Source: Burkholderiaceae bacterium (lineage in GTDB: Bacteria > Pseudomonadota > Gammaproteobacteria > Burkholderiales > Burkholderiaceae_C). From it: a stretch of 64,000 bases of DNA. The DNA lies in the NCBI GenBank assembly GCA_018780645.1, contig JADMJJ010000011.1:372001-436000 (forward strand), read 5' to 3'. Each line of letters begins with the position of its first letter. Position 1 is the stretch's first letter. Positions 1 to 64,000 of this stretch are shown here, in pieces. A model generated the notes under the pieces. The model saw only the letters and a program-made list of their open reading frames with translations. It did no database searches and was not told where the DNA came from. The position numbers and the translations under genes were made by a program.

Positions 1-308
1 ATGCGCACGCGGTCGCCATCCAGCCCGCGTATCACCGGGCGGTTGCTGTTGGGTCCGAAATAGCTGGACGACACACCGGGCTCCTCGGCCAGGGTCTCAC
101 CGAGGCTGCTGCCACGCTTGAGCAGCAGTTGCTCGCCGCTGAGCACGCTGGCCGGCGGACTCAGCTCGTTGTTGCGCAGTGGGTTGCCGGTGATCAGCAC
201 CGGCTTCAAGGTTGATACGGCGGCGGCGTCGCCGACCTGCGCCAGGGCGGGCACGCTCAACAGGCATGCCAGGCTCAGCAGGCTGAGGCGGGGAACAATA
301 TTCGTCAT
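1..308 (-). CDS. TonB-dependent receptor, N-terminal part (truncated by window start)
   Basis: Reverse complement from ATG at 308 reads MTNIVPRLSLLSLACLLSVPALAQVGDAAAVSTLKPVLITGNPLRNNELSPPASVLSGEQLLLKRGSSLGETLAEEPGVSSSYFGPNSNRPVIRGLDGDRVR: signal peptide plus TonB plug domain motif. Confidence 0.88.
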   Translation of the reverse strand, partial: MTNIVPRLSLLSLACLLSVPALAQVGDAAAVSTLKPVLITGNPLRNNELSPPASVLSGEQLLLKRGSSLGETLAEEPGVSSSYFGPNSNRPVIRGLDGDRVR

Positions 309-438
309 GACAGTAACTCCATGGCGGCGGCCCGCGCGCAGCAATGTGCGCTCGCAGGGCCGCGGCCAACAAGAAAGGCAGCCGACCCGGGGCCGGTGAG
401 CGGCCACCCGGGTCAGAAAGGGATCAGCGGGGAAGTTG

Positions 439-816
439 TCAGCCCAGCGCGGGAGGTGCGCGGGCGGGGCTGCGCCAGAACGGCGCAGGATGGGCCGCGG
501 CCAGACGTATCAGCGTCTGCAGGCCCTGGGGCGTGGCGGCCCCGAACTCAAGGCTTTGGGCGGTCAACCCATCGCCATGGCACAGCTGGTCGAACAGCTG
601 GCACTGGATGCTGTGCTCGGCGTGGCCGGCAAAGTCACCGGAAGCTTGGACCGCCGCCTTCAGCACCAGCGACGCCGTGCCGACCTGGGCGTGGACGACC
701 CGGTGTGCCAGGCCCAGGCTCTGGCTGCCCAGCAGTACCGCGCACAGCAACAGCGCCCACAGCCACGAGGGCTGTGGGCGCTGCTGAGGGCTCAGGCGGC
801 TGGATGTCATCATCAA
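439..816 (-). CDS. small exported/membrane-anchored protein with His/Cys cluster (HAEHSIQCQLFDQLCHGDG), hypothetical
   Basis: 125 aa ORF between the TonB receptor and DUF3299 genes, same strand; N-terminal hydrophobic segment and H-x3-H-x3-C-x6-C-H pattern. Confidence 0.6.
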   Translation of the reverse strand: MMMTSSRLSPQQRPQPSWLWALLLCAVLLGSQSLGLAHRVVHAQVGTASLVLKAAVQASGDFAGHAEHSIQCQLFDQLCHGDGLTAQSLEFGAATPQGLQTLIRLAAAHPAPFWRSPARAPPALG

Positions 817-826
817 ACGGCGATCG

Positions 827-1321
827 TCACTCGGTCGCTTGCGCGTCGGTTACGCGATAGAACATGCCGTACGGGTCGGCCTGGAGCACCGCCATGCGGC
901 CCTCGACCACCACTGGCTCCAGCGTGTACTTGACCGGGTTCTTGGTCTTCACCTCGACCAGGCCTTCCGGGCCGGACGGCACGCAAAACGAGCAGCTGGT
1001 GGGCACCGAGGACAGCAGGAAGTGGCGTTGCTTGTCACCGGGCTCCAAGGGCAGCATGAAGCCCTGGATCTTCACCGTCTGGTTGTTCAGCGCCTGCAAG
1101 GGCTTGGGGAACTCGGGGATGAGCTTGTTCTTTTCGGCCTTGGTGGTGACTGAACTCAGCAATTGCCAGGAGACGATCCCTTCACGCTCCTGCAGCGGCT
1201 TGAACGGGCTGCGCGGGTCGTGGAAACCGGGGCCCTGGCCGACCGGCGCCTGGGCCTGAGCCGCCAACAGGCTGGCGCTTAACGCGGCGGCGAGGAGAAG
1301 TGGCTTCAGCTTGCAGATCAT
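827..1321 (-). CDS. DUF3299 domain-containing exported protein
   Basis: 164 aa, signal peptide, motif VKIQGFMLPLEPGDKQRHFLLSSVPTSCSFCVPSGPEGLVEV typical of DUF3299. Confidence 0.82.
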   Translation of the reverse strand: MICKLKPLLLAAALSASLLAAQAQAPVGQGPGFHDPRSPFKPLQEREGIVSWQLLSSVTTKAEKNKLIPEFPKPLQALNNQTVKIQGFMLPLEPGDKQRHFLLSSVPTSCSFCVPSGPEGLVEVKTKNPVKYTLEPVVVEGRMAVLQADPYGMFYRVTDAQATE

Positions 1322-1345
1322 GATCGTTCCATTCCTTCAAAAAAC

Positions 1346-2545
1346 TCAGCGCGGCGTCTGCAACAACTGGGTGACGTCAAGCCGGAAGGCGGACCAGGCC
1401 GGCAAGGCCGCACCGAGCAGGGCCAGCAGCACGGCCAGCGCTGGCACGCTCCACTCCCAGACCGACCACCAGGCACCGGTGACCGCGATCGAGTGCTGTG
1501 CGGCCAGCAAGAGCCCCAGGCCATGGGTCAGGCCATGACCCAGTGCCAAACCTAGCACCGTCGCCAGAATGGCTAAGCATAGCGCCTCAGCGGCCACCAG
1601 ACCGGCCACCCGTGCGGGGGGCGCGCCGAGCATGCGCATCATTGCCAGATCGTTGCGGCGCTCACGCACCGCATGCAGCATGGCCACGAATACCGACAGC
1701 CCGGCCGCCAGCAGCAGCAGCACGCCAAAGCCCCGCAAGACCTCGGTGCCGGCACCGACCATGCGCAGGAGCCGCGCCGTCTCCAACGCCGGTGCGGCCG
1801 CCTGCAGGCCCGGCTGGGCGTTGACCCAACGCGGCAGCATCGCCGCGCCCAGTGGGCTGCGGTAGCTGACGAGGGCCATGGTGACTTCGCGTTCGGCGTC
1901 GTCATGATCCTCGTCATGTGCTTCGTCATGTTCATGGACGGCCCAGACCGACTCCAGTCCGGTCAGCACAAGGCGGTCCAGCACGGAGCCGCTACGCGCC
2001 AGCACACCGACGACCGTGTAGCGACGGTCTTCATGGGCATCGCCCTGCCCCGCCAGGCCATGAGAACCGGCGAACTGGGCACCGACGGCCAGGCCGCTGC
2101 GCTGGGCCACTTCGGCGCCAAGAACGGCCTCCAGCGGCGCCTGCCAGACGCGCCCGGCCGCCGGCTTCGCCTGATAGAGATCCAGATACTCGGGCGTGCT
2201 GCCGACGATGCGGTAGCCCTGCAGGCTGTCGCCCAGCGACAGCGGGATCGCCCGCGCCACCAGCGGCTGCTTGCGCAACAACTCCATGGTCGCCAGCGGG
2301 ATATTGCCGGTGGGCACGTCCAGATGGAACACGCCGGCCAGCATGATCTGCATCGGGCTGCCCTTGGCACCGACAACCAGATCGATGCCGGCCAGATCGC
2401 GCGTGACGGCCTGCTCGACCTGCTCGCTGACCAGGATCACGAAGCTGATCGCGCCCAGCCCCAAGCTCAGCAGCAGCAGATTCAGCGCCGCCGTCAAGGG
2501 CTGCGACCACAGGTAGCGCCAGGCCAGCGCGATCAAGCGACTCAT
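1346..2545 (-). CDS. ABC transporter permease (FtsX/MacB type)
   Basis: 399 aa; MacB-like periplasmic domain and C-terminal TM segments (AVRERRNDLAMMRMLGAPPARV); His/Asp-rich insertion VHEHDEAHDEDHDD. Confidence 0.88.
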   Translation of the reverse strand: MSRLIALAWRYLWSQPLTAALNLLLLSLGLGAISFVILVSEQVEQAVTRDLAGIDLVVGAKGSPMQIMLAGVFHLDVPTGNIPLATMELLRKQPLVARAIPLSLGDSLQGYRIVGSTPEYLDLYQAKPAAGRVWQAPLEAVLGAEVAQRSGLAVGAQFAGSHGLAGQGDAHEDRRYTVVGVLARSGSVLDRLVLTGLESVWAVHEHDEAHDEDHDDAEREVTMALVSYRSPLGAAMLPRWVNAQPGLQAAAPALETARLLRMVGAGTEVLRGFGVLLLLAAGLSVFVAMLHAVRERRNDLAMMRMLGAPPARVAGLVAAEALCLAILATVLGLALGHGLTHGLGLLLAAQHSIAVTGAWWSVWEWSVPALAVLLALLGAALPAWSAFRLDVTQLLQTPR

Positions 2546-3189
2546 GTCGGCGCCTTGTTCAACTGGAGCAACTGCGCGCCGGGCAGCGCCTGGCTCACCC
2601 GCGCGTCGTGAGTGGCCAGCACCAGCGTGGCCCGGCTCAGCGCAGCGAGCTCGGTCAGCAGCCGCAGCGCCTCGGCTGCTGCCTCGTCGTCCAGGCTGGC
2701 CGTGGGTTCATCGGCCAGCAACAGGCTGGGGCCGCGCAGCACCGCCCGCGCCAGCGCCACCCGCTGCGCTTGGCCGACGCTGAGCTGATGCGGGCGGCGA
2801 GCGGCCAGGCCCTGCAGGCCCAGGCGCTCAAGCAGCTCGGCGATGCGAGCGGGCTGCACCGACTCACCGGCACAGACGTACGGCAAGGCCAGGTTGTCGG
2901 CCACGCTCAGGGCCGCGCTCAGATGCAGGCGCTGCGGCACAAAGCCCAGATGGGCACCGCGCCAGGCATCGCGCTGGCGTGGCGACATCGCGCCCACATC
3001 GACCCCGCCGACCCGCACCTGGCCGGCCGTCGGCGTCAACAGGCCCGCCATCAAGGCCAGCAGGGTGGACTTGCCCGCGCCCGAGGAGCCGCGCACCAAC
3101 AGCGTGCTGCCGGCCGGGGCGCTCAGATCGGCAAAGCTCAGTCGGGGTCCGTCGCGGTAGTGGTAGTGCAGATCCAGCAGTTCGATCAC
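2542..3189 (-). CDS. ABC transporter ATP-binding protein (LolD/MacB type)
   Basis: Walker A GSSGAGKSTLLALMAG, signature LSVGQAQRVALARA, Walker B LLLADEPTASLD; 4-nt overlap with the permease. Confidence 0.92.
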   Translation of the reverse strand: MIELLDLHYHYRDGPRLSFADLSAPAGSTLLVRGSSGAGKSTLLALMAGLLTPTAGQVRVGGVDVGAMSPRQRDAWRGAHLGFVPQRLHLSAALSVADNLALPYVCAGESVQPARIAELLERLGLQGLAARRPHQLSVGQAQRVALARAVLRGPSLLLADEPTASLDDEAAAEALRLLTELAALSRATLVLATHDARVSQALPGAQLLQLNKAPT

Positions 3190-3192
3190 GTC

Positions 3193-3738
3193 TCAGCCCT
3201 TGCGCAGATGAGCCTTGAAGGTCTTGCGGAATTTCTCGACCTTGGGCGCGACAACGAAGGCGCAATAGCCCTGCTCCGGATGCTGGGCAAAGTAGTGCTG
3301 GTGGTAGGCCTCGGCCGGCCAGTAGTTGGCCTCGGCCTGCAGCTCGGTCACGACCTTGCCGCCATGGGCTTCCTGGGCCTCGGCCAGCACCTCGCGGGCC
3401 ACCGCCTCCTGCTCCGCGCTGTGGAAGTAGATGCCCGAGCGGTACTGCGTGCCCACGTCATTGCCCTGGCGGTTCAAGGTGGTCGGGTCATGAATGTTGA
3501 AAAAGATCTCCAGCACCGCGCGCAGAGGGATCTGGGCCGGGTCAAAACGCACCCGCACCACCTCGACGTGGCCGGTATGGCCCGAACACACCTGCTCGTA
3601 GTTTGGCTGGACCACATGACCATTGCAGTAGCCGGACTCGACACCCAGCACACCCTGCACCTGCTCGTAGACGGCCTCGGTGCACCAGAAGCAGCCTCCA
3701 CCGAGGGTGATGGTGTCGGTGGCTTGCGTGTCGCTCAT
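3193..3738 (-). CDS. msrA: peptide-methionine (S)-S-oxide reductase MsrA
   Basis: MSDTQATDTITLGGGCFWCTEAVYEQVQGVLGVESGYCNG; GCFWC catalytic motif; internal Met start preferred over the longer ORF. Confidence 0.95.
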   Translation of the reverse strand: MSDTQATDTITLGGGCFWCTEAVYEQVQGVLGVESGYCNGHVVQPNYEQVCSGHTGHVEVVRVRFDPAQIPLRAVLEIFFNIHDPTTLNRQGNDVGTQYRSGIYFHSAEQEAVAREVLAEAQEAHGGKVVTELQAEANYWPAEAYHQHYFAQHPEQGYCAFVVAPKVEKFRKTFKAHLRKG

Positions 3739-3790
3739 GGCTGCATCTCCTTGCAATTGTTCAGGCGGCAGCATAGCGATGTCTTGTTGC

Positions 3791-6700
3791 TCAATGTTTC
3801 TCCAGCGACAAGACCACACGGGGCGTCCAGTTGGCGTCGTCCTCGGCCGCGGCGCGCAGCGTGGGCGCGGCCAGGAACAGGCGCGCATTGGGCAGGCCGC
3901 TGGCGATCAAGGCATCACGCACCGCCACGCCGCGCGCCAGCGCCAGCGCACGGGCCGACTCGGCCGTGACGAGATGGCGGGCCTTCAGCATCGCTTCCGT
4001 TTCCGGCAGCGGCAGGTCTTTCAGCAGGCCGACCAGATTGCGCGGCCGGCCGGGGATGTCGCTGTTCTTGTAGAGCACCCGCAGCAGCCGTTCGCGGTCG
4101 CCCGGCGTCAGGCTCGGCTCCTGCTGCGCCGCCGCCGCTCCGGCCGCAGTCTGAGCGCGCTGCAGCTCACGCCGGCGCTCGGCGAGCAGGCGTTGCTCCA
4201 GGTCAGCCGCCTGGATCGCATCACGCTCGGACTGCGGATCGGCCGCGCCGGTCACCGTCATGCTCAGGCCGGGCCGGTCCTGCAGGGCCTTGGCGACCTT
4301 GGCCAGGGTCGCCTGTCCCTGCTCGCTCAGCACCGCGCTGCCCGGCAGGAACTCGGCATAGCTCAGGTCCGGCCCACCGCCGCCCATCAGCAGCGAGAAC
4401 GGCGATGTCAGCGCCTTGCCCAGCAGATTCAGTATCAGCTTGAGGACAATGCCGCTGACGCTGAACTGCGGGTCGTTGACCGAGCCGCTGACCGGCAGGC
4501 GCACGTCGATCACCCCGCTCGAGTCCTTCAGCAATGCCACCGCCAGCAAGACGGGCAGCTTGGTCGCCTCGGGGCTGTCCACCCGCTCGCCAAAGGTCAG
4601 CTGGTTCAGTATCACCTGGTTGCTGGCCTCCAGCTTGCCATCGGCCTGGATGCGGTAGTTCAGGTCCATGGACAGCTTGCCGCGCTCGATCGCATAGCCG
4701 GCGTACTTGGCCGCGTAGGGTGTCAGCGGCGCCAGTTCCAGATCGCTGGCCTTGGCGGCGATGTCCAGCATCAGCGGCTGGGCGCTGGGGTTGAGGCGGC
4801 CGCTGACCTCCAGCGCGGCCGTGCCAGCCACCGTGCCACGCAGCTCCAACGCCGCCATCTCGGTGCTGTCCGAGCGGAAGGCCCCGAGGCTGCCCTGCAG
4901 ATTGGTGATGTCGGCGCGGTAGTTGGGCCGCACGAACTGGTCGCTGAAGTCCACCCGGCCCTTCAGCAGCTTGGTGCTGGCCACACTCAAGAGCAGTGCC
5001 GGCGTTGCTGCCGCCGCCGGTTCACTGGCGGCCTGGGCCACGGGGGCCGCTTCGTGCACCACCCTGACCTCGCCCAGATTGAAGCGTCCCTGCTCGCTGA
5101 CGGCCAGCCGGGCAAAGAAGTCGCTGAGGCTCAGCTCGGCAATGTCTAGCCTGGGCGCCGCACCGGGCAGCAGCGCGAGCTTCAAGCCCTTCAGATTAAG
5201 CGCCTGCCAGCTCAAGAGGTCTTCTCCTGTGTGGCGCTGGCTCAGCTTCAGGTCAGCGACCAGCACATCACCCTCGGCGCTGGCCTGCAGGCCCTGGCCC
5301 GCAGCCAAGCTGACGGCAAAGTCGCCGCGGTAACCGAGATCGCCATGCTGCAGACTCAGGAGCAACTCCCGCTCAAGATAGCCGTCAAGCCCCTGAATCG
5401 GCAGACGATCCAGGCGCAGGCTGCCCTTGGCGGCCAACGGCTGCAGGCCCAGGCTGCCGCGCCAGTCCAGACTGCCCGTGTCCGAAGCTGCGGCGGTGGC
5501 CTGGCCGGGCCGCAAGGCGCCCAGCCGGGCCTGCAGGCGCAGCGGCGCCATCGCGCCGGCCTTGCCGCCGATGTTCAGGTCCTGCAGCTCCAGGCGCAGA
5601 CCGTCCACCAGATAGCGCACCGGCACATCGTCGACGCCATCGCCGGCCTGCGCGTCGCTAAAGGCCAGGCGGCCGTCCTCGACACGCAACGTTGTCAGCT
5701 GCACGGCCCAGGGGGCGGAGGCCGGGGCCGAAGTTGCGGTTGATGCCGCTGAGGCCGGTGGCGCCGCCGCCCAGCGCTCGACATTCCAGCCGCCGCTGCC
5801 GGCCCGCTCCAGGCGCGCGCTGGGCGACTTCAGGCTCAGTGCACCGATCTGCAGTTGGCGCGTGGCCAGATCCACATGCGTGTCGACCAGTTCCAGGCGC
5901 TTCAGGCCCAGGGCCGGCGCCGTGCCATCCAGGGCCTGGAAGTTGTCGAGGTTGGCCCGCTGGATCTCCAGGCCCAGCTTGGCCTCGCCGCCGGCAGCTT
6001 GCATCCAGCTCACGCGCGCTTGCACGCCCAACTGGCCCTGCAGCTTCAGTGGCGTGGCCTGTTGCAGATAGGGTGCGAGCCAGGCCAGTTGCAGGCCCTG
6101 CAGCTGCGCCTCGATCTGTGCACTGGCGGGCCTGATCTGGCCTTGGGCCTTGAACTCAGCGGCGGCGGCAGCGGCTTTGGCGGCCGAGGCCAGCCGCCCC
6201 GACAGCTGCAGGTCGGCCTCGGCAGCCAGCGGATAGGCCAGGCCCTTCAGCTCCAGCGCCAGCTCATCCACGTTCAGCGCCGCCCCCGGTCCACCGGCTT
6301 GGTCGCGCCAGTGCAGCGCGCCCTGCTGCAGGGCGAAACGGTCCAGGCTCAGCTGCCAGCCGGGCGCGGCCTTGTCGGCGGGAGGAGCAGCGGTCGCCTG
6401 AGCACCGACACCCGGCAGCTTCAAGCCACCCGAGCGCATCCGCAGCAGGCTCATTCTGGGCGCCTCCCACTGCAGCTCGCCGAACCGGGCCAGTTGGCGC
6501 AACGGTTGCAGGTCCTTGAGGCTCAGATTCAGCCGCTTCCATTCCAGCCAGGGCTGGTCATCGGCATGGGCCAGGGCCCAGTCGCTCAACTGCAGCCGGC
6601 CGCGCAGGCTGATCTGCGGTGCGGCCTTGTCTGCCTGGGCAAAGTCCAGTTCCAGATCGGTCGTCACGTGGCCCTGCAGCAGCTTGACCGGCAGGCCCTT

Positions 6701-7417
6701 GGGCAGATAGCCGAGATAGGGCCGCAGGTCGAGCGCGTCCAGATGCAGTTTCAGACTCGTTTCCTTGCGCTGATCAAAGGGCGTGGCAATCGCACCCGAG
6801 TCAAAGGCCACGCCATTGAGCACACCGGCCAGCCGTGGCTGGACCTTGACCTTGATGTGCGTGTCGAGATTCGACAGGAATGGCAGATCCAGCTTGAGCT
6901 GGCCGAGTTCGTGGGTCCGGCCTGCCGGCCGGTCGTCGAGCAGCAGCCTGCCGTCGCGCAGTTGCAGGTTGTAGAGCGCAAACTGCGCGGGTCTGTCATC
7001 GGGCCCGGGCGGCGGGCCGGCTTGCAGGCGCTGCAGCAGGTCGTCGATGCTGTAGTGGCCTACGGCCGTGCGCGCCAGGCGCAACAGCGGCTGGTCCAGG
7101 GTCAGCGCATCAATCACCGGCGCGCGGTGCCAGAGGCTGGACAGCGACAGATTGGCCGCGAGGCGTTCAACTTCCAGCAGCGGCGCATCGCCGGGCGCGG
7201 CGCCCGCCACCTGCAGGCCGCGCAGGGTCAACTCCATGCGCCAGGGCTTGAAGTCCAGTTGCTGCACCGTGACCGAGCGTCCCAGGCTTTGCGTCGCCAG
7301 CGGCACGATCTGTTGCCGAATCAGCCAGGGCAGCAGCCAGATGCTGGACAGGGCCAACAAAAACAGCACCACCAGGGCGGCCGCCCCGGCCTTCCAAGCA
7401 CCACGCCAAATTCGCAA
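3791..7417 (-). CDS. DUF748 (AsmA-like) domain-containing protein, 1208 aa
   Basis: Single N-terminal TM helix, long repetitive beta-rich region, C-terminal segment typical of DUF748 proteins. Confidence 0.82.
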   Translation of the reverse strand: MRIWRGAWKAGAAALVVLFLLALSSIWLLPWLIRQQIVPLATQSLGRSVTVQQLDFKPWRMELTLRGLQVAGAAPGDAPLLEVERLAANLSLSSLWHRAPVIDALTLDQPLLRLARTAVGHYSIDDLLQRLQAGPPPGPDDRPAQFALYNLQLRDGRLLLDDRPAGRTHELGQLKLDLPFLSNLDTHIKVKVQPRLAGVLNGVAFDSGAIATPFDQRKETSLKLHLDALDLRPYLGYLPKGLPVKLLQGHVTTDLELDFAQADKAAPQISLRGRLQLSDWALAHADDQPWLEWKRLNLSLKDLQPLRQLARFGELQWEAPRMSLLRMRSGGLKLPGVGAQATAAPPADKAAPGWQLSLDRFALQQGALHWRDQAGGPGAALNVDELALELKGLAYPLAAEADLQLSGRLASAAKAAAAAAEFKAQGQIRPASAQIEAQLQGLQLAWLAPYLQQATPLKLQGQLGVQARVSWMQAAGGEAKLGLEIQRANLDNFQALDGTAPALGLKRLELVDTHVDLATRQLQIGALSLKSPSARLERAGSGGWNVERWAAAPPASAASTATSAPASAPWAVQLTTLRVEDGRLAFSDAQAGDGVDDVPVRYLVDGLRLELQDLNIGGKAGAMAPLRLQARLGALRPGQATAAASDTGSLDWRGSLGLQPLAAKGSLRLDRLPIQGLDGYLERELLLSLQHGDLGYRGDFAVSLAAGQGLQASAEGDVLVADLKLSQRHTGEDLLSWQALNLKGLKLALLPGAAPRLDIAELSLSDFFARLAVSEQGRFNLGEVRVVHEAAPVAQAASEPAAAATPALLLSVASTKLLKGRVDFSDQFVRPNYRADITNLQGSLGAFRSDSTEMAALELRGTVAGTAALEVSGRLNPSAQPLMLDIAAKASDLELAPLTPYAAKYAGYAIERGKLSMDLNYRIQADGKLEASNQVILNQLTFGERVDSPEATKLPVLLAVALLKDSSGVIDVRLPVSGSVNDPQFSVSGIVLKLILNLLGKALTSPFSLLMGGGGPDLSYAEFLPGSAVLSEQGQATLAKVAKALQDRPGLSMTVTGAADPQSERDAIQAADLEQRLLAERRRELQRAQTAAGAAAAQQEPSLTPGDRERLLRVLYKNSDIPGRPRNLVGLLKDLPLPETEAMLKARHLVTAESARALALARGVAVRDALIASGLPNARLFLAAPTLRAAAEDDANWTPRVVLSLEKH

Positions 7418-7633
7418 AACGGCTCCAAGCTGAGAACAGACCCGAAACTGTACCGCGGCGGCAGACGGCCGGACGTCCCGCCATCAAGTGCACGAAAGCT
7501 GCAACAAAAGTAAGCAACCGTGCCTCCCCGGCCCGGCTTGCCCGCTCGCGCCGGCTACATCCTGATGCAGTGCCCGATGACCGGCACGTGACAATCGAAT
7601 CGTCCCTCCCACCACCGGTCCGCACCACCGCCA

Positions 7634-8446
7634 ATGAATGCCCTGCTCGAAGCGCTCGCACTGCAATCCCTGAAGCCCTTCATCACCGCGCTGCTGATGC
7701 CTCCGGTCCCGTTCCTGATCTTGCTGTCGCTGGCCGCGCTGATGCTATGGCGCAAGCATGCCGCCGGCTGGCTGCTGGTGCTGTTCAGTGCGACGGGACT
7801 GTGGTTGAGCCAGAGCGAGGCCGCCGGCCAGGGGCTGGCTCGGGTGCTGCTGCGATCACAGCCGGCATTGGACGTGGACGCACTCTCCGCCCTGGCCAAG
7901 GACCCGCAAACGCGAAAGTCCGTCAGCATCGCCGTGCTGGGCGCCGGCATCGAGCCCTATGCACCCGAGTACGGCGTGGCCAATCTGAGCTCACACTCGC
8001 TGGAACGCCTGCGCTACGGCCTGTGGCTGGGCAAGCGGCTGGGTGTGCCCGTGGGCTTCTCCGGCGGGCACTCCCAAGGAGCCAGCGACGACGACACCCC
8101 CGAGGCCCTGGTGGCCCAGCGCATCGCCAGCCAGGAGTTCGGCCGCAACCTGCAGTGGGTCGACCCCTACGCCAAGGACACTCATGAGAACGCGCTTCGC
8201 AGCCTGCTGCTGCTGCGCGAGACCGGCGTGCGCAAGGTGATAGTCGTCACACACGGCTGGCATATGCCACGGGCACTGAAGGCCTTCCAGGCGCTGGCCG
8301 GCAGCGAGATCGAGATTGTTGCCGCGCCCATGGGCATGGGCGTCTCGGCCAAGGTCAGCAGCCAGCGCTGGTTGCCCTCGGCCCAGGGCGGCCAGACGGT
8401 GCGCCTGGTGCTCAAGGAATGGATGGGGGCGCTGTCAGGAGCCTGA
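7634..8446 (+). CDS. YdcF/ElyC family (DUF218) membrane protein
   Basis: 270 aa; N-terminal TM helices, IAVLGAGI...ERLRYGLWLGKRLGVPVGFSGG...VIVVTHGWHMPRAL typical of DUF218. Confidence 0.88.
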   Translation: MNALLEALALQSLKPFITALLMPPVPFLILLSLAALMLWRKHAAGWLLVLFSATGLWLSQSEAAGQGLARVLLRSQPALDVDALSALAKDPQTRKSVSIAVLGAGIEPYAPEYGVANLSSHSLERLRYGLWLGKRLGVPVGFSGGHSQGASDDDTPEALVAQRIASQEFGRNLQWVDPYAKDTHENALRSLLLLRETGVRKVIVVTHGWHMPRALKAFQALAGSEIEIVAAPMGMGVSAKVSSQRWLPSAQGGQTVRLVLKEWMGALSGA

Positions 8447-8477
8447 TTGGCCCCAAATCTGCAGCCCATAAACGACG

Positions 8478-8507
8478 AACCCCTCTCGACCGAAGTCGGG
8501 AGGGGTT
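8478..8507. terminator. strong hairpin, probable intrinsic terminator (minus-strand reading more U-rich downstream)
   Basis: AACCCCTCTCGAC-CGAA-GTCGGGAGGGGTT, 13-bp stem with one G-T wobble. Confidence 0.6.
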
Positions 8508-8635
8508 GGACGGCTTACGCCGTCTTTGGGGCTCCAGGTCATTGCCCTGGGGCTCCTGCCGCGCAGAGACTGCGCCAGCGGATAGGCCTGCATCGCAGGT
8601 AGTGGAAGACTAGGCGAGCGAACTCCCGGCTTCAA
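8478..8635 (-). ncRNA. candidate structured RNA / long structured ubiD 3' UTR, class unassigned
   Basis: Dense run of hairpins between ydcF-like and ubiD: GACGGC-TTAC-GCCGTC (8509-8524), CCAGG..CCTGG, GCGCAG-TCT-CTGCGC, CCTGC-GAT-GCAGG, and long-range near-complementarity GAAGCCGGGAG / CTCCCGACTTC; ends in the terminator-like hairpin. Confidence 0.4.
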
Positions 8636-8645
8636 GCCAGAACGG

Positions 8646-10202
8646 TCATATTTTTGACATCAGCGCGTCAAACAGATGCGCCACCCGTTGCTCCACCTCG
8701 GCCGGCATGGTGATCGTGCGGCCCCATTCGCGCGTGGTCTCGCCGGGCCATTTATTGGTGGCGTCCAGGCCCATCTTGCCACCCAGGCCGCTGACCGGCG
8801 AGGCAAAGTCCAGGTAGTCGATCGGCGTCTGCTCGACCAGCGTGGTGTCGCGCACCGGGTCCATGCGGGTGGTGATGGCCCAGATCACTTCCTTCCAGTC
8901 GCGGATGTTGACGTCGTCATCGGTGACAACAATGAACTTGGTGTACATGAACTGACGCAGAAAGCTCCACAGGCCGAACATCACCCGCTTGGCATGGCCC
9001 GGATAGGCCTTCTTGATCGAGATCACGGCCATGCGGTAGCTGCAACCCTCGGGGGGCAGATAGAAGTCGACGATCTCGGGAAACTGCTTTTGCAGTATCG
9101 GCACGAAGACCTCGTTCAAGGCCACGCCCAGGATGGCCGGCTCGTCGGGCGGCTTGCCGGTGTAGGTGGAGTGGTAGATCGGGTCCTGGCGCTGGGTCAG
9201 CCGGTCGATCTGGAACACAGGGAACCAGTCCTGCTCGTTGTAATAGCCGGTGTGATCGCCGAACGGCCCCTCCAGCGCATACAGATAGCCGCCCTTCTCC
9301 TTCAATTGCACGCCAGCCTCGCTGCGGCCGCTGAAACCGGGCTCGGCCACCGGGATATGGCCCTCCAGCACGATCTCGGCGCTGGCCGGCACCTGCAGCA
9401 TCACGCCCGCCTCGCCGACGCCGCTGTTCACCAGCTCGGTACGGCTGCCACGCAGCAGGCCGGCGAACTGGTACTCCGACAGGCTGTCGGGCACCGGCGT
9501 CACAGCGCCCAGAATCGTTGCAGGGTCGGCCCCCAGAGCCACAGCAATCGGAAATGGCTGGCCGGGATTGGCCAGCGCGAAGTCGCGAAAGTCCAGCGCC
9601 CCGCCCCGATGCGCCAGCCAGCGCATGATGACCTGGTTGCGGGCGATCACCTGCTGGCGGTAGATGCCCAGGTTCTGCCGCGCGCGCGGCGCCGGAATCG
9701 ACTGCGGCCCACGGGTGATCACCAGACCCCAGGTGATCAAGGGCCCGGCGTCGCCTGGCCAGCAGGTCTGCACCGGCAAACGGCCCAGATCGACGTCCGG
9801 CCCGGCGAACACCTCATCCTGGCAGGGGGCCTTGCGCACGACCGAGGGCTTCATATCCCACAGCGCCTTGGCCATCTGCAGCAGCTTGCCGGCATCCTTC
9901 AAGCCCTTGGGCGGCTCGGGTTCCTTGAGGCTGGCCAGCACACGGCCGACGTCGCGCAGCTCGGCAAGGCTGTCGGCCCCCATGCCCAGGGCCACTCGTT
10001 TGGGGGTGCCGAACAGATTCGTCAGGGCCTTGATGCTGGACCCCCTAACTTGCTCGAAAAGCAGGGCCGGCCCCTCGGCGCGCAGCACACGGTCGCTCAG
10101 CGCCGTCATCTCCAGGTGAGTCGCCACTGGCTCTGCAATCCGGCGCAATTCGCCCATGGCCTCCAAACCCGCCATGAAGTCACGCAAATCTCGGTATTTC
10201 AT
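8646..10202 (-). CDS. ubiD: 4-hydroxy-3-polyprenylbenzoate decarboxylase UbiD
   Basis: 518 aa; [22 protein letters not shown]... family-typical throughout. Confidence 0.95.
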
Positions 10203-10259
10203 ACTTATTAGTTATTAAGAATGCCAGTCTAAAGCTTGACTCGTTATTTTTGCTCTTTA

Positions 10260-10468
10260 GAATCCGCCCAAGCCCAGACTTGACTGGGGTTAACCCGTGC
10301 GACCTCTGCTAGGAGGAGGGAGCGCAACGCTGCCGATGGACGCTGTGTTCCGAGTGCTGCCTGGCCATCTTGGCCCAGCCTGCGGAGTACGGCCCATTAT
10401 CACTGGCGGGTCTCGAAGCGTGGACTTGTTCACGACCAGGAGACCCGCTCAGAGAAGAAAGGAGTCGC
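10260..10468 (+). promoter_or_regulatory. candidate structured 5' leader of the lytic transglycosylase gene
   Basis: About 200 nt non-coding leader with several inverted repeats, including nested hairpin GCGGGTCTC(gaag)CGTG..CACG(accag)GAGACCCGC at 10406-10448 just before the RBS agaaaggag. Confidence 0.4.
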
Positions 10469-11311
10469 ATGACAGCGCGTCGAAAATTGTTTGCCCTGAT
10501 GGAGGACATCGGTAGTGCCTCCTCGGTGTTCGTCAAGGACATCGCCCAGGGACTGCTGGTCGTCAGCCACAACACCCTGGCCCTCGTCGGTCTTGGCGTG
10601 GTGGCCCTCTTGATGACCATCACCAGCCAGAATGATCTGCGTCACCGCATCGAGACCCAGGCGCTGGGCTGGCTGAACGCCCGCCAGGAAGCCCGCGCCG
10701 AGGCCGATGGCGATACCCTGTACGCCGTCAACGAGCCGGATGCCGTGGCCCGAGCCACCGCCTCCAACCCCAAGGATCTGCCGCGCCAGCAGGCGGCCGT
10801 CGCGCATTGGCTGGCCAAGCGCTACAAGGTGGCGCCCGAGCCGATCAGCCGCCTGGTCCAGGAAGCCTGGAGCGTGGGCCAGCGGGCACGCGTCGAGCCG
10901 ACCCTGATACTGGCCATCATCGCCATCGAGTCCAGCTTCAACCCGTTCGCGCAGAGCCCCGTGGGTGCGCAAGGGTTGATGCAGGTGCTGACCCGCGTCC
11001 ATGACGACAAGTACACCGCCTTTGGCGGCAATTTGGCCGCCTTCGACCCGATCACCAATCTGCGCGTCGGCGTGCAGGTGCTGAAGGAGTGCATTCAGCG
11101 CGCCGGCGGCGTCGAAGAAGGCCTGCGCTACTACGTTGGCGCGGCCAACCTGGCCGAAGACGGCGGCTATGCCGGCCGCGTGCTGGCCGAGCAGGAGCAG
11201 CTGAAGGCCGTGATGCAGGGCCAGGTGCCACGTGCCGCACCGCCGCGCGAACTGATGGCCGCGAACGAACAGAACGCTGCAAGCGACCAGCGCATTGCGC
11301 TGGCCCGCTGA
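10469..11311 (+). CDS. membrane-anchored lytic transglycosylase (SLT domain)
   Basis: TM helix, then VEPTLILAIIAIESSFNPFAQSPVGAQGLMQVLTRVH: SLT catalytic Glu and GLMQ motif. Confidence 0.9.
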   Translation: MTARRKLFALMEDIGSASSVFVKDIAQGLLVVSHNTLALVGLGVVALLMTITSQNDLRHRIETQALGWLNARQEARAEADGDTLYAVNEPDAVARATASNPKDLPRQQAAVAHWLAKRYKVAPEPISRLVQEAWSVGQRARVEPTLILAIIAIESSFNPFAQSPVGAQGLMQVLTRVHDDKYTAFGGNLAAFDPITNLRVGVQVLKECIQRAGGVEEGLRYYVGAANLAEDGGYAGRVLAEQEQLKAVMQGQVPRAAPPRELMAANEQNAASDQRIALAR

Positions 11312-11333
11312 GCACTCCGCTACACTGCCGATT

Positions 11334-11441
11334 CTGCGCAACTGGCGATACGGGCCGCAGGCCCGAAGGTGGACTACCACCGGGAAGCGCGAACAGCTGG
11401 AGACGGTCTCCGGCTGCTTTGATGCCGTTCGCCTGGGCCGC
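11334..11441 (+). promoter_or_regulatory. ZTP (pfl motif) riboswitch
   Basis: CAACTGGCGATACGGG...GTGGACTACCACCGGGAAGCG...GCCGTTCGCCTGGGC matches conserved pfl/ZTP segments; immediately upstream of glyA, a classic ZTP-riboswitch target. Confidence 0.88.
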
Positions 11442-11503
11442 CCTCCGCTTCCGACGCAAGCCGCCGGTGCGCGGCGCCAACCCTTGACCAACGCCAACAC
11501 ATC

Positions 11504-12754
11504 ATGTTTGATCGCAACACCTCTACCCTCGCCAATGTGGACCCCGAGTTGTGGGCCGCCGTCCAGCACGAGAACCAGCGCCAGGAGGACCACATCGAGC
11601 TGATCGCCTCGGAGAACTACACCTCGCCGGCGGTGATGCAGGCCCAGGGCAGCCAGCTGACCAACAAGTACGCCGAGGGCTATCCGGGCAAGCGCTACTA
11701 CGGCGGCTGCGAATATGTGGACGTGGTCGAGCAGCTCGCCATTGACCGCGTCAAGCAGCTGTTCGGTGCCAACTACGCCAATGTGCAGCCCAACTCCGGC
11801 TCTCAGGCTAACCAGGGCGTGTTCTTCGCCCTGCTGCAGCCGGGCGACACCATCATGGGCATGAGCCTGTCCGAGGGCGGCCACCTGACCCATGGCATGG
11901 CGCTGAACATGAGCGGCAAGTGGTTCAAGGTCGTCAGCTACGGCCTGAATGCGCAGGAAGACATCGACTACGACGCGATGGAAGCCACCGCCCGCGAGCA
12001 CAAGCCCAAGCTCATCATCGCCGGCGCATCGGCCTTCAGCCTGCGCATCGACTTCGAGCGTTTCTCAAGGATTGCCAAGGAAATCGGCGCCTACTTCATG
12101 GTCGACATGGCCCACTACGCCGGCCTGATCGCCGCCGGAGCCTACCCGAACCCGGTCCCCCATGCCGACGTCGTCACCTCGACCACGCACAAGAGCCTGC
12201 GCGGCCCGCGCGGCGGCATCATCCTGATGAATGACGAGGCGATCGCCAAGAAGATCAACAGCGCGATCTTCCCCGGCATCCAGGGCGGCCCGCTGATGCA
12301 CGTCATTGCCGGCAAGGCCGTCGCCTTCAAGGAGGCGCTGACGCCCGAGTTCAAGGCCTACCAGGAACAGGTGGTCAAGAACGCCAAGGTGCTGGCCGAC
12401 ACGCTGACCGAGCGCGGCCTGCGCATCGTCTCCGGCCGCACCGAGAGCCATGTGATGCTGGTGGACCTGCGCCCCAAGAACATGACTGGCAAGGAAGCCG
12501 AGGCCGTGCTTGGCCTGGCCCATATGACCTGCAACAAGAACGGCATCCCGAACGACCCGCAAAAGCCCATGGTCACCAGCGGCATCCGCCTGGGCACCCC
12601 GGCGATGACGACGCGTGGCTTCAAGGAGGATCAGGCACGGGCCACCGCCCACCTGATCGCCGACGTGCTGGACAACCCGCAGGATGAGGCCAACCTCGCC
12701 ACCGTGCGCGCCAAGGTGGCTGCCTTGGCACGCCAGTTCCCGGTCTACGGCTGA
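11504..12754 (+). CDS. glyA: serine hydroxymethyltransferase
   Basis: 416 aa; ...[42 protein letters not shown]..., [16 protein letters not shown] motif. Confidence 0.98.
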
Positions 12755-12782
12755 ACGCGGCCGAAGCTGACACCAGCGCCCC

Positions 12783-13226
12783 ATGCGTTGCCCCTTCTGC
12801 AGTCACCAGGAAACCCAGGTCGTCGAGACCCGGGAAGGTGACGAGGGCGACGTGGTGCGCCGGCGCCGGCGCTGCCTGAGCTGCGACAAGCGCTTCACCA
12901 CCTATGAGCGCGCCGAGATCGCGCTGCCGGCGGTGGTCAAGAAAGACGGAACACGGGCCGAGTTCGAGCCCGCCAAGCTGCGCGCCTCGATGCTGCTGGC
13001 GCTGCGCAAGCGCCCGGTCAGCATCGAACAGATCGACGCTGCCCTGGCCCGCATCGAGGAAAAGCTGCTCGCCAGTGGCGCCCGCGAAATGCCCTCGACC
13101 AAGCTTGGCGAGTTGGTGATGCGCGAACTCAAGCGCATCGACAAGGTCGCCTACGTGCGCTTTGCCTCGGTCTATCGCAGTTTCGAGGATGTGGATGAGT
13201 TCCGACAGCTGATCAGGGATATCTGA
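12783..13226 (+). CDS. nrdR: transcriptional repressor NrdR
   Basis: [43 protein letters not shown] zinc ribbon plus ATP-cone. Confidence 0.97.
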
Positions 13227-13371
13227 GCCCGCCTGTGCTGCAGCTAACTCGGTAGTTGCCCTCTCCCCCATCAAGGGGTGGCCTGTTCCCCCCACGGTGG
13301 GAGCGCCCAATTCGGCCCGGTCTCCTACAGTGAACCCATAGGCAATCAAGCCGGTTCACGGGAAGAGACAA

Positions 13372-13902
13372 ATGGGCAAGCACAGCGTTCGTGGCGTCAG
13401 TCTGGTCGAGACCATGGTGGTGACGGCCGTCACGGCCATCATGAGCAGCGTCGCCCTTCCCAGCCTGGACAAGGCCCGCACACAGCGCCACCTCGAAGGC
13501 GCGGCCGAGCAGCTGAAGTCCGATCTGGCCTACACCCGCGGACTGGCCGTGTCACGCAACGAAACGTTGCGCGTCAGCTTTTCGGCCGCCCAGGGCGGCA
13601 GCTGCTACATCATCCATGCCGGCACCGCAGCCGACTGCACCTGCACCGCCGACGGTGCGGCCGTCTGCCGGGCTCCGCGCGAAATCCTGCGAGTCGTCAA
13701 GCTGGACGCGAGCGCCAAGGTCACGTTCCAGACCAACAGCCGCTCGCTGGCCTTCGACCCGCAGCAGGGCACGGTCACGCCAACCGCGACGATGAAGCTT
13801 CAGGCGTCGAGCGGCGCCGAGGTCCACCAGATCATCAACATCATGGGTCGGGTGCGCAGCTGCTCGCCGGGTGCCAAGGTTTCCGGATACAAGTCCTGCT
13901 GA
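13372..13902 (+). CDS. GspH/FimT family type IV minor pilin
   Basis: Type III prepilin signal-like N-terminus RGVSLVETMVVTAVTAIMSSVALPSL; GspH-like body. Confidence 0.85.
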   Translation: MGKHSVRGVSLVETMVVTAVTAIMSSVALPSLDKARTQRHLEGAAEQLKSDLAYTRGLAVSRNETLRVSFSAAQGGSCYIIHAGTAADCTCTADGAAVCRAPREILRVVKLDASAKVTFQTNSRSLAFDPQQGTVTPTATMKLQASSGAEVHQIINIMGRVRSCSPGAKVSGYKSC

Positions 13903-14008
13903 GCCGCCCCCTGAACCAGGGGGTCGCCGACAAACGGCGTAGGTGGCGCGACAAGCGGCAAATCCGACCGGACCGCCTAGGGCCCTTGACCCCGACAATT
14001 CGTGAACC

Positions 14009-14500
14009 ATGCACGCCACCTCGAACGCCCCACGCAGCCGTGCCGGCTCGGACGGATTCACGCTCGTCGAGCTGATGATTGTGGTGATCGTGGTCGGTCT
14101 GCTGGCGGCGGTGGCGCTGCCGTCCTTCATCGATTCGGTGCGCAAGAGCCGCCGCGCCGACGCGTTCGCGGCCATCGCAGCTGTGCAACAGGCGCAGGAG
14201 CGCTGGCGCAGCAACAATGCGAACTATGCCACCGTGCTGGGCAATACGGCGGAGTCCGGGCAGCCACCGGACGGATTGCAACTGCTTGGCACCTCCAGCG
14301 GCGGGTACTACACGCTGGCACTGAGCAGTGTCACCTCGACCAACTACACCGTGACGGCCACCGCCGTCTCCAGCAAGTCGCAGGCCCAGGACGGGAGCTG
14401 CCAGCTCCTGGCCGTGCGCATGCAGGGCGGCAATGTTGACTACGGATCCGGCGCCGACGCGGCCAACTGGGCGGACCCCGGCAAGTGCTGGGCGAAATGA
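14009..14500 (+). CDS. type IV pilin, PilE-like
   Basis: GFTLVELMIVVIVVGLLAAVALPSFIDSVRKSRRADA...; 163 aa. Confidence 0.88.
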   Translation: MHATSNAPRSRAGSDGFTLVELMIVVIVVGLLAAVALPSFIDSVRKSRRADAFAAIAAVQQAQERWRSNNANYATVLGNTAESGQPPDGLQLLGTSSGGYYTLALSSVTSTNYTVTATAVSSKSQAQDGSCQLLAVRMQGGNVDYGSGADAANWADPGKCWAK

Positions 14501-15132
14501 TGGCCAGCCAAGACCATCAGCGCGGTTTCACCCTGGTCGAGCTGATGATCGGCCTGGTGGTGCTTGGCGTGCTGGCCGCTGTGGCCCTGCCAGCCTTCCA
14601 GGACTTCAGGCTGGTGCAGCGCTTGAAGAGCATCCATGCCCAGGTCGTGACCGATATGCAGTTTGCGCGGAGCGAGGCGGTGACGCGCAACACGATCCTG
14701 CGGATTACGTTCCGAAACAACGACACCACCACCTGCTACACGCTCTACACCACGGACGACCCCAGAAACCCCTGCGATTGCCGCCGCGGCGCAGGTTTGG
14801 CCTGCCAGGCGTCGGCGTCGGCGCCGCCGATAGGGACGGAGGTTCGCACCGTTGTTGTTCCGCGGTCGCTCTCGGTCACCCTCTCAATCATCTCGCCAGC
14901 CGTCCCAGGCTTTGGATTCGACCCCGTTACCGGCGGTATCGTCACGATTCCAAAGGACACCGACCCCGAGCCGATGGATAACTTCGCCATCCTGAGCTCA
15001 ATCGCCGATTCATCGCGGACGCTCAGGACGACCGTAGGCCGTAGCGGCAGGCCGACCGTATGCGCGACAAGCCCGAACCTGGGAGCCGAGATATGCCCGC
15101 CTCCTCCCCCACCTGCTTCGCCCTCACCGTGA
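14485..15132 (+). CDS. GspH/FimT family type IV minor pilin
   Basis: RGFTLVELMIGLVVLGVLAAVALPAFQDFRLVQRLKSIHAQVVTDMQFARSEAVTRN; start may be a few codons downstream of 14485. Confidence 0.87.
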   Translation: MLGEMMASQDHQRGFTLVELMIGLVVLGVLAAVALPAFQDFRLVQRLKSIHAQVVTDMQFARSEAVTRNTILRITFRNNDTTTCYTLYTTDDPRNPCDCRRGAGLACQASASAPPIGTEVRTVVVPRSLSVTLSIISPAVPGFGFDPVTGGIVTIPKDTDPEPMDNFAILSSIADSSRTLRTTVGRSGRPTVCATSPNLGAEICPPPPPPASPSP

Positions 15133-15830
15133 TGCGCCCGCAATCGAGCTCGAAGTCGTCCGCGCAGCGCGGCCTGTCCATCGTCGAAATGATGGTCGGC
15201 CTTACCATCGGGCTGATCGTGGTGGCCGCTGCCTCGCAGGTCGTTGTGACCCAGTTGAACGAGAACCGCAAGCTGCTGGTAGAGATGCAGCTGCAGCAGG
15301 ATCTGCGTGCAGCGGCCGACATCATCACGCGCGAGCTGCGCCGTGCCGGCGCCTGGAGCACGGCCGAGAACGGTATCTGGTTCTCGTCCTCCAACCCTGG
15401 ACAGCAAAACCCGCTTCGCGAGGTCACGGTCCCAGCTACCGGCCTCCAAGTGGACTATTGGTACAGACGAGATCCCGACGTTGAACCCATACCGCTCGGA
15501 TTCAGGTTGTCACAGCAGCGTGTCGAGACCTTGCTTGGCGCTGGCTGGCAGGAACTGACCGACGGCCGCAGCATCAGGGTCACAAGTTTCTCGATCACGC
15601 CGCTTTCCGACCCGGCCGTGCCACTGCCCTGCCCCAAGTTCTGCCCCGATGCCCCGAACTCGACCGCCTGCTGGCCCACCGTGCAGACACGCTTGTATGA
15701 GGTGCATATTGCCGCTCAGGCCATCCGCGATAGCAGCGTGCAGCGCAGCATCCGCACGACAGTCCAGCTGCGCAATGATCTGGTGGGCAATAACAGTTTG
15801 GCCGCCCCGGTCCGGGCCTGCCCGCTATGA
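15132..15830 (+). CDS. pilW: PilW-type minor pilin
   Basis: RGLSIVEMMVGLTIGLIVVAAASQVVVTQLNENRKLLVEMQLQQDLRAAADIITRELRRAG; TGATG coupling to the preceding gene. Confidence 0.85.
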   Translation: MRPQSSSKSSAQRGLSIVEMMVGLTIGLIVVAAASQVVVTQLNENRKLLVEMQLQQDLRAAADIITRELRRAGAWSTAENGIWFSSSNPGQQNPLREVTVPATGLQVDYWYRRDPDVEPIPLGFRLSQQRVETLLGAGWQELTDGRSIRVTSFSITPLSDPAVPLPCPKFCPDAPNSTACWPTVQTRLYEVHIAAQAIRDSSVQRSIRTTVQLRNDLVGNNSLAAPVRACPL

Positions 15831-17218
15831 GCCGCACAGCCGCCCATCCATCGCGCGAGTCCGGTCAGCGGGGGCTGGCCGCGCTGGTCGTCGTCACGGT
15901 GCTGTTCATCGTGACCTCGCTGGTCGCCGCTTACACCAGCCGAAATCTGGTGTTCGAGCAGCGCACCTCGGCCAATCAGTACCGCTCGACCCAGGCGCTC
16001 GAAGCCGCCGAGGCCGGTATCGAATGGGCCCTGGCCCTGCTCAACAGCGGCGTCATCACGGCGAATTGCCAGGCCAGCACCAGCAGCGCCGACACCACCT
16101 TCCGTGCGCGTTACCTGGCCATCAATGGCGACACCGGCAACATCACGCCGCGCCCCAGTGCCTCGGGCGTACCCCTGTGGCCCAGCTGTGTGGCCAATGG
16201 CAGCGGCGGTTGGTCCTGCGACTGCCCGTCCAATGCCGCGCCCAATCCGACCGCACCGGTTGGCAGCGATGTCTACCCGGCGTTCAGGGTCGCGTTCGAG
16301 ACCGTGAATCCCGATGGGGGCGGGTTGCCGAACCGACCCGGCGTGGTGCGCATCGTGTCCAACGGCTGCACCCAACTGAACAACACCTGCCTGGACTTCC
16401 CCTCCCAGGTCGCCCAAGGAGAGGGCCGGGCGACCATCTCGGTGCTGGTCGCCCTGGCCGGCGCCCTGGGCAGCAGACCGCTGGCGCCGCTGACCGTGCG
16501 CGGCGACCTGAGCGACGCGCTTGCCTTGCAGGCCAGCAATGGCGACACCGCCTCGGGTGGGGTCACCATCCATGCCAAGGGAACCGCCAACCCGGCCGCG
16601 TCGGGCCGCGTCGTCAGCAGCATACCCGGCGCACCGGCCAGTCTGTCGGTGCTGCAAAACGATGACTCGCTGCCGGCCAATGTCACGCCCCCCGCGCTGA
16701 CGGCCGAGCACAAATGGGGCCTGTTCACCCAGACCTTCAAGGCCTGGGCACCCAGCTACCGGAACCAGCCCGCAACCCTGGTGGTGCCCTGCGGCAACAC
16801 AGGCTGCAGCGCCACCGACATACAGGCCAAGGTGCTGCTGAACCCCGGGCGGCCGTTGTGGCTGCAGGGCCAACTGCTGCTGGACAGCGCGGTGCAGATC
16901 GGCTCGGCCCAGGCCCCGGCGCTGCTGATCGTGACCGGCAATTCGACCGCCAGTGCATCGGTCACCGCCACAGCGGCCGCCACCGTCAACGGCTTGATCT
17001 ACCTGCAGGACCGCCTCGTCGTGGACAACACCAGCGCGCCTCCCCGCAACCTGTGGGCCGACAGCGCCGGAGCCACCGTTCGAGGCGCGCTGATCGCCGA
17101 AGGTGACCTCGGCGGCTCCGGCGCACCGAGCTTCGTCTATGACGTGGGCGTGCTGAACCGGCTGCGCACCGTCACCGGATCATTTGTGCGGGTTCCCGGC
17201 GGCTGGAGGGACTTCTGA
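15827..17218 (+). CDS. PilX-type pilus assembly protein, unusually long (463 aa)
   Basis: RGLAALVVVTVLFIVTSLVAAYTSRNLVFEQRTSANQYRSTQALEAAEAGIEWALALL, PilX-like N-terminus; position between pilW and pilV. Confidence 0.82.
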   Translation: MSRTAAHPSRESGQRGLAALVVVTVLFIVTSLVAAYTSRNLVFEQRTSANQYRSTQALEAAEAGIEWALALLNSGVITANCQASTSSADTTFRARYLAINGDTGNITPRPSASGVPLWPSCVANGSGGWSCDCPSNAAPNPTAPVGSDVYPAFRVAFETVNPDGGGLPNRPGVVRIVSNGCTQLNNTCLDFPSQVAQGEGRATISVLVALAGALGSRPLAPLTVRGDLSDALALQASNGDTASGGVTIHAKGTANPAASGRVVSSIPGAPASLSVLQNDDSLPANVTPPALTAEHKWGLFTQTFKAWAPSYRNQPATLVVPCGNTGCSATDIQAKVLLNPGRPLWLQGQLLLDSAVQIGSAQAPALLIVTGNSTASASVTATAAATVNGLIYLQDRLVVDNTSAPPRNLWADSAGATVRGALIAEGDLGGSGAPSFVYDVGVLNRLRTVTGSFVRVPGGWRDF

Positions 17219-18396
17219 TGCGCGGCGCCCTCCTGACCCGGCAGTCCGGCATCTCCCTGATCGAGGCCCTGGTGGCCCTGGCAGTGATGGCCTTCGGCAT
17301 GCTTGGCGTGGTCGGCCTGCAGGCCACCATGCGGCAGAACGTCGATGTGTCCAAGCAGCGGGCCGAAGCGGTGCGCATTGCGCAGGAGTCGATCGAGACC
17401 GCCCGAGCGTTCTCGCTGCTTGAGACGCCCCAGGCCCAAGGGTCGGTGCTGCGCGCCTACGAAACGCTGGCCGACAGGGTGTCGCCCAACACGGGCTACA
17501 CCACGAACACCGTGTACAGCGTCAGCAGAACGGTGAGCGAGACGGGTGCAACGGTGAACGAGTCCGCCGATGCGCGCATGAAGGCGCTGGAAGTTACGGT
17601 GAGCTGGGAGGACAGGCTCGGGCAAACCCAGAGAGTGCGCCTGGGCACAACGATTGCTGGTGTATCGCCCGAGGTGGCCGGCTCGCTGGGCATTCCCAAC
17701 GTTCACTCAAACGTCACGCGCCAGCCCTTGGGGCGCAATGTGAACATACCACTGTCGGCGGTCGATGCCTCCGACAAGCGCAGCAGCAGCTTTGCGCCGA
17801 CCACGGGAGTGACCTGGGTGTTCAACAACCTCTCGGGCGTGATCACCAGCATTTGCAGCCCCATCGACACCTGCACCCCGGCCAACGCCCTTCTGCTCAG
17901 TGGTTATGTGCGCTTTGCCGCCACGGCGACCTCGGCCGAAGCCGAAGCACCGACCGGCACAGCGATAGGCGTTGATCTGCAGGTCACCACTACGGCACCG
18001 ACGGCAGGAACGGTCGCCTGCTACAGCCGCGCCTTCTCCACCCATGTGGCGTATTACTGCGCCGTCCCGGTGGATCCGGAGAGCACGCCGGCGCTGAAAT
18101 GGTCGGGTAAGCTCGACTTGGTGAGCAGCGTTGCGCTGCCGATCGCCAGCGTGGCTACCGAGACCAGCGCCGCCAGTTTCAGGGTCTGCCGCTACACGCC
18201 GTCGCAGAGCGACACCCCGACCAATGGCAATATCGGCCACCCTCTCATCTACACCCATGTCGACGGCCCGCTGAGCAATCAGAACTTCCTGGTGATACGT
18301 GCCGGAGATGGCAGCACAGCCAATGAATGCCCTGGCGACGACGCCGGAACCGCTTTCATCAACGGCAACACCTGGCAGCATCAGCCGCATCTGTAA
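17218..18396 (+). CDS. pilV: PilV-type minor pilin
   Basis: QSGISLIEALVALAVMAFGMLGVVGLQATMRQNVDVSKQRAEAVRIAQ. Confidence 0.85.
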   Translation: MRGALLTRQSGISLIEALVALAVMAFGMLGVVGLQATMRQNVDVSKQRAEAVRIAQESIETARAFSLLETPQAQGSVLRAYETLADRVSPNTGYTTNTVYSVSRTVSETGATVNESADARMKALEVTVSWEDRLGQTQRVRLGTTIAGVSPEVAGSLGIPNVHSNVTRQPLGRNVNIPLSAVDASDKRSSSFAPTTGVTWVFNNLSGVITSICSPIDTCTPANALLLSGYVRFAATATSAEAEAPTGTAIGVDLQVTTTAPTAGTVACYSRAFSTHVAYYCAVPVDPESTPALKWSGKLDLVSSVALPIASVATETSAASFRVCRYTPSQSDTPTNGNIGHPLIYTHVDGPLSNQNFLVIRAGDGSTANECPGDDAGTAFINGNTWQHQPHL

Positions 18397-18484
18397 GGCG
18401 TCGCCCTGTCGGCGTTCTTTACACGACTTACGTGATCAGCCGACACATCGCTGCAAGTCATTGTTTTTTAAAGACTTTCCATGC

Positions 18485-18500
18485 TGGCCCGGCAATTGCT
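18485..18500 (+). promoter_or_regulatory. sigma-54 (RpoN) promoter
   Basis: TGGCCCGGCAATTGCT: GG (18486-18487) and GC (18498-18499) separated by exactly 10 nt; about 50 nt upstream of the PEP-CTERM gene ATG. Confidence 0.8.
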
Positions 18501-18551
18501 TAGGTCAGCATCAAGGATCCTAAAACTAACTCTGCCGTTGAGGAGAAGAGA

Positions 18552-19292
18552 ATGCGAAAGAACAGTATCTTGACGGGCCTCGCGCTCGCCCTGTCGGCCA
18601 TCAGCGCCGTGCAAGCCGCCCCCTTGCTGTACAGCGGTAGCCGGTCCGGTTTCGAGGCGAACCTGTCGACTTTCACCAGCTATGGGCTGGAGAACCAGAC
18701 CCTCAACGCCACCGGCGTAGGTAGCCCGCTGTCCTTGGCGGCACTGGGTGCGGGATCGACCTTGACCGGCGGTTTCAAGAACTACAAGGGTGCCAATGAC
18801 GAAGATCTGGTGCTGACCGGCCTGATCAAGAACGCCGGCAGCTCCGGTCGTTACAACACCACCCCTGGCGGGACCAAGTGGTGGGAGTCGGCGCTGAATT
18901 TCAGCATCGGCTTCGGTAGCGGCCCGGTCGAGGCATTCGGCTTCAACCTGATCGACTACGGTGACTTCGATGGCTCCCTGTCGCTTGACATTCTCGGCGC
19001 AGGCAACAGCGTGATTGCCAGCTTCTCATCCCTCGACCTGCCGGTGCCTGCCGTTAGCGGTAGCCTGCAATTCTTCGGCATCAGCGACACCAGCGCCAGC
19101 ATCTACGGTGTTCGCTTCAAGCTTGCACAGATCGATGAAGACGCGGTCCTCGACTACGACTGGCTGGGCTTCGACGACCTGATGGTCGGCAGCCGCGAGC
19201 CTCGCAACGATGTACCGGAACCCGGTTCGCTGGCCCTGGTGGGCATCAGCCTGTTGGGCTTGGCAGCAGCACGGCGCAAGGCGCGCCGCTGA
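18552..19292 (+). CDS. PEP-CTERM sorting domain-containing exported protein
   Basis: Signal peptide ...SAISAVQAAP; C-terminus VPEPGSLALVGISLLGLAAARRKARR (PEP motif, TM helix, basic tail). Confidence 0.95.
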   Translation: MRKNSILTGLALALSAISAVQAAPLLYSGSRSGFEANLSTFTSYGLENQTLNATGVGSPLSLAALGAGSTLTGGFKNYKGANDEDLVLTGLIKNAGSSGRYNTTPGGTKWWESALNFSIGFGSGPVEAFGFNLIDYGDFDGSLSLDILGAGNSVIASFSSLDLPVPAVSGSLQFFGISDTSASIYGVRFKLAQIDEDAVLDYDWLGFDDLMVGSREPRNDVPEPGSLALVGISLLGLAAARRKARR

Positions 19293-19332
19293 ACTAACAC
19301 TTGAATTGCCACGGCGTGCCGTGGTACTCGAC

Positions 19333-19357
19333 AAGGGCCTCCGCTGGAGGCCCTTTG
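19333..19357 (+). terminator. intrinsic terminator-like hairpin after the PEP-CTERM gene
   Basis: AAGGGCCTCC-GCT-GGAGGCCCTT followed by tgcattt. Confidence 0.7.
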
Positions 19358-19397
19358 CATTTGATCGGCCGCCGATCGGCTGCCCTAGACTTGCACC

Positions 19398-20519
19398 ATG
19401 CAAGCCCGCCCCGAACATCTCGACGCCACAACGGCCATGCGCCAAGCCCTGGCCCTCGCCCACCAGGCCATAGGCCTCAGCGACCCCAACCCCCGCGTCG
19501 GCTGCGTCATCGTCGATGAGCAGGGCCGCTTGCTGGGCCAGGGCCATACCCAGGCGGCCGGCCAGGCCCATGCCGAGGTGATGGCCCTGCGGGATGCCCA
19601 GGCGCTTGGGCACGATATCAAGGGCGCAACCGCCTACGTCACGCTGGAGCCCTGCTCCCACCATGGCCGCACGCCGCCCTGCTGCGACGCGCTGGCCGCC
19701 GCGCAGCTGGGCCGCGTCGTCGTCGCCTGCGAAGACCCGAACCCGCTGGTGGCCGGCCAGGGAACGGCTCGGCTGCGCGCCGCCGGCATCGAGGTGAATG
19801 TCGGCCTGCTCGGTGACGAGGCGCGCGAGCTGAACCTCGGCTTTTTCTCCCGCATGCAGCGTGGCCGGCCCTGGGTGCGCATGAAGGTGGCCACCTCGCT
19901 GGACGGCCGTACCGCCCTGCTCAACGGCGTCAGCCAGTGGATCACTGGGCCCACCGCCCGCGCCGACGGCCACGCCTGGCGCAAACGCGCCGGTGCTGTG
20001 CTGACCGGCGTCGGAACGGTGCTGGAAGACGATCCGCGCCTCGACGTGCGCCTGGTCGAGACCGCCCGCCAGCCGCTGCGCGTGATAGTCGATTCGCGAC
20101 TGGAGACGCCGCCCGCGGCGCGCATCCTCGACGCCCCTGGCGAAGTGTTGATCTATCACGCCGGCCAACCCGATGCCGAGCGCGCCAGGGCGTTGACCGA
20201 CCGTGGCGCCACGCTCGCTGCCAAGCCCGGCCCGAACGGCAAGGTGGACTTGCAGGCCCTGCTGCTGGACCTGGGCACGCGCGGCATCAACGAGCTGCAT
20301 GTCGAGGCCGGCCACAAACTCAATGGCTCCTTTGTCCGCGAGGGCCTGGTGGACGAGTTCCTGCTCTATCTGGCGCCCAAGCTGATGGGACAGGGCCGCG
20401 AATTGGCCGCTTTCGGCCCGCTGGACAGCATGGATCAGGTGCTGAACCTGACCTGGCACAGCATCGAGCGGGTGGGTGAAGACCTGCGCATCCTGGCCCG
20501 CCCGGCACCGTGTTCGTGA
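19398..20519 (+). CDS. ribD: bifunctional diaminohydroxyphosphoribosylaminopyrimidine deaminase/reductase RibD
   Basis: HAEVMAL...GATAYVTLEPCSHHGRTPPCCDAL deaminase zinc motif and reductase domain. Confidence 0.96.
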   Translation: MQARPEHLDATTAMRQALALAHQAIGLSDPNPRVGCVIVDEQGRLLGQGHTQAAGQAHAEVMALRDAQALGHDIKGATAYVTLEPCSHHGRTPPCCDALAAAQLGRVVVACEDPNPLVAGQGTARLRAAGIEVNVGLLGDEARELNLGFFSRMQRGRPWVRMKVATSLDGRTALLNGVSQWITGPTARADGHAWRKRAGAVLTGVGTVLEDDPRLDVRLVETARQPLRVIVDSRLETPPAARILDAPGEVLIYHAGQPDAERARALTDRGATLAAKPGPNGKVDLQALLLDLGTRGINELHVEAGHKLNGSFVREGLVDEFLLYLAPKLMGQGRELAAFGPLDSMDQVLNLTWHSIERVGEDLRILARPAPCS

Positions 20520-20573
20520 ATCGAATGTCCCGCCATGCCCGGGACAACCCTCACCCCGCCTACAATCCTGCCC

Positions 20574-21665
20574 ATGCCCATCTCCCCTATTCCCGAGCTG
20601 GTGGCCGAGCTGGCCGCCGGCCGCATGGTCATTCTGGTTGACGAAGAAGACCGCGAGAACGAAGGCGACCTCGTCATCGCCGCCGATCACATCACGCCCG
20701 AGGCGATCAATTTCATGGCCCGCTTCGGCCGTGGCCTGATCTGCCTGACGCTGACTCGCGAGCGCTGCGAGCGGCTGCAGCTCCCGCCGATGGCCACGCG
20801 CAATGGCACCAAGCACGGCACGGCCTTCACGGTGTCGATCGAGGCCGCCACCGGCGTGACCACCGGCATCTCGGCCGCCGACCGCGCCCGCACCGTGCAG
20901 GCCGCCGTGGCCAAGCATGCGCAGGCCAGCGATCTGGTCCAGCCCGGCCATATCTTCCCGCTGCAGGCCCAGGACGGCGGTGTGCTGATGCGCGCCGGCC
21001 ACACGGAGGCCGGCTGCGATCTGTCGCAGATGGCCGGTCTGTCGCCCACATCGGTGATCTGCGAGATCATGAAGGACGACGGCACGATGGCCCGTCTGCC
21101 CGATCTGGAGATTTTTGCCCAGGAGCATGGCCTGAAGATAGGCACCATTGCCGACCTGATCGAATACCGCAGCCGCAATGAGTCGCTGGTGCAGCGCGTG
21201 ACCGAGCGCCCGCTGCACACGGCCCAGGGCGTGTTCGCCAGCGCCGTGTTCAAGGACCGCACCGGCGGCGTCCACATCGCGCTGACCAAGGGCCAGTGGC
21301 AACCCGGCGACGAGGTGCTGGTGCGCGTGCACGAGCCGTTCTCGGCCCTGGACCTGCTGGACAGCGGCCGCTGCCACCATTCCTGGCCCCTGCCCAAGGC
21401 ACTGGCCACGCTGCAGGCGGCCGAGCGCGGTGCGGCCCTGCTGCTCAACTGCGGCGAAGAGGCACAGACGCTGCTGGACCAGTTGCAGGCGCCCGAAGGT
21501 GGCGCGGCCCAGAGCGGCAGCATGGACCTGCGCACCTACGGCGTTGGCGCGCAGATCCTGCGCGAACTCGGTATCTCCAGGATGAAGCTGCTGGGCAGCC
21601 CGCGGCGCATGCCCAGCATGACGGGCTACGGCCTTGAAGTGACGGGTTTCGTCACCGCCGACTGA
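20574..21665 (+). CDS. ribB: 3,4-dihydroxy-2-butanone 4-phosphate synthase with degenerate GTP cyclohydrolase II-like domain
   Basis: [50 protein letters not shown] motif; C-terminal GCH-II-like region lacks the zinc-binding cysteines. Confidence 0.93.
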
Positions 21666-21697
21666 TACGCTGAACAAAAAGAAAGACAGGCAAGAAC

Positions 21698-22162
21698 ATG
21701 CAAGACGCAGACAAGGGGCAAGCCGCCTCGCTCGAGGGCGAAGGCCTACGCATCGGCATCGTCCAGGCGCGCTTCAATGCACCGCTGACGAACCAACTGG
21801 CGCAATCCTGCCTGGCCGAGCTGGAAAGCCTGGGCGTGAATGCCAAGGACATCAAGCATGTCACCGTGCCCGGAGCCCTTGAAGTGGCGCTTGCCTTGAA
21901 CGCGATGGCCGACAGCGAAGACTTCGACGCGCTGATCGCGCTGGGCTGCATCATCCGCGGCGAGACCTACCACTTCGAGCTCGTCGCCAACGAAAGCGGT
22001 GCCGGCGTCACCCGCGTGGCGCTGGATCACCAGGTGCCCGTGGCCAATGCCATCCTCACCGTCGAGAACGAGGAACAGGCCTGGGCGCGCGCCGAGGACA
22101 AGGGCCGCGACGCCGCCCGTGTGGCCGTCGAGATGGCCAATCTGATGGAAGAACTGCTGTGA
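21698..22162 (+). CDS. ribH: 6,7-dimethyl-8-ribityllumazine synthase
   Basis: 154 aa; [24 protein letters not shown]...[11 protein letters not shown]...[14 protein letters not shown]. Confidence 0.96.
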
Positions 22163-22668
22163 GCACCGACGCGTCAACTCCAAAACCCACGCCCACCGCC
22201 ACTGCACCGGCTCCGCGCGCAGCCAAGCCCAAGTCGGCCCGCCGCCGTGCCCGCGAGGTCGCTCTGCAGGGCCTCTACCAGTGGCTGGTCTCCGGCGAGG
22301 AGGCCGGCGTCATCGAGGCTCATATGCGCGAGCAGGACGGCTTCGACAAATGCGACAAGCCGCATTTTGACGCACTGCTGCATGGCTGCATTCTTGAAGC
22401 CGCCGACCTCGACGCCGTGCTGTCCAAGCATGTGGACCGCAAGACCAGCGAGCTGTCGCCGATCGAGCATGGCGTGCTGATGATCGGCGCCTACGAGCTC
22501 AAGCACTGCATGGACGTGCCCTACAAGGTCGCCATCAACGAGGCGGTCGAACTGGCCAAATCCTTTGGCGGCACCGACGGCCACAAGTATGTGAACGGGG
22601 TACTCGACCGCGCCGCCGTCGATCTGCGCCCGGCCGAAGTGCAGAGCATGCGCAACAAGGCCCGATGA
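22159..22668 (+). CDS. nusB: transcription antitermination factor NusB
   Basis: [19 protein letters not shown]...[29 protein letters not shown]. Confidence 0.96.
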
Positions 22669-23846
22669 AACTGGCGTCCAGGCTCGATCACATCGAGCCC
22701 TTTTACGTGATGGAGTGTGCCAAGGCCGCGCAGGAGATCGCGCGCAGCCCGGCCTGCGATCCGGCCCAGGGTGGCCGGACCATGATCTACCTGAACATCG
22801 GCGAGCCCGACTTCACCGCGCCGCCTGCCGTGCAGGCGGCAGCGGAGGCCTGCCTGGCCATGGGCCGCACGCAGTACACCTCGGCCACCGGCCTGCCGGC
22901 GCTGCGCGAGAAGCTCTGCGCCTGGTATCTGCAACGCTTCGGCCTGCACATCGCGCCGGAGCGCATCGTCATCACGGCAGGTGCGTCGGCGGCCCTGCAA
23001 CTGGCCTGCCTTGCGCTGTTCGAGCGCGGCGACCAGGTGCTGATGCCCGACCCCTGCTATCCCTGCAACCGCCATTTCGTGGCCGCGGCCGATGCCCAGG
23101 CGGTGCTGCTGAACGCCACGGCCGAGCAGCGCTACCAACCCAGCGCGGCCCAGGTCGAGGCCGCCTGGAACGAGCACACCCGCGGCGTGTTGCTGGCCTC
23201 GCCGAGCAACCCCACCGGCACCTCGATCGCGCCGGAAGAGATGCGCGCCATGGTCGAGGTGGTGCGCAAGCACGGTGGCGTGACCATCGTCGATGAGATC
23301 TATCTGGGCCTGAGTTTCGACGAGCGCTATGGCCACAGCGTGCTGGGCCTGGGCGAGGACATCATCTCGGTCAACAGCTTCTCCAAATACTTCGGCATGA
23401 CCGGCTGGCGCCTCGGCTGGCTGGTGCTGCCGCCCGAACTGGTGCCGGCCGTAGAGAAGCTGGCGCAAAACCTGTTCATCTGCCCGTCCAGCATTGCCCA
23501 GCACGCGGCGCTGGCCTGCTTCGAGCCCGAGGTGATCACCGAATACGAACGCCGCCGCGAGGAGTTCCGCGCCCGGCGTGACTATCTGGTGCCCGCCCTG
23601 CAAGGTCTGGGCCTGCAGGTGCCTGTCGTTCCCGATGGCGCCTTCTATGTCTGGGCCGACTGCTCGGCCCACAACCCCAGCAGCTGGGACTTTGCCTTCG
23701 ACATGATGCGCCGCGCCCATGTGGCGATCACGCCGGGCCGCGACTTCGGCCGGCTGGAGGCCGAGCGCTTTGTGCGCTTCTCGTTTGCCAATTCGCTGGA
23801 GCGTCTGCAGGAATCGGTGCATCGCATAGCCCAAGCCTTGCGATAA
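22665..23846 (+). CDS. pyridoxal phosphate-dependent aminotransferase (class I/II)
   Basis: 393 aa; [15 protein letters not shown]..., [30 protein letters not shown]. Confidence 0.93.
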
Positions 23847-23857
23847 TCGCGCCCGCG

Positions 23858-24274
23858 ATGACCTCCAGCAACCAAGATTCTCCGTTCAGCCACGGCCTGC
23901 GCGTCTACTGGGAAGACACCGATGCCGGCGGCGTGGTGTTCTATGCCAACTACCTGAAGTTCTTCGAGCGCGCCCGCACCGAATGGCTGCGCTCGCTGGG
24001 CTTCGAGCAGGAGCGCCTGCGTTCGGAGCAGCATTTGATGTTCGTCGTCAGCGCCACGAATCTGAAATACCTGAGCCCAGCACGGCTGGATGACTGGCTG
24101 GACGTCAGCGTTCTGGTGACCGAGCGGGGCCGCGCCAGCATGAGCCTGTTTCAGCAGGCGCGTCGTGGCGAGCAGCTCTTGTGCGAGGGCGAGATCCGCA
24201 TCGGCTGTGTGCACAGCCAGAGCTTCAAACCCAGCCGCATTCCCCAACCCATTCTCGACAAAGTCAGCCCATGA
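23858..24274 (+). CDS. ybgC: tol-pal system-associated acyl-CoA thioesterase YbgC
   Basis: RVYWEDTDAGGVVFYANYLKFFERARTEWLRSLGF; upstream of tolQ. Confidence 0.93.
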   Translation: MTSSNQDSPFSHGLRVYWEDTDAGGVVFYANYLKFFERARTEWLRSLGFEQERLRSEQHLMFVVSATNLKYLSPARLDDWLDVSVLVTERGRASMSLFQQARRGEQLLCEGEIRIGCVHSQSFKPSRIPQPILDKVSP

Positions 24275-24978
24275 ACCAGGACCTTTCCATCTTCTCGCTG
24301 ATGCTGCAGGCCAGCTTCGTGGTGCAGCTGGTGATGGCCGCGCTGCTGCTGGTGTCGCTGGCCAGCTGGACGGTGATCTTCGCCAAGCTGATCTCGCTGT
24401 CCAAGGTGCGGGCCAGCAATGACGCCTTCGAGCAGGAGTTCTGGTCCGGCAAGAACCTGAACGATCTCTACCAGGCCGTGGCGGGCAAGGCCCAGACCTC
24501 ACCGCTGGAGCGCATTTTCGCCGCCGGCATGCGCGAATTCCTGAAGCTTCGCGAGCGCCGCATGGGTGATGGCGCCACTCTGCTGGACGGCGCCCGCCGC
24601 GCCATGCGGGCCAGCTTCCACCGCGAGCTGGACGCGATCGAGTCGAATCTGTCCTTCCTGGCCTCGGTCGGCTCGGTCTCGCCCTATGTGGGCCTGTTCG
24701 GCACCGTCTGGGGCATCATGCACGCCTTCGTGGGCCTGTCCAACCTGACCCAGGTGACCCTGGCCACCGTAGCGCCGGGCATTGCCGAGGCGCTGGTGGC
24801 CACGGCCATCGGCCTGTTCGCCGCCATTCCGGCGGTGATTGCCTACAACCGCTTTGCCCGCCAGATCGACCGCACGGCGATCACGCTGGAGACCTTCATC
24901 GAGGAGTTCTCCAACATCCTGCAGCGCAATGCGGTCCAGCCGGCACCGACTGGCACCGCTGGCCCGGCCACCCGCTAA
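24271..24978 (+). CDS. tolQ: TolQ
   Basis: MNQDLSIFSLMLQASFVVQLVMAALLLVSLASW...VGLFGTVWGIMHAFVGL; internal ATG 24271 preferred. Confidence 0.95.
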   Translation: MNQDLSIFSLMLQASFVVQLVMAALLLVSLASWTVIFAKLISLSKVRASNDAFEQEFWSGKNLNDLYQAVAGKAQTSPLERIFAAGMREFLKLRERRMGDGATLLDGARRAMRASFHRELDAIESNLSFLASVGSVSPYVGLFGTVWGIMHAFVGLSNLTQVTLATVAPGIAEALVATAIGLFAAIPAVIAYNRFARQIDRTAITLETFIEEFSNILQRNAVQPAPTGTAGPATR

Positions 24979-24987
24979 GGACCCCAC

Positions 24988-25416
<429 letters not shown>

Positions 25417-25425
25417 GTCGAGGCG

Positions 25426-26340
25426 ATGGTCAATCCCGTTCTGTTCGGTGATGCGCTGAGGCCGCCACCCGCCCCCGGCGTCGGGCGGGGCTTGAGCCTG
25501 GCCCTGCTGGTGCATGCCGCGCTGGTGATGGCGATCGCCTTCAGTGTCAGCTGGCGCGTGCAGCAGCCACCGACCTTCGAGGCCGAGCTGTGGTCCACCG
25601 TGCCCCAGGCCGCTGCGCCGGCCGAACAGGCACCGCCCCCAGAGCCCGAACCCGAGCCGGTCAAACAGGCCAAGCCCACCCCGCCGCCCGAACCCGTGGT
25701 CGCGCCCAACCGCGACGCCGACATCGCGCTGGAGAAGGCCCGCGAAGAGAAGAAGCGCAAGGCCGCCGAGGAAGCCCTGAAAGAGGCCAAGGAAGCCAAG
25801 GAACGAGAGGCTAAGCTGGCCAAGGAAAAACTCGCCAAGGAACGCGAGGCCGAGCGCAAGAAGCTCGAAGCCGAGCAGGCCAAACTGGCCAAACTGGAGC
25901 AGGCCGACAAGCTGGAGAAGGCCAGGCAGGAGAAGCTGAAACAGGCCGAGGCGCAGAAGAAGGAACGCGAGCTCGAAGCGCAGCGCCAGGAGAACCTGAA
26001 GCGCATCCAGGGCATGGCTGGCGCCAGCGGCGGCCCCAGCTCGACCGGCACGGCACTGCAATCCTCCGGGCCCTCGGCCAGCTATGCCGGGCGCATCAAG
26101 GCGCGCATACGGCCCAACATCGTGTTCAGCGACCTGAGCACCGGCAATCCGGTCGCCGAGGTCGAGGTGCGCGTCGGCCCCGACGGCAGCATCCTGTCAC
26201 GCAAGCTGACCAAGCCCAGCGGCAATGCCGAGTGGGACAAGGCCGTGCTGCGGGCGATCGACAAGACCGAGATCCTGCCGCGGGATGTCGATGGCCGCGT
26301 GCAGCCGGTGATGCTGATCAGCTTCCAGCCACAGGAATAG
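25426..26340 (+). CDS. tolA: TolA
   Basis: N-terminal TM, long Lys/Glu/Ala helical region, TonB-like C-terminal domain. Confidence 0.93.
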   Translation: MVNPVLFGDALRPPPAPGVGRGLSLALLVHAALVMAIAFSVSWRVQQPPTFEAELWSTVPQAAAPAEQAPPPEPEPEPVKQAKPTPPPEPVVAPNRDADIALEKAREEKKRKAAEEALKEAKEAKEREAKLAKEKLAKEREAERKKLEAEQAKLAKLEQADKLEKARQEKLKQAEAQKKERELEAQRQENLKRIQGMAGASGGPSSTGTALQSSGPSASYAGRIKARIRPNIVFSDLSTGNPVAEVEVRVGPDGSILSRKLTKPSGNAEWDKAVLRAIDKTEILPRDVDGRVQPVMLISFQPQE

Positions 26341-26344
26341 CGGC

Positions 26345-27133
26345 TCAGCTTGCTTCGACGCGGTGCAGCCAGGCTTGTTGGAGGGCCTGCGCCAGCCAGG
26401 CGCCGAAGTCGAAATCGGGGCCGCCGGAGTTCAAGGCCTGGGCAAGATCGCTACCCGCCAGCAAGTCCGCGGCGAAACGCCAGGCCGCCGGCTCCAGAGC
26501 CATCGCCCTCGCTCGCCATCCCTCGCGCCACACCAACACCCATGAGCCCTCGCCGGCCGCCAGCGCCGCACGCACCGGCGCGAACGGCTCCGGCTCGTCG
26601 CTGTGGTGTGCCTGCCAGATCGCCAGGACCGGGAAGTCGCTACGAAGCAAATGCACCGAGGGCATCAGCCTGAGCCGCAGCTGCTGTGGTTCGTGCTCCG
26701 CCAGCAAACCAAGGCTGGCCGGTTCGGCTTCAATATCGGCAGCACCCTCCGCGCAGCCCAGCAACCAGTCGAGCCTGGCGCTGTCGGGCAAATAGGGTTC
26801 GTCCTCCAGCTGAGGACTGTTGCGCATGAAGTTGGGCAGTTGCTCGCCCAAGCAAGCCAAGTCGCCGCGCGACGGCGGATGGACCCGCCAATAGGCCCGG
26901 GCCAGGGCGGCGAAGGCCTGCTCTCCCATCAGCGCCAGCACCGTCGGAAAGCTGCTGGCCAGCGCCCGCTCGGCCGACGCCCCGGCATTGGCACGGTAGG
27001 CGCTCAATCCACGGGCCAGCCGCCCACCCTGCTCGCACAGCCAAGGTGCCAGCGCATGCTCGCCGCCCGGCGACTGAAGTGCCCGGACCAGCGCCTGCTG
27101 GCGCTGCAGCTCACGCGTGTGGCCCTCGCTCAC
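26345..27133 (-). CDS. bufC: DUF2063 protein (BufC-like RiPP recognition/partner protein)
   Basis: [14 protein letters not shown]...[62 protein letters not shown] typical of DUF2063; overlaps the DUF692 gene by 4 nt. Confidence 0.88.
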
Positions 27134-27981
27134 AGGGCCTCCATGCGCTGCAAGGCCTGGGCAGCCTCATCGAGGAGCACGCTCAAGGCGGGCACGTCGG
27201 TGTCCCACTCCAGCAGGGTGGGTTTAGGGCCCAGGCGCTGAAGCGCGTACTCATAAGCCGTCCACACCGGCGCATGCACACGGCTCCCATGATCATCGAT
27301 GACCAGGTCCCCAGTGTCGCAATAGCCGGCCAGATGGATCTCGCCCACCGTGAGCGGATCGATCTGCTCCAGCCAGCGCTGCACCTCAGCGGCGGCCTGC
27401 GCTTCGTCAGGCTGACGGTTCAGCGCGTTGACCATCAGATTGTTCACGTCCAGCAGCAGGCCACAGCCGCTGCGCCGCGCCAGCTCGTTGAAGAACTCGG
27501 GCTCGGCCAGGCTGTCATCGGCCCAGCTCAGATAGGCGGAGAGGTTCTCCACCAGCAGCGGCCGCTTCAGCCGCTCCTGCACCCGCTGCACATTGGCCAC
27601 CATGATGCCCAGCGCCGCCGGCGTGAAGGCCAGCGGCAGCAGGTCGTTCATGTGGACCGCGGCTGACGAGGCAAGACCCGGCACACGGGCAAAGCTGGCA
27701 TGGTCTGACACCCGCACCGGAGCTGTCTCTGCCACCAGCTCGGCCAGCCGGTCCAGATGCCAGTCATCCAGCCCCATCGCCGAGCCCAGGGACAGACCCA
27801 CACCATGCAGGCTGATGTCGTAGTGCTCGCGCGCCTGGCGCAGCACCGCCCGGGCGGCGCCACCGGCGGCGAAGAAGTTCTCTGAGTGAACCTCGACAAA
27901 GCCCAAGGCAGGCAGGGTCTCCAGCAGCTCGCGGTAGTGCGGCTGCCGCAGACCTATGCCTACCTGGGCGGGTGCATGCAT
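27130..27981 (-). CDS. bufB: DUF692 family multinuclear non-heme iron oxidative enzyme (MNIO, BufB-like)
   Basis: [31 protein letters not shown]...DHASFARV...[11 protein letters not shown]...[11 protein letters not shown]...[27 protein letters not shown]. Confidence 0.93.
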
Positions 27982-27988
27982 CGCTCGC

Positions 27989-28267
27989 TCAGGCCTTCTT
28001 CATCTTGGCCTTGGCCTCGTCGGCCGTGAGGCCCTTCATGTCCTTGCAGGTGCCCTTGGGCACGTACTTCCATTCGTCGGTGCCCATGTCCGCCTTGGAC
28101 TGGCCCGCGCAGGAGTGGCTGCCCGACAGATTGGCGCAGTCGTTCTGGCCGGCCTTGGCGATGCCGAAGCACTTTTCCTTGGGCTTGTCCTGGGCGGCGA
28201 CCTGGCCCACCAGGCCCAGGGCCAGCACGGAAGCGAGGGCGGAGGAAACAATCAGCTTTTGGTTCAT
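27989..28267 (-). CDS. bufA1: DUF2282 family bufferin precursor peptide (BufA1-like)
   Basis: Sec signal [26 protein letters not shown]; core [47 protein letters not shown] with four Cys. Confidence 0.93.
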
Positions 28268-28329
28268 GGTCAGATTCCAGTCAATGTGGGTGGGAGAAAG
28301 ATTTCGTCAATGTCTTGCGACCACCGTAG

Positions 28330-28355
28330 GTCGATCAACAGGTCCAAGTCCTTAC
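28330..28355 (-). promoter_or_regulatory. candidate ECF sigma-dependent promoter of the bufferin operon
   Basis: Minus strand reads GTAAGG-N16-CGAC, resembling the GTAACC-N16-CGAA pattern recalled for Caulobacter SigF; upstream of DUF2282. Confidence 0.45.
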
Positions 28356-28392
28356 ACTGCACAGCTTGTTGTTATGGAAACAGGCCTTGGTG

Positions 28393-28950
28393 ATGAGCGA
28401 TTTTGCCCGTGCTGTCGAACAGCTGCGCCCTCAATTGATGCGTTTTGCGCAGATGCAGCTGAAGAATGAGGCCTGGGCCGAAGACGCCGTGTCCGAGACC
28501 CTGCTGGCTGCGCTGGAACGGCCACAGGCCTTTGCCGGCCAGTCTCAACTGAAGACATGGCTGGTGGGCATACTGAAGCACAAGCTGATCGACCAGCTGC
28601 GCAAGCACACCCGCGAGGTTTCGACGACCACGGCCGACGACGAAGCCGATCTCGACGAGCCGCTGTTCGCCGCCGACGGCCACTGGCGCGAGGCACCACA
28701 GGACTGGGGTGACCCGGAGCACTGCCTGCGCCAGGCCGATTTCTTTGCAGTCCTGGAAGCTTGCGTGGACAAGTTGCCCGGCGTGCAGGGCCGCTTGTTC
28801 ATGATGCGTGAATGGCTGGAACTGGACACCGACGAGATCTGTAAGGAGTTGGCCATCACCCCGACCAATCTTTGGGTGATGCTGCATCGCGCGAGGCTGC
28901 GTTTGCGTGACTGTCTGCAGCTCAGCTGGTTCGCCGGCGCCCAGGCCTGA
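28393..28950 (+). CDS. ECF-type sigma-70 family RNA polymerase sigma factor
   Basis: LRPQLMRFAQMQLKNEAWAEDAVSETLLAALERPQAFAGQSQLKTWLVGILKHKLIDQLRK and region 4 ELAITPTNLWVMLHRARLRLRDCL. Confidence 0.92.
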   Translation: MSDFARAVEQLRPQLMRFAQMQLKNEAWAEDAVSETLLAALERPQAFAGQSQLKTWLVGILKHKLIDQLRKHTREVSTTTADDEADLDEPLFAADGHWREAPQDWGDPEHCLRQADFFAVLEACVDKLPGVQGRLFMMREWLELDTDEICKELAITPTNLWVMLHRARLRLRDCLQLSWFAGAQA

Positions 28951-28960
28951 GGGAATCTAA

Positions 28961-29161
28961 ATGAAATTGATGAGGAATTGCCGCGAGGTGACCGGCCTGA
29001 CCCTGCAATCGCTCGATCGCGAGCTGAGCTGGCAGGAGCGCCTGGCCGTGCGTCTGCACATGGTGATCTGCTCGGCCTGCCCCAAGTTCGCACGTCAAGC
29101 GCAGTTCATGCGCAGCGCCATGGGGCGCTGGAAAAGCTACTCGGAGCAGGACAAGCGCTGA
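28961..29161 (+). CDS. zinc-finger type anti-sigma factor (zf-HC2-like), 66 aa
   Basis: VRLHMVICSACPKFARQ: HxxxCxxC; immediately follows the sigma gene. Confidence 0.8.
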   Translation: MKLMRNCREVTGLTLQSLDRELSWQERLAVRLHMVICSACPKFARQAQFMRSAMGRWKSYSEQDKR

Positions 29162-29242
29162 ATTCAAGCCATCTTTTAGGGATGGCAGCGCCGCGGTGAT
29201 GGGCATAAAAAGCGCTCACCTTGAACTGCTGGAGCGCCCACC

Positions 29243-30298
29243 ATGCTGCGTTGCACCTGCCACCCTCACCCGCTGCTGTGCATCATCCCGCCCTATATGC
29301 TGGACAACCTCAGCACCTCGTCGGACGCCGCGGTGCGCAAGCAGGCGGTGGATGCCATCGCCGCCTCGGCCGAAGCGCGCGCCGTACGCACGGTCATGCA
29401 GTCGATGCCGATGATGGCGGCCTTCGCCTCGCCCTCGGCCAAGAAGAATCGCCTGATCCACGACGTCAAGGGCCTGGGCATGAGCCGGCTGCCCGGCAAG
29501 CTGGTGCGCAAGGAGGGCGACAAGGCGGTGGCCGACCCGGCCGTGAACGAGGCCTATGACCACAGCGGCGTGACCTATGACTTCTACATGAAACAGTTCC
29601 AGCGCAACTCGCTGGACGGCCGCGGCACCACGCTTATCTCCAGTGTGCACCTGGGCAAGAAGCTCAATAACGCGTTCTGGAATGGCCAGCAGATGGCCTA
29701 TGGCGACGGCGACGGCCAGCTGTTCGTGCGTTTCACCAAGTCGCTGGACGTGGTCGGCCATGAGCTTACCCATGGCGTGATCTCGCACGAGTGCAATCTG
29801 GAATATCAGGATGAGTCGGGCGCGCTGAACGAGCACTTCGCCGATGTGTTCGGCGTGCTGATCAGCCAGTGGAAGAAGAAGCACACGGCCGCCAAGGCGA
29901 CCTGGCTGGTCGGCAAGGAGATCATGGGCCCCGGCACCAAGGCCAAGGCGCTACGCGACTTCGGCCCTGGCAAGGCCTACGAGAACGACCCCAACCTGGG
30001 CACCGACCCGCAACCCAAGCATCTGCGCGACAAGTTCGTCGGCAGCTTCGACAATGGCGGCGTGCACCTGAACTCTGGCATCTTCAATCACGCCTTCTTC
30101 CTGTTTGCCAAGGCGGTCGGCGGCTACGCCTATAACGAGCCGGCGGCGATCTGGTATGAGACCATGCGCAAGCTGTCGAGCAACAGCCAGTTCGTCGACA
30201 TGGTCACGACCACACAGATGGTGGCTGCCAAGAACCATGGCAGCGGCAGCAAGCAATTGAAGGCCCTCAACGATGCCTGGAAAGCGGTTGGATTCTGA
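29243..30298 (+). CDS. M4 family metallopeptidase, protealysin-like (no obvious Sec signal)
   Basis: IIPPYMLDNL propeptide-like motif; DVVGHELTHGVISHECNLEYQDESGALNEHFADVFG. Confidence 0.93.
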   Translation: MLRCTCHPHPLLCIIPPYMLDNLSTSSDAAVRKQAVDAIAASAEARAVRTVMQSMPMMAAFASPSAKKNRLIHDVKGLGMSRLPGKLVRKEGDKAVADPAVNEAYDHSGVTYDFYMKQFQRNSLDGRGTTLISSVHLGKKLNNAFWNGQQMAYGDGDGQLFVRFTKSLDVVGHELTHGVISHECNLEYQDESGALNEHFADVFGVLISQWKKKHTAAKATWLVGKEIMGPGTKAKALRDFGPGKAYENDPNLGTDPQPKHLRDKFVGSFDNGGVHLNSGIFNHAFFLFAKAVGGYAYNEPAAIWYETMRKLSSNSQFVDMVTTTQMVAAKNHGSGSKQLKALNDAWKAVGF

Positions 30299-30595
30299 TG
30301 TTGTGGACTGGCAGCAGCTGCGGCTGACCGAGCAAGGCGGCTTCGCCGGCCTGCTGCGCGGGGCCGAGTTGCGCGCCGTCGACCTGGATGCCAAACAGGC
30401 AGGCCGCATCGCGAAGTTGCTGGGCCAGGCCCAGGGCGCGGCCCGCCAGGCGCCCGGCTATCCCGATGGCCAGACCCTGAGCCTGGAGGTGCAGGCCGCC
30501 AGCGGCCCCTGGACCGCCCAGTTCGACTGCGCCGACCTGCCCGAGGCAGTGGATAAGCTCAAGGGCCTGCTGACCCTCAGGCCCATCGCCCCACG

Positions 30596-30599
<4 letters not shown>
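30273..30599 (+). CDS. emfourin-like protealysin inhibitor
   Basis: 108 aa, [15 protein letters not shown]...[13 protein letters not shown]; overlaps the M4 gene 3' end by 26 nt, as in protealysin operons. Confidence 0.78.
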
Positions 30600-34231
<3,632 letters not shown>

Positions 34232-34263
34232 GGTGCTTGATCTCGTCGTTCGTGAGAATTTGC

Positions 34264-34300
34264 GTGCCAGACCTTGTTGCTCGGCAACAAGCTCTGGCAC
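34264..34300. promoter_or_regulatory. strong hairpin between regulator and oxoprolinase genes
   Basis: GTGCCAGA-cc-TTGTTGC-tcg-GCAACAA-gc-TCTGGCAC, 8+7 bp stem. Confidence 0.55.
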
Positions 34301-34307
34301 CAACTGA

Positions 34308-34880
34308 CTAAAGAGAGGTGGCGGCGCGGGCGGCCTGGTCATACAGGCCCGACATGCTGCGCAGCAGCCGCGCCATCTCGCCGATGTCATGGTTGCGCTC
34401 GACGTCCAGGTTGTCCACCAGGCAGGCCTCGCGCACCTCGCGGTAGCGCGTCGCGGCGGCCTCACCCTCGGGTGTCGGGCTGTAGAAGACTTCCTTGCCC
34501 TGCTTCTCGGCCAGCACCAGGCCGGCGGTAACCAGCTTCTTCAGGCCGTAGGCGACGACATGGGTGTCTTCGTAGTTCAGCACGAAGCAGATGTCGGCCA
34601 GCTTCTTGTTGCGGGCGCGGTGATTGACGTGGTGCAGCAGCAGCACGTCGGTGATCGTCAGATCCGGACACCCGCTGGCTGCCATGCAGCGCACGGCCCA
34701 GCGCGAGAAGGCGTTCCAGGCCACGATCAGGCCGAACTCGAACTCCGACAGCTCCAGGCTGCGTGGCGACACCAGGTGCGAGGAAGAGACGATGCCGCGG
34801 GCACTGGTCGGCGCGGGCATTTCGGGCTTGGCACTCTTGGCTACGGCCTTCCTGGGACTGTTGCTGGTCTTGCTGGCCAT
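34308..34880 (-). CDS. winged-helix (MarR-type) transcriptional regulator
   Basis: [71 protein letters not shown]. Confidence 0.83.
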
Positions 34881-34909
34881 GGCCGCCTCCGCGATGTTGT
34901 CGACACTTT

Positions 34910-34919
34910 ATTTATAAAT
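34910..34919. promoter_or_regulatory. candidate operator in divergent promoter region
   Basis: Perfect palindrome ATTTATAAAT in an AT-rich intergenic region between the regulator and dctP. Confidence 0.35.
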
Positions 34920-35022
34920 TATCGTCAATCTTCAAATATTTTGGAATCCTGGGGTCAACCACTATCGGCAAGACTGGCGACACGGCGCATGCTTCGCAGG
35001 TCGTTCTACCCCACCCACTGGA

Positions 35023-36009
35023 GTGATCATGAAAGCTTCCCGTCGTCTTATCCTCACCGCCGTCCTGCTGGCCTGCGGTGCCGGTCAAGTGGCCCAGGCG
35101 CAAGTGAAATGGGACCTGCCCGCCGCCTATCCGGCCACCAATTTCCACACCGAAAACCTGATGCAGCTGGCCGCCGATGTGGACAAGGCGACCGGCGGCA
35201 AGCTCAAGATCACCGTACACGCCAATGCCTCGCTGTTCAAGGCGCCCGAGATCAAGCGGGCCGTGCAGGGCGGCCAGGCACAGATGGGCGAGATCCTGCT
35301 GGTCAACTACCAGAACGAATGGCAGACCTTCGGCGCCGACGGCTTGCCCTTCCTGGCCGACAGCTATGATGAATCGGCCAAGCTCTACAAGGCGCAGAAG
35401 CCGGCGCTGGAAAAGAAGCTGGCCGAGCAGGGCATGATGCTGCTGTACAGCGTGGCCTGGCCCCCGCAAGGCATCTTCAGCAAGAAGCCGATCAACTCGG
35501 CCGCAGACCTGAAGGGCATTAAGTGGCGCGCCTACAGCCCCGCCACCGCGCGCATCGCGGAGCTGGTCGGAGCCCAGCCGGTCACCGTGCAGGCGGCCGA
35601 GCTGTCGCAGGCCATGGCCACCGGGGTGATTGAGTCATACATGTCCTCCGGCGCCACCGGCTACGACACCAAGACCTATGAGCACCTGAAATACTTCTAT
35701 GACACCCAGGCCTGGCTGCCGAAGAATGCTGTGCTGGTCAACAAGGCGGCCTTCGACGCGCTCGACAAGCCCACGCAGGCCGCCCTGCTGAAGGCTGGCG
35801 CCGATGCCGAGACCCGCGGCACGGCCCTGTCCAAGCAGAAGAACACCGAGTACCTGGACCTGCTGAAGAAGAACGGCATGAACATCCTGCCGCCCTCGGC
35901 CCAGCTGAAGGCCGACATGAAGAAGGCCGGTGACACCATGCTCAAGGAATGGCTTGAGAAGGCCGGCCCCGAGGGCAAGGCCGTGGTGGACAGCTACGGC
36001 AAGATGTGA
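35023..36009 (+). CDS. dctP: TRAP transporter substrate-binding protein
   Basis: Signal peptide; KWDLPAAYPATNFHTENLMQLAADVDKATGGKLKITVHANASLFKAPEIKRAVQGGQAQMGE. Confidence 0.94.
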   Translation: MIMKASRRLILTAVLLACGAGQVAQAQVKWDLPAAYPATNFHTENLMQLAADVDKATGGKLKITVHANASLFKAPEIKRAVQGGQAQMGEILLVNYQNEWQTFGADGLPFLADSYDESAKLYKAQKPALEKKLAEQGMMLLYSVAWPPQGIFSKKPINSAADLKGIKWRAYSPATARIAELVGAQPVTVQAAELSQAMATGVIESYMSSGATGYDTKTYEHLKYFYDTQAWLPKNAVLVNKAAFDALDKPTQAALLKAGADAETRGTALSKQKNTEYLDLLKKNGMNILPPSAQLKADMKKAGDTMLKEWLEKAGPEGKAVVDSYGKM

Positions 36010-36554
36010 TGGCAAGCGCGCCCGCCGCAGCGCCGCCGAGTGCGGCGCGCCGTCTGCTGGACGGTCTTTTCGATGGCGCGGCCGCCCTGGGCGCGCTGTG
36101 CATGGTGGCCCTGCTGCTGATGGTGCTGCTGTCGGTGGTGCAGCGCCAGCTGAACTTCCATGTGCCGGGCACCGATGCCTATGCCGGCTATCTGATGGCC
36201 GGGGCCGGCTTTCTGGCCCTGGCCCACACGCTGAAGCGCGGCGAGCATATCCGGGTCACGCTGATACTTGGACTGTTGCATGGTCGCACGCAGCGTGCGC
36301 TCGAGCTGTTCTCTCTCACCGTGGCTTCGGTGCTGGCCATTGCCATGGCCTGGTTCAGCGCTCGGCTGGCCTATCAGTCGTGGACCTTCCATGACATCTC
36401 CACGCTCAGCGACGGCACGCCACTGTGGCTGCCGCAGCTGAGCATGGCCGCAGGCACCCTGGTGCTGGCGATTGCCTTTATCGATGAGCTGCAACTCGAG
36501 TGGCGCGGTCTGCGCATTGCTGCCAGTAGCGAGGAAGCCCTGCACAATGAATGA
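36006..36554 (+). CDS. dctQ: TRAP transporter small permease
   Basis: Four predicted TM segments; position between DctP and DctM; 4-nt overlap. Confidence 0.9.
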   Translation: MMASAPAAAPPSAARRLLDGLFDGAAALGALCMVALLLMVLLSVVQRQLNFHVPGTDAYAGYLMAGAGFLALAHTLKRGEHIRVTLILGLLHGRTQRALELFSLTVASVLAIAMAWFSARLAYQSWTFHDISTLSDGTPLWLPQLSMAAGTLVLAIAFIDELQLEWRGLRIAASSEEALHNE

Positions 36555-37848
36555 CATCGCCATCACCCTGCTGCTGATCGTCTCGCTGTTCCTGATTCTG
36601 GGCAGCGGTGTCTGGATCGGACTGGCGCTTTCCGGCGTGGCCTGGGTGGCGATGTCGCTGTTCAGCCCCCGCTCGGCCGGCGACGCGATGGCCGTGACGA
36701 TCTGGGGCTCGGCCTCGGGCTGGACCCTGACCGCCCTGCCGCTGTTCATCTGGATGGGGGAGATCCTGTTCCGTACCCGGCTGTCCAGCGATATGTTCCG
36801 CGGCCTGGCGCCCTGGCTGCAGCATCTGCCGGGCCGCCTGCTGCACACCAATGTGGTGGGCTGCGCGATTTTCGCCGCCGTGTCGGGCTCGAGTGCCGCC
36901 ACCTGCGCCACCATTGGCAAGATGACCCTGCCCGAGCTGAAGCGGCGCGGCTATCCGGACGACATTTCGATCGGGTCTCTTGCCGGCGCCGGCACCTTGG
37001 GTCTGCTGATACCGCCGTCCATCATCATGATCGTCTATGGCGTCACCGCCGATGTGTCGATCTCCGATCTGTTCATTGCCGGCGTGCTGCCCGGCATCAT
37101 GCTGGCCGGCCTGTTTTCGGGCTATCTGATCTTCTGGGCGCTGCGCAACCCGGACAAGGTGCCGCCGGCCGATGCGCCCATGAGTTTCATGGAGAAGCTG
37201 CGCGCCTCCGGTAGCCTGATTCCGGTGGTGCTGCTGATCAGTGCCGTGCTGGGCTCGATCTACGCCGGCATCGCCACCGCCACCGAGGCCGCGGCCGTCG
37301 GCGTGCTGGGCTCGCTGCTACTGTCGGCGCTGCAGGGCTCGTTGAACTGGCAGAGCTTCCGCGACTCGCTGCTGGGCGGCACGCGGCTGTACTGCATGAT
37401 CGCCTTGATTCTCTCGGGCGCGGCCTTCCTGACCTTGGCGATGGGCTATATCGGCTTGCCCCGACATCTGGCCGAATGGATCGCCACACTGGGCCTGAGC
37501 CCCTTCGGCCTGCTCATGATGATGATGCTGTTCTACATCGTGCTCGGCTGCTTTCTGGACGGCATCTCGATGGTGGTGCTGACCATGGGCGTGGTCATGC
37601 CCACGGTGCTCAAGGCCGGCATTGACCCGCTGTGGTTCGGCATCTTCATCGTGCTGGTGGTCGAGATGGCCCAGATCACACCGCCGGTGGGCTTCAATCT
37701 GTTCGTGCTGCAAGGCATGACCAGGCGCGAGATCGGCTACATCTCGCGCGTCACCCTGCCCTTCTTCTTCCTGATGGCTGCGGCGGTCGTGCTGATCTAT
37801 GTGTTCCCGCAGATCGTCACCTATCTGCCACTGCGGATGAAGGCCTAG
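36547..37848 (+). CDS. dctM: TRAP transporter large permease
   Basis: GTLGLLIPPSIIMIVYGVTADVSISDLFIAGVLPGIMLAG...VVEMAQITPPVGFNLFVLQG. Confidence 0.95.
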   Translation: MNDIAITLLLIVSLFLILGSGVWIGLALSGVAWVAMSLFSPRSAGDAMAVTIWGSASGWTLTALPLFIWMGEILFRTRLSSDMFRGLAPWLQHLPGRLLHTNVVGCAIFAAVSGSSAATCATIGKMTLPELKRRGYPDDISIGSLAGAGTLGLLIPPSIIMIVYGVTADVSISDLFIAGVLPGIMLAGLFSGYLIFWALRNPDKVPPADAPMSFMEKLRASGSLIPVVLLISAVLGSIYAGIATATEAAAVGVLGSLLLSALQGSLNWQSFRDSLLGGTRLYCMIALILSGAAFLTLAMGYIGLPRHLAEWIATLGLSPFGLLMMMMLFYIVLGCFLDGISMVVLTMGVVMPTVLKAGIDPLWFGIFIVLVVEMAQITPPVGFNLFVLQGMTRREIGYISRVTLPFFFLMAAAVVLIYVFPQIVTYLPLRMKA

Positions 37849-37855
37849 GTCAGCG

Positions 37856-37886
37856 GGAAATAGGGGCACTTGTTGCCCCTATTTCC
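37856..37886 (+). terminator. strong hairpin after the TRAP operon
   Basis: GGAAATAGGGGCA-CTTGT-TGCCCCTATTTCC, perfect 13-bp stem, no clear poly-T. Confidence 0.65.
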
Positions 37887-38000
37887 GTGCGCTGGGCGCA
37901 AGCGGCGCCCCATACCATCCTCGCAATGGCGTTAGCATGGCGCAGGCGGCTTGCCGCGCGCGCTTCAGCCGTGTCTGACGGCCCGTATTGGGAGATTGCT

Positions 38001-40524
38001 ATGTCCGATTTATCGCCACTGACCTGGTCGGCGCCCACGATGCCGGCGGAGCTGTCGCCGCTGGGGGCCGCCGAAACCAAGGAATTTCGCTGGCCCTCGC
38101 CCCCCTATGCCGCCTACCCGCAGCCGCAGGAGCAGACCTCGCCCGAGCCCTGCGAAATCATCGGCCTGAACGGCAGCCGCATGGTCGGCCGGGTGATTCT
38201 GATGGTGCCCGAGGAGCGCCTGGCGCAGATCAACATACCGCCGGCACGCACCACCCTGGGACTCAAATTCGCGCAGTTCAGCACCATGAAGCTGCTGCAG
38301 CCGCTGGAGCCGCGGCCGCGCCTGACCCAGGGCCGCTCCACCGATATGGAGCTGGACCGCCGCCCCCGCTTCGAGTACACCATAGAGCTCAAGAACGGGA
38401 CCGAGCTCACCGGCATGACCATAGGCTATGAGCAGGACCGCATCGGCCTGTTCCTGTTCCATCCGGTCAATGAAGACAGCGATGCGGTGCAACGCGTGTT
38501 CGTGCCCGACGAGGCGATAGCGAGCTTCGACGTCGGCACACGCATTGGCGAGCTGCTGGTCGAAGACAGCGCAGCCACCGCAGCCGAGATCGAGGAGATC
38601 GCTCGCGAGCAGCAGGAGCTGCGCTCGCGCCGGGTCGGCGACATCCTGGTCACCAACCAGGTGGTCACCGCCGACCAGTTGCTGGTGGCCATAGAGCAGC
38701 AGTCCAAGATGCCGATGGTGCGCATCGGCGAGGCCTTGCTGGCGATGGAACTGGTGTCCACCCGCCAGCTAGACGAGGCGCTGGAGCAGCAGCGCAGCGA
38801 TCGTTCGGTGCCTCTGGGCGAGCTGCTGGTGCGCAAGGGCGTGGTCTCGCGCCAGGCCCTGCAATCGGCGCTGGCCCGCAAGATGGGCTATCCGCTGGTC
38901 GATGTGGATCACTTTTCGGTCGAGGCCGACGCGATCCGCAAGCTGCCCTTTGCCGCCGCCCGCCGCCTGGAGGTGCTGCCACTGCTGATACGCGATGGCC
39001 GGCTGATCGTCGCCCTGGAAGACCCGACCCGCCGCGACACCTTGGACGAGGTCGAGTTCATCACCCAGATGAAGGTCGTGCCGACCCTGACCAAGGTCGG
39101 CTCGCTGCACTTTGCCCTGCCGACCACCTACGAGCGTTTCGGTAGCGAGGGCAACGCGCGCAGCGAGCTGAACTTCGTGCCGCTGACGGTCGAGTTCGAG
39201 CCCGACAACACCAACAAGCTGGTCGAGTCGTTGGAGCGCGAACAGCTGGACCGCCCCTCGCGCGAGGACGAGAAACCGCTGGAGCAGTCCGACAACTCGC
39301 TGGTGCGGCTGATCAATACGATGATCATCGAGGCCAGCAACCAGGGCGTGTCCGACATCCATATCGAGACCTATCCGGGCCGCGACAAGGTCAAGATCCG
39401 CTTTCGCAAGGACGGGCGCCTGCACCCCTATCTGGAGCTGCCCCATACCTATCGCAACGCAATGATCGCGCGCATCAAGATCATGTGCGATCTGGACATC
39501 TCCGAGCGCCGCAAGCCGCAGGACGGCAAGATCAATTTCGCCAAGTTCTCGCCCCAGCACAAGCTGGAGCTGCGCGTGGCCACCATTCCGACCAATAACG
39601 GCCTGGAGGACCTGGTGATGCGCCTGCTGGCCTCGGCCAAGCCGATTGCGCTGGACCAGCTGGGCCTGTCGGCCGACAACCTGGGCAAGCTCAAGGATGC
39701 GGTGTCCCGACCCTACGGCATGGTGCTGTGCGTCGGGCCGACCGGCTCGGGCAAGACCACCACCCTGCACTCGGCGCTGAGCCATATCAATGTGCCCGAG
39801 CGCAAGATCTGGACCGCCGAAGACCCGATCGAGATCACCCAGACCGGCCTGCGCCAGGTCCAGGTCAACCCCAAGATCGACTGGACCTTTGCCAAGGCGC
39901 TGCGCGCCTTTCTGCGCGCCGACCCCGATGTGATCATGGTCGGCGAGATCCGCGACGAGGAAACGGCGCAAATGGCCGTCGAAGCCTCGCTGACCGGCCA
40001 CCTGGTGCTGTCCACCCTGCACACCAACAGCGCACCCGAGACGGTGACCCGCCTGCTGGACATGGGCATGGACCCGTTCAACTTTGCCGACTCGCTGCTC
40101 GCCGTGCTGGCCCAACGCCTGGTGCGCCGCCTTTGCAAGGCCTGCCGCCATGCCGAGCCGCTGCCGGCGGCCGAGCAGCAGGAGCTGCTGGACGACTACC
40201 GCCATGCCTTCTCGCCGGGCCACCGGCCGGTCGAGTCGGAGCTGCTGGCCAGCTGGCAAAAGCGCTTCGGCCAACAGGGCAAGCTGATGCGCTACCGCGC
40301 CCCCGGCTGCCCCAAGTGCGAGAACACCGGCTTCAAGGGCCGCGCCGGCCTGCACGAGCTGCTGCTCATTTCCCGGGAACTGCGCCGCATGATTCAGACC
40401 GGCGCCCGCGCCGAGGAGATCCAGGAGGTCGGCCTGGCCGAAGGCATGCGCACCCTGCGCCAGGACGGCATCGAAAAGGTGCTGCAGGGCGAGACCACGA
40501 TCGAGGACGTCCGGGCGATGAGCA

Positions 40525-40532
<8 letters not shown>
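38001..40532 (+). CDS. GspE/PilB/MshE-type ATPase with long N-terminal extension and MshEN-like repeats
   Basis: Walker A GPTGSGKTTTLHSAL, VGEIRDEETAQMAVEASLTGHLVLSTLHT; repeats RVGDILV.., RIGEALL.., PLGELLV... Confidence 0.92.
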
Positions 40533-42294
<1,762 letters not shown>

Positions 42295-42301
42295 TCGCGG
42301 C

Positions 42302-43537
42302 ATGCAGACCTACGCCTGGCGGGGCCGCAACAACCGCGGTGAGCAGATCGATGGCGTGATCGACGCCGAGACCGAGGATGCGGTCGCTGGCCAGCTATTG
42401 GCCGGCGGGGTCACTCCCGTGCAGATCACGGTGGCCGGCGCCAGCCTGTCGGCGCCCAAGCAGGACTGGTGGCACGCCTTGGGCGCGCGACCGGTCAGCA
42501 TGGAAGACTGCCTGGTGCTGTCACGCCAGCTCTACACCCTGCAAAAGGCCGGCGTGCCGATTCTGCGTTCGCTGGCCGGCCTGCAGGCCTCGACCGCCCA
42601 GGCGTCGCTGATCGCGCTGCTGGAAGACATACGGGCCAGCCTCGACCAGGGCCGCGAGCTGTCGGCCGCGCTGGCCCGCCACCCCAAGGTGTTCAGCCCC
42701 TTCTACGTTGCCATGGTCCGCGTCGGCGAGATGACGGGGCGGCTGACCGAAGTGTTCCAGCGCCTGTCCCAGCACCTGGAATTCGAGCTCGACATCCGCG
42801 CCCGCATCAAGCAGGCGCTGCGCTATCCGATGATGGTGATCATCGCGATGGCGATCGCCGTGGTCATCATCAACATCTTTGTGCTGCCCACCTTTGCCAA
42901 CGCCTTCGCCGGCTTCAAGGCCGAGCTGCCGTTGATGACACGGATACTGCTGGGCTTTTCAGCCTGGACCCTGCAATGGTGGCCGATGCTGGTGGCCGCC
43001 GGGATCGGCCTGGTGGTGGTGGTGCGCGGGGTCCTCGCCAGCCCCGAGGGCCGCTACCGCTGGGACCGGCTGAAGCTGCGCCTGCCGATAGCCGGCCCCA
43101 TCGTGCTCAAGGCCACCCTGGCACGTTTTGCGCGCAGCTTTGCACTGGCCAGCAGCAGCGGTGTGCCGATCAGCCAGGCCATGACGGTGGTGGCGCAGAC
43201 GGTGGACAACGCCTTCATCGGCAACCGCATCGAGCAGATGCGCGACGGCGTCGAGCGCGGCGAGAGCATCTCGCGCTGTGCCGCTGCGGCGGGGGTGTTC
43301 ACGCCGATCGTGCTGCAGATGATTGCCGTGGGCGAGGAGACCGGCGAGCTCGATACCCTGATGGTCGAGATAGCCCAGATGTACGAACGCGAGACCGATT
43401 ACAGCATCAAGGGCCTGTCGGCCTCGATCGAGCCGGTGTTGCTGCTGCTCATCGGCGCGATGGTGCTGGTGCTGGCGCTGGGCGTCTTCCTGCCGCTGTG
43501 GAACCTCGGTCAGGCGGCGATGGGACGCCCCGGCTGA
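42302..43537 (+). CDS. mshG: MSHA/type II secretion-like inner-membrane protein (GspF/MshG)
   Basis: 411 aa; MEDCLVLSRQLYTLQKAGVPILRSL...ALRYPMMVIIAMAIAVVIIN...GEETGELDTLMVEIAQMYERETDYSIKGLSASIEPVLLLLIG. Confidence 0.93.
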   Translation: MQTYAWRGRNNRGEQIDGVIDAETEDAVAGQLLAGGVTPVQITVAGASLSAPKQDWWHALGARPVSMEDCLVLSRQLYTLQKAGVPILRSLAGLQASTAQASLIALLEDIRASLDQGRELSAALARHPKVFSPFYVAMVRVGEMTGRLTEVFQRLSQHLEFELDIRARIKQALRYPMMVIIAMAIAVVIINIFVLPTFANAFAGFKAELPLMTRILLGFSAWTLQWWPMLVAAGIGLVVVVRGVLASPEGRYRWDRLKLRLPIAGPIVLKATLARFARSFALASSSGVPISQAMTVVAQTVDNAFIGNRIEQMRDGVERGESISRCAAAAGVFTPIVLQMIAVGEETGELDTLMVEIAQMYERETDYSIKGLSASIEPVLLLLIGAMVLVLALGVFLPLWNLGQAAMGRPG

Positions 43538-43669
43538 AGAGAAATGGCGAAAGCTGCAGTGGCCGTGAAGTTTGCACTCAAGTGATACCGGCGCCCTTCC
43601 GATAGGTGATCAAGAGTCCGCGCTGACCTGCGCCGAACTGACAGTTTCCAAACCTTCCGAAGGCAGTCC

Positions 43670-44053
43670 ATGAACGCAAAGCAAGCTGGTTTCACCTTGA
43701 TCGAACTGGTGATGGTCATCGTCATCCTGGGCGTGCTGTCCGCCGTGGCCCTGCCCAAGTTCGTCGACATCAAGAGCGACGCCCAGCAAGCCTCGATCGA
43801 TGGCGTGGCCGGCGCGCTGAACTCGGCCTCATCGGTCAACTACGCGGCACGCAAGGCCAATGCCACCAAGGGCGTGCCCATCACCACCTGCGGCACGGCA
43901 GTCAATGCACTGACCGGTGGCATACCGGCCACGATGGAAATCTCGGTCCCGGCCACCGCCGTGGCCGCCGATGCCACCGTCACCACCTGTGAAGTGCGCC
44001 TGATCGCCACGCCGGCCATCAAGCAGAGCTTCACCGCCATCGGCATCCTCTGA
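43670..44053 (+). CDS. mshA: MSHA-type major pilin candidate
   Basis: QAGFTLIELVMVIVILGVLSAVALPKFVDIKSDAQQASIDGVAGALNSASSVNYAA; own upstream gap and RBS. Confidence 0.8.
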   Translation: MNAKQAGFTLIELVMVIVILGVLSAVALPKFVDIKSDAQQASIDGVAGALNSASSVNYAARKANATKGVPITTCGTAVNALTGGIPATMEISVPATAVAADATVTTCEVRLIATPAIKQSFTAIGIL

Positions 44054-44072
44054 CCCTCGCCAAGCGCTGCTC

Positions 44073-44552
44073 GTGCTGAAGCGAGCCGCCACCATGCCAA
44101 GCCCGCCCCGCTCACGCGCGGCGGGCTTTACCTTGATCGAGCTGATCATCGTCATCACCGTGCTGGGTGCCCTGGCGGTGCTGGCCCTGCCCAGGCTGGT
44201 GGACACCGAACTGTGGCGCCTGCGCGCCTTCGGCGACGATATGCAGAGCCAAATGCAGGCCCTGCTGCGCCGAGCACTGACGCAGCGCCGGCCCATCGTC
44301 GCCACGATCACGCCTACCGGCCTGAGCTTTGCCTACGCCAACGGCACGGCCATCGCGGAACTGCCCTGCCCGGCCACCTCCAGCCCCTGCATCGCCGAGG
44401 CCGGCACGCGCTCCATCACCTTCAACCACGCCAACTCCGGCAGCAGCCAGACCTCGACTTCGGCCGCACTGACCATCACCGTCAGCGCCGGCGGCTACAC
44501 CCAGGCCTATCGCCTGGAGCATGAAACAGGCCTTGTTTACCCGCTTCCATGA
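44073..44552 (+). CDS. MshC-like minor pilin
   Basis: AAGFTLIELIIVITVLGALAVLALPRLVDTELWRLRAFGDDMQSQMQALLRRALTQRRPI. Confidence 0.8.
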   Translation: MLKRAATMPSPPRSRAAGFTLIELIIVITVLGALAVLALPRLVDTELWRLRAFGDDMQSQMQALLRRALTQRRPIVATITPTGLSFAYANGTAIAELPCPATSSPCIAEAGTRSITFNHANSGSSQTSTSAALTITVSAGGYTQAYRLEHETGLVYPLP

Positions 44553-45181
44553 GGCTTGCGCCTGCCGGCCGCGGCCGTAGCATGCGGGCAGGAGCCTGTT
44601 GCATGTCCCTGCCCTTGTCGCGCCCGTCCCCAATCAAACCCGCCCAACTCGGCCTCTCGCTGATCGAGCTGGTGATCTTCATCGTCGTCGTCAGCGCCGC
44701 GCTGGCCGGCGTGCTGCGCGTTTTCATGCAGGCCGGCGCCAAGAGCGCCGATCCACAGCTGCAGCGCCAGGCACTGGCGATCGCCGAGTCGCTGCTGCAG
44801 GAGGTGCAGCTGATGCCCTTCACGTTCTGCCAGGCCACCGACGCGAATGTGGAAACCGCAGCCAGCACGGCGGGCTGTTTCAGCCTGATCGAGGGTAGCG
44901 GCCCCGAGGGAGGCGAGACCCGCTCCACCTCGCCGCAGTTCGACAATGTCAACGACTACCACGGCTACACGATGAACGGCATCGTCGACATCGGCAACAC
45001 CGCGGTGCCAGGCCTTGCCGGCTACAGCGCCAGCGTAACGGTGGCCAGCACGGCGCTTGGCAGCATCACGGCGGGCAGCGGCGATGCGCTGCTGATCACA
45101 GTCACCGTCAACGGGCCCGCCAGCACGCAGGTCGTGCTGAGCGGCTATCGAGGGCGCTATGCACCCAAAGCTGCTCTCTGA
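44549..45181 (+). CDS. MshD-like minor pilin
   Basis: LGLSLIELVIFIVVVSAALAGVLRVFMQAG; position in locus. Confidence 0.78.
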   Translation: MRLAPAGRGRSMRAGACCMSLPLSRPSPIKPAQLGLSLIELVIFIVVVSAALAGVLRVFMQAGAKSADPQLQRQALAIAESLLQEVQLMPFTFCQATDANVETAASTAGCFSLIEGSGPEGGETRSTSPQFDNVNDYHGYTMNGIVDIGNTAVPGLAGYSASVTVASTALGSITAGSGDALLITVTVNGPASTQVVLSGYRGRYAPKAAL

Positions 45182-46022
45182 CCGCCAGCGGGGCTTCACC
45201 CTGGTCGAGTCGGTGATGGTGATCGTCATCACCGGCATCCTGGGCGCCATCGTCAGCATCTTCATCGTCGCGCCGGTTCAGGCCTATCTGGCCACGGCCG
45301 CGCGGGCCAATCTGGTCGATCAGGCCGACACGGCGCTGCGCCGCGTTTCGCGCGACCTGGCCATCGCGCTGCCCAACAGCACCCGCGTCAACGCCAGCGG
45401 CCGCAGTCTGGAACTGATACCGACCACCGGCGCGGCCCGCTATGCCACCGAAGGCGCCGGCAAGCTGGACTTTGGCGTGGACGCGACTGCCGACACCTCC
45501 TTCGACCTGGTCGGCCCGCCGCTGACGCTGGGCGTCGCGCAACAACTGGTGTTCTACAACCTCGGCCCCGACGTGCCCGATGCCAATGCCTACGCGGCCA
45601 ATGGCAGCGCGGCCGAGCAGCAGAATTCGAATCGCCGCAGCGCCGGCAATGGGGCCGGTGCGGCCAGCACGATCACGCTGAACTCGGCCGCCAATCTGCC
45701 GGCGGGCAGCCAGGCACCGCCCTACCGTGTCTATGCCGTGGCCGCGCCGGTCAGCTACCGTTGCGACCTGACCCCGGGCGTGCAGACCCTGACCCGCTAC
45801 CAGGGCTACGGCTTCCAGGCCGTCCAGCCCGATCCGCCGGTTGGCGGGAGCAGCAGCATCCTGGCCAAGGGAGTGACGGACTGCAAATTCAGCTACAGCG
45901 GCGAGCCCGTGGCCGCGCGCGCGGCCGTGGTCACTCTGCGCCTGACGCTCGGCACCAACACCGGCACCGGCGACGAAACGGTTTCTCTCTACCATGCGGT
46001 CCATGTCGACAACCTGCCGTAG
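45159..46022 (+). CDS. MshO-like minor pilin
   Basis: RGFTLVESVMVIVITGILGAIVSIFIVAPVQAYLATAARANLVDQADTALRRVSRDLAIALPNS. Confidence 0.82.
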   Translation: MHPKLLSDRQRGFTLVESVMVIVITGILGAIVSIFIVAPVQAYLATAARANLVDQADTALRRVSRDLAIALPNSTRVNASGRSLELIPTTGAARYATEGAGKLDFGVDATADTSFDLVGPPLTLGVAQQLVFYNLGPDVPDANAYAANGSAAEQQNSNRRSAGNGAGAASTITLNSAANLPAGSQAPPYRVYAVAAPVSYRCDLTPGVQTLTRYQGYGFQAVQPDPPVGGSSSILAKGVTDCKFSYSGEPVAARAAVVTLRLTLGTNTGTGDETVSLYHAVHVDNLP

Positions 46023-46467
46023 TGCCAACCATAGGGCCAGCCACCGCGGGCAGCATCAGACGGGCTTCACGCTGGTCTCGGTGGTCTTCATCCTGGTCGT
46101 GCTGGCCGTGCTGGGCGCGGCCATGGCCAAGATGAGCATGCGCCAGCACCTCGGTTCGGCGGCGGAACTCGGCGCGGCGCGCGCCTACCAGGCGGCCTAT
46201 GCCGGGCTGGAGTGGGCCAGTGTCCAGGTCTTGCGCAGTGCCTCGGCGCCGGCCTGCTTTGGCACGACCCAGATCGAACTGGGCGACTTCCTGGTCAGCA
46301 TCAACTGCACGCGCACCCAGGGAAGCGACGGCAGCACGGCCCTGAACTTCTACCAGCTCGTCGCGAATGCCTGCAACGCGCCCTCGGGCACCAGCTGCCC
46401 GAACACCACGGCCAGCGTGCAAGCGACCTATCTGGAGCGGCAGCTGAGCCGCATGGTGACGCGATGA
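45994..46467 (+). CDS. MshP-like minor pilin
   Basis: QTGFTLVSVVFILVVLAVLGAAMAKMSMRQHLGSAAELGAARAYQAAYAGLEWA. Confidence 0.8.
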   Translation: MRSMSTTCRSANHRASHRGQHQTGFTLVSVVFILVVLAVLGAAMAKMSMRQHLGSAAELGAARAYQAAYAGLEWASVQVLRSASAPACFGTTQIELGDFLVSINCTRTQGSDGSTALNFYQLVANACNAPSGTSCPNTTASVQATYLERQLSRMVTR

Positions 46468-49400
46468 GCCCATCCGCCCTGCGCTGCCTGTTCTGGGTGC
46501 TGCTGATGATGGCGCTGCCAGCCGGCGCCGCCAGCTACAGCTTCCCTGGCGCGCTGCCGCCCGGCTGCAGCGGCTCGAACGGCACCTACAGCTGCGGCAC
46601 GCTGACCCTGGCCTACACGGACACGGTGACGATTGCCTCGCCGAAGCCTGCCAAGATCACGATCAACGGCGCTTTGAGCGTCGGCGACAGCGCCACCATC
46701 AACAGCGCCGGCCAGGCGACCGACCTGACCCTCGTCGTCACCGGCACCCTGACCCTGGCCTATCAATCGGTGATACGTGCCGGCATCACCGCCGGTGCCG
46801 TTCAAAACGCGGACGGCTATGCCACGCTCGTTGGCTCGCTGACGACCGGTAGCGGCGCGATCTCGCTGGGCTATCTCAGCACCCTGAATGGCAACATCAC
46901 CAGCAGCACCGGAGCGATCAACCTGGCCCAGGGCGTGGTCGTCAGCGGCGACGTCATCAGCAGCAGCGGTACCGTGGACCTGGGCTACCAGACCCAGATC
47001 AGCGGCGATATCAGCACCAGTGGCCGGGTCACGCTGGCGCAGGCCAGCATCGTCAGCGGCGCGGTGAACGGGGCCGGCGGCGCTGTCAGCCTGGGCTACC
47101 AGACCAAGGTGGTGGGTCGCATCACCACCAGCTCGGGCACTATCACGCTGGATCAGGCTGCCATTGCGCAATCCTGCGTCAAGTCCACCTCCTCGGCCAC
47201 CATCACCCTGGGCTACCAGGCCTCGGTCAACAGCGTCTGCTGTGGTGCCAGCTGCGGCAACAGCTGCGTGGTCAACAACAGCAATGCGGCCATGCCGCCG
47301 GCCTGCAAACCCCCGCCGGTGGCCGAGTACCGCTTCGACGAATGCAGCTATAACGGCACCGCCGGCGAGGCCAAGGATTCGGTGGGCAGCAACCATGCGA
47401 CCGCGGTCCTGGGTGCGGCCAACTCGGGCACCGCGCCGACCGTCGTCAACCGCTACGCCAATCTCAGCTTCACCGATGGCCGGCGCTATTTCACGCCGGG
47501 CTCGGCCATCTCGCTGAGCGGCGATTGGACGATCAGCGCCTGGGTCAAGTTTCCGCTGTCCTCTGGCGGCAGCCCGTACCACGTGCTGGGCGCCATGGCC
47601 GGCGGCGGCGACGTGCTCTACCTCGACGGCAGCAACAATATGCGCTGGGGCGTTTACACACCGGGCTCGATTGTCCCGGGCACCTTTCAACTGGGTACGC
47701 TGAGCAGTGGCTGGCATCATCTGGCGGTGGTCGGCCAGGGCAGCAGCACGAAGCTCTACATCGACGGCACGCTCAAGGAGTCCGTCAATGCCAAGGCCAG
47801 CGGCAGCCTGGCCTATATCGGCGCCTCCTACGACACCGACGCCGGCACCCATGAGGGCATGAACAGCGGCCTCGACGAGTACCTGGTGTTTGCCAGTGCC
47901 CTCTCGGCGGCGGACATCAGCAGCATCCGCAGCAACCAGGCCGCGGGCAAGAACTACGACGGCAGCACACGCGCCGCGCCGGTCTGCCCCACCGGCCCAG
48001 GCAGCTTTGCCATCACCGGCACCGGCAGCGCCTCGACCTGCAGTCCTCAGGCCCTGACCATCACCGCACGCGACGGCAGCGGCAATACGCTGAGCAGCTA
48101 CACCGGCACGGTGACCATCAGCACCTCCAGCGGCAAGGGCAACTGGTCGGCCGGCAGCAGCCCCGCGCCGTCAGGCACGCTGACGCCCGGTGCTGCCAAT
48201 AGCGGACTGGCCAGCTACCAGTTTGCGGCCGGCGACGGTGGCGTGGTCAAGCTCGGGCTGAGCCACACGCTGGCCCAGGACGTCACCGTCACCGTCGTGG
48301 ACGCCGCAGCTGCCGGGTCGAGCAGCACTTCGGCGGCGATCCAGTACCGCGACAACGCCTTTGTGTTTGCCGAGGACATCAGCAACAAGGTCAGCGGCAG
48401 CGATATTGCCGTGGCCGGGCGCCCGCACGACCACACGCTGAGCTACATCCGCCGGGATCCGACGACGGGCAGCTGCGGCGTGGCCACCGACTATGCCGGC
48501 AGCAAGACGCTGAAGTTCTGGCGCAGCGACAACGGCGGCAGCTGGGTCGCGCCGACCGTGGCTTCGCCGGCCCTGACCATCCCCTCGGCTCAACCCGCCA
48601 GCAACAATCTGACACTGAACTTCGCGAGCGGCGTGGCCAGTTTCAACCTGGGCACAACCGACATCGGCCGCTACAGCCTGAACGCGCGCGATGACACGCT
48701 CAGCAGTGCGGCCAATGCCATCACCGGCAGCGGCAACATCCTGACGGTGCGCCCCTTCACCGTGCTGGTTTCAGCGATCAAGTACGGCGCGACCAACAAC
48801 CCGAATGGCGCGGCCGTCACCGACCCCCTGTTCGCGCCGGCCGGAGCCAATTTCTCGGCCACCGTGGCCGCCTATCTGTGGGACGCGGCCATGCTCACCA
48901 ACGGCGCCGACGCCGGCAGCACCGGCAGCCCGGCGAGCACGGCCAGCGAGGCGGCGATCAAGGTCGGCGGTCGCAGCAACAGCTTCGCCAGCACCGTGAG
49001 CCTGAGCCCGCTGACCGGCAGCCAGACGCCTGCCGGCGGCACGCTAGGCAGCCTGAACAACGGCAGCATCGCCGGCGCCAGCTTCGCCAGCGGCACGGCT
49101 AGTGTAGGCAGCCTGCAGTACACCGAGGTCGGCAGCTTCGCGCTGAATACCACCGGCGTGGTCAGCAACTTCCTGGGCAGCGGCCTGGCGCTGAACGCCG
49201 TGGTGGTCAACGCCGGCGGGGTGCAGAACGCTCGGGTGGGTCGCTTCGCGCCGGCCAGCTTTGCCTTGACCTCGGCCACGGTGGTCCACCGCAACAGCGC
49301 CAGCTGCGCGCCGGCCTCGACCTTCAGCTACCTGGACGAGAACTTCAAGCTGCAGTTCACGCTGACGGCCAAGAATGCGCTGGGCACCACCACGACCAAC

Positions 49401-50213
49401 TACACCGGCGCCTTTGGTCTGCTGGATTTGGCCGCACCGGCCGGCTTTGGCCTGGCCGGCATCCAGGGCAGTACCACCTTCAAGACCACCAACAGCCGGC
49501 TCGCGCTGGTCAGCAGCAGCGGCAGCTGGTCCAGCGGCGTAGCCGCCAATGCGCAGCTGATTGCCGCAGCCAAGCGCGTCGCCGCGCCTGACGGCCCCTT
49601 CGACAGCGCCAAGTACGGCATTGCCGCCACCGACAGCGACGGCGTCACCATGAGCGGCCTGGATCTCGACACCGACAGCCCTGCCAACGGCAACGACCGT
49701 GTGTTGCTCGCCACAGTCCCGTTGCGTTTTGGGCGTTTGCAGCTGATGAATGCGATCGGCGCACAGAATCGCGACCTGGCCATGCCCTTGCTGGCCCAAT
49801 ATTGGAACGGCAGCGGCTTCGCCGACAACACGCTGGACAGCTGCACCCGCATCAGCAGCACTCATGTCAACTTTGGCAACTACCGCAAGACCTTGACCTC
49901 CGCCGACAGCAATCTGCAAACCAGCCCCGTGACCGTGAGCGCGGGCCGCGCAAAGCTGATCCTGGGCAAACCGGGTGCCGGCCGCAGTGGCAGCTTCGAC
50001 GTGGGCCTGAGCCTCTCGGCCAGCGCCACGGTCAGCACTTGCATGGCCAGCTTCAGCCCGTTGGCGGGTGATGCTGCCACCACGGGTGCGGGCATGGGCT
50101 ATCTGCGCGGTGCATGGTGCGGCAGCAGCTTCGACAAGGACCCCTCGGCCAGGGCCACGTTTGGCCTGTATCGTGGCGCCGACAATCTGCTCTACCAGAG
50201 AGAGAATTACTGA
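46464..50213 (+). CDS. MshQ-like large exported protein with LamG-like domain and solenoid-like repeats
   Basis: ATG at 46464 overlaps the mshP stop; signal peptide; LamG-like segment (AEYRFDECSYNG...WTISAWVKFPLSS); DUF6701-like C-terminus. Confidence 0.85.
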   Translation: MSPSALRCLFWVLLMMALPAGAASYSFPGALPPGCSGSNGTYSCGTLTLAYTDTVTIASPKPAKITINGALSVGDSATINSAGQATDLTLVVTGTLTLAYQSVIRAGITAGAVQNADGYATLVGSLTTGSGAISLGYLSTLNGNITSSTGAINLAQGVVVSGDVISSSGTVDLGYQTQISGDISTSGRVTLAQASIVSGAVNGAGGAVSLGYQTKVVGRITTSSGTITLDQAAIAQSCVKSTSSATITLGYQASVNSVCCGASCGNSCVVNNSNAAMPPACKPPPVAEYRFDECSYNGTAGEAKDSVGSNHATAVLGAANSGTAPTVVNRYANLSFTDGRRYFTPGSAISLSGDWTISAWVKFPLSSGGSPYHVLGAMAGGGDVLYLDGSNNMRWGVYTPGSIVPGTFQLGTLSSGWHHLAVVGQGSSTKLYIDGTLKESVNAKASGSLAYIGASYDTDAGTHEGMNSGLDEYLVFASALSAADISSIRSNQAAGKNYDGSTRAAPVCPTGPGSFAITGTGSASTCSPQALTITARDGSGNTLSSYTGTVTISTSSGKGNWSAGSSPAPSGTLTPGAANSGLASYQFAAGDGGVVKLGLSHTLAQDVTVTVVDAAAAGSSSTSAAIQYRDNAFVFAEDISNKVSGSDIAVAGRPHDHTLSYIRRDPTTGSCGVATDYAGSKTLKFWRSDNGGSWVAPTVASPALTIPSAQPASNNLTLNFASGVASFNLGTTDIGRYSLNARDDTLSSAANAITGSGNILTVRPFTVLVSAIKYGATNNPNGAAVTDPLFAPAGANFSATVAAYLWDAAMLTNGADAGSTGSPASTASEAAIKVGGRSNSFASTVSLSPLTGSQTPAGGTLGSLNNGSIAGASFASGTASVGSLQYTEVGSFALNTTGVVSNFLGSGLALNAVVVNAGGVQNARVGRFAPASFALTSATVVHRNSASCAPASTFSYLDENFKLQFTLTAKNALGTTTTNYTGAFGLLDLAAPAGFGLAGIQGSTTFKTTNSRLALVSSSGSWSSGVAANAQLIAAAKRVAAPDGPFDSAKYGIAATDSDGVTMSGLDLDTDSPANGNDRVLLATVPLRFGRLQLMNAIGAQNRDLAMPLLAQYWNGSGFADNTLDSCTRISSTHVNFGNYRKTLTSADSNLQTSPVTVSAGRAKLILGKPGAGRSGSFDVGLSLSASATVSTCMASFSPLAGDAATTGAGMGYLRGAWCGSSFDKDPSARATFGLYRGADNLLYQRENY

Positions 50214-50214
50214 G

Positions 50215-51246
50215 ATGAAATGGCCCTGGCAAGCGGTGCAGAACCGCCGGCAGCTGGTCCTGCACCTGACGCAGGACGGCTTGGCCTATGTGCTCGCCGA
50301 GCCCGCCGCCGGCGGGCCGATGCGAGTGCTGCGCTGGGGCGTCGAGCCACGGGGCGAAGCCAGCCTGCCCGAGTTTGCCCGCCGTGTGCGAGGTTTGGGC
50401 CTGGGCGCCGGGCAAGTCGTGGCCCTGCTGGGCGCCGAGCACTACCAGATCCTGAAGATCGAAACCCCCAATGTGCCGCAGGATGAGCTCAAGGCCGCCG
50501 CGCGCTGGCAGATCAAGGAAATGGTCGAGGCGCATCTGGATGACCTGACCCTGGATGTGATGCATGTCGGCGGTGATGCCCCGCGCGCGCAGAAGCATTT
50601 GTTCGTCGTCGCTGCGGCGAACAGCGCGCTGCGCGAGTTGACCGAGTGGGCGGCCAGCGCGGGGCTGAACCTCAGTGCGGTCGATATCTGGGAGAACGCG
50701 CAGCGCAATCTGCAGAGCGCCGCCGCCCAGCAAACGGGCCTGGCCGAGCGCGCCACGGCCGCCCTGATGGTCCAGAGCGGCAGCTGCCTGCTCACCGTCA
50801 GCGCCCAGGGCGAGCTGTTCTACACGCGGCGCCTGGACTGGGACGAACGCCTGCGCCAGCGTGCGTTGGGCGGTTTTGCGCCCAAGCCGGCCGCGCCGCC
50901 ACCGCTGGGCTTCGAGTACATGCCCGGTGACGATATCGGTTTTGCCGATGAGGGCGCCGCCGCCGAGACCGAAGGCTCGGCCATGGTGATAGAACTGCAG
51001 CGCTCGATCGACGTCTGGGAGCGCTCCTGGCCCGACCTGCCGCTGGCGCTGCTGCATCTGAAGACCCCCGAGCACGACCGGGAACTGGCCACCCTGCTGC
51101 AGCGCGAGCTGGGCCTGCGCACCCAGGCCATGGAGCTGGCGCCGCTGTTCGGCGGTTTCGAGGCCACGGCCGACACTCTGGCCGCCTACGCCGCCTGCCT
51201 GCCCCTGCTGGGCGCCTTGCTGCGCAGCGAACAGCGCAAGCCTTGA
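50215..51246 (+). CDS. mshI: MshI-like (PilM-type) biogenesis protein
   Basis: VLHLTQDGLAYVLAEP...LLGAEHYQILKIETPNVPQDELKAAARWQIKEMVEAHLDDLTLDVM. Confidence 0.85.
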   Translation: MKWPWQAVQNRRQLVLHLTQDGLAYVLAEPAAGGPMRVLRWGVEPRGEASLPEFARRVRGLGLGAGQVVALLGAEHYQILKIETPNVPQDELKAAARWQIKEMVEAHLDDLTLDVMHVGGDAPRAQKHLFVVAAANSALRELTEWAASAGLNLSAVDIWENAQRNLQSAAAQQTGLAERATAALMVQSGSCLLTVSAQGELFYTRRLDWDERLRQRALGGFAPKPAAPPPLGFEYMPGDDIGFADEGAAAETEGSAMVIELQRSIDVWERSWPDLPLALLHLKTPEHDRELATLLQRELGLRTQAMELAPLFGGFEATADTLAAYAACLPLLGALLRSEQRKP

Positions 51247-51259
51247 GAGGCTACCCGCC

Positions 51260-51943
51260 ATGGCCCAGCAAATCAATCTCCTCACACCGATACTGCTCGC
51301 GCCCAAGCGCTATTTCTCGGCTGTCGCCATGGCGCAGGCCCTGGGTCTGCTGCTGGCCGGCGCCCTGCTGATCAGCGCCTGGCTGCTGTGGCAGGCGCGC
51401 CAGACGCGGCAGTCCTACCAGCAGATCCAGGCCGAGGCGAGCAACGAGCGCCAGGTCTTGATGGACGCACTGATGCGCCTGCCCGGCAACACCGACCCTG
51501 CGGCGCTGAACCAGCAGCTCGGCGCCTTGCAGCAGGGCCTGCTGCAGCGCCGGCAGATGCTGGACGAGCTCGGCCGCGGCCGTGCCTTGCCCGGCCAGAG
51601 CCACTCCGATCTGCTGCGCCTGCTGGCCCGCACCGTGCCGCCGCCGGTCTGGTTGACCGAGCTGCGCTGGAGCAGCGGCCGGCTGGAGCTGCAAGGCCTG
51701 ACCCTGGAGCCGGCGGCGCTGCAGCCCTGGGTTCAGCAACTGGCCGGCCATGCGCTGCTCAGGGGCCAGCAGCTCGCGACGGTAAAGGTCGAGCGTTTCG
51801 ATGGCGGCGGCCCTGACCGCACCCTGGCGGCAGGCAGCGAGGCCGGCCCGGCGCTGCGCGGCGCCGCCAGACCGCGCTGGCGATTCACCCTGGTCAGCGC
51901 CAGCACGCCTGCTCCGGCAGCACCAAAGGCATCGGCACCATGA
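51260..51943 (+). CDS. PilN-like fimbrial assembly protein
   Basis: MAQQINLLTPILLAPKRYFSAVAMAQALGLLLAGALL; single N-terminal TM, coiled coil. Confidence 0.78.
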   Translation: MAQQINLLTPILLAPKRYFSAVAMAQALGLLLAGALLISAWLLWQARQTRQSYQQIQAEASNERQVLMDALMRLPGNTDPAALNQQLGALQQGLLQRRQMLDELGRGRALPGQSHSDLLRLLARTVPPPVWLTELRWSSGRLELQGLTLEPAALQPWVQQLAGHALLRGQQLATVKVERFDGGGPDRTLAAGSEAGPALRGAARPRWRFTLVSASTPAPAAPKASAP

Positions 51944-52605
51944 AGCTCGACATCAACCGACTGCAGGGGCGCTGGCAGCAAAATTGGCAAACACAGGCCA
52001 AGCGCATAGACGCGCTGTCGCTGCGCGAACGCATGTTCCTGTTCCTGTCCATCGCCCTGGTGCTGGCGGCCGTGCTGGACCAGTTCCTGATCGCCCCGCT
52101 CACCGCCGAACAGGCCAAGGCGCGACAGAACCAGCAGCGCCAGGCGACCGAGCTGAAGACGCTGCGCCAGCAGTTCGCCGAGGCAAGCCAGCTCAATGCC
52201 GCCGACAGCCCGCAGGGCCAGCTGCGCGCCGCCATCCGCGCCGCCCAGGGCGAGACACTGGAGCTCGATCAGCAGTTGCAGCAGCGCTCGGGCCTGCTGG
52301 ACAACCAGTCGCAGCTGCCGGAGGTGATGGGGCGGCTGCTGCGCCAGCACGAGCGCCTGAGCCTGGTGAATCTGCACACGCTGGATGAGGCCGCCCTGCC
52401 GCAGTCGAGCAGCGCCACCCAGTCCTCATTGAAATGGCGTGGGGTGGAGCTGCAGGTCAGCGGTGACTATCTGGACCTGATGCGCTATCTGGCCGAGCTG
52501 GAGGCCGCGCTGCCCACGCTGCGCTGGGGCCAGCTGCGCCTGAGCCATGAATCTGGCCGGGCGCTGCTGCAACTGCAGGTGTTCCTGGTGGGAGGGCGGG
52601 CATGA
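51940..52605 (+). CDS. mshJ: MshJ/GspM-like protein
   Basis: LSLRERMFLFLSIALVLAAVLDQFLIAPLTAEQ; position in MSHA locus. Confidence 0.78.
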   Translation: MKLDINRLQGRWQQNWQTQAKRIDALSLRERMFLFLSIALVLAAVLDQFLIAPLTAEQAKARQNQQRQATELKTLRQQFAEASQLNAADSPQGQLRAAIRAAQGETLELDQQLQQRSGLLDNQSQLPEVMGRLLRQHERLSLVNLHTLDEAALPQSSSATQSSLKWRGVELQVSGDYLDLMRYLAELEAALPTLRWGQLRLSHESGRALLQLQVFLVGGRA

Positions 52606-53006
52606 AGATGCTGCTCTTGCTCTTGCTCGGTGTTCAGGCCCTGTCCGCCGGCGCCCAGGACCTGCTGCGCGACCCGACACAGGCACCCGCCGCGGCTCGC
52701 CCCGCAGCACTGCCGGCCTCAGGAGCCGGACCTGCCGGCAGCAGCACCGAGCCCCAGCACATCATGGTGCTGAATGGCCGCCCCTATCTGATCGTTGCCG
52801 GTCGCCGTCTGGGCGTTGGCGACCCGTTGGGCGAGGCCCGAATCACCCGCATTGGCGATGGCGCCGTCTGGCTCAAGGAAGGCGGCGTGACGCGACGCCT
52901 CAGCCTCTACGCCGGGGTTGAGAAGCGCCCTGCCGGCACCGAGGGCGTCGCACCGAAAGCACGAACCCATATGGCCCCCCCAAAGAACAACAAGGAGCAG
53001 CCATGA
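52602..53006 (+). CDS. mshK: MshK-like protein
   Basis: Signal peptide, QDLLRDPTQAPAA...IMVLNGRPYLIVAGRRLGVGDPLGEARITRIGDGAVWLKEGG. Confidence 0.8.
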   Translation: MKMLLLLLLGVQALSAGAQDLLRDPTQAPAAARPAALPASGAGPAGSSTEPQHIMVLNGRPYLIVAGRRLGVGDPLGEARITRIGDGAVWLKEGGVTRRLSLYAGVEKRPAGTEGVAPKARTHMAPPKNNKEQP

Positions 53007-54790
53007 TGATGAAACCTGGCCATTGCCAATTCTCACCGCCCGCCGCCCGCAGCCTGCTGACCTTGGCCGCCGTCGTCCTGCTCGCCGCCTGTGCCGACAA
53101 GCCGCTGAAGCTGGCCGATTCCGGCAACAGCATCCGCGCCGAGTTGCAGGCCCAGTCGCAGGCCGCCAACCGCCCCGCCGCTCCCAACTCGCAGGCCGCG
53201 GCCGCCGCGGCCGTGCCCCTGCCGGCCGAGCCGCCGCGCAGCGAGGCGGCGGGCGAACCCCGTTTCGATCTGGTCGTCAACGGCGCGCCGATGCGCGATG
53301 TGTTCCTGTCCCTGGTTACCGATACCCGCTACAGCATGCTGGTCCACCCCGATGTCACCGGCCAACTGTCGGTGACCCTGAAGGGGGTGACCCTGCGCGA
53401 GGCGCTGGAGTCCATACGCGACGTCTACGGCTATGACTTCAGGATTGAGGGTCGGCGCATCACCGTCTATCCGCCGACGATGCAGACCCGCATCTACACC
53501 CTCAACTACCTGCACAATCAGCGCAAGGGGCGCAGCGAGGTGCGCGTCAGCTCGGGCTCGGCGCCGGTGCAGCCCAACTCCGGTGGCACAGGCAGCACCG
53601 GTAACACGCCAGCCGCCGGCACGGCCATCGCGCAACCCGACAGCAGTCAGATTTCGACCACCACCGACAACGATTTCTGGGCCGAAACCACGGCCGCGCT
53701 GAAGGCCCTGCTGCGCAATGAGCCGGGCCGCGCGGTGATCGCCAGCCCGCAGGCCGGCACCATCGCCGTGCGCGCGATGCCCGACGAGCTCCGCCACATC
53801 GAGTCCTTTCTGCGCTCCACCCGCGCCTCGGTCGAGCGCCAGGTCATGCTGGAGGCCAAGATCGTCGAGGTCGAACTGCGCGAGGGCTATCAGAGCGGCA
53901 TCGACTGGTCGATCTTGCGCAACCGCGGCGCGGTGGGCCAGACCAGCGTCAACCCGTCGATACCGACCGGGGTGAACACCATCATCAACCCGCTGGTCAG
54001 CAATTCGAACCGGCTTCCGGTACTGTCCACCTCATCCGCCGGCGCGGTGCTGGGCGATCTGGTCGGTGTGCCGGTGGCCGGCTCCGGCGCCTTCGGCCTG
54101 GCGCTGTCGCGCGGTGGCTTCCAGGCGCTTTTGAGCTTTCTGGAGACCCATGGCGATGTGCAGATCCTGTCCAGCCCGCGGGTGGCCACACTGAACAACC
54201 AGAAGGCCGTGCTCAAGGTCGGCACCGACGACTACTTCGTCACCGGCATCACCGGCACCAGCAACAACACCAACAATAACACCACGACCAACAACAACAC
54301 GCAGACGGTGCCGACCCTGACCTTGACGCCGTTCTTCTCGGGCATTGCCCTGGACGTCACGCCGCAGATCGACGAGGCGAACATGATTACCCTGCACATC
54401 CACCCCTCGGTGACCTCGGTGACCGAGAAGGTCAAGCAGGTGGATCTGGGCACGGTGGGCACCTTCCGCCTGCCGCTGGCCTCCAGCAGCACCAACGAGA
54501 CCGACACGGTGGTGAAGATCGCCGACGGCAACATCGTCGCCATCGGCGGCCTGATGCAGATGGAGTCCGCCCGCCGCGGCTCCGGCCTGCCCGGCAGCGG
54601 CGACAACGCCCTCACCAGCACCCTGTTCGGCAACCGCGCAAACACCGCCCGCAAGCGCGAGCTGGTGGTGCTGATCAAGCCCACTATCATCCGCAGCGCG
54701 GAAGATTGGGAGCAGCTCAATCAGCAGAGCAGCGCGGCGCTGGAGGCGATGGACGCCAAGCGCAGAGTGATTACCGTCAACGGAAAGTAG
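53003..54790 (+). CDS. mshL: MSHA secretin MshL
   Basis: Lipoprotein-like signal LLAACADKPLK; secretin/TonB short N-terminal domain; C-terminal secretin VATLNNQKAVLKVGTDDYFVTGI...ELVVLIKPTIIRSAEDW. Confidence 0.92.
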   Translation: MMMKPGHCQFSPPAARSLLTLAAVVLLAACADKPLKLADSGNSIRAELQAQSQAANRPAAPNSQAAAAAAVPLPAEPPRSEAAGEPRFDLVVNGAPMRDVFLSLVTDTRYSMLVHPDVTGQLSVTLKGVTLREALESIRDVYGYDFRIEGRRITVYPPTMQTRIYTLNYLHNQRKGRSEVRVSSGSAPVQPNSGGTGSTGNTPAAGTAIAQPDSSQISTTTDNDFWAETTAALKALLRNEPGRAVIASPQAGTIAVRAMPDELRHIESFLRSTRASVERQVMLEAKIVEVELREGYQSGIDWSILRNRGAVGQTSVNPSIPTGVNTIINPLVSNSNRLPVLSTSSAGAVLGDLVGVPVAGSGAFGLALSRGGFQALLSFLETHGDVQILSSPRVATLNNQKAVLKVGTDDYFVTGITGTSNNTNNNTTTNNNTQTVPTLTLTPFFSGIALDVTPQIDEANMITLHIHPSVTSVTEKVKQVDLGTVGTFRLPLASSSTNETDTVVKIADGNIVAIGGLMQMESARRGSGLPGSGDNALTSTLFGNRANTARKRELVVLIKPTIIRSAEDWEQLNQQSSAALEAMDAKRRVITVNGK

Positions 54791-54806
54791 CCCTTGCAGC
54801 GAAGGC

Positions 54807-54857
54807 CCCGGATTGCATCCGGGCTACAGGTCGGCCGTAGCCCGGATGCAATCCGGG
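54807..54857. repeat. REP-like inverted repeat pair
   Basis: CCCGGATTGCATCCGGGCTAC - 9 nt - GTAGCCCGGATGCAATCCGGG, perfect 21-bp arms between convergent genes. Confidence 0.88.
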
Positions 54858-54867
54858 ACAGCCCGCC

Positions 54868-55671
54868 TCAGCTGTTCGGAAAAAACAACTGCTCCCCGCC
54901 AATCTTGTAGCTCGCGATTGCCGCCTTGCCCGCCGGTGACACCAGCCAGTCGGCGAAGCGCTGGGCCGCGGCCAGCTTCACATGCGGGTGCTTGGCCGGG
55001 TTGACGACAATCACGCCGTAGGGGTTGAACAGGCGCTGATCGCCTTCGACCAGGATGGCAAGCTCGCCGCGGTTCTTGAAGGCCAGCCAGGTGCCGCGGT
55101 CGGCCAGCACATAGCCGTTCATCGACGAAGCCATGTTCAGCGCCGGGCCCATGCCGCAGCCGCATTCGCGGTAGCCCTCGGGCTTGGCCACCGCGACATC
55201 GATGCCCGCCTGTTTCCAGTAGCGCAGCTCGGCCGCATGGGTGCCGCTCTTGTCGCCCCGCGACACAAAGGGCTGGGCTGCGGCCTTGATCTTCAGCAGG
55301 CCGGCACCCACGTCCTTGCCCTGCGCCTTGGCCGGGTCGGCCTTGGGTCCGACCAGCACGAAGTCGTTGTACATCACCGGCATGCGCTTCAGGCCGAAGC
55401 CCTCCGCGACGAACTTCTCCTCGGCCACCGTGTCATGCACCAGCACCGCATCGGCGTCGCCGCGGCGGCCCATGTCCAGCGCCTGGCCCGTGCCCAGCGC
55501 CACGACGCGCACGGCAATGCCGGTCTCCTTGGTGAACTGCGGCAGCAGGTGGCCGAATAGACCGGACTGCTCGGTGGAGGTGGTAGAGGCCACGACGATC
55601 GACGTTTCTTGAGCCGAGGCAAGACCCGACACCAGGAGGGCCGCGACGAGCAACAGACGGCGTGATTTCAT
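54868..55671 (-). CDS. tupA: TupA-type (tungstate/oxyanion) ABC transporter substrate-binding protein
   Basis: ETSIVVASTTSTEQSGLFGHLLPQFTKETGIAVRVVALGTGQALDMGRRGDADAVLVHD. Confidence 0.88.
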   Translation of the reverse strand: MKSRRLLLVAALLVSGLASAQETSIVVASTTSTEQSGLFGHLLPQFTKETGIAVRVVALGTGQALDMGRRGDADAVLVHDTVAEEKFVAEGFGLKRMPVMYNDFVLVGPKADPAKAQGKDVGAGLLKIKAAAQPFVSRGDKSGTHAAELRYWKQAGIDVAVAKPEGYRECGCGMGPALNMASSMNGYVLADRGTWLAFKNRGELAILVEGDQRLFNPYGVIVVNPAKHPHVKLAAAQRFADWLVSPAGKAAIASYKIGGEQLFFPNS

Positions 55672-56378
55672 CAAGACCAAGGTAGTTCTCCTTTGAGGAA
55701 CAGTTGTGCCTCCTGAGGCAGGGGGCCATTGAAAAACGCTTGCGGCGGCAGATCCACCAGCACCTTGCCGGCCTCCAGGTAGAGCACGCGGGTGCCCAGG
55801 CGCTTGGCCTGGCCCAGATTGTGGGTGCTCATCACGAGTGTCATGCCCTCACGGGCAAAGTCTTCGATCAGCCCCTCGACCTCACGCTTGGCGCCGGGGT
55901 CCAGATTGGCGGTCGGCTCGTCGAGGAAGAGCAGCTGCGGCTGCAGGCCCCAGGCCCTGGCGAGTGCCAGGCGCTGCTGCTGGCCACCGGACAGCACCCG
56001 TGCCGGCCGCTGCGCCATGTCGGCCAGTCCGACGCGGCCCAGCGCCTGGCGCGCGCGCTCCGGCCGTTGCTCACGCGGCACGCCAGCCAGCCACAGGGCC
56101 AGCATCAGGTTGTGCCAGACCGAGAGGCTGAGCAGGAACGGCCGCTGCGCCACCATGGCCTGGCGCAGGACCTGACCCGAGAGCAGGCGCCGGCCCTGGC
56201 CACTGGGCAGGTCCTGCAGACCGTGCAGCACCCGCAGCAAGGTGGTCTTGCCCGAGCCATTGGCGCCCACCAGCATCAGGCGCTCGCCAGCCTGGATCTG
56301 CAGGCTGGTGGGCTGCAAGGCGGTATGGGCGCCGAAGCGCACGGTGGCCGACTCCAGGCTCAGCAGGGCCGTGGTCAT
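55671..56378 (-). CDS. tupC: ABC transporter ATP-binding protein, TupC-type
   Basis: Walker A LVGANGSGKTTLLRVL, signature LSGGQQQRLALARA, Walker B LLFLDEPTANLD. Confidence 0.9.
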   Translation of the reverse strand: MTTALLSLESATVRFGAHTALQPTSLQIQAGERLMLVGANGSGKTTLLRVLHGLQDLPSGQGRRLLSGQVLRQAMVAQRPFLLSLSVWHNLMLALWLAGVPREQRPERARQALGRVGLADMAQRPARVLSGGQQQRLALARAWGLQPQLLFLDEPTANLDPGAKREVEGLIEDFAREGMTLVMSTHNLGQAKRLGTRVLYLEAGKVLVDLPPQAFFNGPLPQEAQLFLKGELPWS

Positions 56379-57079
56379 GTGCGCTCCGCCCCGAGCAACC
56401 TCGGCCCGGTCTGCGCCAGGGCGATGAACAGATTGATCAGCCCGACCACGGCCAGCAGGACCATGCCCAGCGCCAGCGCCAGTGGCAGGTCGCCCTTGCT
56501 GGTCTCCAGCGCGATGCTGGTGGTCATCACCCGGGTCAGGCCATCGATATTGCCGCCCACCATCATCACCGCGCCGACCTCAGAGATGGCGCGGCCGAAG
56601 GCCGTCAGCAACACCGTCAACAGGGCCCAGCGCTCATGCAGCATCAACAGCCCGGCGCTCAGCATCGGGCCGGCACCCATCGACTTCAAGGTATCACCGC
56701 CCTCGGCCAGCGCACCGACCAGCAACTGCCTCGCGAGCGCCGCGACGATAGGGGTGACCAGGATGCTTTGCGCCACCACCATCGCACCGGGCGTGAACAG
56801 GATGCCCCAGGCCCCCAGGGGGCCCGAGCGTGACAGCAACAGATAGACCAGCAGGCCCACCACGACAGACGGCAAGGCCAGCAGGGTGTTGAGCAGGGCC
56901 ACCACGCCGCGCTGGCCCGGGAAGCGCGCCACCGCCAGCCAGGCGCCCAGCAGCAGACCCAGCAGGCCGCCGATCAGGCAGGCACCGGCGCTGACACGCA
57001 GCGACAGCAGCACGACGCTCAGCAGATTGGCATCGGTGTGCGTGATCAGGGCCCAGGCGGTGGCAATGCTGTCGTTCAT
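56375..57079 (-). CDS. tupB: ABC transporter permease, TupB-type
   Basis: 234 aa; LLNTLLALPSVVVGLLVYLLLSRSGPLGAWGILFTPGAMVVAQSILVTPIVAALARQLL...AFGRAISEVGAVMMVGGNI. Confidence 0.9.
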   Translation of the reverse strand: MNDSIATAWALITHTDANLLSVVLLSLRVSAGACLIGGLLGLLLGAWLAVARFPGQRGVVALLNTLLALPSVVVGLLVYLLLSRSGPLGAWGILFTPGAMVVAQSILVTPIVAALARQLLVGALAEGGDTLKSMGAGPMLSAGLLMLHERWALLTVLLTAFGRAISEVGAVMMVGGNIDGLTRVMTTSIALETSKGDLPLALALGMVLLAVVGLINLFIALAQTGPRLLGAERT

Positions 57080-58284
57080 GCGGAACAGGACCTGAAGCCG
57101 ACAAAGCCCACATCGTGTAGCTCGCCCCAGGCCTCACGGGCCTTAGGGTGGCGCATGCGCGGCGCACTGGCGAATGAGGCCCCGCGCACGGCGCAGGCGG
57201 CGCTTCCGGGCGGGCGGGCACGCCAGGGCGCCAGGGTCGCGCCGGGCAGCAGGCGCAGGCCGCTGCCGGTCCATTCCTGGACCTGTCCCCAATGCAGGCC
57301 CCTGGATCGGCCCTGTATCGCCGCCAGTTCCCACTCCACCTCCGTGGGCAGGCGCCGTTCGGCCCAGCGACACCAGGCCAGCGCCTCGTGCAGGCTCACA
57401 TGCATGACCGGCTGCAGCATGGACAGCCGCGTGCTATGGCCAAAGCGACGCACCAGCACGCCGTTACCGACCTGCTCGACATAGCGCGGGCTGCGCCGCC
57501 CCTCGGCCTGCACCCAGGCCCAACCGGCCTCGCTCCAGCAGTCGCGCCTGTCATAGCCGCCATCGGCAATAAACTCGGTGAACTGGGCCCAGTTCACCGG
57601 CTGCGCATCGATCTCGAACTCGGGCACCTGGATCTGCAGCGCGCCGCCCTCGTAATCCAGCACCAGACCCGGCCCCGCATGGCCAAGCGACCAGCTCGTC
57701 GCCGGGCACAGCAGCGCCTCGCGCGGCGCCTGGGGCACCGGGCCATGAATCAGTTCGTCGAGCTGGCTGCCGCCCAGGTCCAGCGCCTGCACCCAGCTCA
57801 TCAAGTCCTCGGCATGGCGATCTTCGTGCAGCAGGGCGAGGCGGAAGAAGTACAGGCTGTCGTCACCCGGGCCGGCCGACTCCAGCAGTTCCAGGGTCAG
57901 GTCCAGCGTCACCGCCAGGTAGTCGCGCACGGCCATTGCATCGGGGCCGGGGTCGCCACGGCCCGCATCCCATCGCGGCCCGTCCTCGGAAAACCAGGGG
58001 TCGGCGCGGGGCTCCACCGAAGCCAGCCGCGGCAGACTGGGGTCGCACAGTGGCCCGCGTTCGCGCTGCAGATTGCGCGCCAGCCAGTACTCCTGGAACC
58101 AGCCGACATGGCCAAGGTGCCATAGCGCCAAGCCGGCCAGCCCCGACTTCTCCTGCGCCTGCTCCAGCGCCGAGAGCAGGCGCAGCGTGTGGTTGCGGGC
58201 GTCCATCAAGGCCAGTGACAGCAGCTCACGGCCGGCCTGGCGCATGGCCATCGGGTCCAACAGGGGCGAGTTGCTGTGGGGCAT
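57076..58284 (-). CDS. SUMF1/EgtB-like non-heme iron enzyme, selenoneine synthase (SenA)-like
   Basis: DinB-like N-terminus (LWHLGHVGWFQEYWLARN...LLHEDRHAEDLMSW) and FGE-sulfatase-like C-terminus ending AVRGASFASAPRMRHPKAREAW...DVGFVGFRSCSA; start set at MPHSNSPLLDPMAMRQAGREL. Confidence 0.8.
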   Translation of the reverse strand: MPHSNSPLLDPMAMRQAGRELLSLALMDARNHTLRLLSALEQAQEKSGLAGLALWHLGHVGWFQEYWLARNLQRERGPLCDPSLPRLASVEPRADPWFSEDGPRWDAGRGDPGPDAMAVRDYLAVTLDLTLELLESAGPGDDSLYFFRLALLHEDRHAEDLMSWVQALDLGGSQLDELIHGPVPQAPREALLCPATSWSLGHAGPGLVLDYEGGALQIQVPEFEIDAQPVNWAQFTEFIADGGYDRRDCWSEAGWAWVQAEGRRSPRYVEQVGNGVLVRRFGHSTRLSMLQPVMHVSLHEALAWCRWAERRLPTEVEWELAAIQGRSRGLHWGQVQEWTGSGLRLLPGATLAPWRARPPGSAACAVRGASFASAPRMRHPKAREAWGELHDVGFVGFRSCSA

Positions 58285-58333
58285 CAGAACTTGAGGCGGA
58301 TAGATGAAGATGATTGTGACCCAGAACGGGTGC

Positions 58334-60199
58334 TCAATCGCCGCGCACCACGCCCTCACGCCTGGGGTCGGCGCCCCCAAACCAGCCGCCGGGCCGGCGC
58401 TCGATCGCCTGCAGGCCGCTGGTCAGCTCGGTCTCGATGACCTGGTGGCCGCGGGCCCTCAGGGCCTGCGCTGTGGCGGCCGGAAAGCGGCCCTGCTCCA
58501 GCAGGCTGGGGCTGTTGAAGTTGCCGAAGTTGGGCAGGCTGATCGCCGCTTGCGCGTCCAGCGCCCATTGCTGCGTACCGATCAAGGTTTTCGCCACGAA
58601 ATGGATGATGGCCGGGCCGCCGGGCGAGCCGAGGCTCATCAGCAATTGGCCGCTGCCGGCGTCGAACACCAGGGTCGGGCTCATGCTGGAGCGCGGCCGC
58701 TTGCCCGGCTGCAGGCGGTTGGCCACCGCCCTGCCCTGGCCATCGGTGGGCGCCAGCGAGAAATCGGTCAGCTGGTTGTTGAGCAGGAAGCCGCCGGCCT
58801 TGCCGGTGCCCCCGTCGGACATCAGGCGCGAGCCGAACACCGCCTCGACGGTGGTCGTCATGGCCACCGCGCGGCCCTGGCCGTCGATGATGCTGATATG
58901 GCTGGTGCCATACTCCGCCTGGGCGGCCTGCGGGACATAGGCGCTGCGCTCACCGCCCGGATTGCCGGCCTGGGCCGGGCCCATGCTGCTGGCGCCGATC
59001 AAGGCGGCGCGCTGCTTCAGATAGGCGGGCGCCAGCAAGCTGGCCCAGGCGCCACCGGGTGCGGCCACGAAGTCCGGGTCGGCGATGAACAGGTCGCGAT
59101 CGGCAAAGGCCAGGCGTGAGGCCTCCAGATAGCGGTGCAACCAGTCGGCCGAGGGCATGACCTGGCCCTGCTCGGCGCTGAAGGCCGGTCCGGCCTCGGG
59201 GGTTTGCTCCAGCAGGCCGAGGATCTGCATCACCGTCAGATGACCCGATGAGGGCGGCGGAAAGCCGCAGACGCGCAAGCTGCGCTCGGGCCGGGCGGCC
59301 CAAGGCGAGCACAGCGCCTCGCGCTTCTTCGGCTGGTAGGACTGCAGATCCGCCAGGCTCAGCTTCCCTGGGTTGCTCGCATGGCCCCGCACCCGCCGCA
59401 CCATATCGGCAGCCACCGCACCGCCATAGAAGGCCGCCGCGCCCTCGCGCGCCACCGCCCGCAGCACCTCGGCCAGGGCCGGGTTCTTCAGCAGATGGCC
59501 CACCGGCAGCGGCTCGCCATTGGCCTGGTAGTACAGCGGCCCGGCCTGAGGATCCAACTTCAGCGCGCGCTCGCTGCTCAGCAGACCGTGCAGCCGCGGG
59601 CTGATGCGAAAACCCTGCTCGGCCAGACGAATGGCGGGCTCGAACAACTGGCCCCAGGGCAAATGGGGCTGGTCGGCGCCCTGTTCCCTGTGTGCCATCT
59701 CCAGCATGCGCAATACGCCCGGCGTACCTACGGCACGCCCGCCCACCATCGCCCGCATCATCGGCATGGTCTTGCCGTCGGGCAGCAGGAACAAGTTTTC
59801 GTCGGCCCCGGCCGGCGCGGTCTCGCGACCATCCCACGCGGCCAGCGCCCGGCCGTCCCAGCTGAGCAGAAAGGCACCACCGCCGATGCCGCTGGACTGC
59901 GGCTCCACCAGAGCCAACACCATCTGCACGGCCACGGCGGCATCCAGCGCCGAGCCACCAGCCCTGAGCACCTGATAGCCCGCGTCGGTGGCCAGCGGAT
60001 TGGCGGCAGCGACGGCGAAACGCTGCGTCGCCCAGCCGGGCTTGACCTGGTAGCCGGTGCCCGACTCAGGCAACTCGGGTACGCGGTAGTCAAGGGCTGC
60101 AGGCGCCGGGCCGGCGGTGCCCATGCAGGCCGATAGCAGGGCAACGCACAAGAGCAGCACCGCAGGGGTGCGTCGGCCGGCAATGGCAAATTGAGCCAA
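58334..60199 (-). CDS. ggt: gamma-glutamyltransferase, predicted lipoprotein
   Basis: Lipobox LLSAC; GWATQRFAVAAANPLATDAGYQVLRAGGSALDAAVAVQMVLALVEPQSSGIGGGAFLL; AEYGTSHISIIDGQGRAVAMTTTVEAVFGS. TTG start at 60199 chosen from GAGGAG RBS; start uncertain. Confidence 0.88.
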   Translation of the reverse strand: MAQFAIAGRRTPAVLLLCVALLSACMGTAGPAPAALDYRVPELPESGTGYQVKPGWATQRFAVAAANPLATDAGYQVLRAGGSALDAAVAVQMVLALVEPQSSGIGGGAFLLSWDGRALAAWDGRETAPAGADENLFLLPDGKTMPMMRAMVGGRAVGTPGVLRMLEMAHREQGADQPHLPWGQLFEPAIRLAEQGFRISPRLHGLLSSERALKLDPQAGPLYYQANGEPLPVGHLLKNPALAEVLRAVAREGAAAFYGGAVAADMVRRVRGHASNPGKLSLADLQSYQPKKREALCSPWAARPERSLRVCGFPPPSSGHLTVMQILGLLEQTPEAGPAFSAEQGQVMPSADWLHRYLEASRLAFADRDLFIADPDFVAAPGGAWASLLAPAYLKQRAALIGASSMGPAQAGNPGGERSAYVPQAAQAEYGTSHISIIDGQGRAVAMTTTVEAVFGSRLMSDGGTGKAGGFLLNNQLTDFSLAPTDGQGRAVANRLQPGKRPRSSMSPTLVFDAGSGQLLMSLGSPGGPAIIHFVAKTLIGTQQWALDAQAAISLPNFGNFNSPSLLEQGRFPAATAQALRARGHQVIETELTSGLQAIERRPGGWFGGADPRREGVVRGD

Positions 60200-60320
60200 A
60201 TCAAGTCTCCTCGTTGTGTTGCGGACATCATCATGCAGCGAACGTTGTGAAAGCGCAGCATTGCACACAGTGCCACCGCTACACTGCTCGGGCACAAGAC
60301 GATAGGCAACAGAACCAACC

Positions 60321-62915
60321 ATGTGGCGCCCGCAAGTTGTTCGCCCCGCACACGGCTGGATGGGTTCTTCATCGGCGCGGCTGCTGCTCGCCGCCGCCTT
60401 GCTGGCCGCCGCCCTGTTGGTGATTCTGTGGATGAGCCTGCAGCTTGCGTATCGCGCCGAGGTCGATGGGCTGCTCGAGAGCTCGACCCGCAGCACGCAG
60501 AAGCTGGCCTCGCGCACCACCGAGGTGCTTGACCGCGTGCTGCACACCTCGCAGCTGATCCAGCGCCTGCGCGACTCCGAGCGCCAGATGGGGCTGAAGG
60601 CGCTGGCCGCGGAGGGCCTGCTGCCCAGTCAATTTGCCAAGGCCATCCTGGTCACCGACCGGCAGGGCCTGGTCATCGACGCCACCGGCGCGAACCTGGC
60701 ACTGAGCCTGGCCGACGAGGAGTATTTCAAACGCCTGGCCCAGGGTCCCCCAGGTGCCACCGACATCGGCCCGACCGAGTTCCAGCCGGCGCTGGAGGCA
60801 CCGGCGCTGCCGGTCTCGCAGCGCATCGATGACGGGGCAGGCCGTTTCATGGGCGTGGTGACGGCGCTGATCCCGCCTTGGCTGCTGACCTCCGAGTATG
60901 CCGGCAGCGAGGCCACCGGCACCGCCGTCAGCCTGGTCGGAACGGACGGCGTGGTGCGTGCCCGCCTGCTGGGCGGCAAGCTCACCTTCGGCGAGAAGGT
61001 GGACGTCAGCCGGGTCAACGAGCGTGTATCGGCCGCCCGCAGTCTGCGGGTGCCGGTCCGCAGCTCGCTGGACGGCAAGGAGCGCTTCGTCATCGCGTTG
61101 CAGCTGGAGCGCTACCCCCTGCTCGCCGTAGTGGCCGTCGACGCCGACCAGGGCCTGGTCAATTACCGCAAGGCCCGGCTGCGCCTGCTGCTATGGGCCG
61201 CCGGTTTCGGCGCCCTGCTGGGCCTGGGCACCTGGCTGCTGCTGCGCCAGCTGCGCCGCGTCGAAGTCAGCAAGAAGGCCCAGCATCAGGCCGAGGAGCA
61301 TCTGCGCGCTGCGCTGGAGGGCAGCCTCGATGCGATCTCCATCCTGCTGGCGCTGCGCGGCCCGCAGCAGCAGTTGCTGGACTTCCAGATTACCGATGCC
61401 AACAAGCGCGCGGCCGAGATGATAGGTCTGCCGCTGGATCAGATGCTCGGCCGGCGCCTCAGCGAGGTCTTCCCGGCAATGCGCAGCAGCCGGGTGATGG
61501 ACACCTTCGCCGAGGTCATCACCACGCGCGAGGCCAGCACCAGTGAGCTGCTGGCCACGCTGGGGGTCATGAAGGGCCGCTGGCTGCACCAGCAGGTGGT
61601 CGCCGTGGGCGACGGGGTCGCCCTGATCTCGCGCGACATCACCGACCGCAAACTGGCCGAGCGCAACCTCGACGAGAACCGCCGCTTTCTGCAGAACCTG
61701 CTCGACTTTCTGCCGCTGCCGGTCTATGCCAAGAGCATGCACCCCGACGGCCTGGGCGTCTATGAGTTCTGGAACCATGCGGCCGAGCGCAGCTTCCACA
61801 TGCCGGCCGCCCAGGTGGTCGGGCGCACCGTGCGCGATCTCTACGCGCCGGCCGACGCCCAGCGCTTCGATGATCAGGACCTTCAAGTGCTGCGCGACGG
61901 CAAGCCGCGGCGCTTTCCGAGCCAGGTCTTCAACGGCCCCGAGGGCCGGCGCTACTTCGACACCTTCAAGGCGCCTGTGCTGGGCGCCGATGGCGAGATG
62001 GACCATCTGCTGGTCATCGCAGAGGACGTGACCGAGCGGCGCGCCTATGCCGAGCGTCTGGTCCTGGCTTCGAAGGTGATTGCAGAGACGGCCGATGCCG
62101 TGGTCGTGACCGACGCCGAGGACCGCGTCATCGACGTCAACCGCGCCTTCTCGGCCATGACCGGCCGCACGCTGGCCCAGGTCGAGCACCGACCGGCCAC
62201 CGAGGCGGGCCTGCCGCCGGTGCCTGATTTTGCGCGCCTCACGGGCGCGGCCGACGGACAGCGCTGGGTCGGCGAGGCCCATCTGGCGCTGGCCGACGGT
62301 CAGCACCTCGACATCTGGCTCAGCACCAGCCGTATCGTTGACGAGGACGGTCACACCACCCACCATGCGCGGGTGTTCAGCGACATCTCGATACTGAAGG
62401 GCCATGAGAAGGCGCTGCAGGAAATGGCCCGCCGCGACAGCCTCACCGGCCTGCCCAACCGGCGGCACTTTGACGAGCGCCTGGCCGAATCGCTGCGCCG
62501 TTTTGCCCGCACCGGCCCGGCCGTGACCCTGATGTTCATCGATCTGGACGGTTTCAAGAAGATCAATGACGAACTCGGCCACGAGGCTGGCGACCAGCTG
62601 CTGATCGAAGTGGCGCGCCGGCTCGGCGCCTGCGTGCGTGGCACCGACCTGGTGTTCCGCCTCGGTGGCGACGAGTTCACTCTGCTGCTCGAAGACGCCG
62701 GCGGCACCGAGGCCCTGCAGACCCTTTGCCAGCGCATCGTTGAAGCCCTGTCGAAGACCCATCTGCTGGGCGGCCATGAGGCCGTGGTCACGCCAAGCAT
62801 CGGCGTGGCCTGTGCCCTGCCCGGGGAAAGCCCCGACACTCTGTGCCGGCGCGCGGATCAGGCCATGTACGAGGCCAAGCGCGGTGGCAAGGGCACCTAC
62901 CGGATCGCAGACTGA
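60321..62915 (+). CDS. membrane-bound sensor diguanylate cyclase (dCACHE-like, PAS, GGDEF)
   Basis: Two TM segments flanking a periplasmic sensor, PAS repeats, RGTDLVFRLGGDEFTLLLED with RxxD I-site. Confidence 0.93.
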   Translation: MWRPQVVRPAHGWMGSSSARLLLAAALLAAALLVILWMSLQLAYRAEVDGLLESSTRSTQKLASRTTEVLDRVLHTSQLIQRLRDSERQMGLKALAAEGLLPSQFAKAILVTDRQGLVIDATGANLALSLADEEYFKRLAQGPPGATDIGPTEFQPALEAPALPVSQRIDDGAGRFMGVVTALIPPWLLTSEYAGSEATGTAVSLVGTDGVVRARLLGGKLTFGEKVDVSRVNERVSAARSLRVPVRSSLDGKERFVIALQLERYPLLAVVAVDADQGLVNYRKARLRLLLWAAGFGALLGLGTWLLLRQLRRVEVSKKAQHQAEEHLRAALEGSLDAISILLALRGPQQQLLDFQITDANKRAAEMIGLPLDQMLGRRLSEVFPAMRSSRVMDTFAEVITTREASTSELLATLGVMKGRWLHQQVVAVGDGVALISRDITDRKLAERNLDENRRFLQNLLDFLPLPVYAKSMHPDGLGVYEFWNHAAERSFHMPAAQVVGRTVRDLYAPADAQRFDDQDLQVLRDGKPRRFPSQVFNGPEGRRYFDTFKAPVLGADGEMDHLLVIAEDVTERRAYAERLVLASKVIAETADAVVVTDAEDRVIDVNRAFSAMTGRTLAQVEHRPATEAGLPPVPDFARLTGAADGQRWVGEAHLALADGQHLDIWLSTSRIVDEDGHTTHHARVFSDISILKGHEKALQEMARRDSLTGLPNRRHFDERLAESLRRFARTGPAVTLMFIDLDGFKKINDELGHEAGDQLLIEVARRLGACVRGTDLVFRLGGDEFTLLLEDAGGTEALQTLCQRIVEALSKTHLLGGHEAVVTPSIGVACALPGESPDTLCRRADQAMYEAKRGGKGTYRIAD

Positions 62916-64000
62916 GGCAGCAGTGCCAGCAGGCGCTGCGCCATACGCTCGGCGGCGCCACGGTGCTGTGCGGCAAAAGCCAGGCCGGCCTGGCCAGCGG
63001 CAGCCCGCGACGCCGGCTCGGCCAGCAGCCGCAGCGCCTTGGCCAGCCCGGCGGCCATGTCATCCACCCGGAATGCAGCCCCGGCCTGCTGAGACAGCGC
63101 TGCGGCTGACGCAAAGTTGAAGGTATGCGGCCCCATCACGACCGGGCAGGAGCAGGCGGCCGCCTCGATCAGGTTCTGGCCACCCAGCTGTGCAAAGCTG
63201 CCGCCGAGCAGGGCCACATCGGCCAGGCCGTAGTAGAGGACCATTTCGCCCATGCTGTCACCCAGCCAGGCGTCGGCGGCCAGGGCCTCGGCATCGGGTG
63301 CATCGGCAAAGCCGCTGCGCCGCGCCAGGGTCAGGCCTTGCGCCACCAGCAACTCGGCCACCTCGGCAAAGCGCTGCGGGTGGCGCGGCACCAGCAGCAG
63401 CAGCGGCCGGCGCCTGCCCTGCGGCCAGGCATGGGCTTGCCAGGCCTCCAGCAACTGGGCCTCCTCGCCCTCGCGAGTGACGGCGGCCAGCAGCACCGGC
63501 CGGCCAAGCCTGCCGAGCAATTGGCGCCATTCTCGACCGCGGGCCAGCAGGGCCGCATCGGGCGAGACATCGAACTTCAGGTTGCCCGCCACCTCGACCG
63601 GCGCCGCACCACGCTCGCGCAGGCGTTGGGCGTCGGCCTCGGTCTGGGCGAGCACCAGGGCAAAGCTCTGCACGGCCGGGCGCAGGATGGCGTCCAGGCG
63701 CTCGCCCTGTCGACGGCTTTTCTCAGACAACCGGGCATTAGCCAGGACCATGGGCACCCGGGCCAGGCGAGCTGCCCGCAGCAGATTGGGCCAGACCTCG
63801 GTTTCCATCATCACCCCCAGCGCCGGCCGGAAGTGGTGCAGAAAGCGCCGCACCGCGCCGGGGCTGTCATAGGGTAGCCAGGCCTGGGCGTCACCCTCGC
63901 GCAGCAGGGCGCGGCCGGCCTCGCGGCCGGTGGCCGTGCCATGGGTCAGCAGCAGGCGCAGGCCGGGGTGCCCAGCACGTAGCGCGGCAATCAGCGGCGC
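62897..64000 (-). CDS. waaA: 3-deoxy-D-manno-octulosonic acid transferase (truncated by window end)
   Basis: Frame stays open to 64000: PLIAALRAGHPGLRLLLTHGTATGREAG...WLPYDSPGAVRRFLHHFRPALGVMMETEVWPNLLRAARLARVPMVLANARLSEKS. Confidence 0.93.
   Translation of the reverse strand, partial: APLIAALRAGHPGLRLLLTHGTATGREAGRALLREGDAQAWLPYDSPGAVRRFLHHFRPALGVMMETEVWPNLLRAARLARVPMVLANARLSEKSRRQGERLDAILRPAVQSFALVLAQTEADAQRLRERGAAPVEVAGNLKFDVSPDAALLARGREWRQLLGRLGRPVLLAAVTREGEEAQLLEAWQAHAWPQGRRRPLLLLVPRHPQRFAEVAELLVAQGLTLARRSGFADAPDAEALAADAWLGDSMGEMVLYYGLADVALLGGSFAQLGGQNLIEAAACSCPVVMGPHTFNFASAAALSQQAGAAFRVDDMAAGLAKALRLLAEPASRAAAGQAGLAFAAQHRGAAERMAQRLLALLPQSAIR

Follow-up and report, generated by a model that had tools for sequence, protein, structure and literature searches.

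A divergent ECF sigma factor and soluble zinc-finger anti-sigma factor very probably switch on two bufferin systems and MsrPQ through a shared promoter motif

We analysed a 64,000-nucleotide stretch of DNA from a Burkholderiaceae bacterium (the window) and observed an ECF sigma factor gene and a soluble zinc-finger anti-sigma factor gene lying divergent from a bufferin operon, bufABC. Judged from the sequences compared, this switch very probably activates two systems of copper-binding peptides, together with one for protein repair, via a shared motif, GTAAG-N16/17-CGAC. The genes, the motif, its conservation, its link to the sigma factor and a codon constraint on a copy of the motif embedded in the sigma gene can be read directly from the DNA. 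The best explanation of the whole, which we consider likely, is that the locus governs a small regulon for envelope protection, with a feedback-limited sigma factor. The features are as follows.

26345..27133, minus strand: bufC1, DUF2063 partner protein (PF09836, 3e-18)
27130..27981, minus strand: bufB1, MNIO maturase (PF05114, 1e-91; NF050167 BufB 305.7 bits, slightly below the cut-off of 310)
27989..28267, minus strand: bufA1, Buf1 (DUF2282) bufferin precursor, 92 aa (PF10048, 3e-25)
28330..28333, minus strand: bufA promoter, predicted -10 element CGAC (CGACNNA, with the A at 28327); CGAC invariant in 62/62 aligned sites
28350..28355, minus strand: bufA promoter, predicted -35 element GTAAGG; GTAAG invariant in 62/62 aligned sites, the G after it in 56 and the following A in 60
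28353..28358, plus strand: TACACT, probable housekeeping -10 for sigma and anti-sigma, overlapping the bufA -35; CTTACACT invariant in 62/62
28393..28950, plus strand: ECF sigma factor, 185 aa (PF04542, PF08281; PRK12520 above cut-off)
28841..28865, plus strand: embedded GTAAG-N16-CGAC, candidate sigma-dependent anti-sigma promoter; TGT at Cys150 in 56/64 relatives
28961..29161, plus strand: soluble zinc-finger (ZAS) anti-sigma factor, 66 aa (PF13490, zf-HC2; NF052368); C7, H33, C37 and C40 invariant

A first-pass annotation had placed the sigma and anti-sigma genes at these coordinates and divergent from bufABC, all of which proved correct on re-checking. The sigma factor of this Roseateles-like genome shares 96% identity with its R. 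toxinivorans counterpart. It consists of Sigma70_r2 and r4_2 domains, that is, regions 2 and 4 only, as in Neisseria sigmaE/MseR-type sigmas, and scored 300.5 bits against NCBIfam PRK12520 (cut-off 255). The anti-sigma factor scored 74 bits against NF052368 (anti-sigmaE; cut-off 50) and also matched zf-HC2. The HxxxCxxC noticed earlier in this protein is present and forms part of a longer motif, C7-X25-H33-X3-C37-X2-C40, all four ligands of which were invariant across 13 relatives. A search of its sequence against the PDB gave no meaningful match, and a fold search with a modest model (pLDDT 75) returned RsiW on top at a non-significant E=3.8. The operon has the composition of a Buf1 cluster: a DUF2282 precursor with a signal peptide and four cysteines in its mature part, followed by MNIO and DUF2063 genes. 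Our sample comprised 80 sigma loci from named genomes, with genus relatives in addition. The sigma/anti-sigma pair was kept together in all of them, and bufABC was divergent from the pair in 63. Directly 3' of the anti-sigma gene lie genes for an M4-family metalloprotease and then emfourin (29243-30599, plus strand), a placement seen in the closest relatives only. Within the sigma gene, codons Ser34 (TCC in 44/64) and Leu61 (CTC in 46/64) showed strong, unexplained synonymous constraint.

The first-pass annotation had proposed a GTAAGG-N16-CGAC about 60 nt before the bufA ATG as the cognate promoter. We found GTAAGG-ACTTGGACCTGTTGAT-CGAC at 28355-28330 on the minus strand, with a spacer of 16 and its end 62 nt before the ATG. 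In 62 of the 63 relatives with the divergent layout, the intergenic region carried the motif in bufA orientation, compared with a mean of 1.6/63 in shuffled sequences and 1/63 on the opposite strand. The search tolerated GTNAG and CGWC; every match nonetheless read GTAAG and CGAC. The sole exception among the 63 regions (L081) read CAGTGTAATTA...CGAC. By this comparison the bufA motif is far above chance and real. Across the 62 aligned sites the sequence between GTAAG and CGAC varied while its length changed by one base only, and for this reason we read the two blocks as -35 and -10 boxes. We also noted a 5-bp inverted repeat, CGACCTACGGTGGTCG, at 28318-28333 on the minus strand, whose start coincides with the bufA -10.

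On the sigma strand, the strict motif was found upstream of the sigma gene in 0/62 intergenic regions, and CTTACACT was invariant in all 62, in most cases 30-40 nt upstream of the start of sigma. Reading AGTGTAAG as an extended bufA -35 was ruled out, because the AGT extension is missing from the msrP and bufA2 promoters described below; an overlapping housekeeping -10 fits better. A simple sigma-70 scan upstream of sigma yielded no full promoter and no -35 partner for TACACT. On the simplest view, TACACT probably serves as the -10 in a weak housekeeping promoter that overlaps the bufA -35, such that the two polymerases would be mutually exclusive. The rpoQ-rsqA pair of Cupriavidus metallidurans is RpoD-dependent (PMC10304878).

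Pattern searches of the window's genome for GTAAG-N16/17-CGAC, a scan that the first-pass annotation had called for, returned 19 matches, five of them just upstream of bufA1, bufA2, bufB2C2, msrPQ and doxX. Since the last four carry the motif, the predicted regulon reaches unlinked loci. The expected background is ~0.005 per 350-nt window. The bufA2, bufB2 and msrP sites recur in all three genus genomes, and the bufA2 and bufB2 spacers differ in sequence. bufA2 and bufB2 are neighbours in relatives; in this genus they lie ~35 kb apart (L124 and L125 on contig C113 of the window's genome), with the motif before each half. The msrP motif occurred in 28/30 sigma-carrying and 0/22 sigma-lacking genomes (Fisher p=1e-12), where sigma-lacking is defined by an E-value cut-off and denotes genomes that are on average more distant, only three belonging to the same GTDB family. 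The bufA2 motif was found at 25/26 loci, the remaining locus lacking it. One DUF2282 locus with the motif (L338) belongs to a genome scored as sigma-lacking; its genus includes sigma carriers, and its sigma may fall just below the cut-off. More distant sigma carriers of the order had the msrP motif in 12/29 cases. Outside the genus, doxX was rejected as a general regulon member, its motif being confined to the genus and a few others (about 7/30 relatives).

These data strongly support GTAAG-N16/17-CGAC as the cognate promoter of the sigma factor. As far as sequence can carry it, the earlier promoter claim stands, on conservation in 62/63 regions, co-occurrence of sigma and motif, and a coherent regulon. 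An improbable alternative is that another regulator, either a different ECF sigma or a DNA-binding protein, reads the motif and that the motif accompanies this sigma because of common descent or joint inheritance. Each genome does hold several ECF sigmas (19-20 loose candidates), and the sigma-lacking genomes come mostly from other families. Against this, two asymmetric blocks whose spacing varies by one base suit a sigma factor rather than a repressor site, the msrP contrast is 28/30 to 0/22, and a single gene in the genome closely resembles this sigma (E<=1e-30). The motif also adjoins this sigma family on Alphaproteobacteria plasmids (Sphingopyxis) and is embedded, under codon constraint, in the sigma gene itself.

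Three further matches are candidates only. In the window's genome the motif lies 30 nt before a gene for a SelL-like AhpC/TSA redox protein (L110), 109 nt upstream of cytochrome b561 (L119) and 7 nt upstream of an OmpR-type response regulator (L274), the last also in genus relative G001. Matches within ORFs (e.g. L107, L269, L273, L275 and L276) were taken as chance. A thioredoxin-CcdA pair carries the motif in G001 (L130), and such a pair adjoins this sigma/anti-sigma type on a Burkholderia glumae plasmid (L350). At sigma loci without bufABC (L050, L065 and the Sphingopyxis plasmid, L352), the motif precedes a TVP38/TMEM64-FAD oxidoreductase gene. On this sequence pattern, the sigma family has adjacent targets other than bufABC.

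One of the 19 genome matches lies within the sigma gene, on the anti-sigma strand and 95 nt before the anti-sigma ATG. It is built from recognition-helix codons (ICKELAITPTN), namely TGT-AAG ... CCG-AC. The Cys150 codon was TGT in 56/64 buf-linked sigma genes, compared with 139/770 cysteine codons in the comparison set and 47/481 in sigma and anti-sigma genes alone. When 169 codon columns were ranked by departure from codon usage, the Cys150 codon came first and the -10 codon third, with neighbouring synonymous sites varying freely. The TGT:TGC ratio was 61:12 with lysine following and 1:7 without it, where GTAAG cannot form. Cys-Lys pairs elsewhere prefer TGC (44/44 in bufA, 9/10 in other gene-like ORFs), and codon-pair bias was rejected as the cause of TGT on this ground. 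In order-level sigma homologues of 45-65% identity with lysine following, TGT was kept in 16/19. Because of the TGT constraint, its dependence on the following lysine and the use of TGC in Cys-Lys pairs elsewhere, we read the embedded site as probably a sigma-dependent promoter that makes anti-sigma alone and so provides negative feedback.

It is less likely, though not negligibly so, that the site is no promoter and that TGT is kept by codon pairing, mRNA structure or inheritance. The loci do share descent, and the Ser34 and Leu61 codons are strongly constrained as well. Against these readings stand the TGC found in Cys-Lys pairs elsewhere, the drop of TGT to 1/8 without lysine, the third rank of the -10 codon, the 16/19 retention among diverged homologues and the free variation nearby. 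The promoter reading has an experimentally shown parallel in Corynebacterium glutamicum sigH-rshA, where the anti-sigma alone is transcribed from a sigma-dependent promoter within the sigma gene (PMC3489674); that system differs in phylum, promoter sequence and regulon. Apart from the C. glutamicum case, literature searches for internal anti-sigma promoters, and separate ones for this sigma in Roseateles, returned nothing. We find it reasonably likely that, in Burkholderiales with this sigma family, recognition-helix codons double as a sigma-dependent anti-sigma promoter, kept by synonymous selection in much of the order and accompanied by an overlapping housekeeping/sigma promoter pair, and that the circuit limits itself while it drives the unlinked Buf1, Buf2 and MsrPQ genes as a single regulon. 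New relative to the first-pass annotation are the trans regulon, the candidate promoter embedded in the sigma gene and the probable overlapping housekeeping promoter.

The closest characterised system is Neisseria sigmaE/MseR, not Caulobacter SigF-NrsF. Neisseria sigmaE (NMB2144/NGO1944) and MseR (NMB2145), encoded in the operon NMB2140-2145, pair a sigma with a small soluble ZAS anti-sigma of identical Cys/His spacing (PMC2893595), a spacing that also matches RsrA of S. coelicolor. The sigmaE consensus is GTMAGBWTT-N12/13-CGTCTAAH (PMC2893595). Its -35 GTMAGB is matched by GTAAG and the overall spacing agrees, whereas the -10 is CGTC there and CGAC(NNA) here. The final A of CGACNNA, found in 26/28 msrP and 23/25 bufA2 promoters, fits the last A of the Neisserial CGTCTAA. 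As in the window, the sigmaE operon holds bufferin-type genes, namely one for a DoxX-like protein and one for a DUF2063 protein (NGO1945, a name given in PMC10304878). Its regulon includes the methionine sulfoxide reductase MsrA/B, where that of the window's sigma is predicted to include MsrPQ and two bufferin systems. The Neisseria sigma is encoded last in the operon that it activates and is autoregulated, whereas the window's sigma is divergent and lacks the strict motif on its strand. We regard this as a difference of layout rather than a family criterion, as RpoE2 of Haemophilus influenzae is also barely autoregulated. The candidate embedded promoter is a further difference from sigmaE/MseR. 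H. influenzae RpoE2-HrsE (PMC7907618) resembles the window's pair in its 67-aa ZAS anti-sigma, its very limited sigma autoregulation and its control of methionine sulfoxide repair, and differs in its targets (msrAB and a transporter) and its response to HOCl; its promoter motif is undefined in that paper.

The first-pass annotation had likened the bufA motif to that of Caulobacter SigF. The likeness holds for promoter layout (GTAA...CGA in SigF and BcrS) and for regulon content: the ECF16 system SigF-NrsF controls MsrP/YedY and two buf operons (PMC3511200), and Brucella BcrS-AbcS, also ECF16, has msrQP in its regulon (PMC8315932). It fails for the promoter bases and the anti-sigma type. SigF-type systems combine a six-TM NrsF membrane anti-sigma with GTAACC-N16-CGAA, a code not seen at bufA, where 62/63 sites read GTAAG...CGAC. 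The 66-aa zf-HC2 partner gave no match to NrsF (DUF1109) with the same profile library that recognises NrsF in Cupriavidus sp. KK10. Because promoter code and anti-sigma type both differ, the SigF analogy is one of function, not of membership. In KK10, plasmid p1 carries an NrsF-type sigma gene (L353:3552) that points away from bufABC; CGTAACC-N16-CGAA lies immediately upstream of bufA there and is a candidate for the gig promoter not yet found in Cupriavidus. C. metallidurans rpoQ-rsqA/gigPABT (PMC10304878, PMC11022561) shares with the window a pair divergent from bufferin genes and, as proposed here, an RpoD-dependent sigma pair. It differs in an anti-sigma predicted to be membrane-bound; in those papers the gig promoter was not found and dependence on RpoQ was not shown.

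With regard to the signal, it is possible, though we hold it only tentatively, that the anti-sigma is a metal sensor, as the first-pass annotation had inferred, and that it binds copper or cadmium and releases sigma. Bufferins sequester copper (PMC12452194), Cu and Au induce gig of C. metallidurans, which comprises the same genes (PMC10304878), and Caulobacter SigF answers Cr and Cd (PMC3511200). Yet those systems have NrsF-type or predicted membrane anti-sigmas, which are absent from the window, the H. influenzae relative RpoE2/HrsE works in the hypochlorite response (PMC7907618), and nothing metal-specific was seen in the window's protein beyond its zinc ligands. Neisserial MseR gave no response to the oxidants tested (PMC2893595). 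Characterised relatives suggest signals of the thiol or oxidant kind, and methionine-sulfoxide repair stands beside bufferins in the predicted regulon; work on E. coli MsrPQ likewise links chlorine oxidants with copper (PMC9302797). A zinc-thiolate centre could respond to any of metal, HOCl or disulfide stress. Copper sensing is not supported above these alternatives, and we consider thiol or oxidant sensing and metal sensing equally plausible.

We infer a circuit in which sigma binding, the signal, the feedback and the housekeeping promoter are parts of a model. At rest, by comparison with MseR, HrsE and RsrA, the soluble zinc-finger anti-sigma would retain sigma in the cytoplasm, both proteins probably being made from the weak housekeeping promoter rather than from a GTAAG/CGAC site. 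An oxidant or thiol-reactive metal would disturb the zinc-thiolate centre and free sigma, which would guide RNA polymerase to GTAAG-N16/17-CGAC promoters. This would turn on bufA1B1C1 and, in trans, bufA2 and bufB2C2 (the unlinked second bufferin system) and msrPQ, the last providing periplasmic methionine-sulfoxide repair; in this genus doxX would be switched on as well. Free sigma would also fire the promoter within its own recognition-helix codons, and the extra anti-sigma would shut the response off.

Control of bufferins outside Caulobacter has been poorly established: Buf1 clusters, unlike Buf2 clusters, were reported to be accompanied by sigma genes (PMC12452194), and no gig promoter was found in Cupriavidus (PMC10304878). 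The motif described here gives that control a sharp sequence, and sets apart two promoter codes, GTAAG/CGAC paired with a zinc-finger anti-sigma and GTAAC/CGAA paired with NrsF. It also points to a possible hidden negative-feedback promoter inside the sigma gene. In conclusion, sequence comparison links the second and orphan bufferin genes, as well as periplasmic methionine repair, with a single sigma factor, and a regulon like that of Caulobacter SigF, with two buf operons and MsrP/YedY, would be reached here through a different type of sigma/anti-sigma pair.
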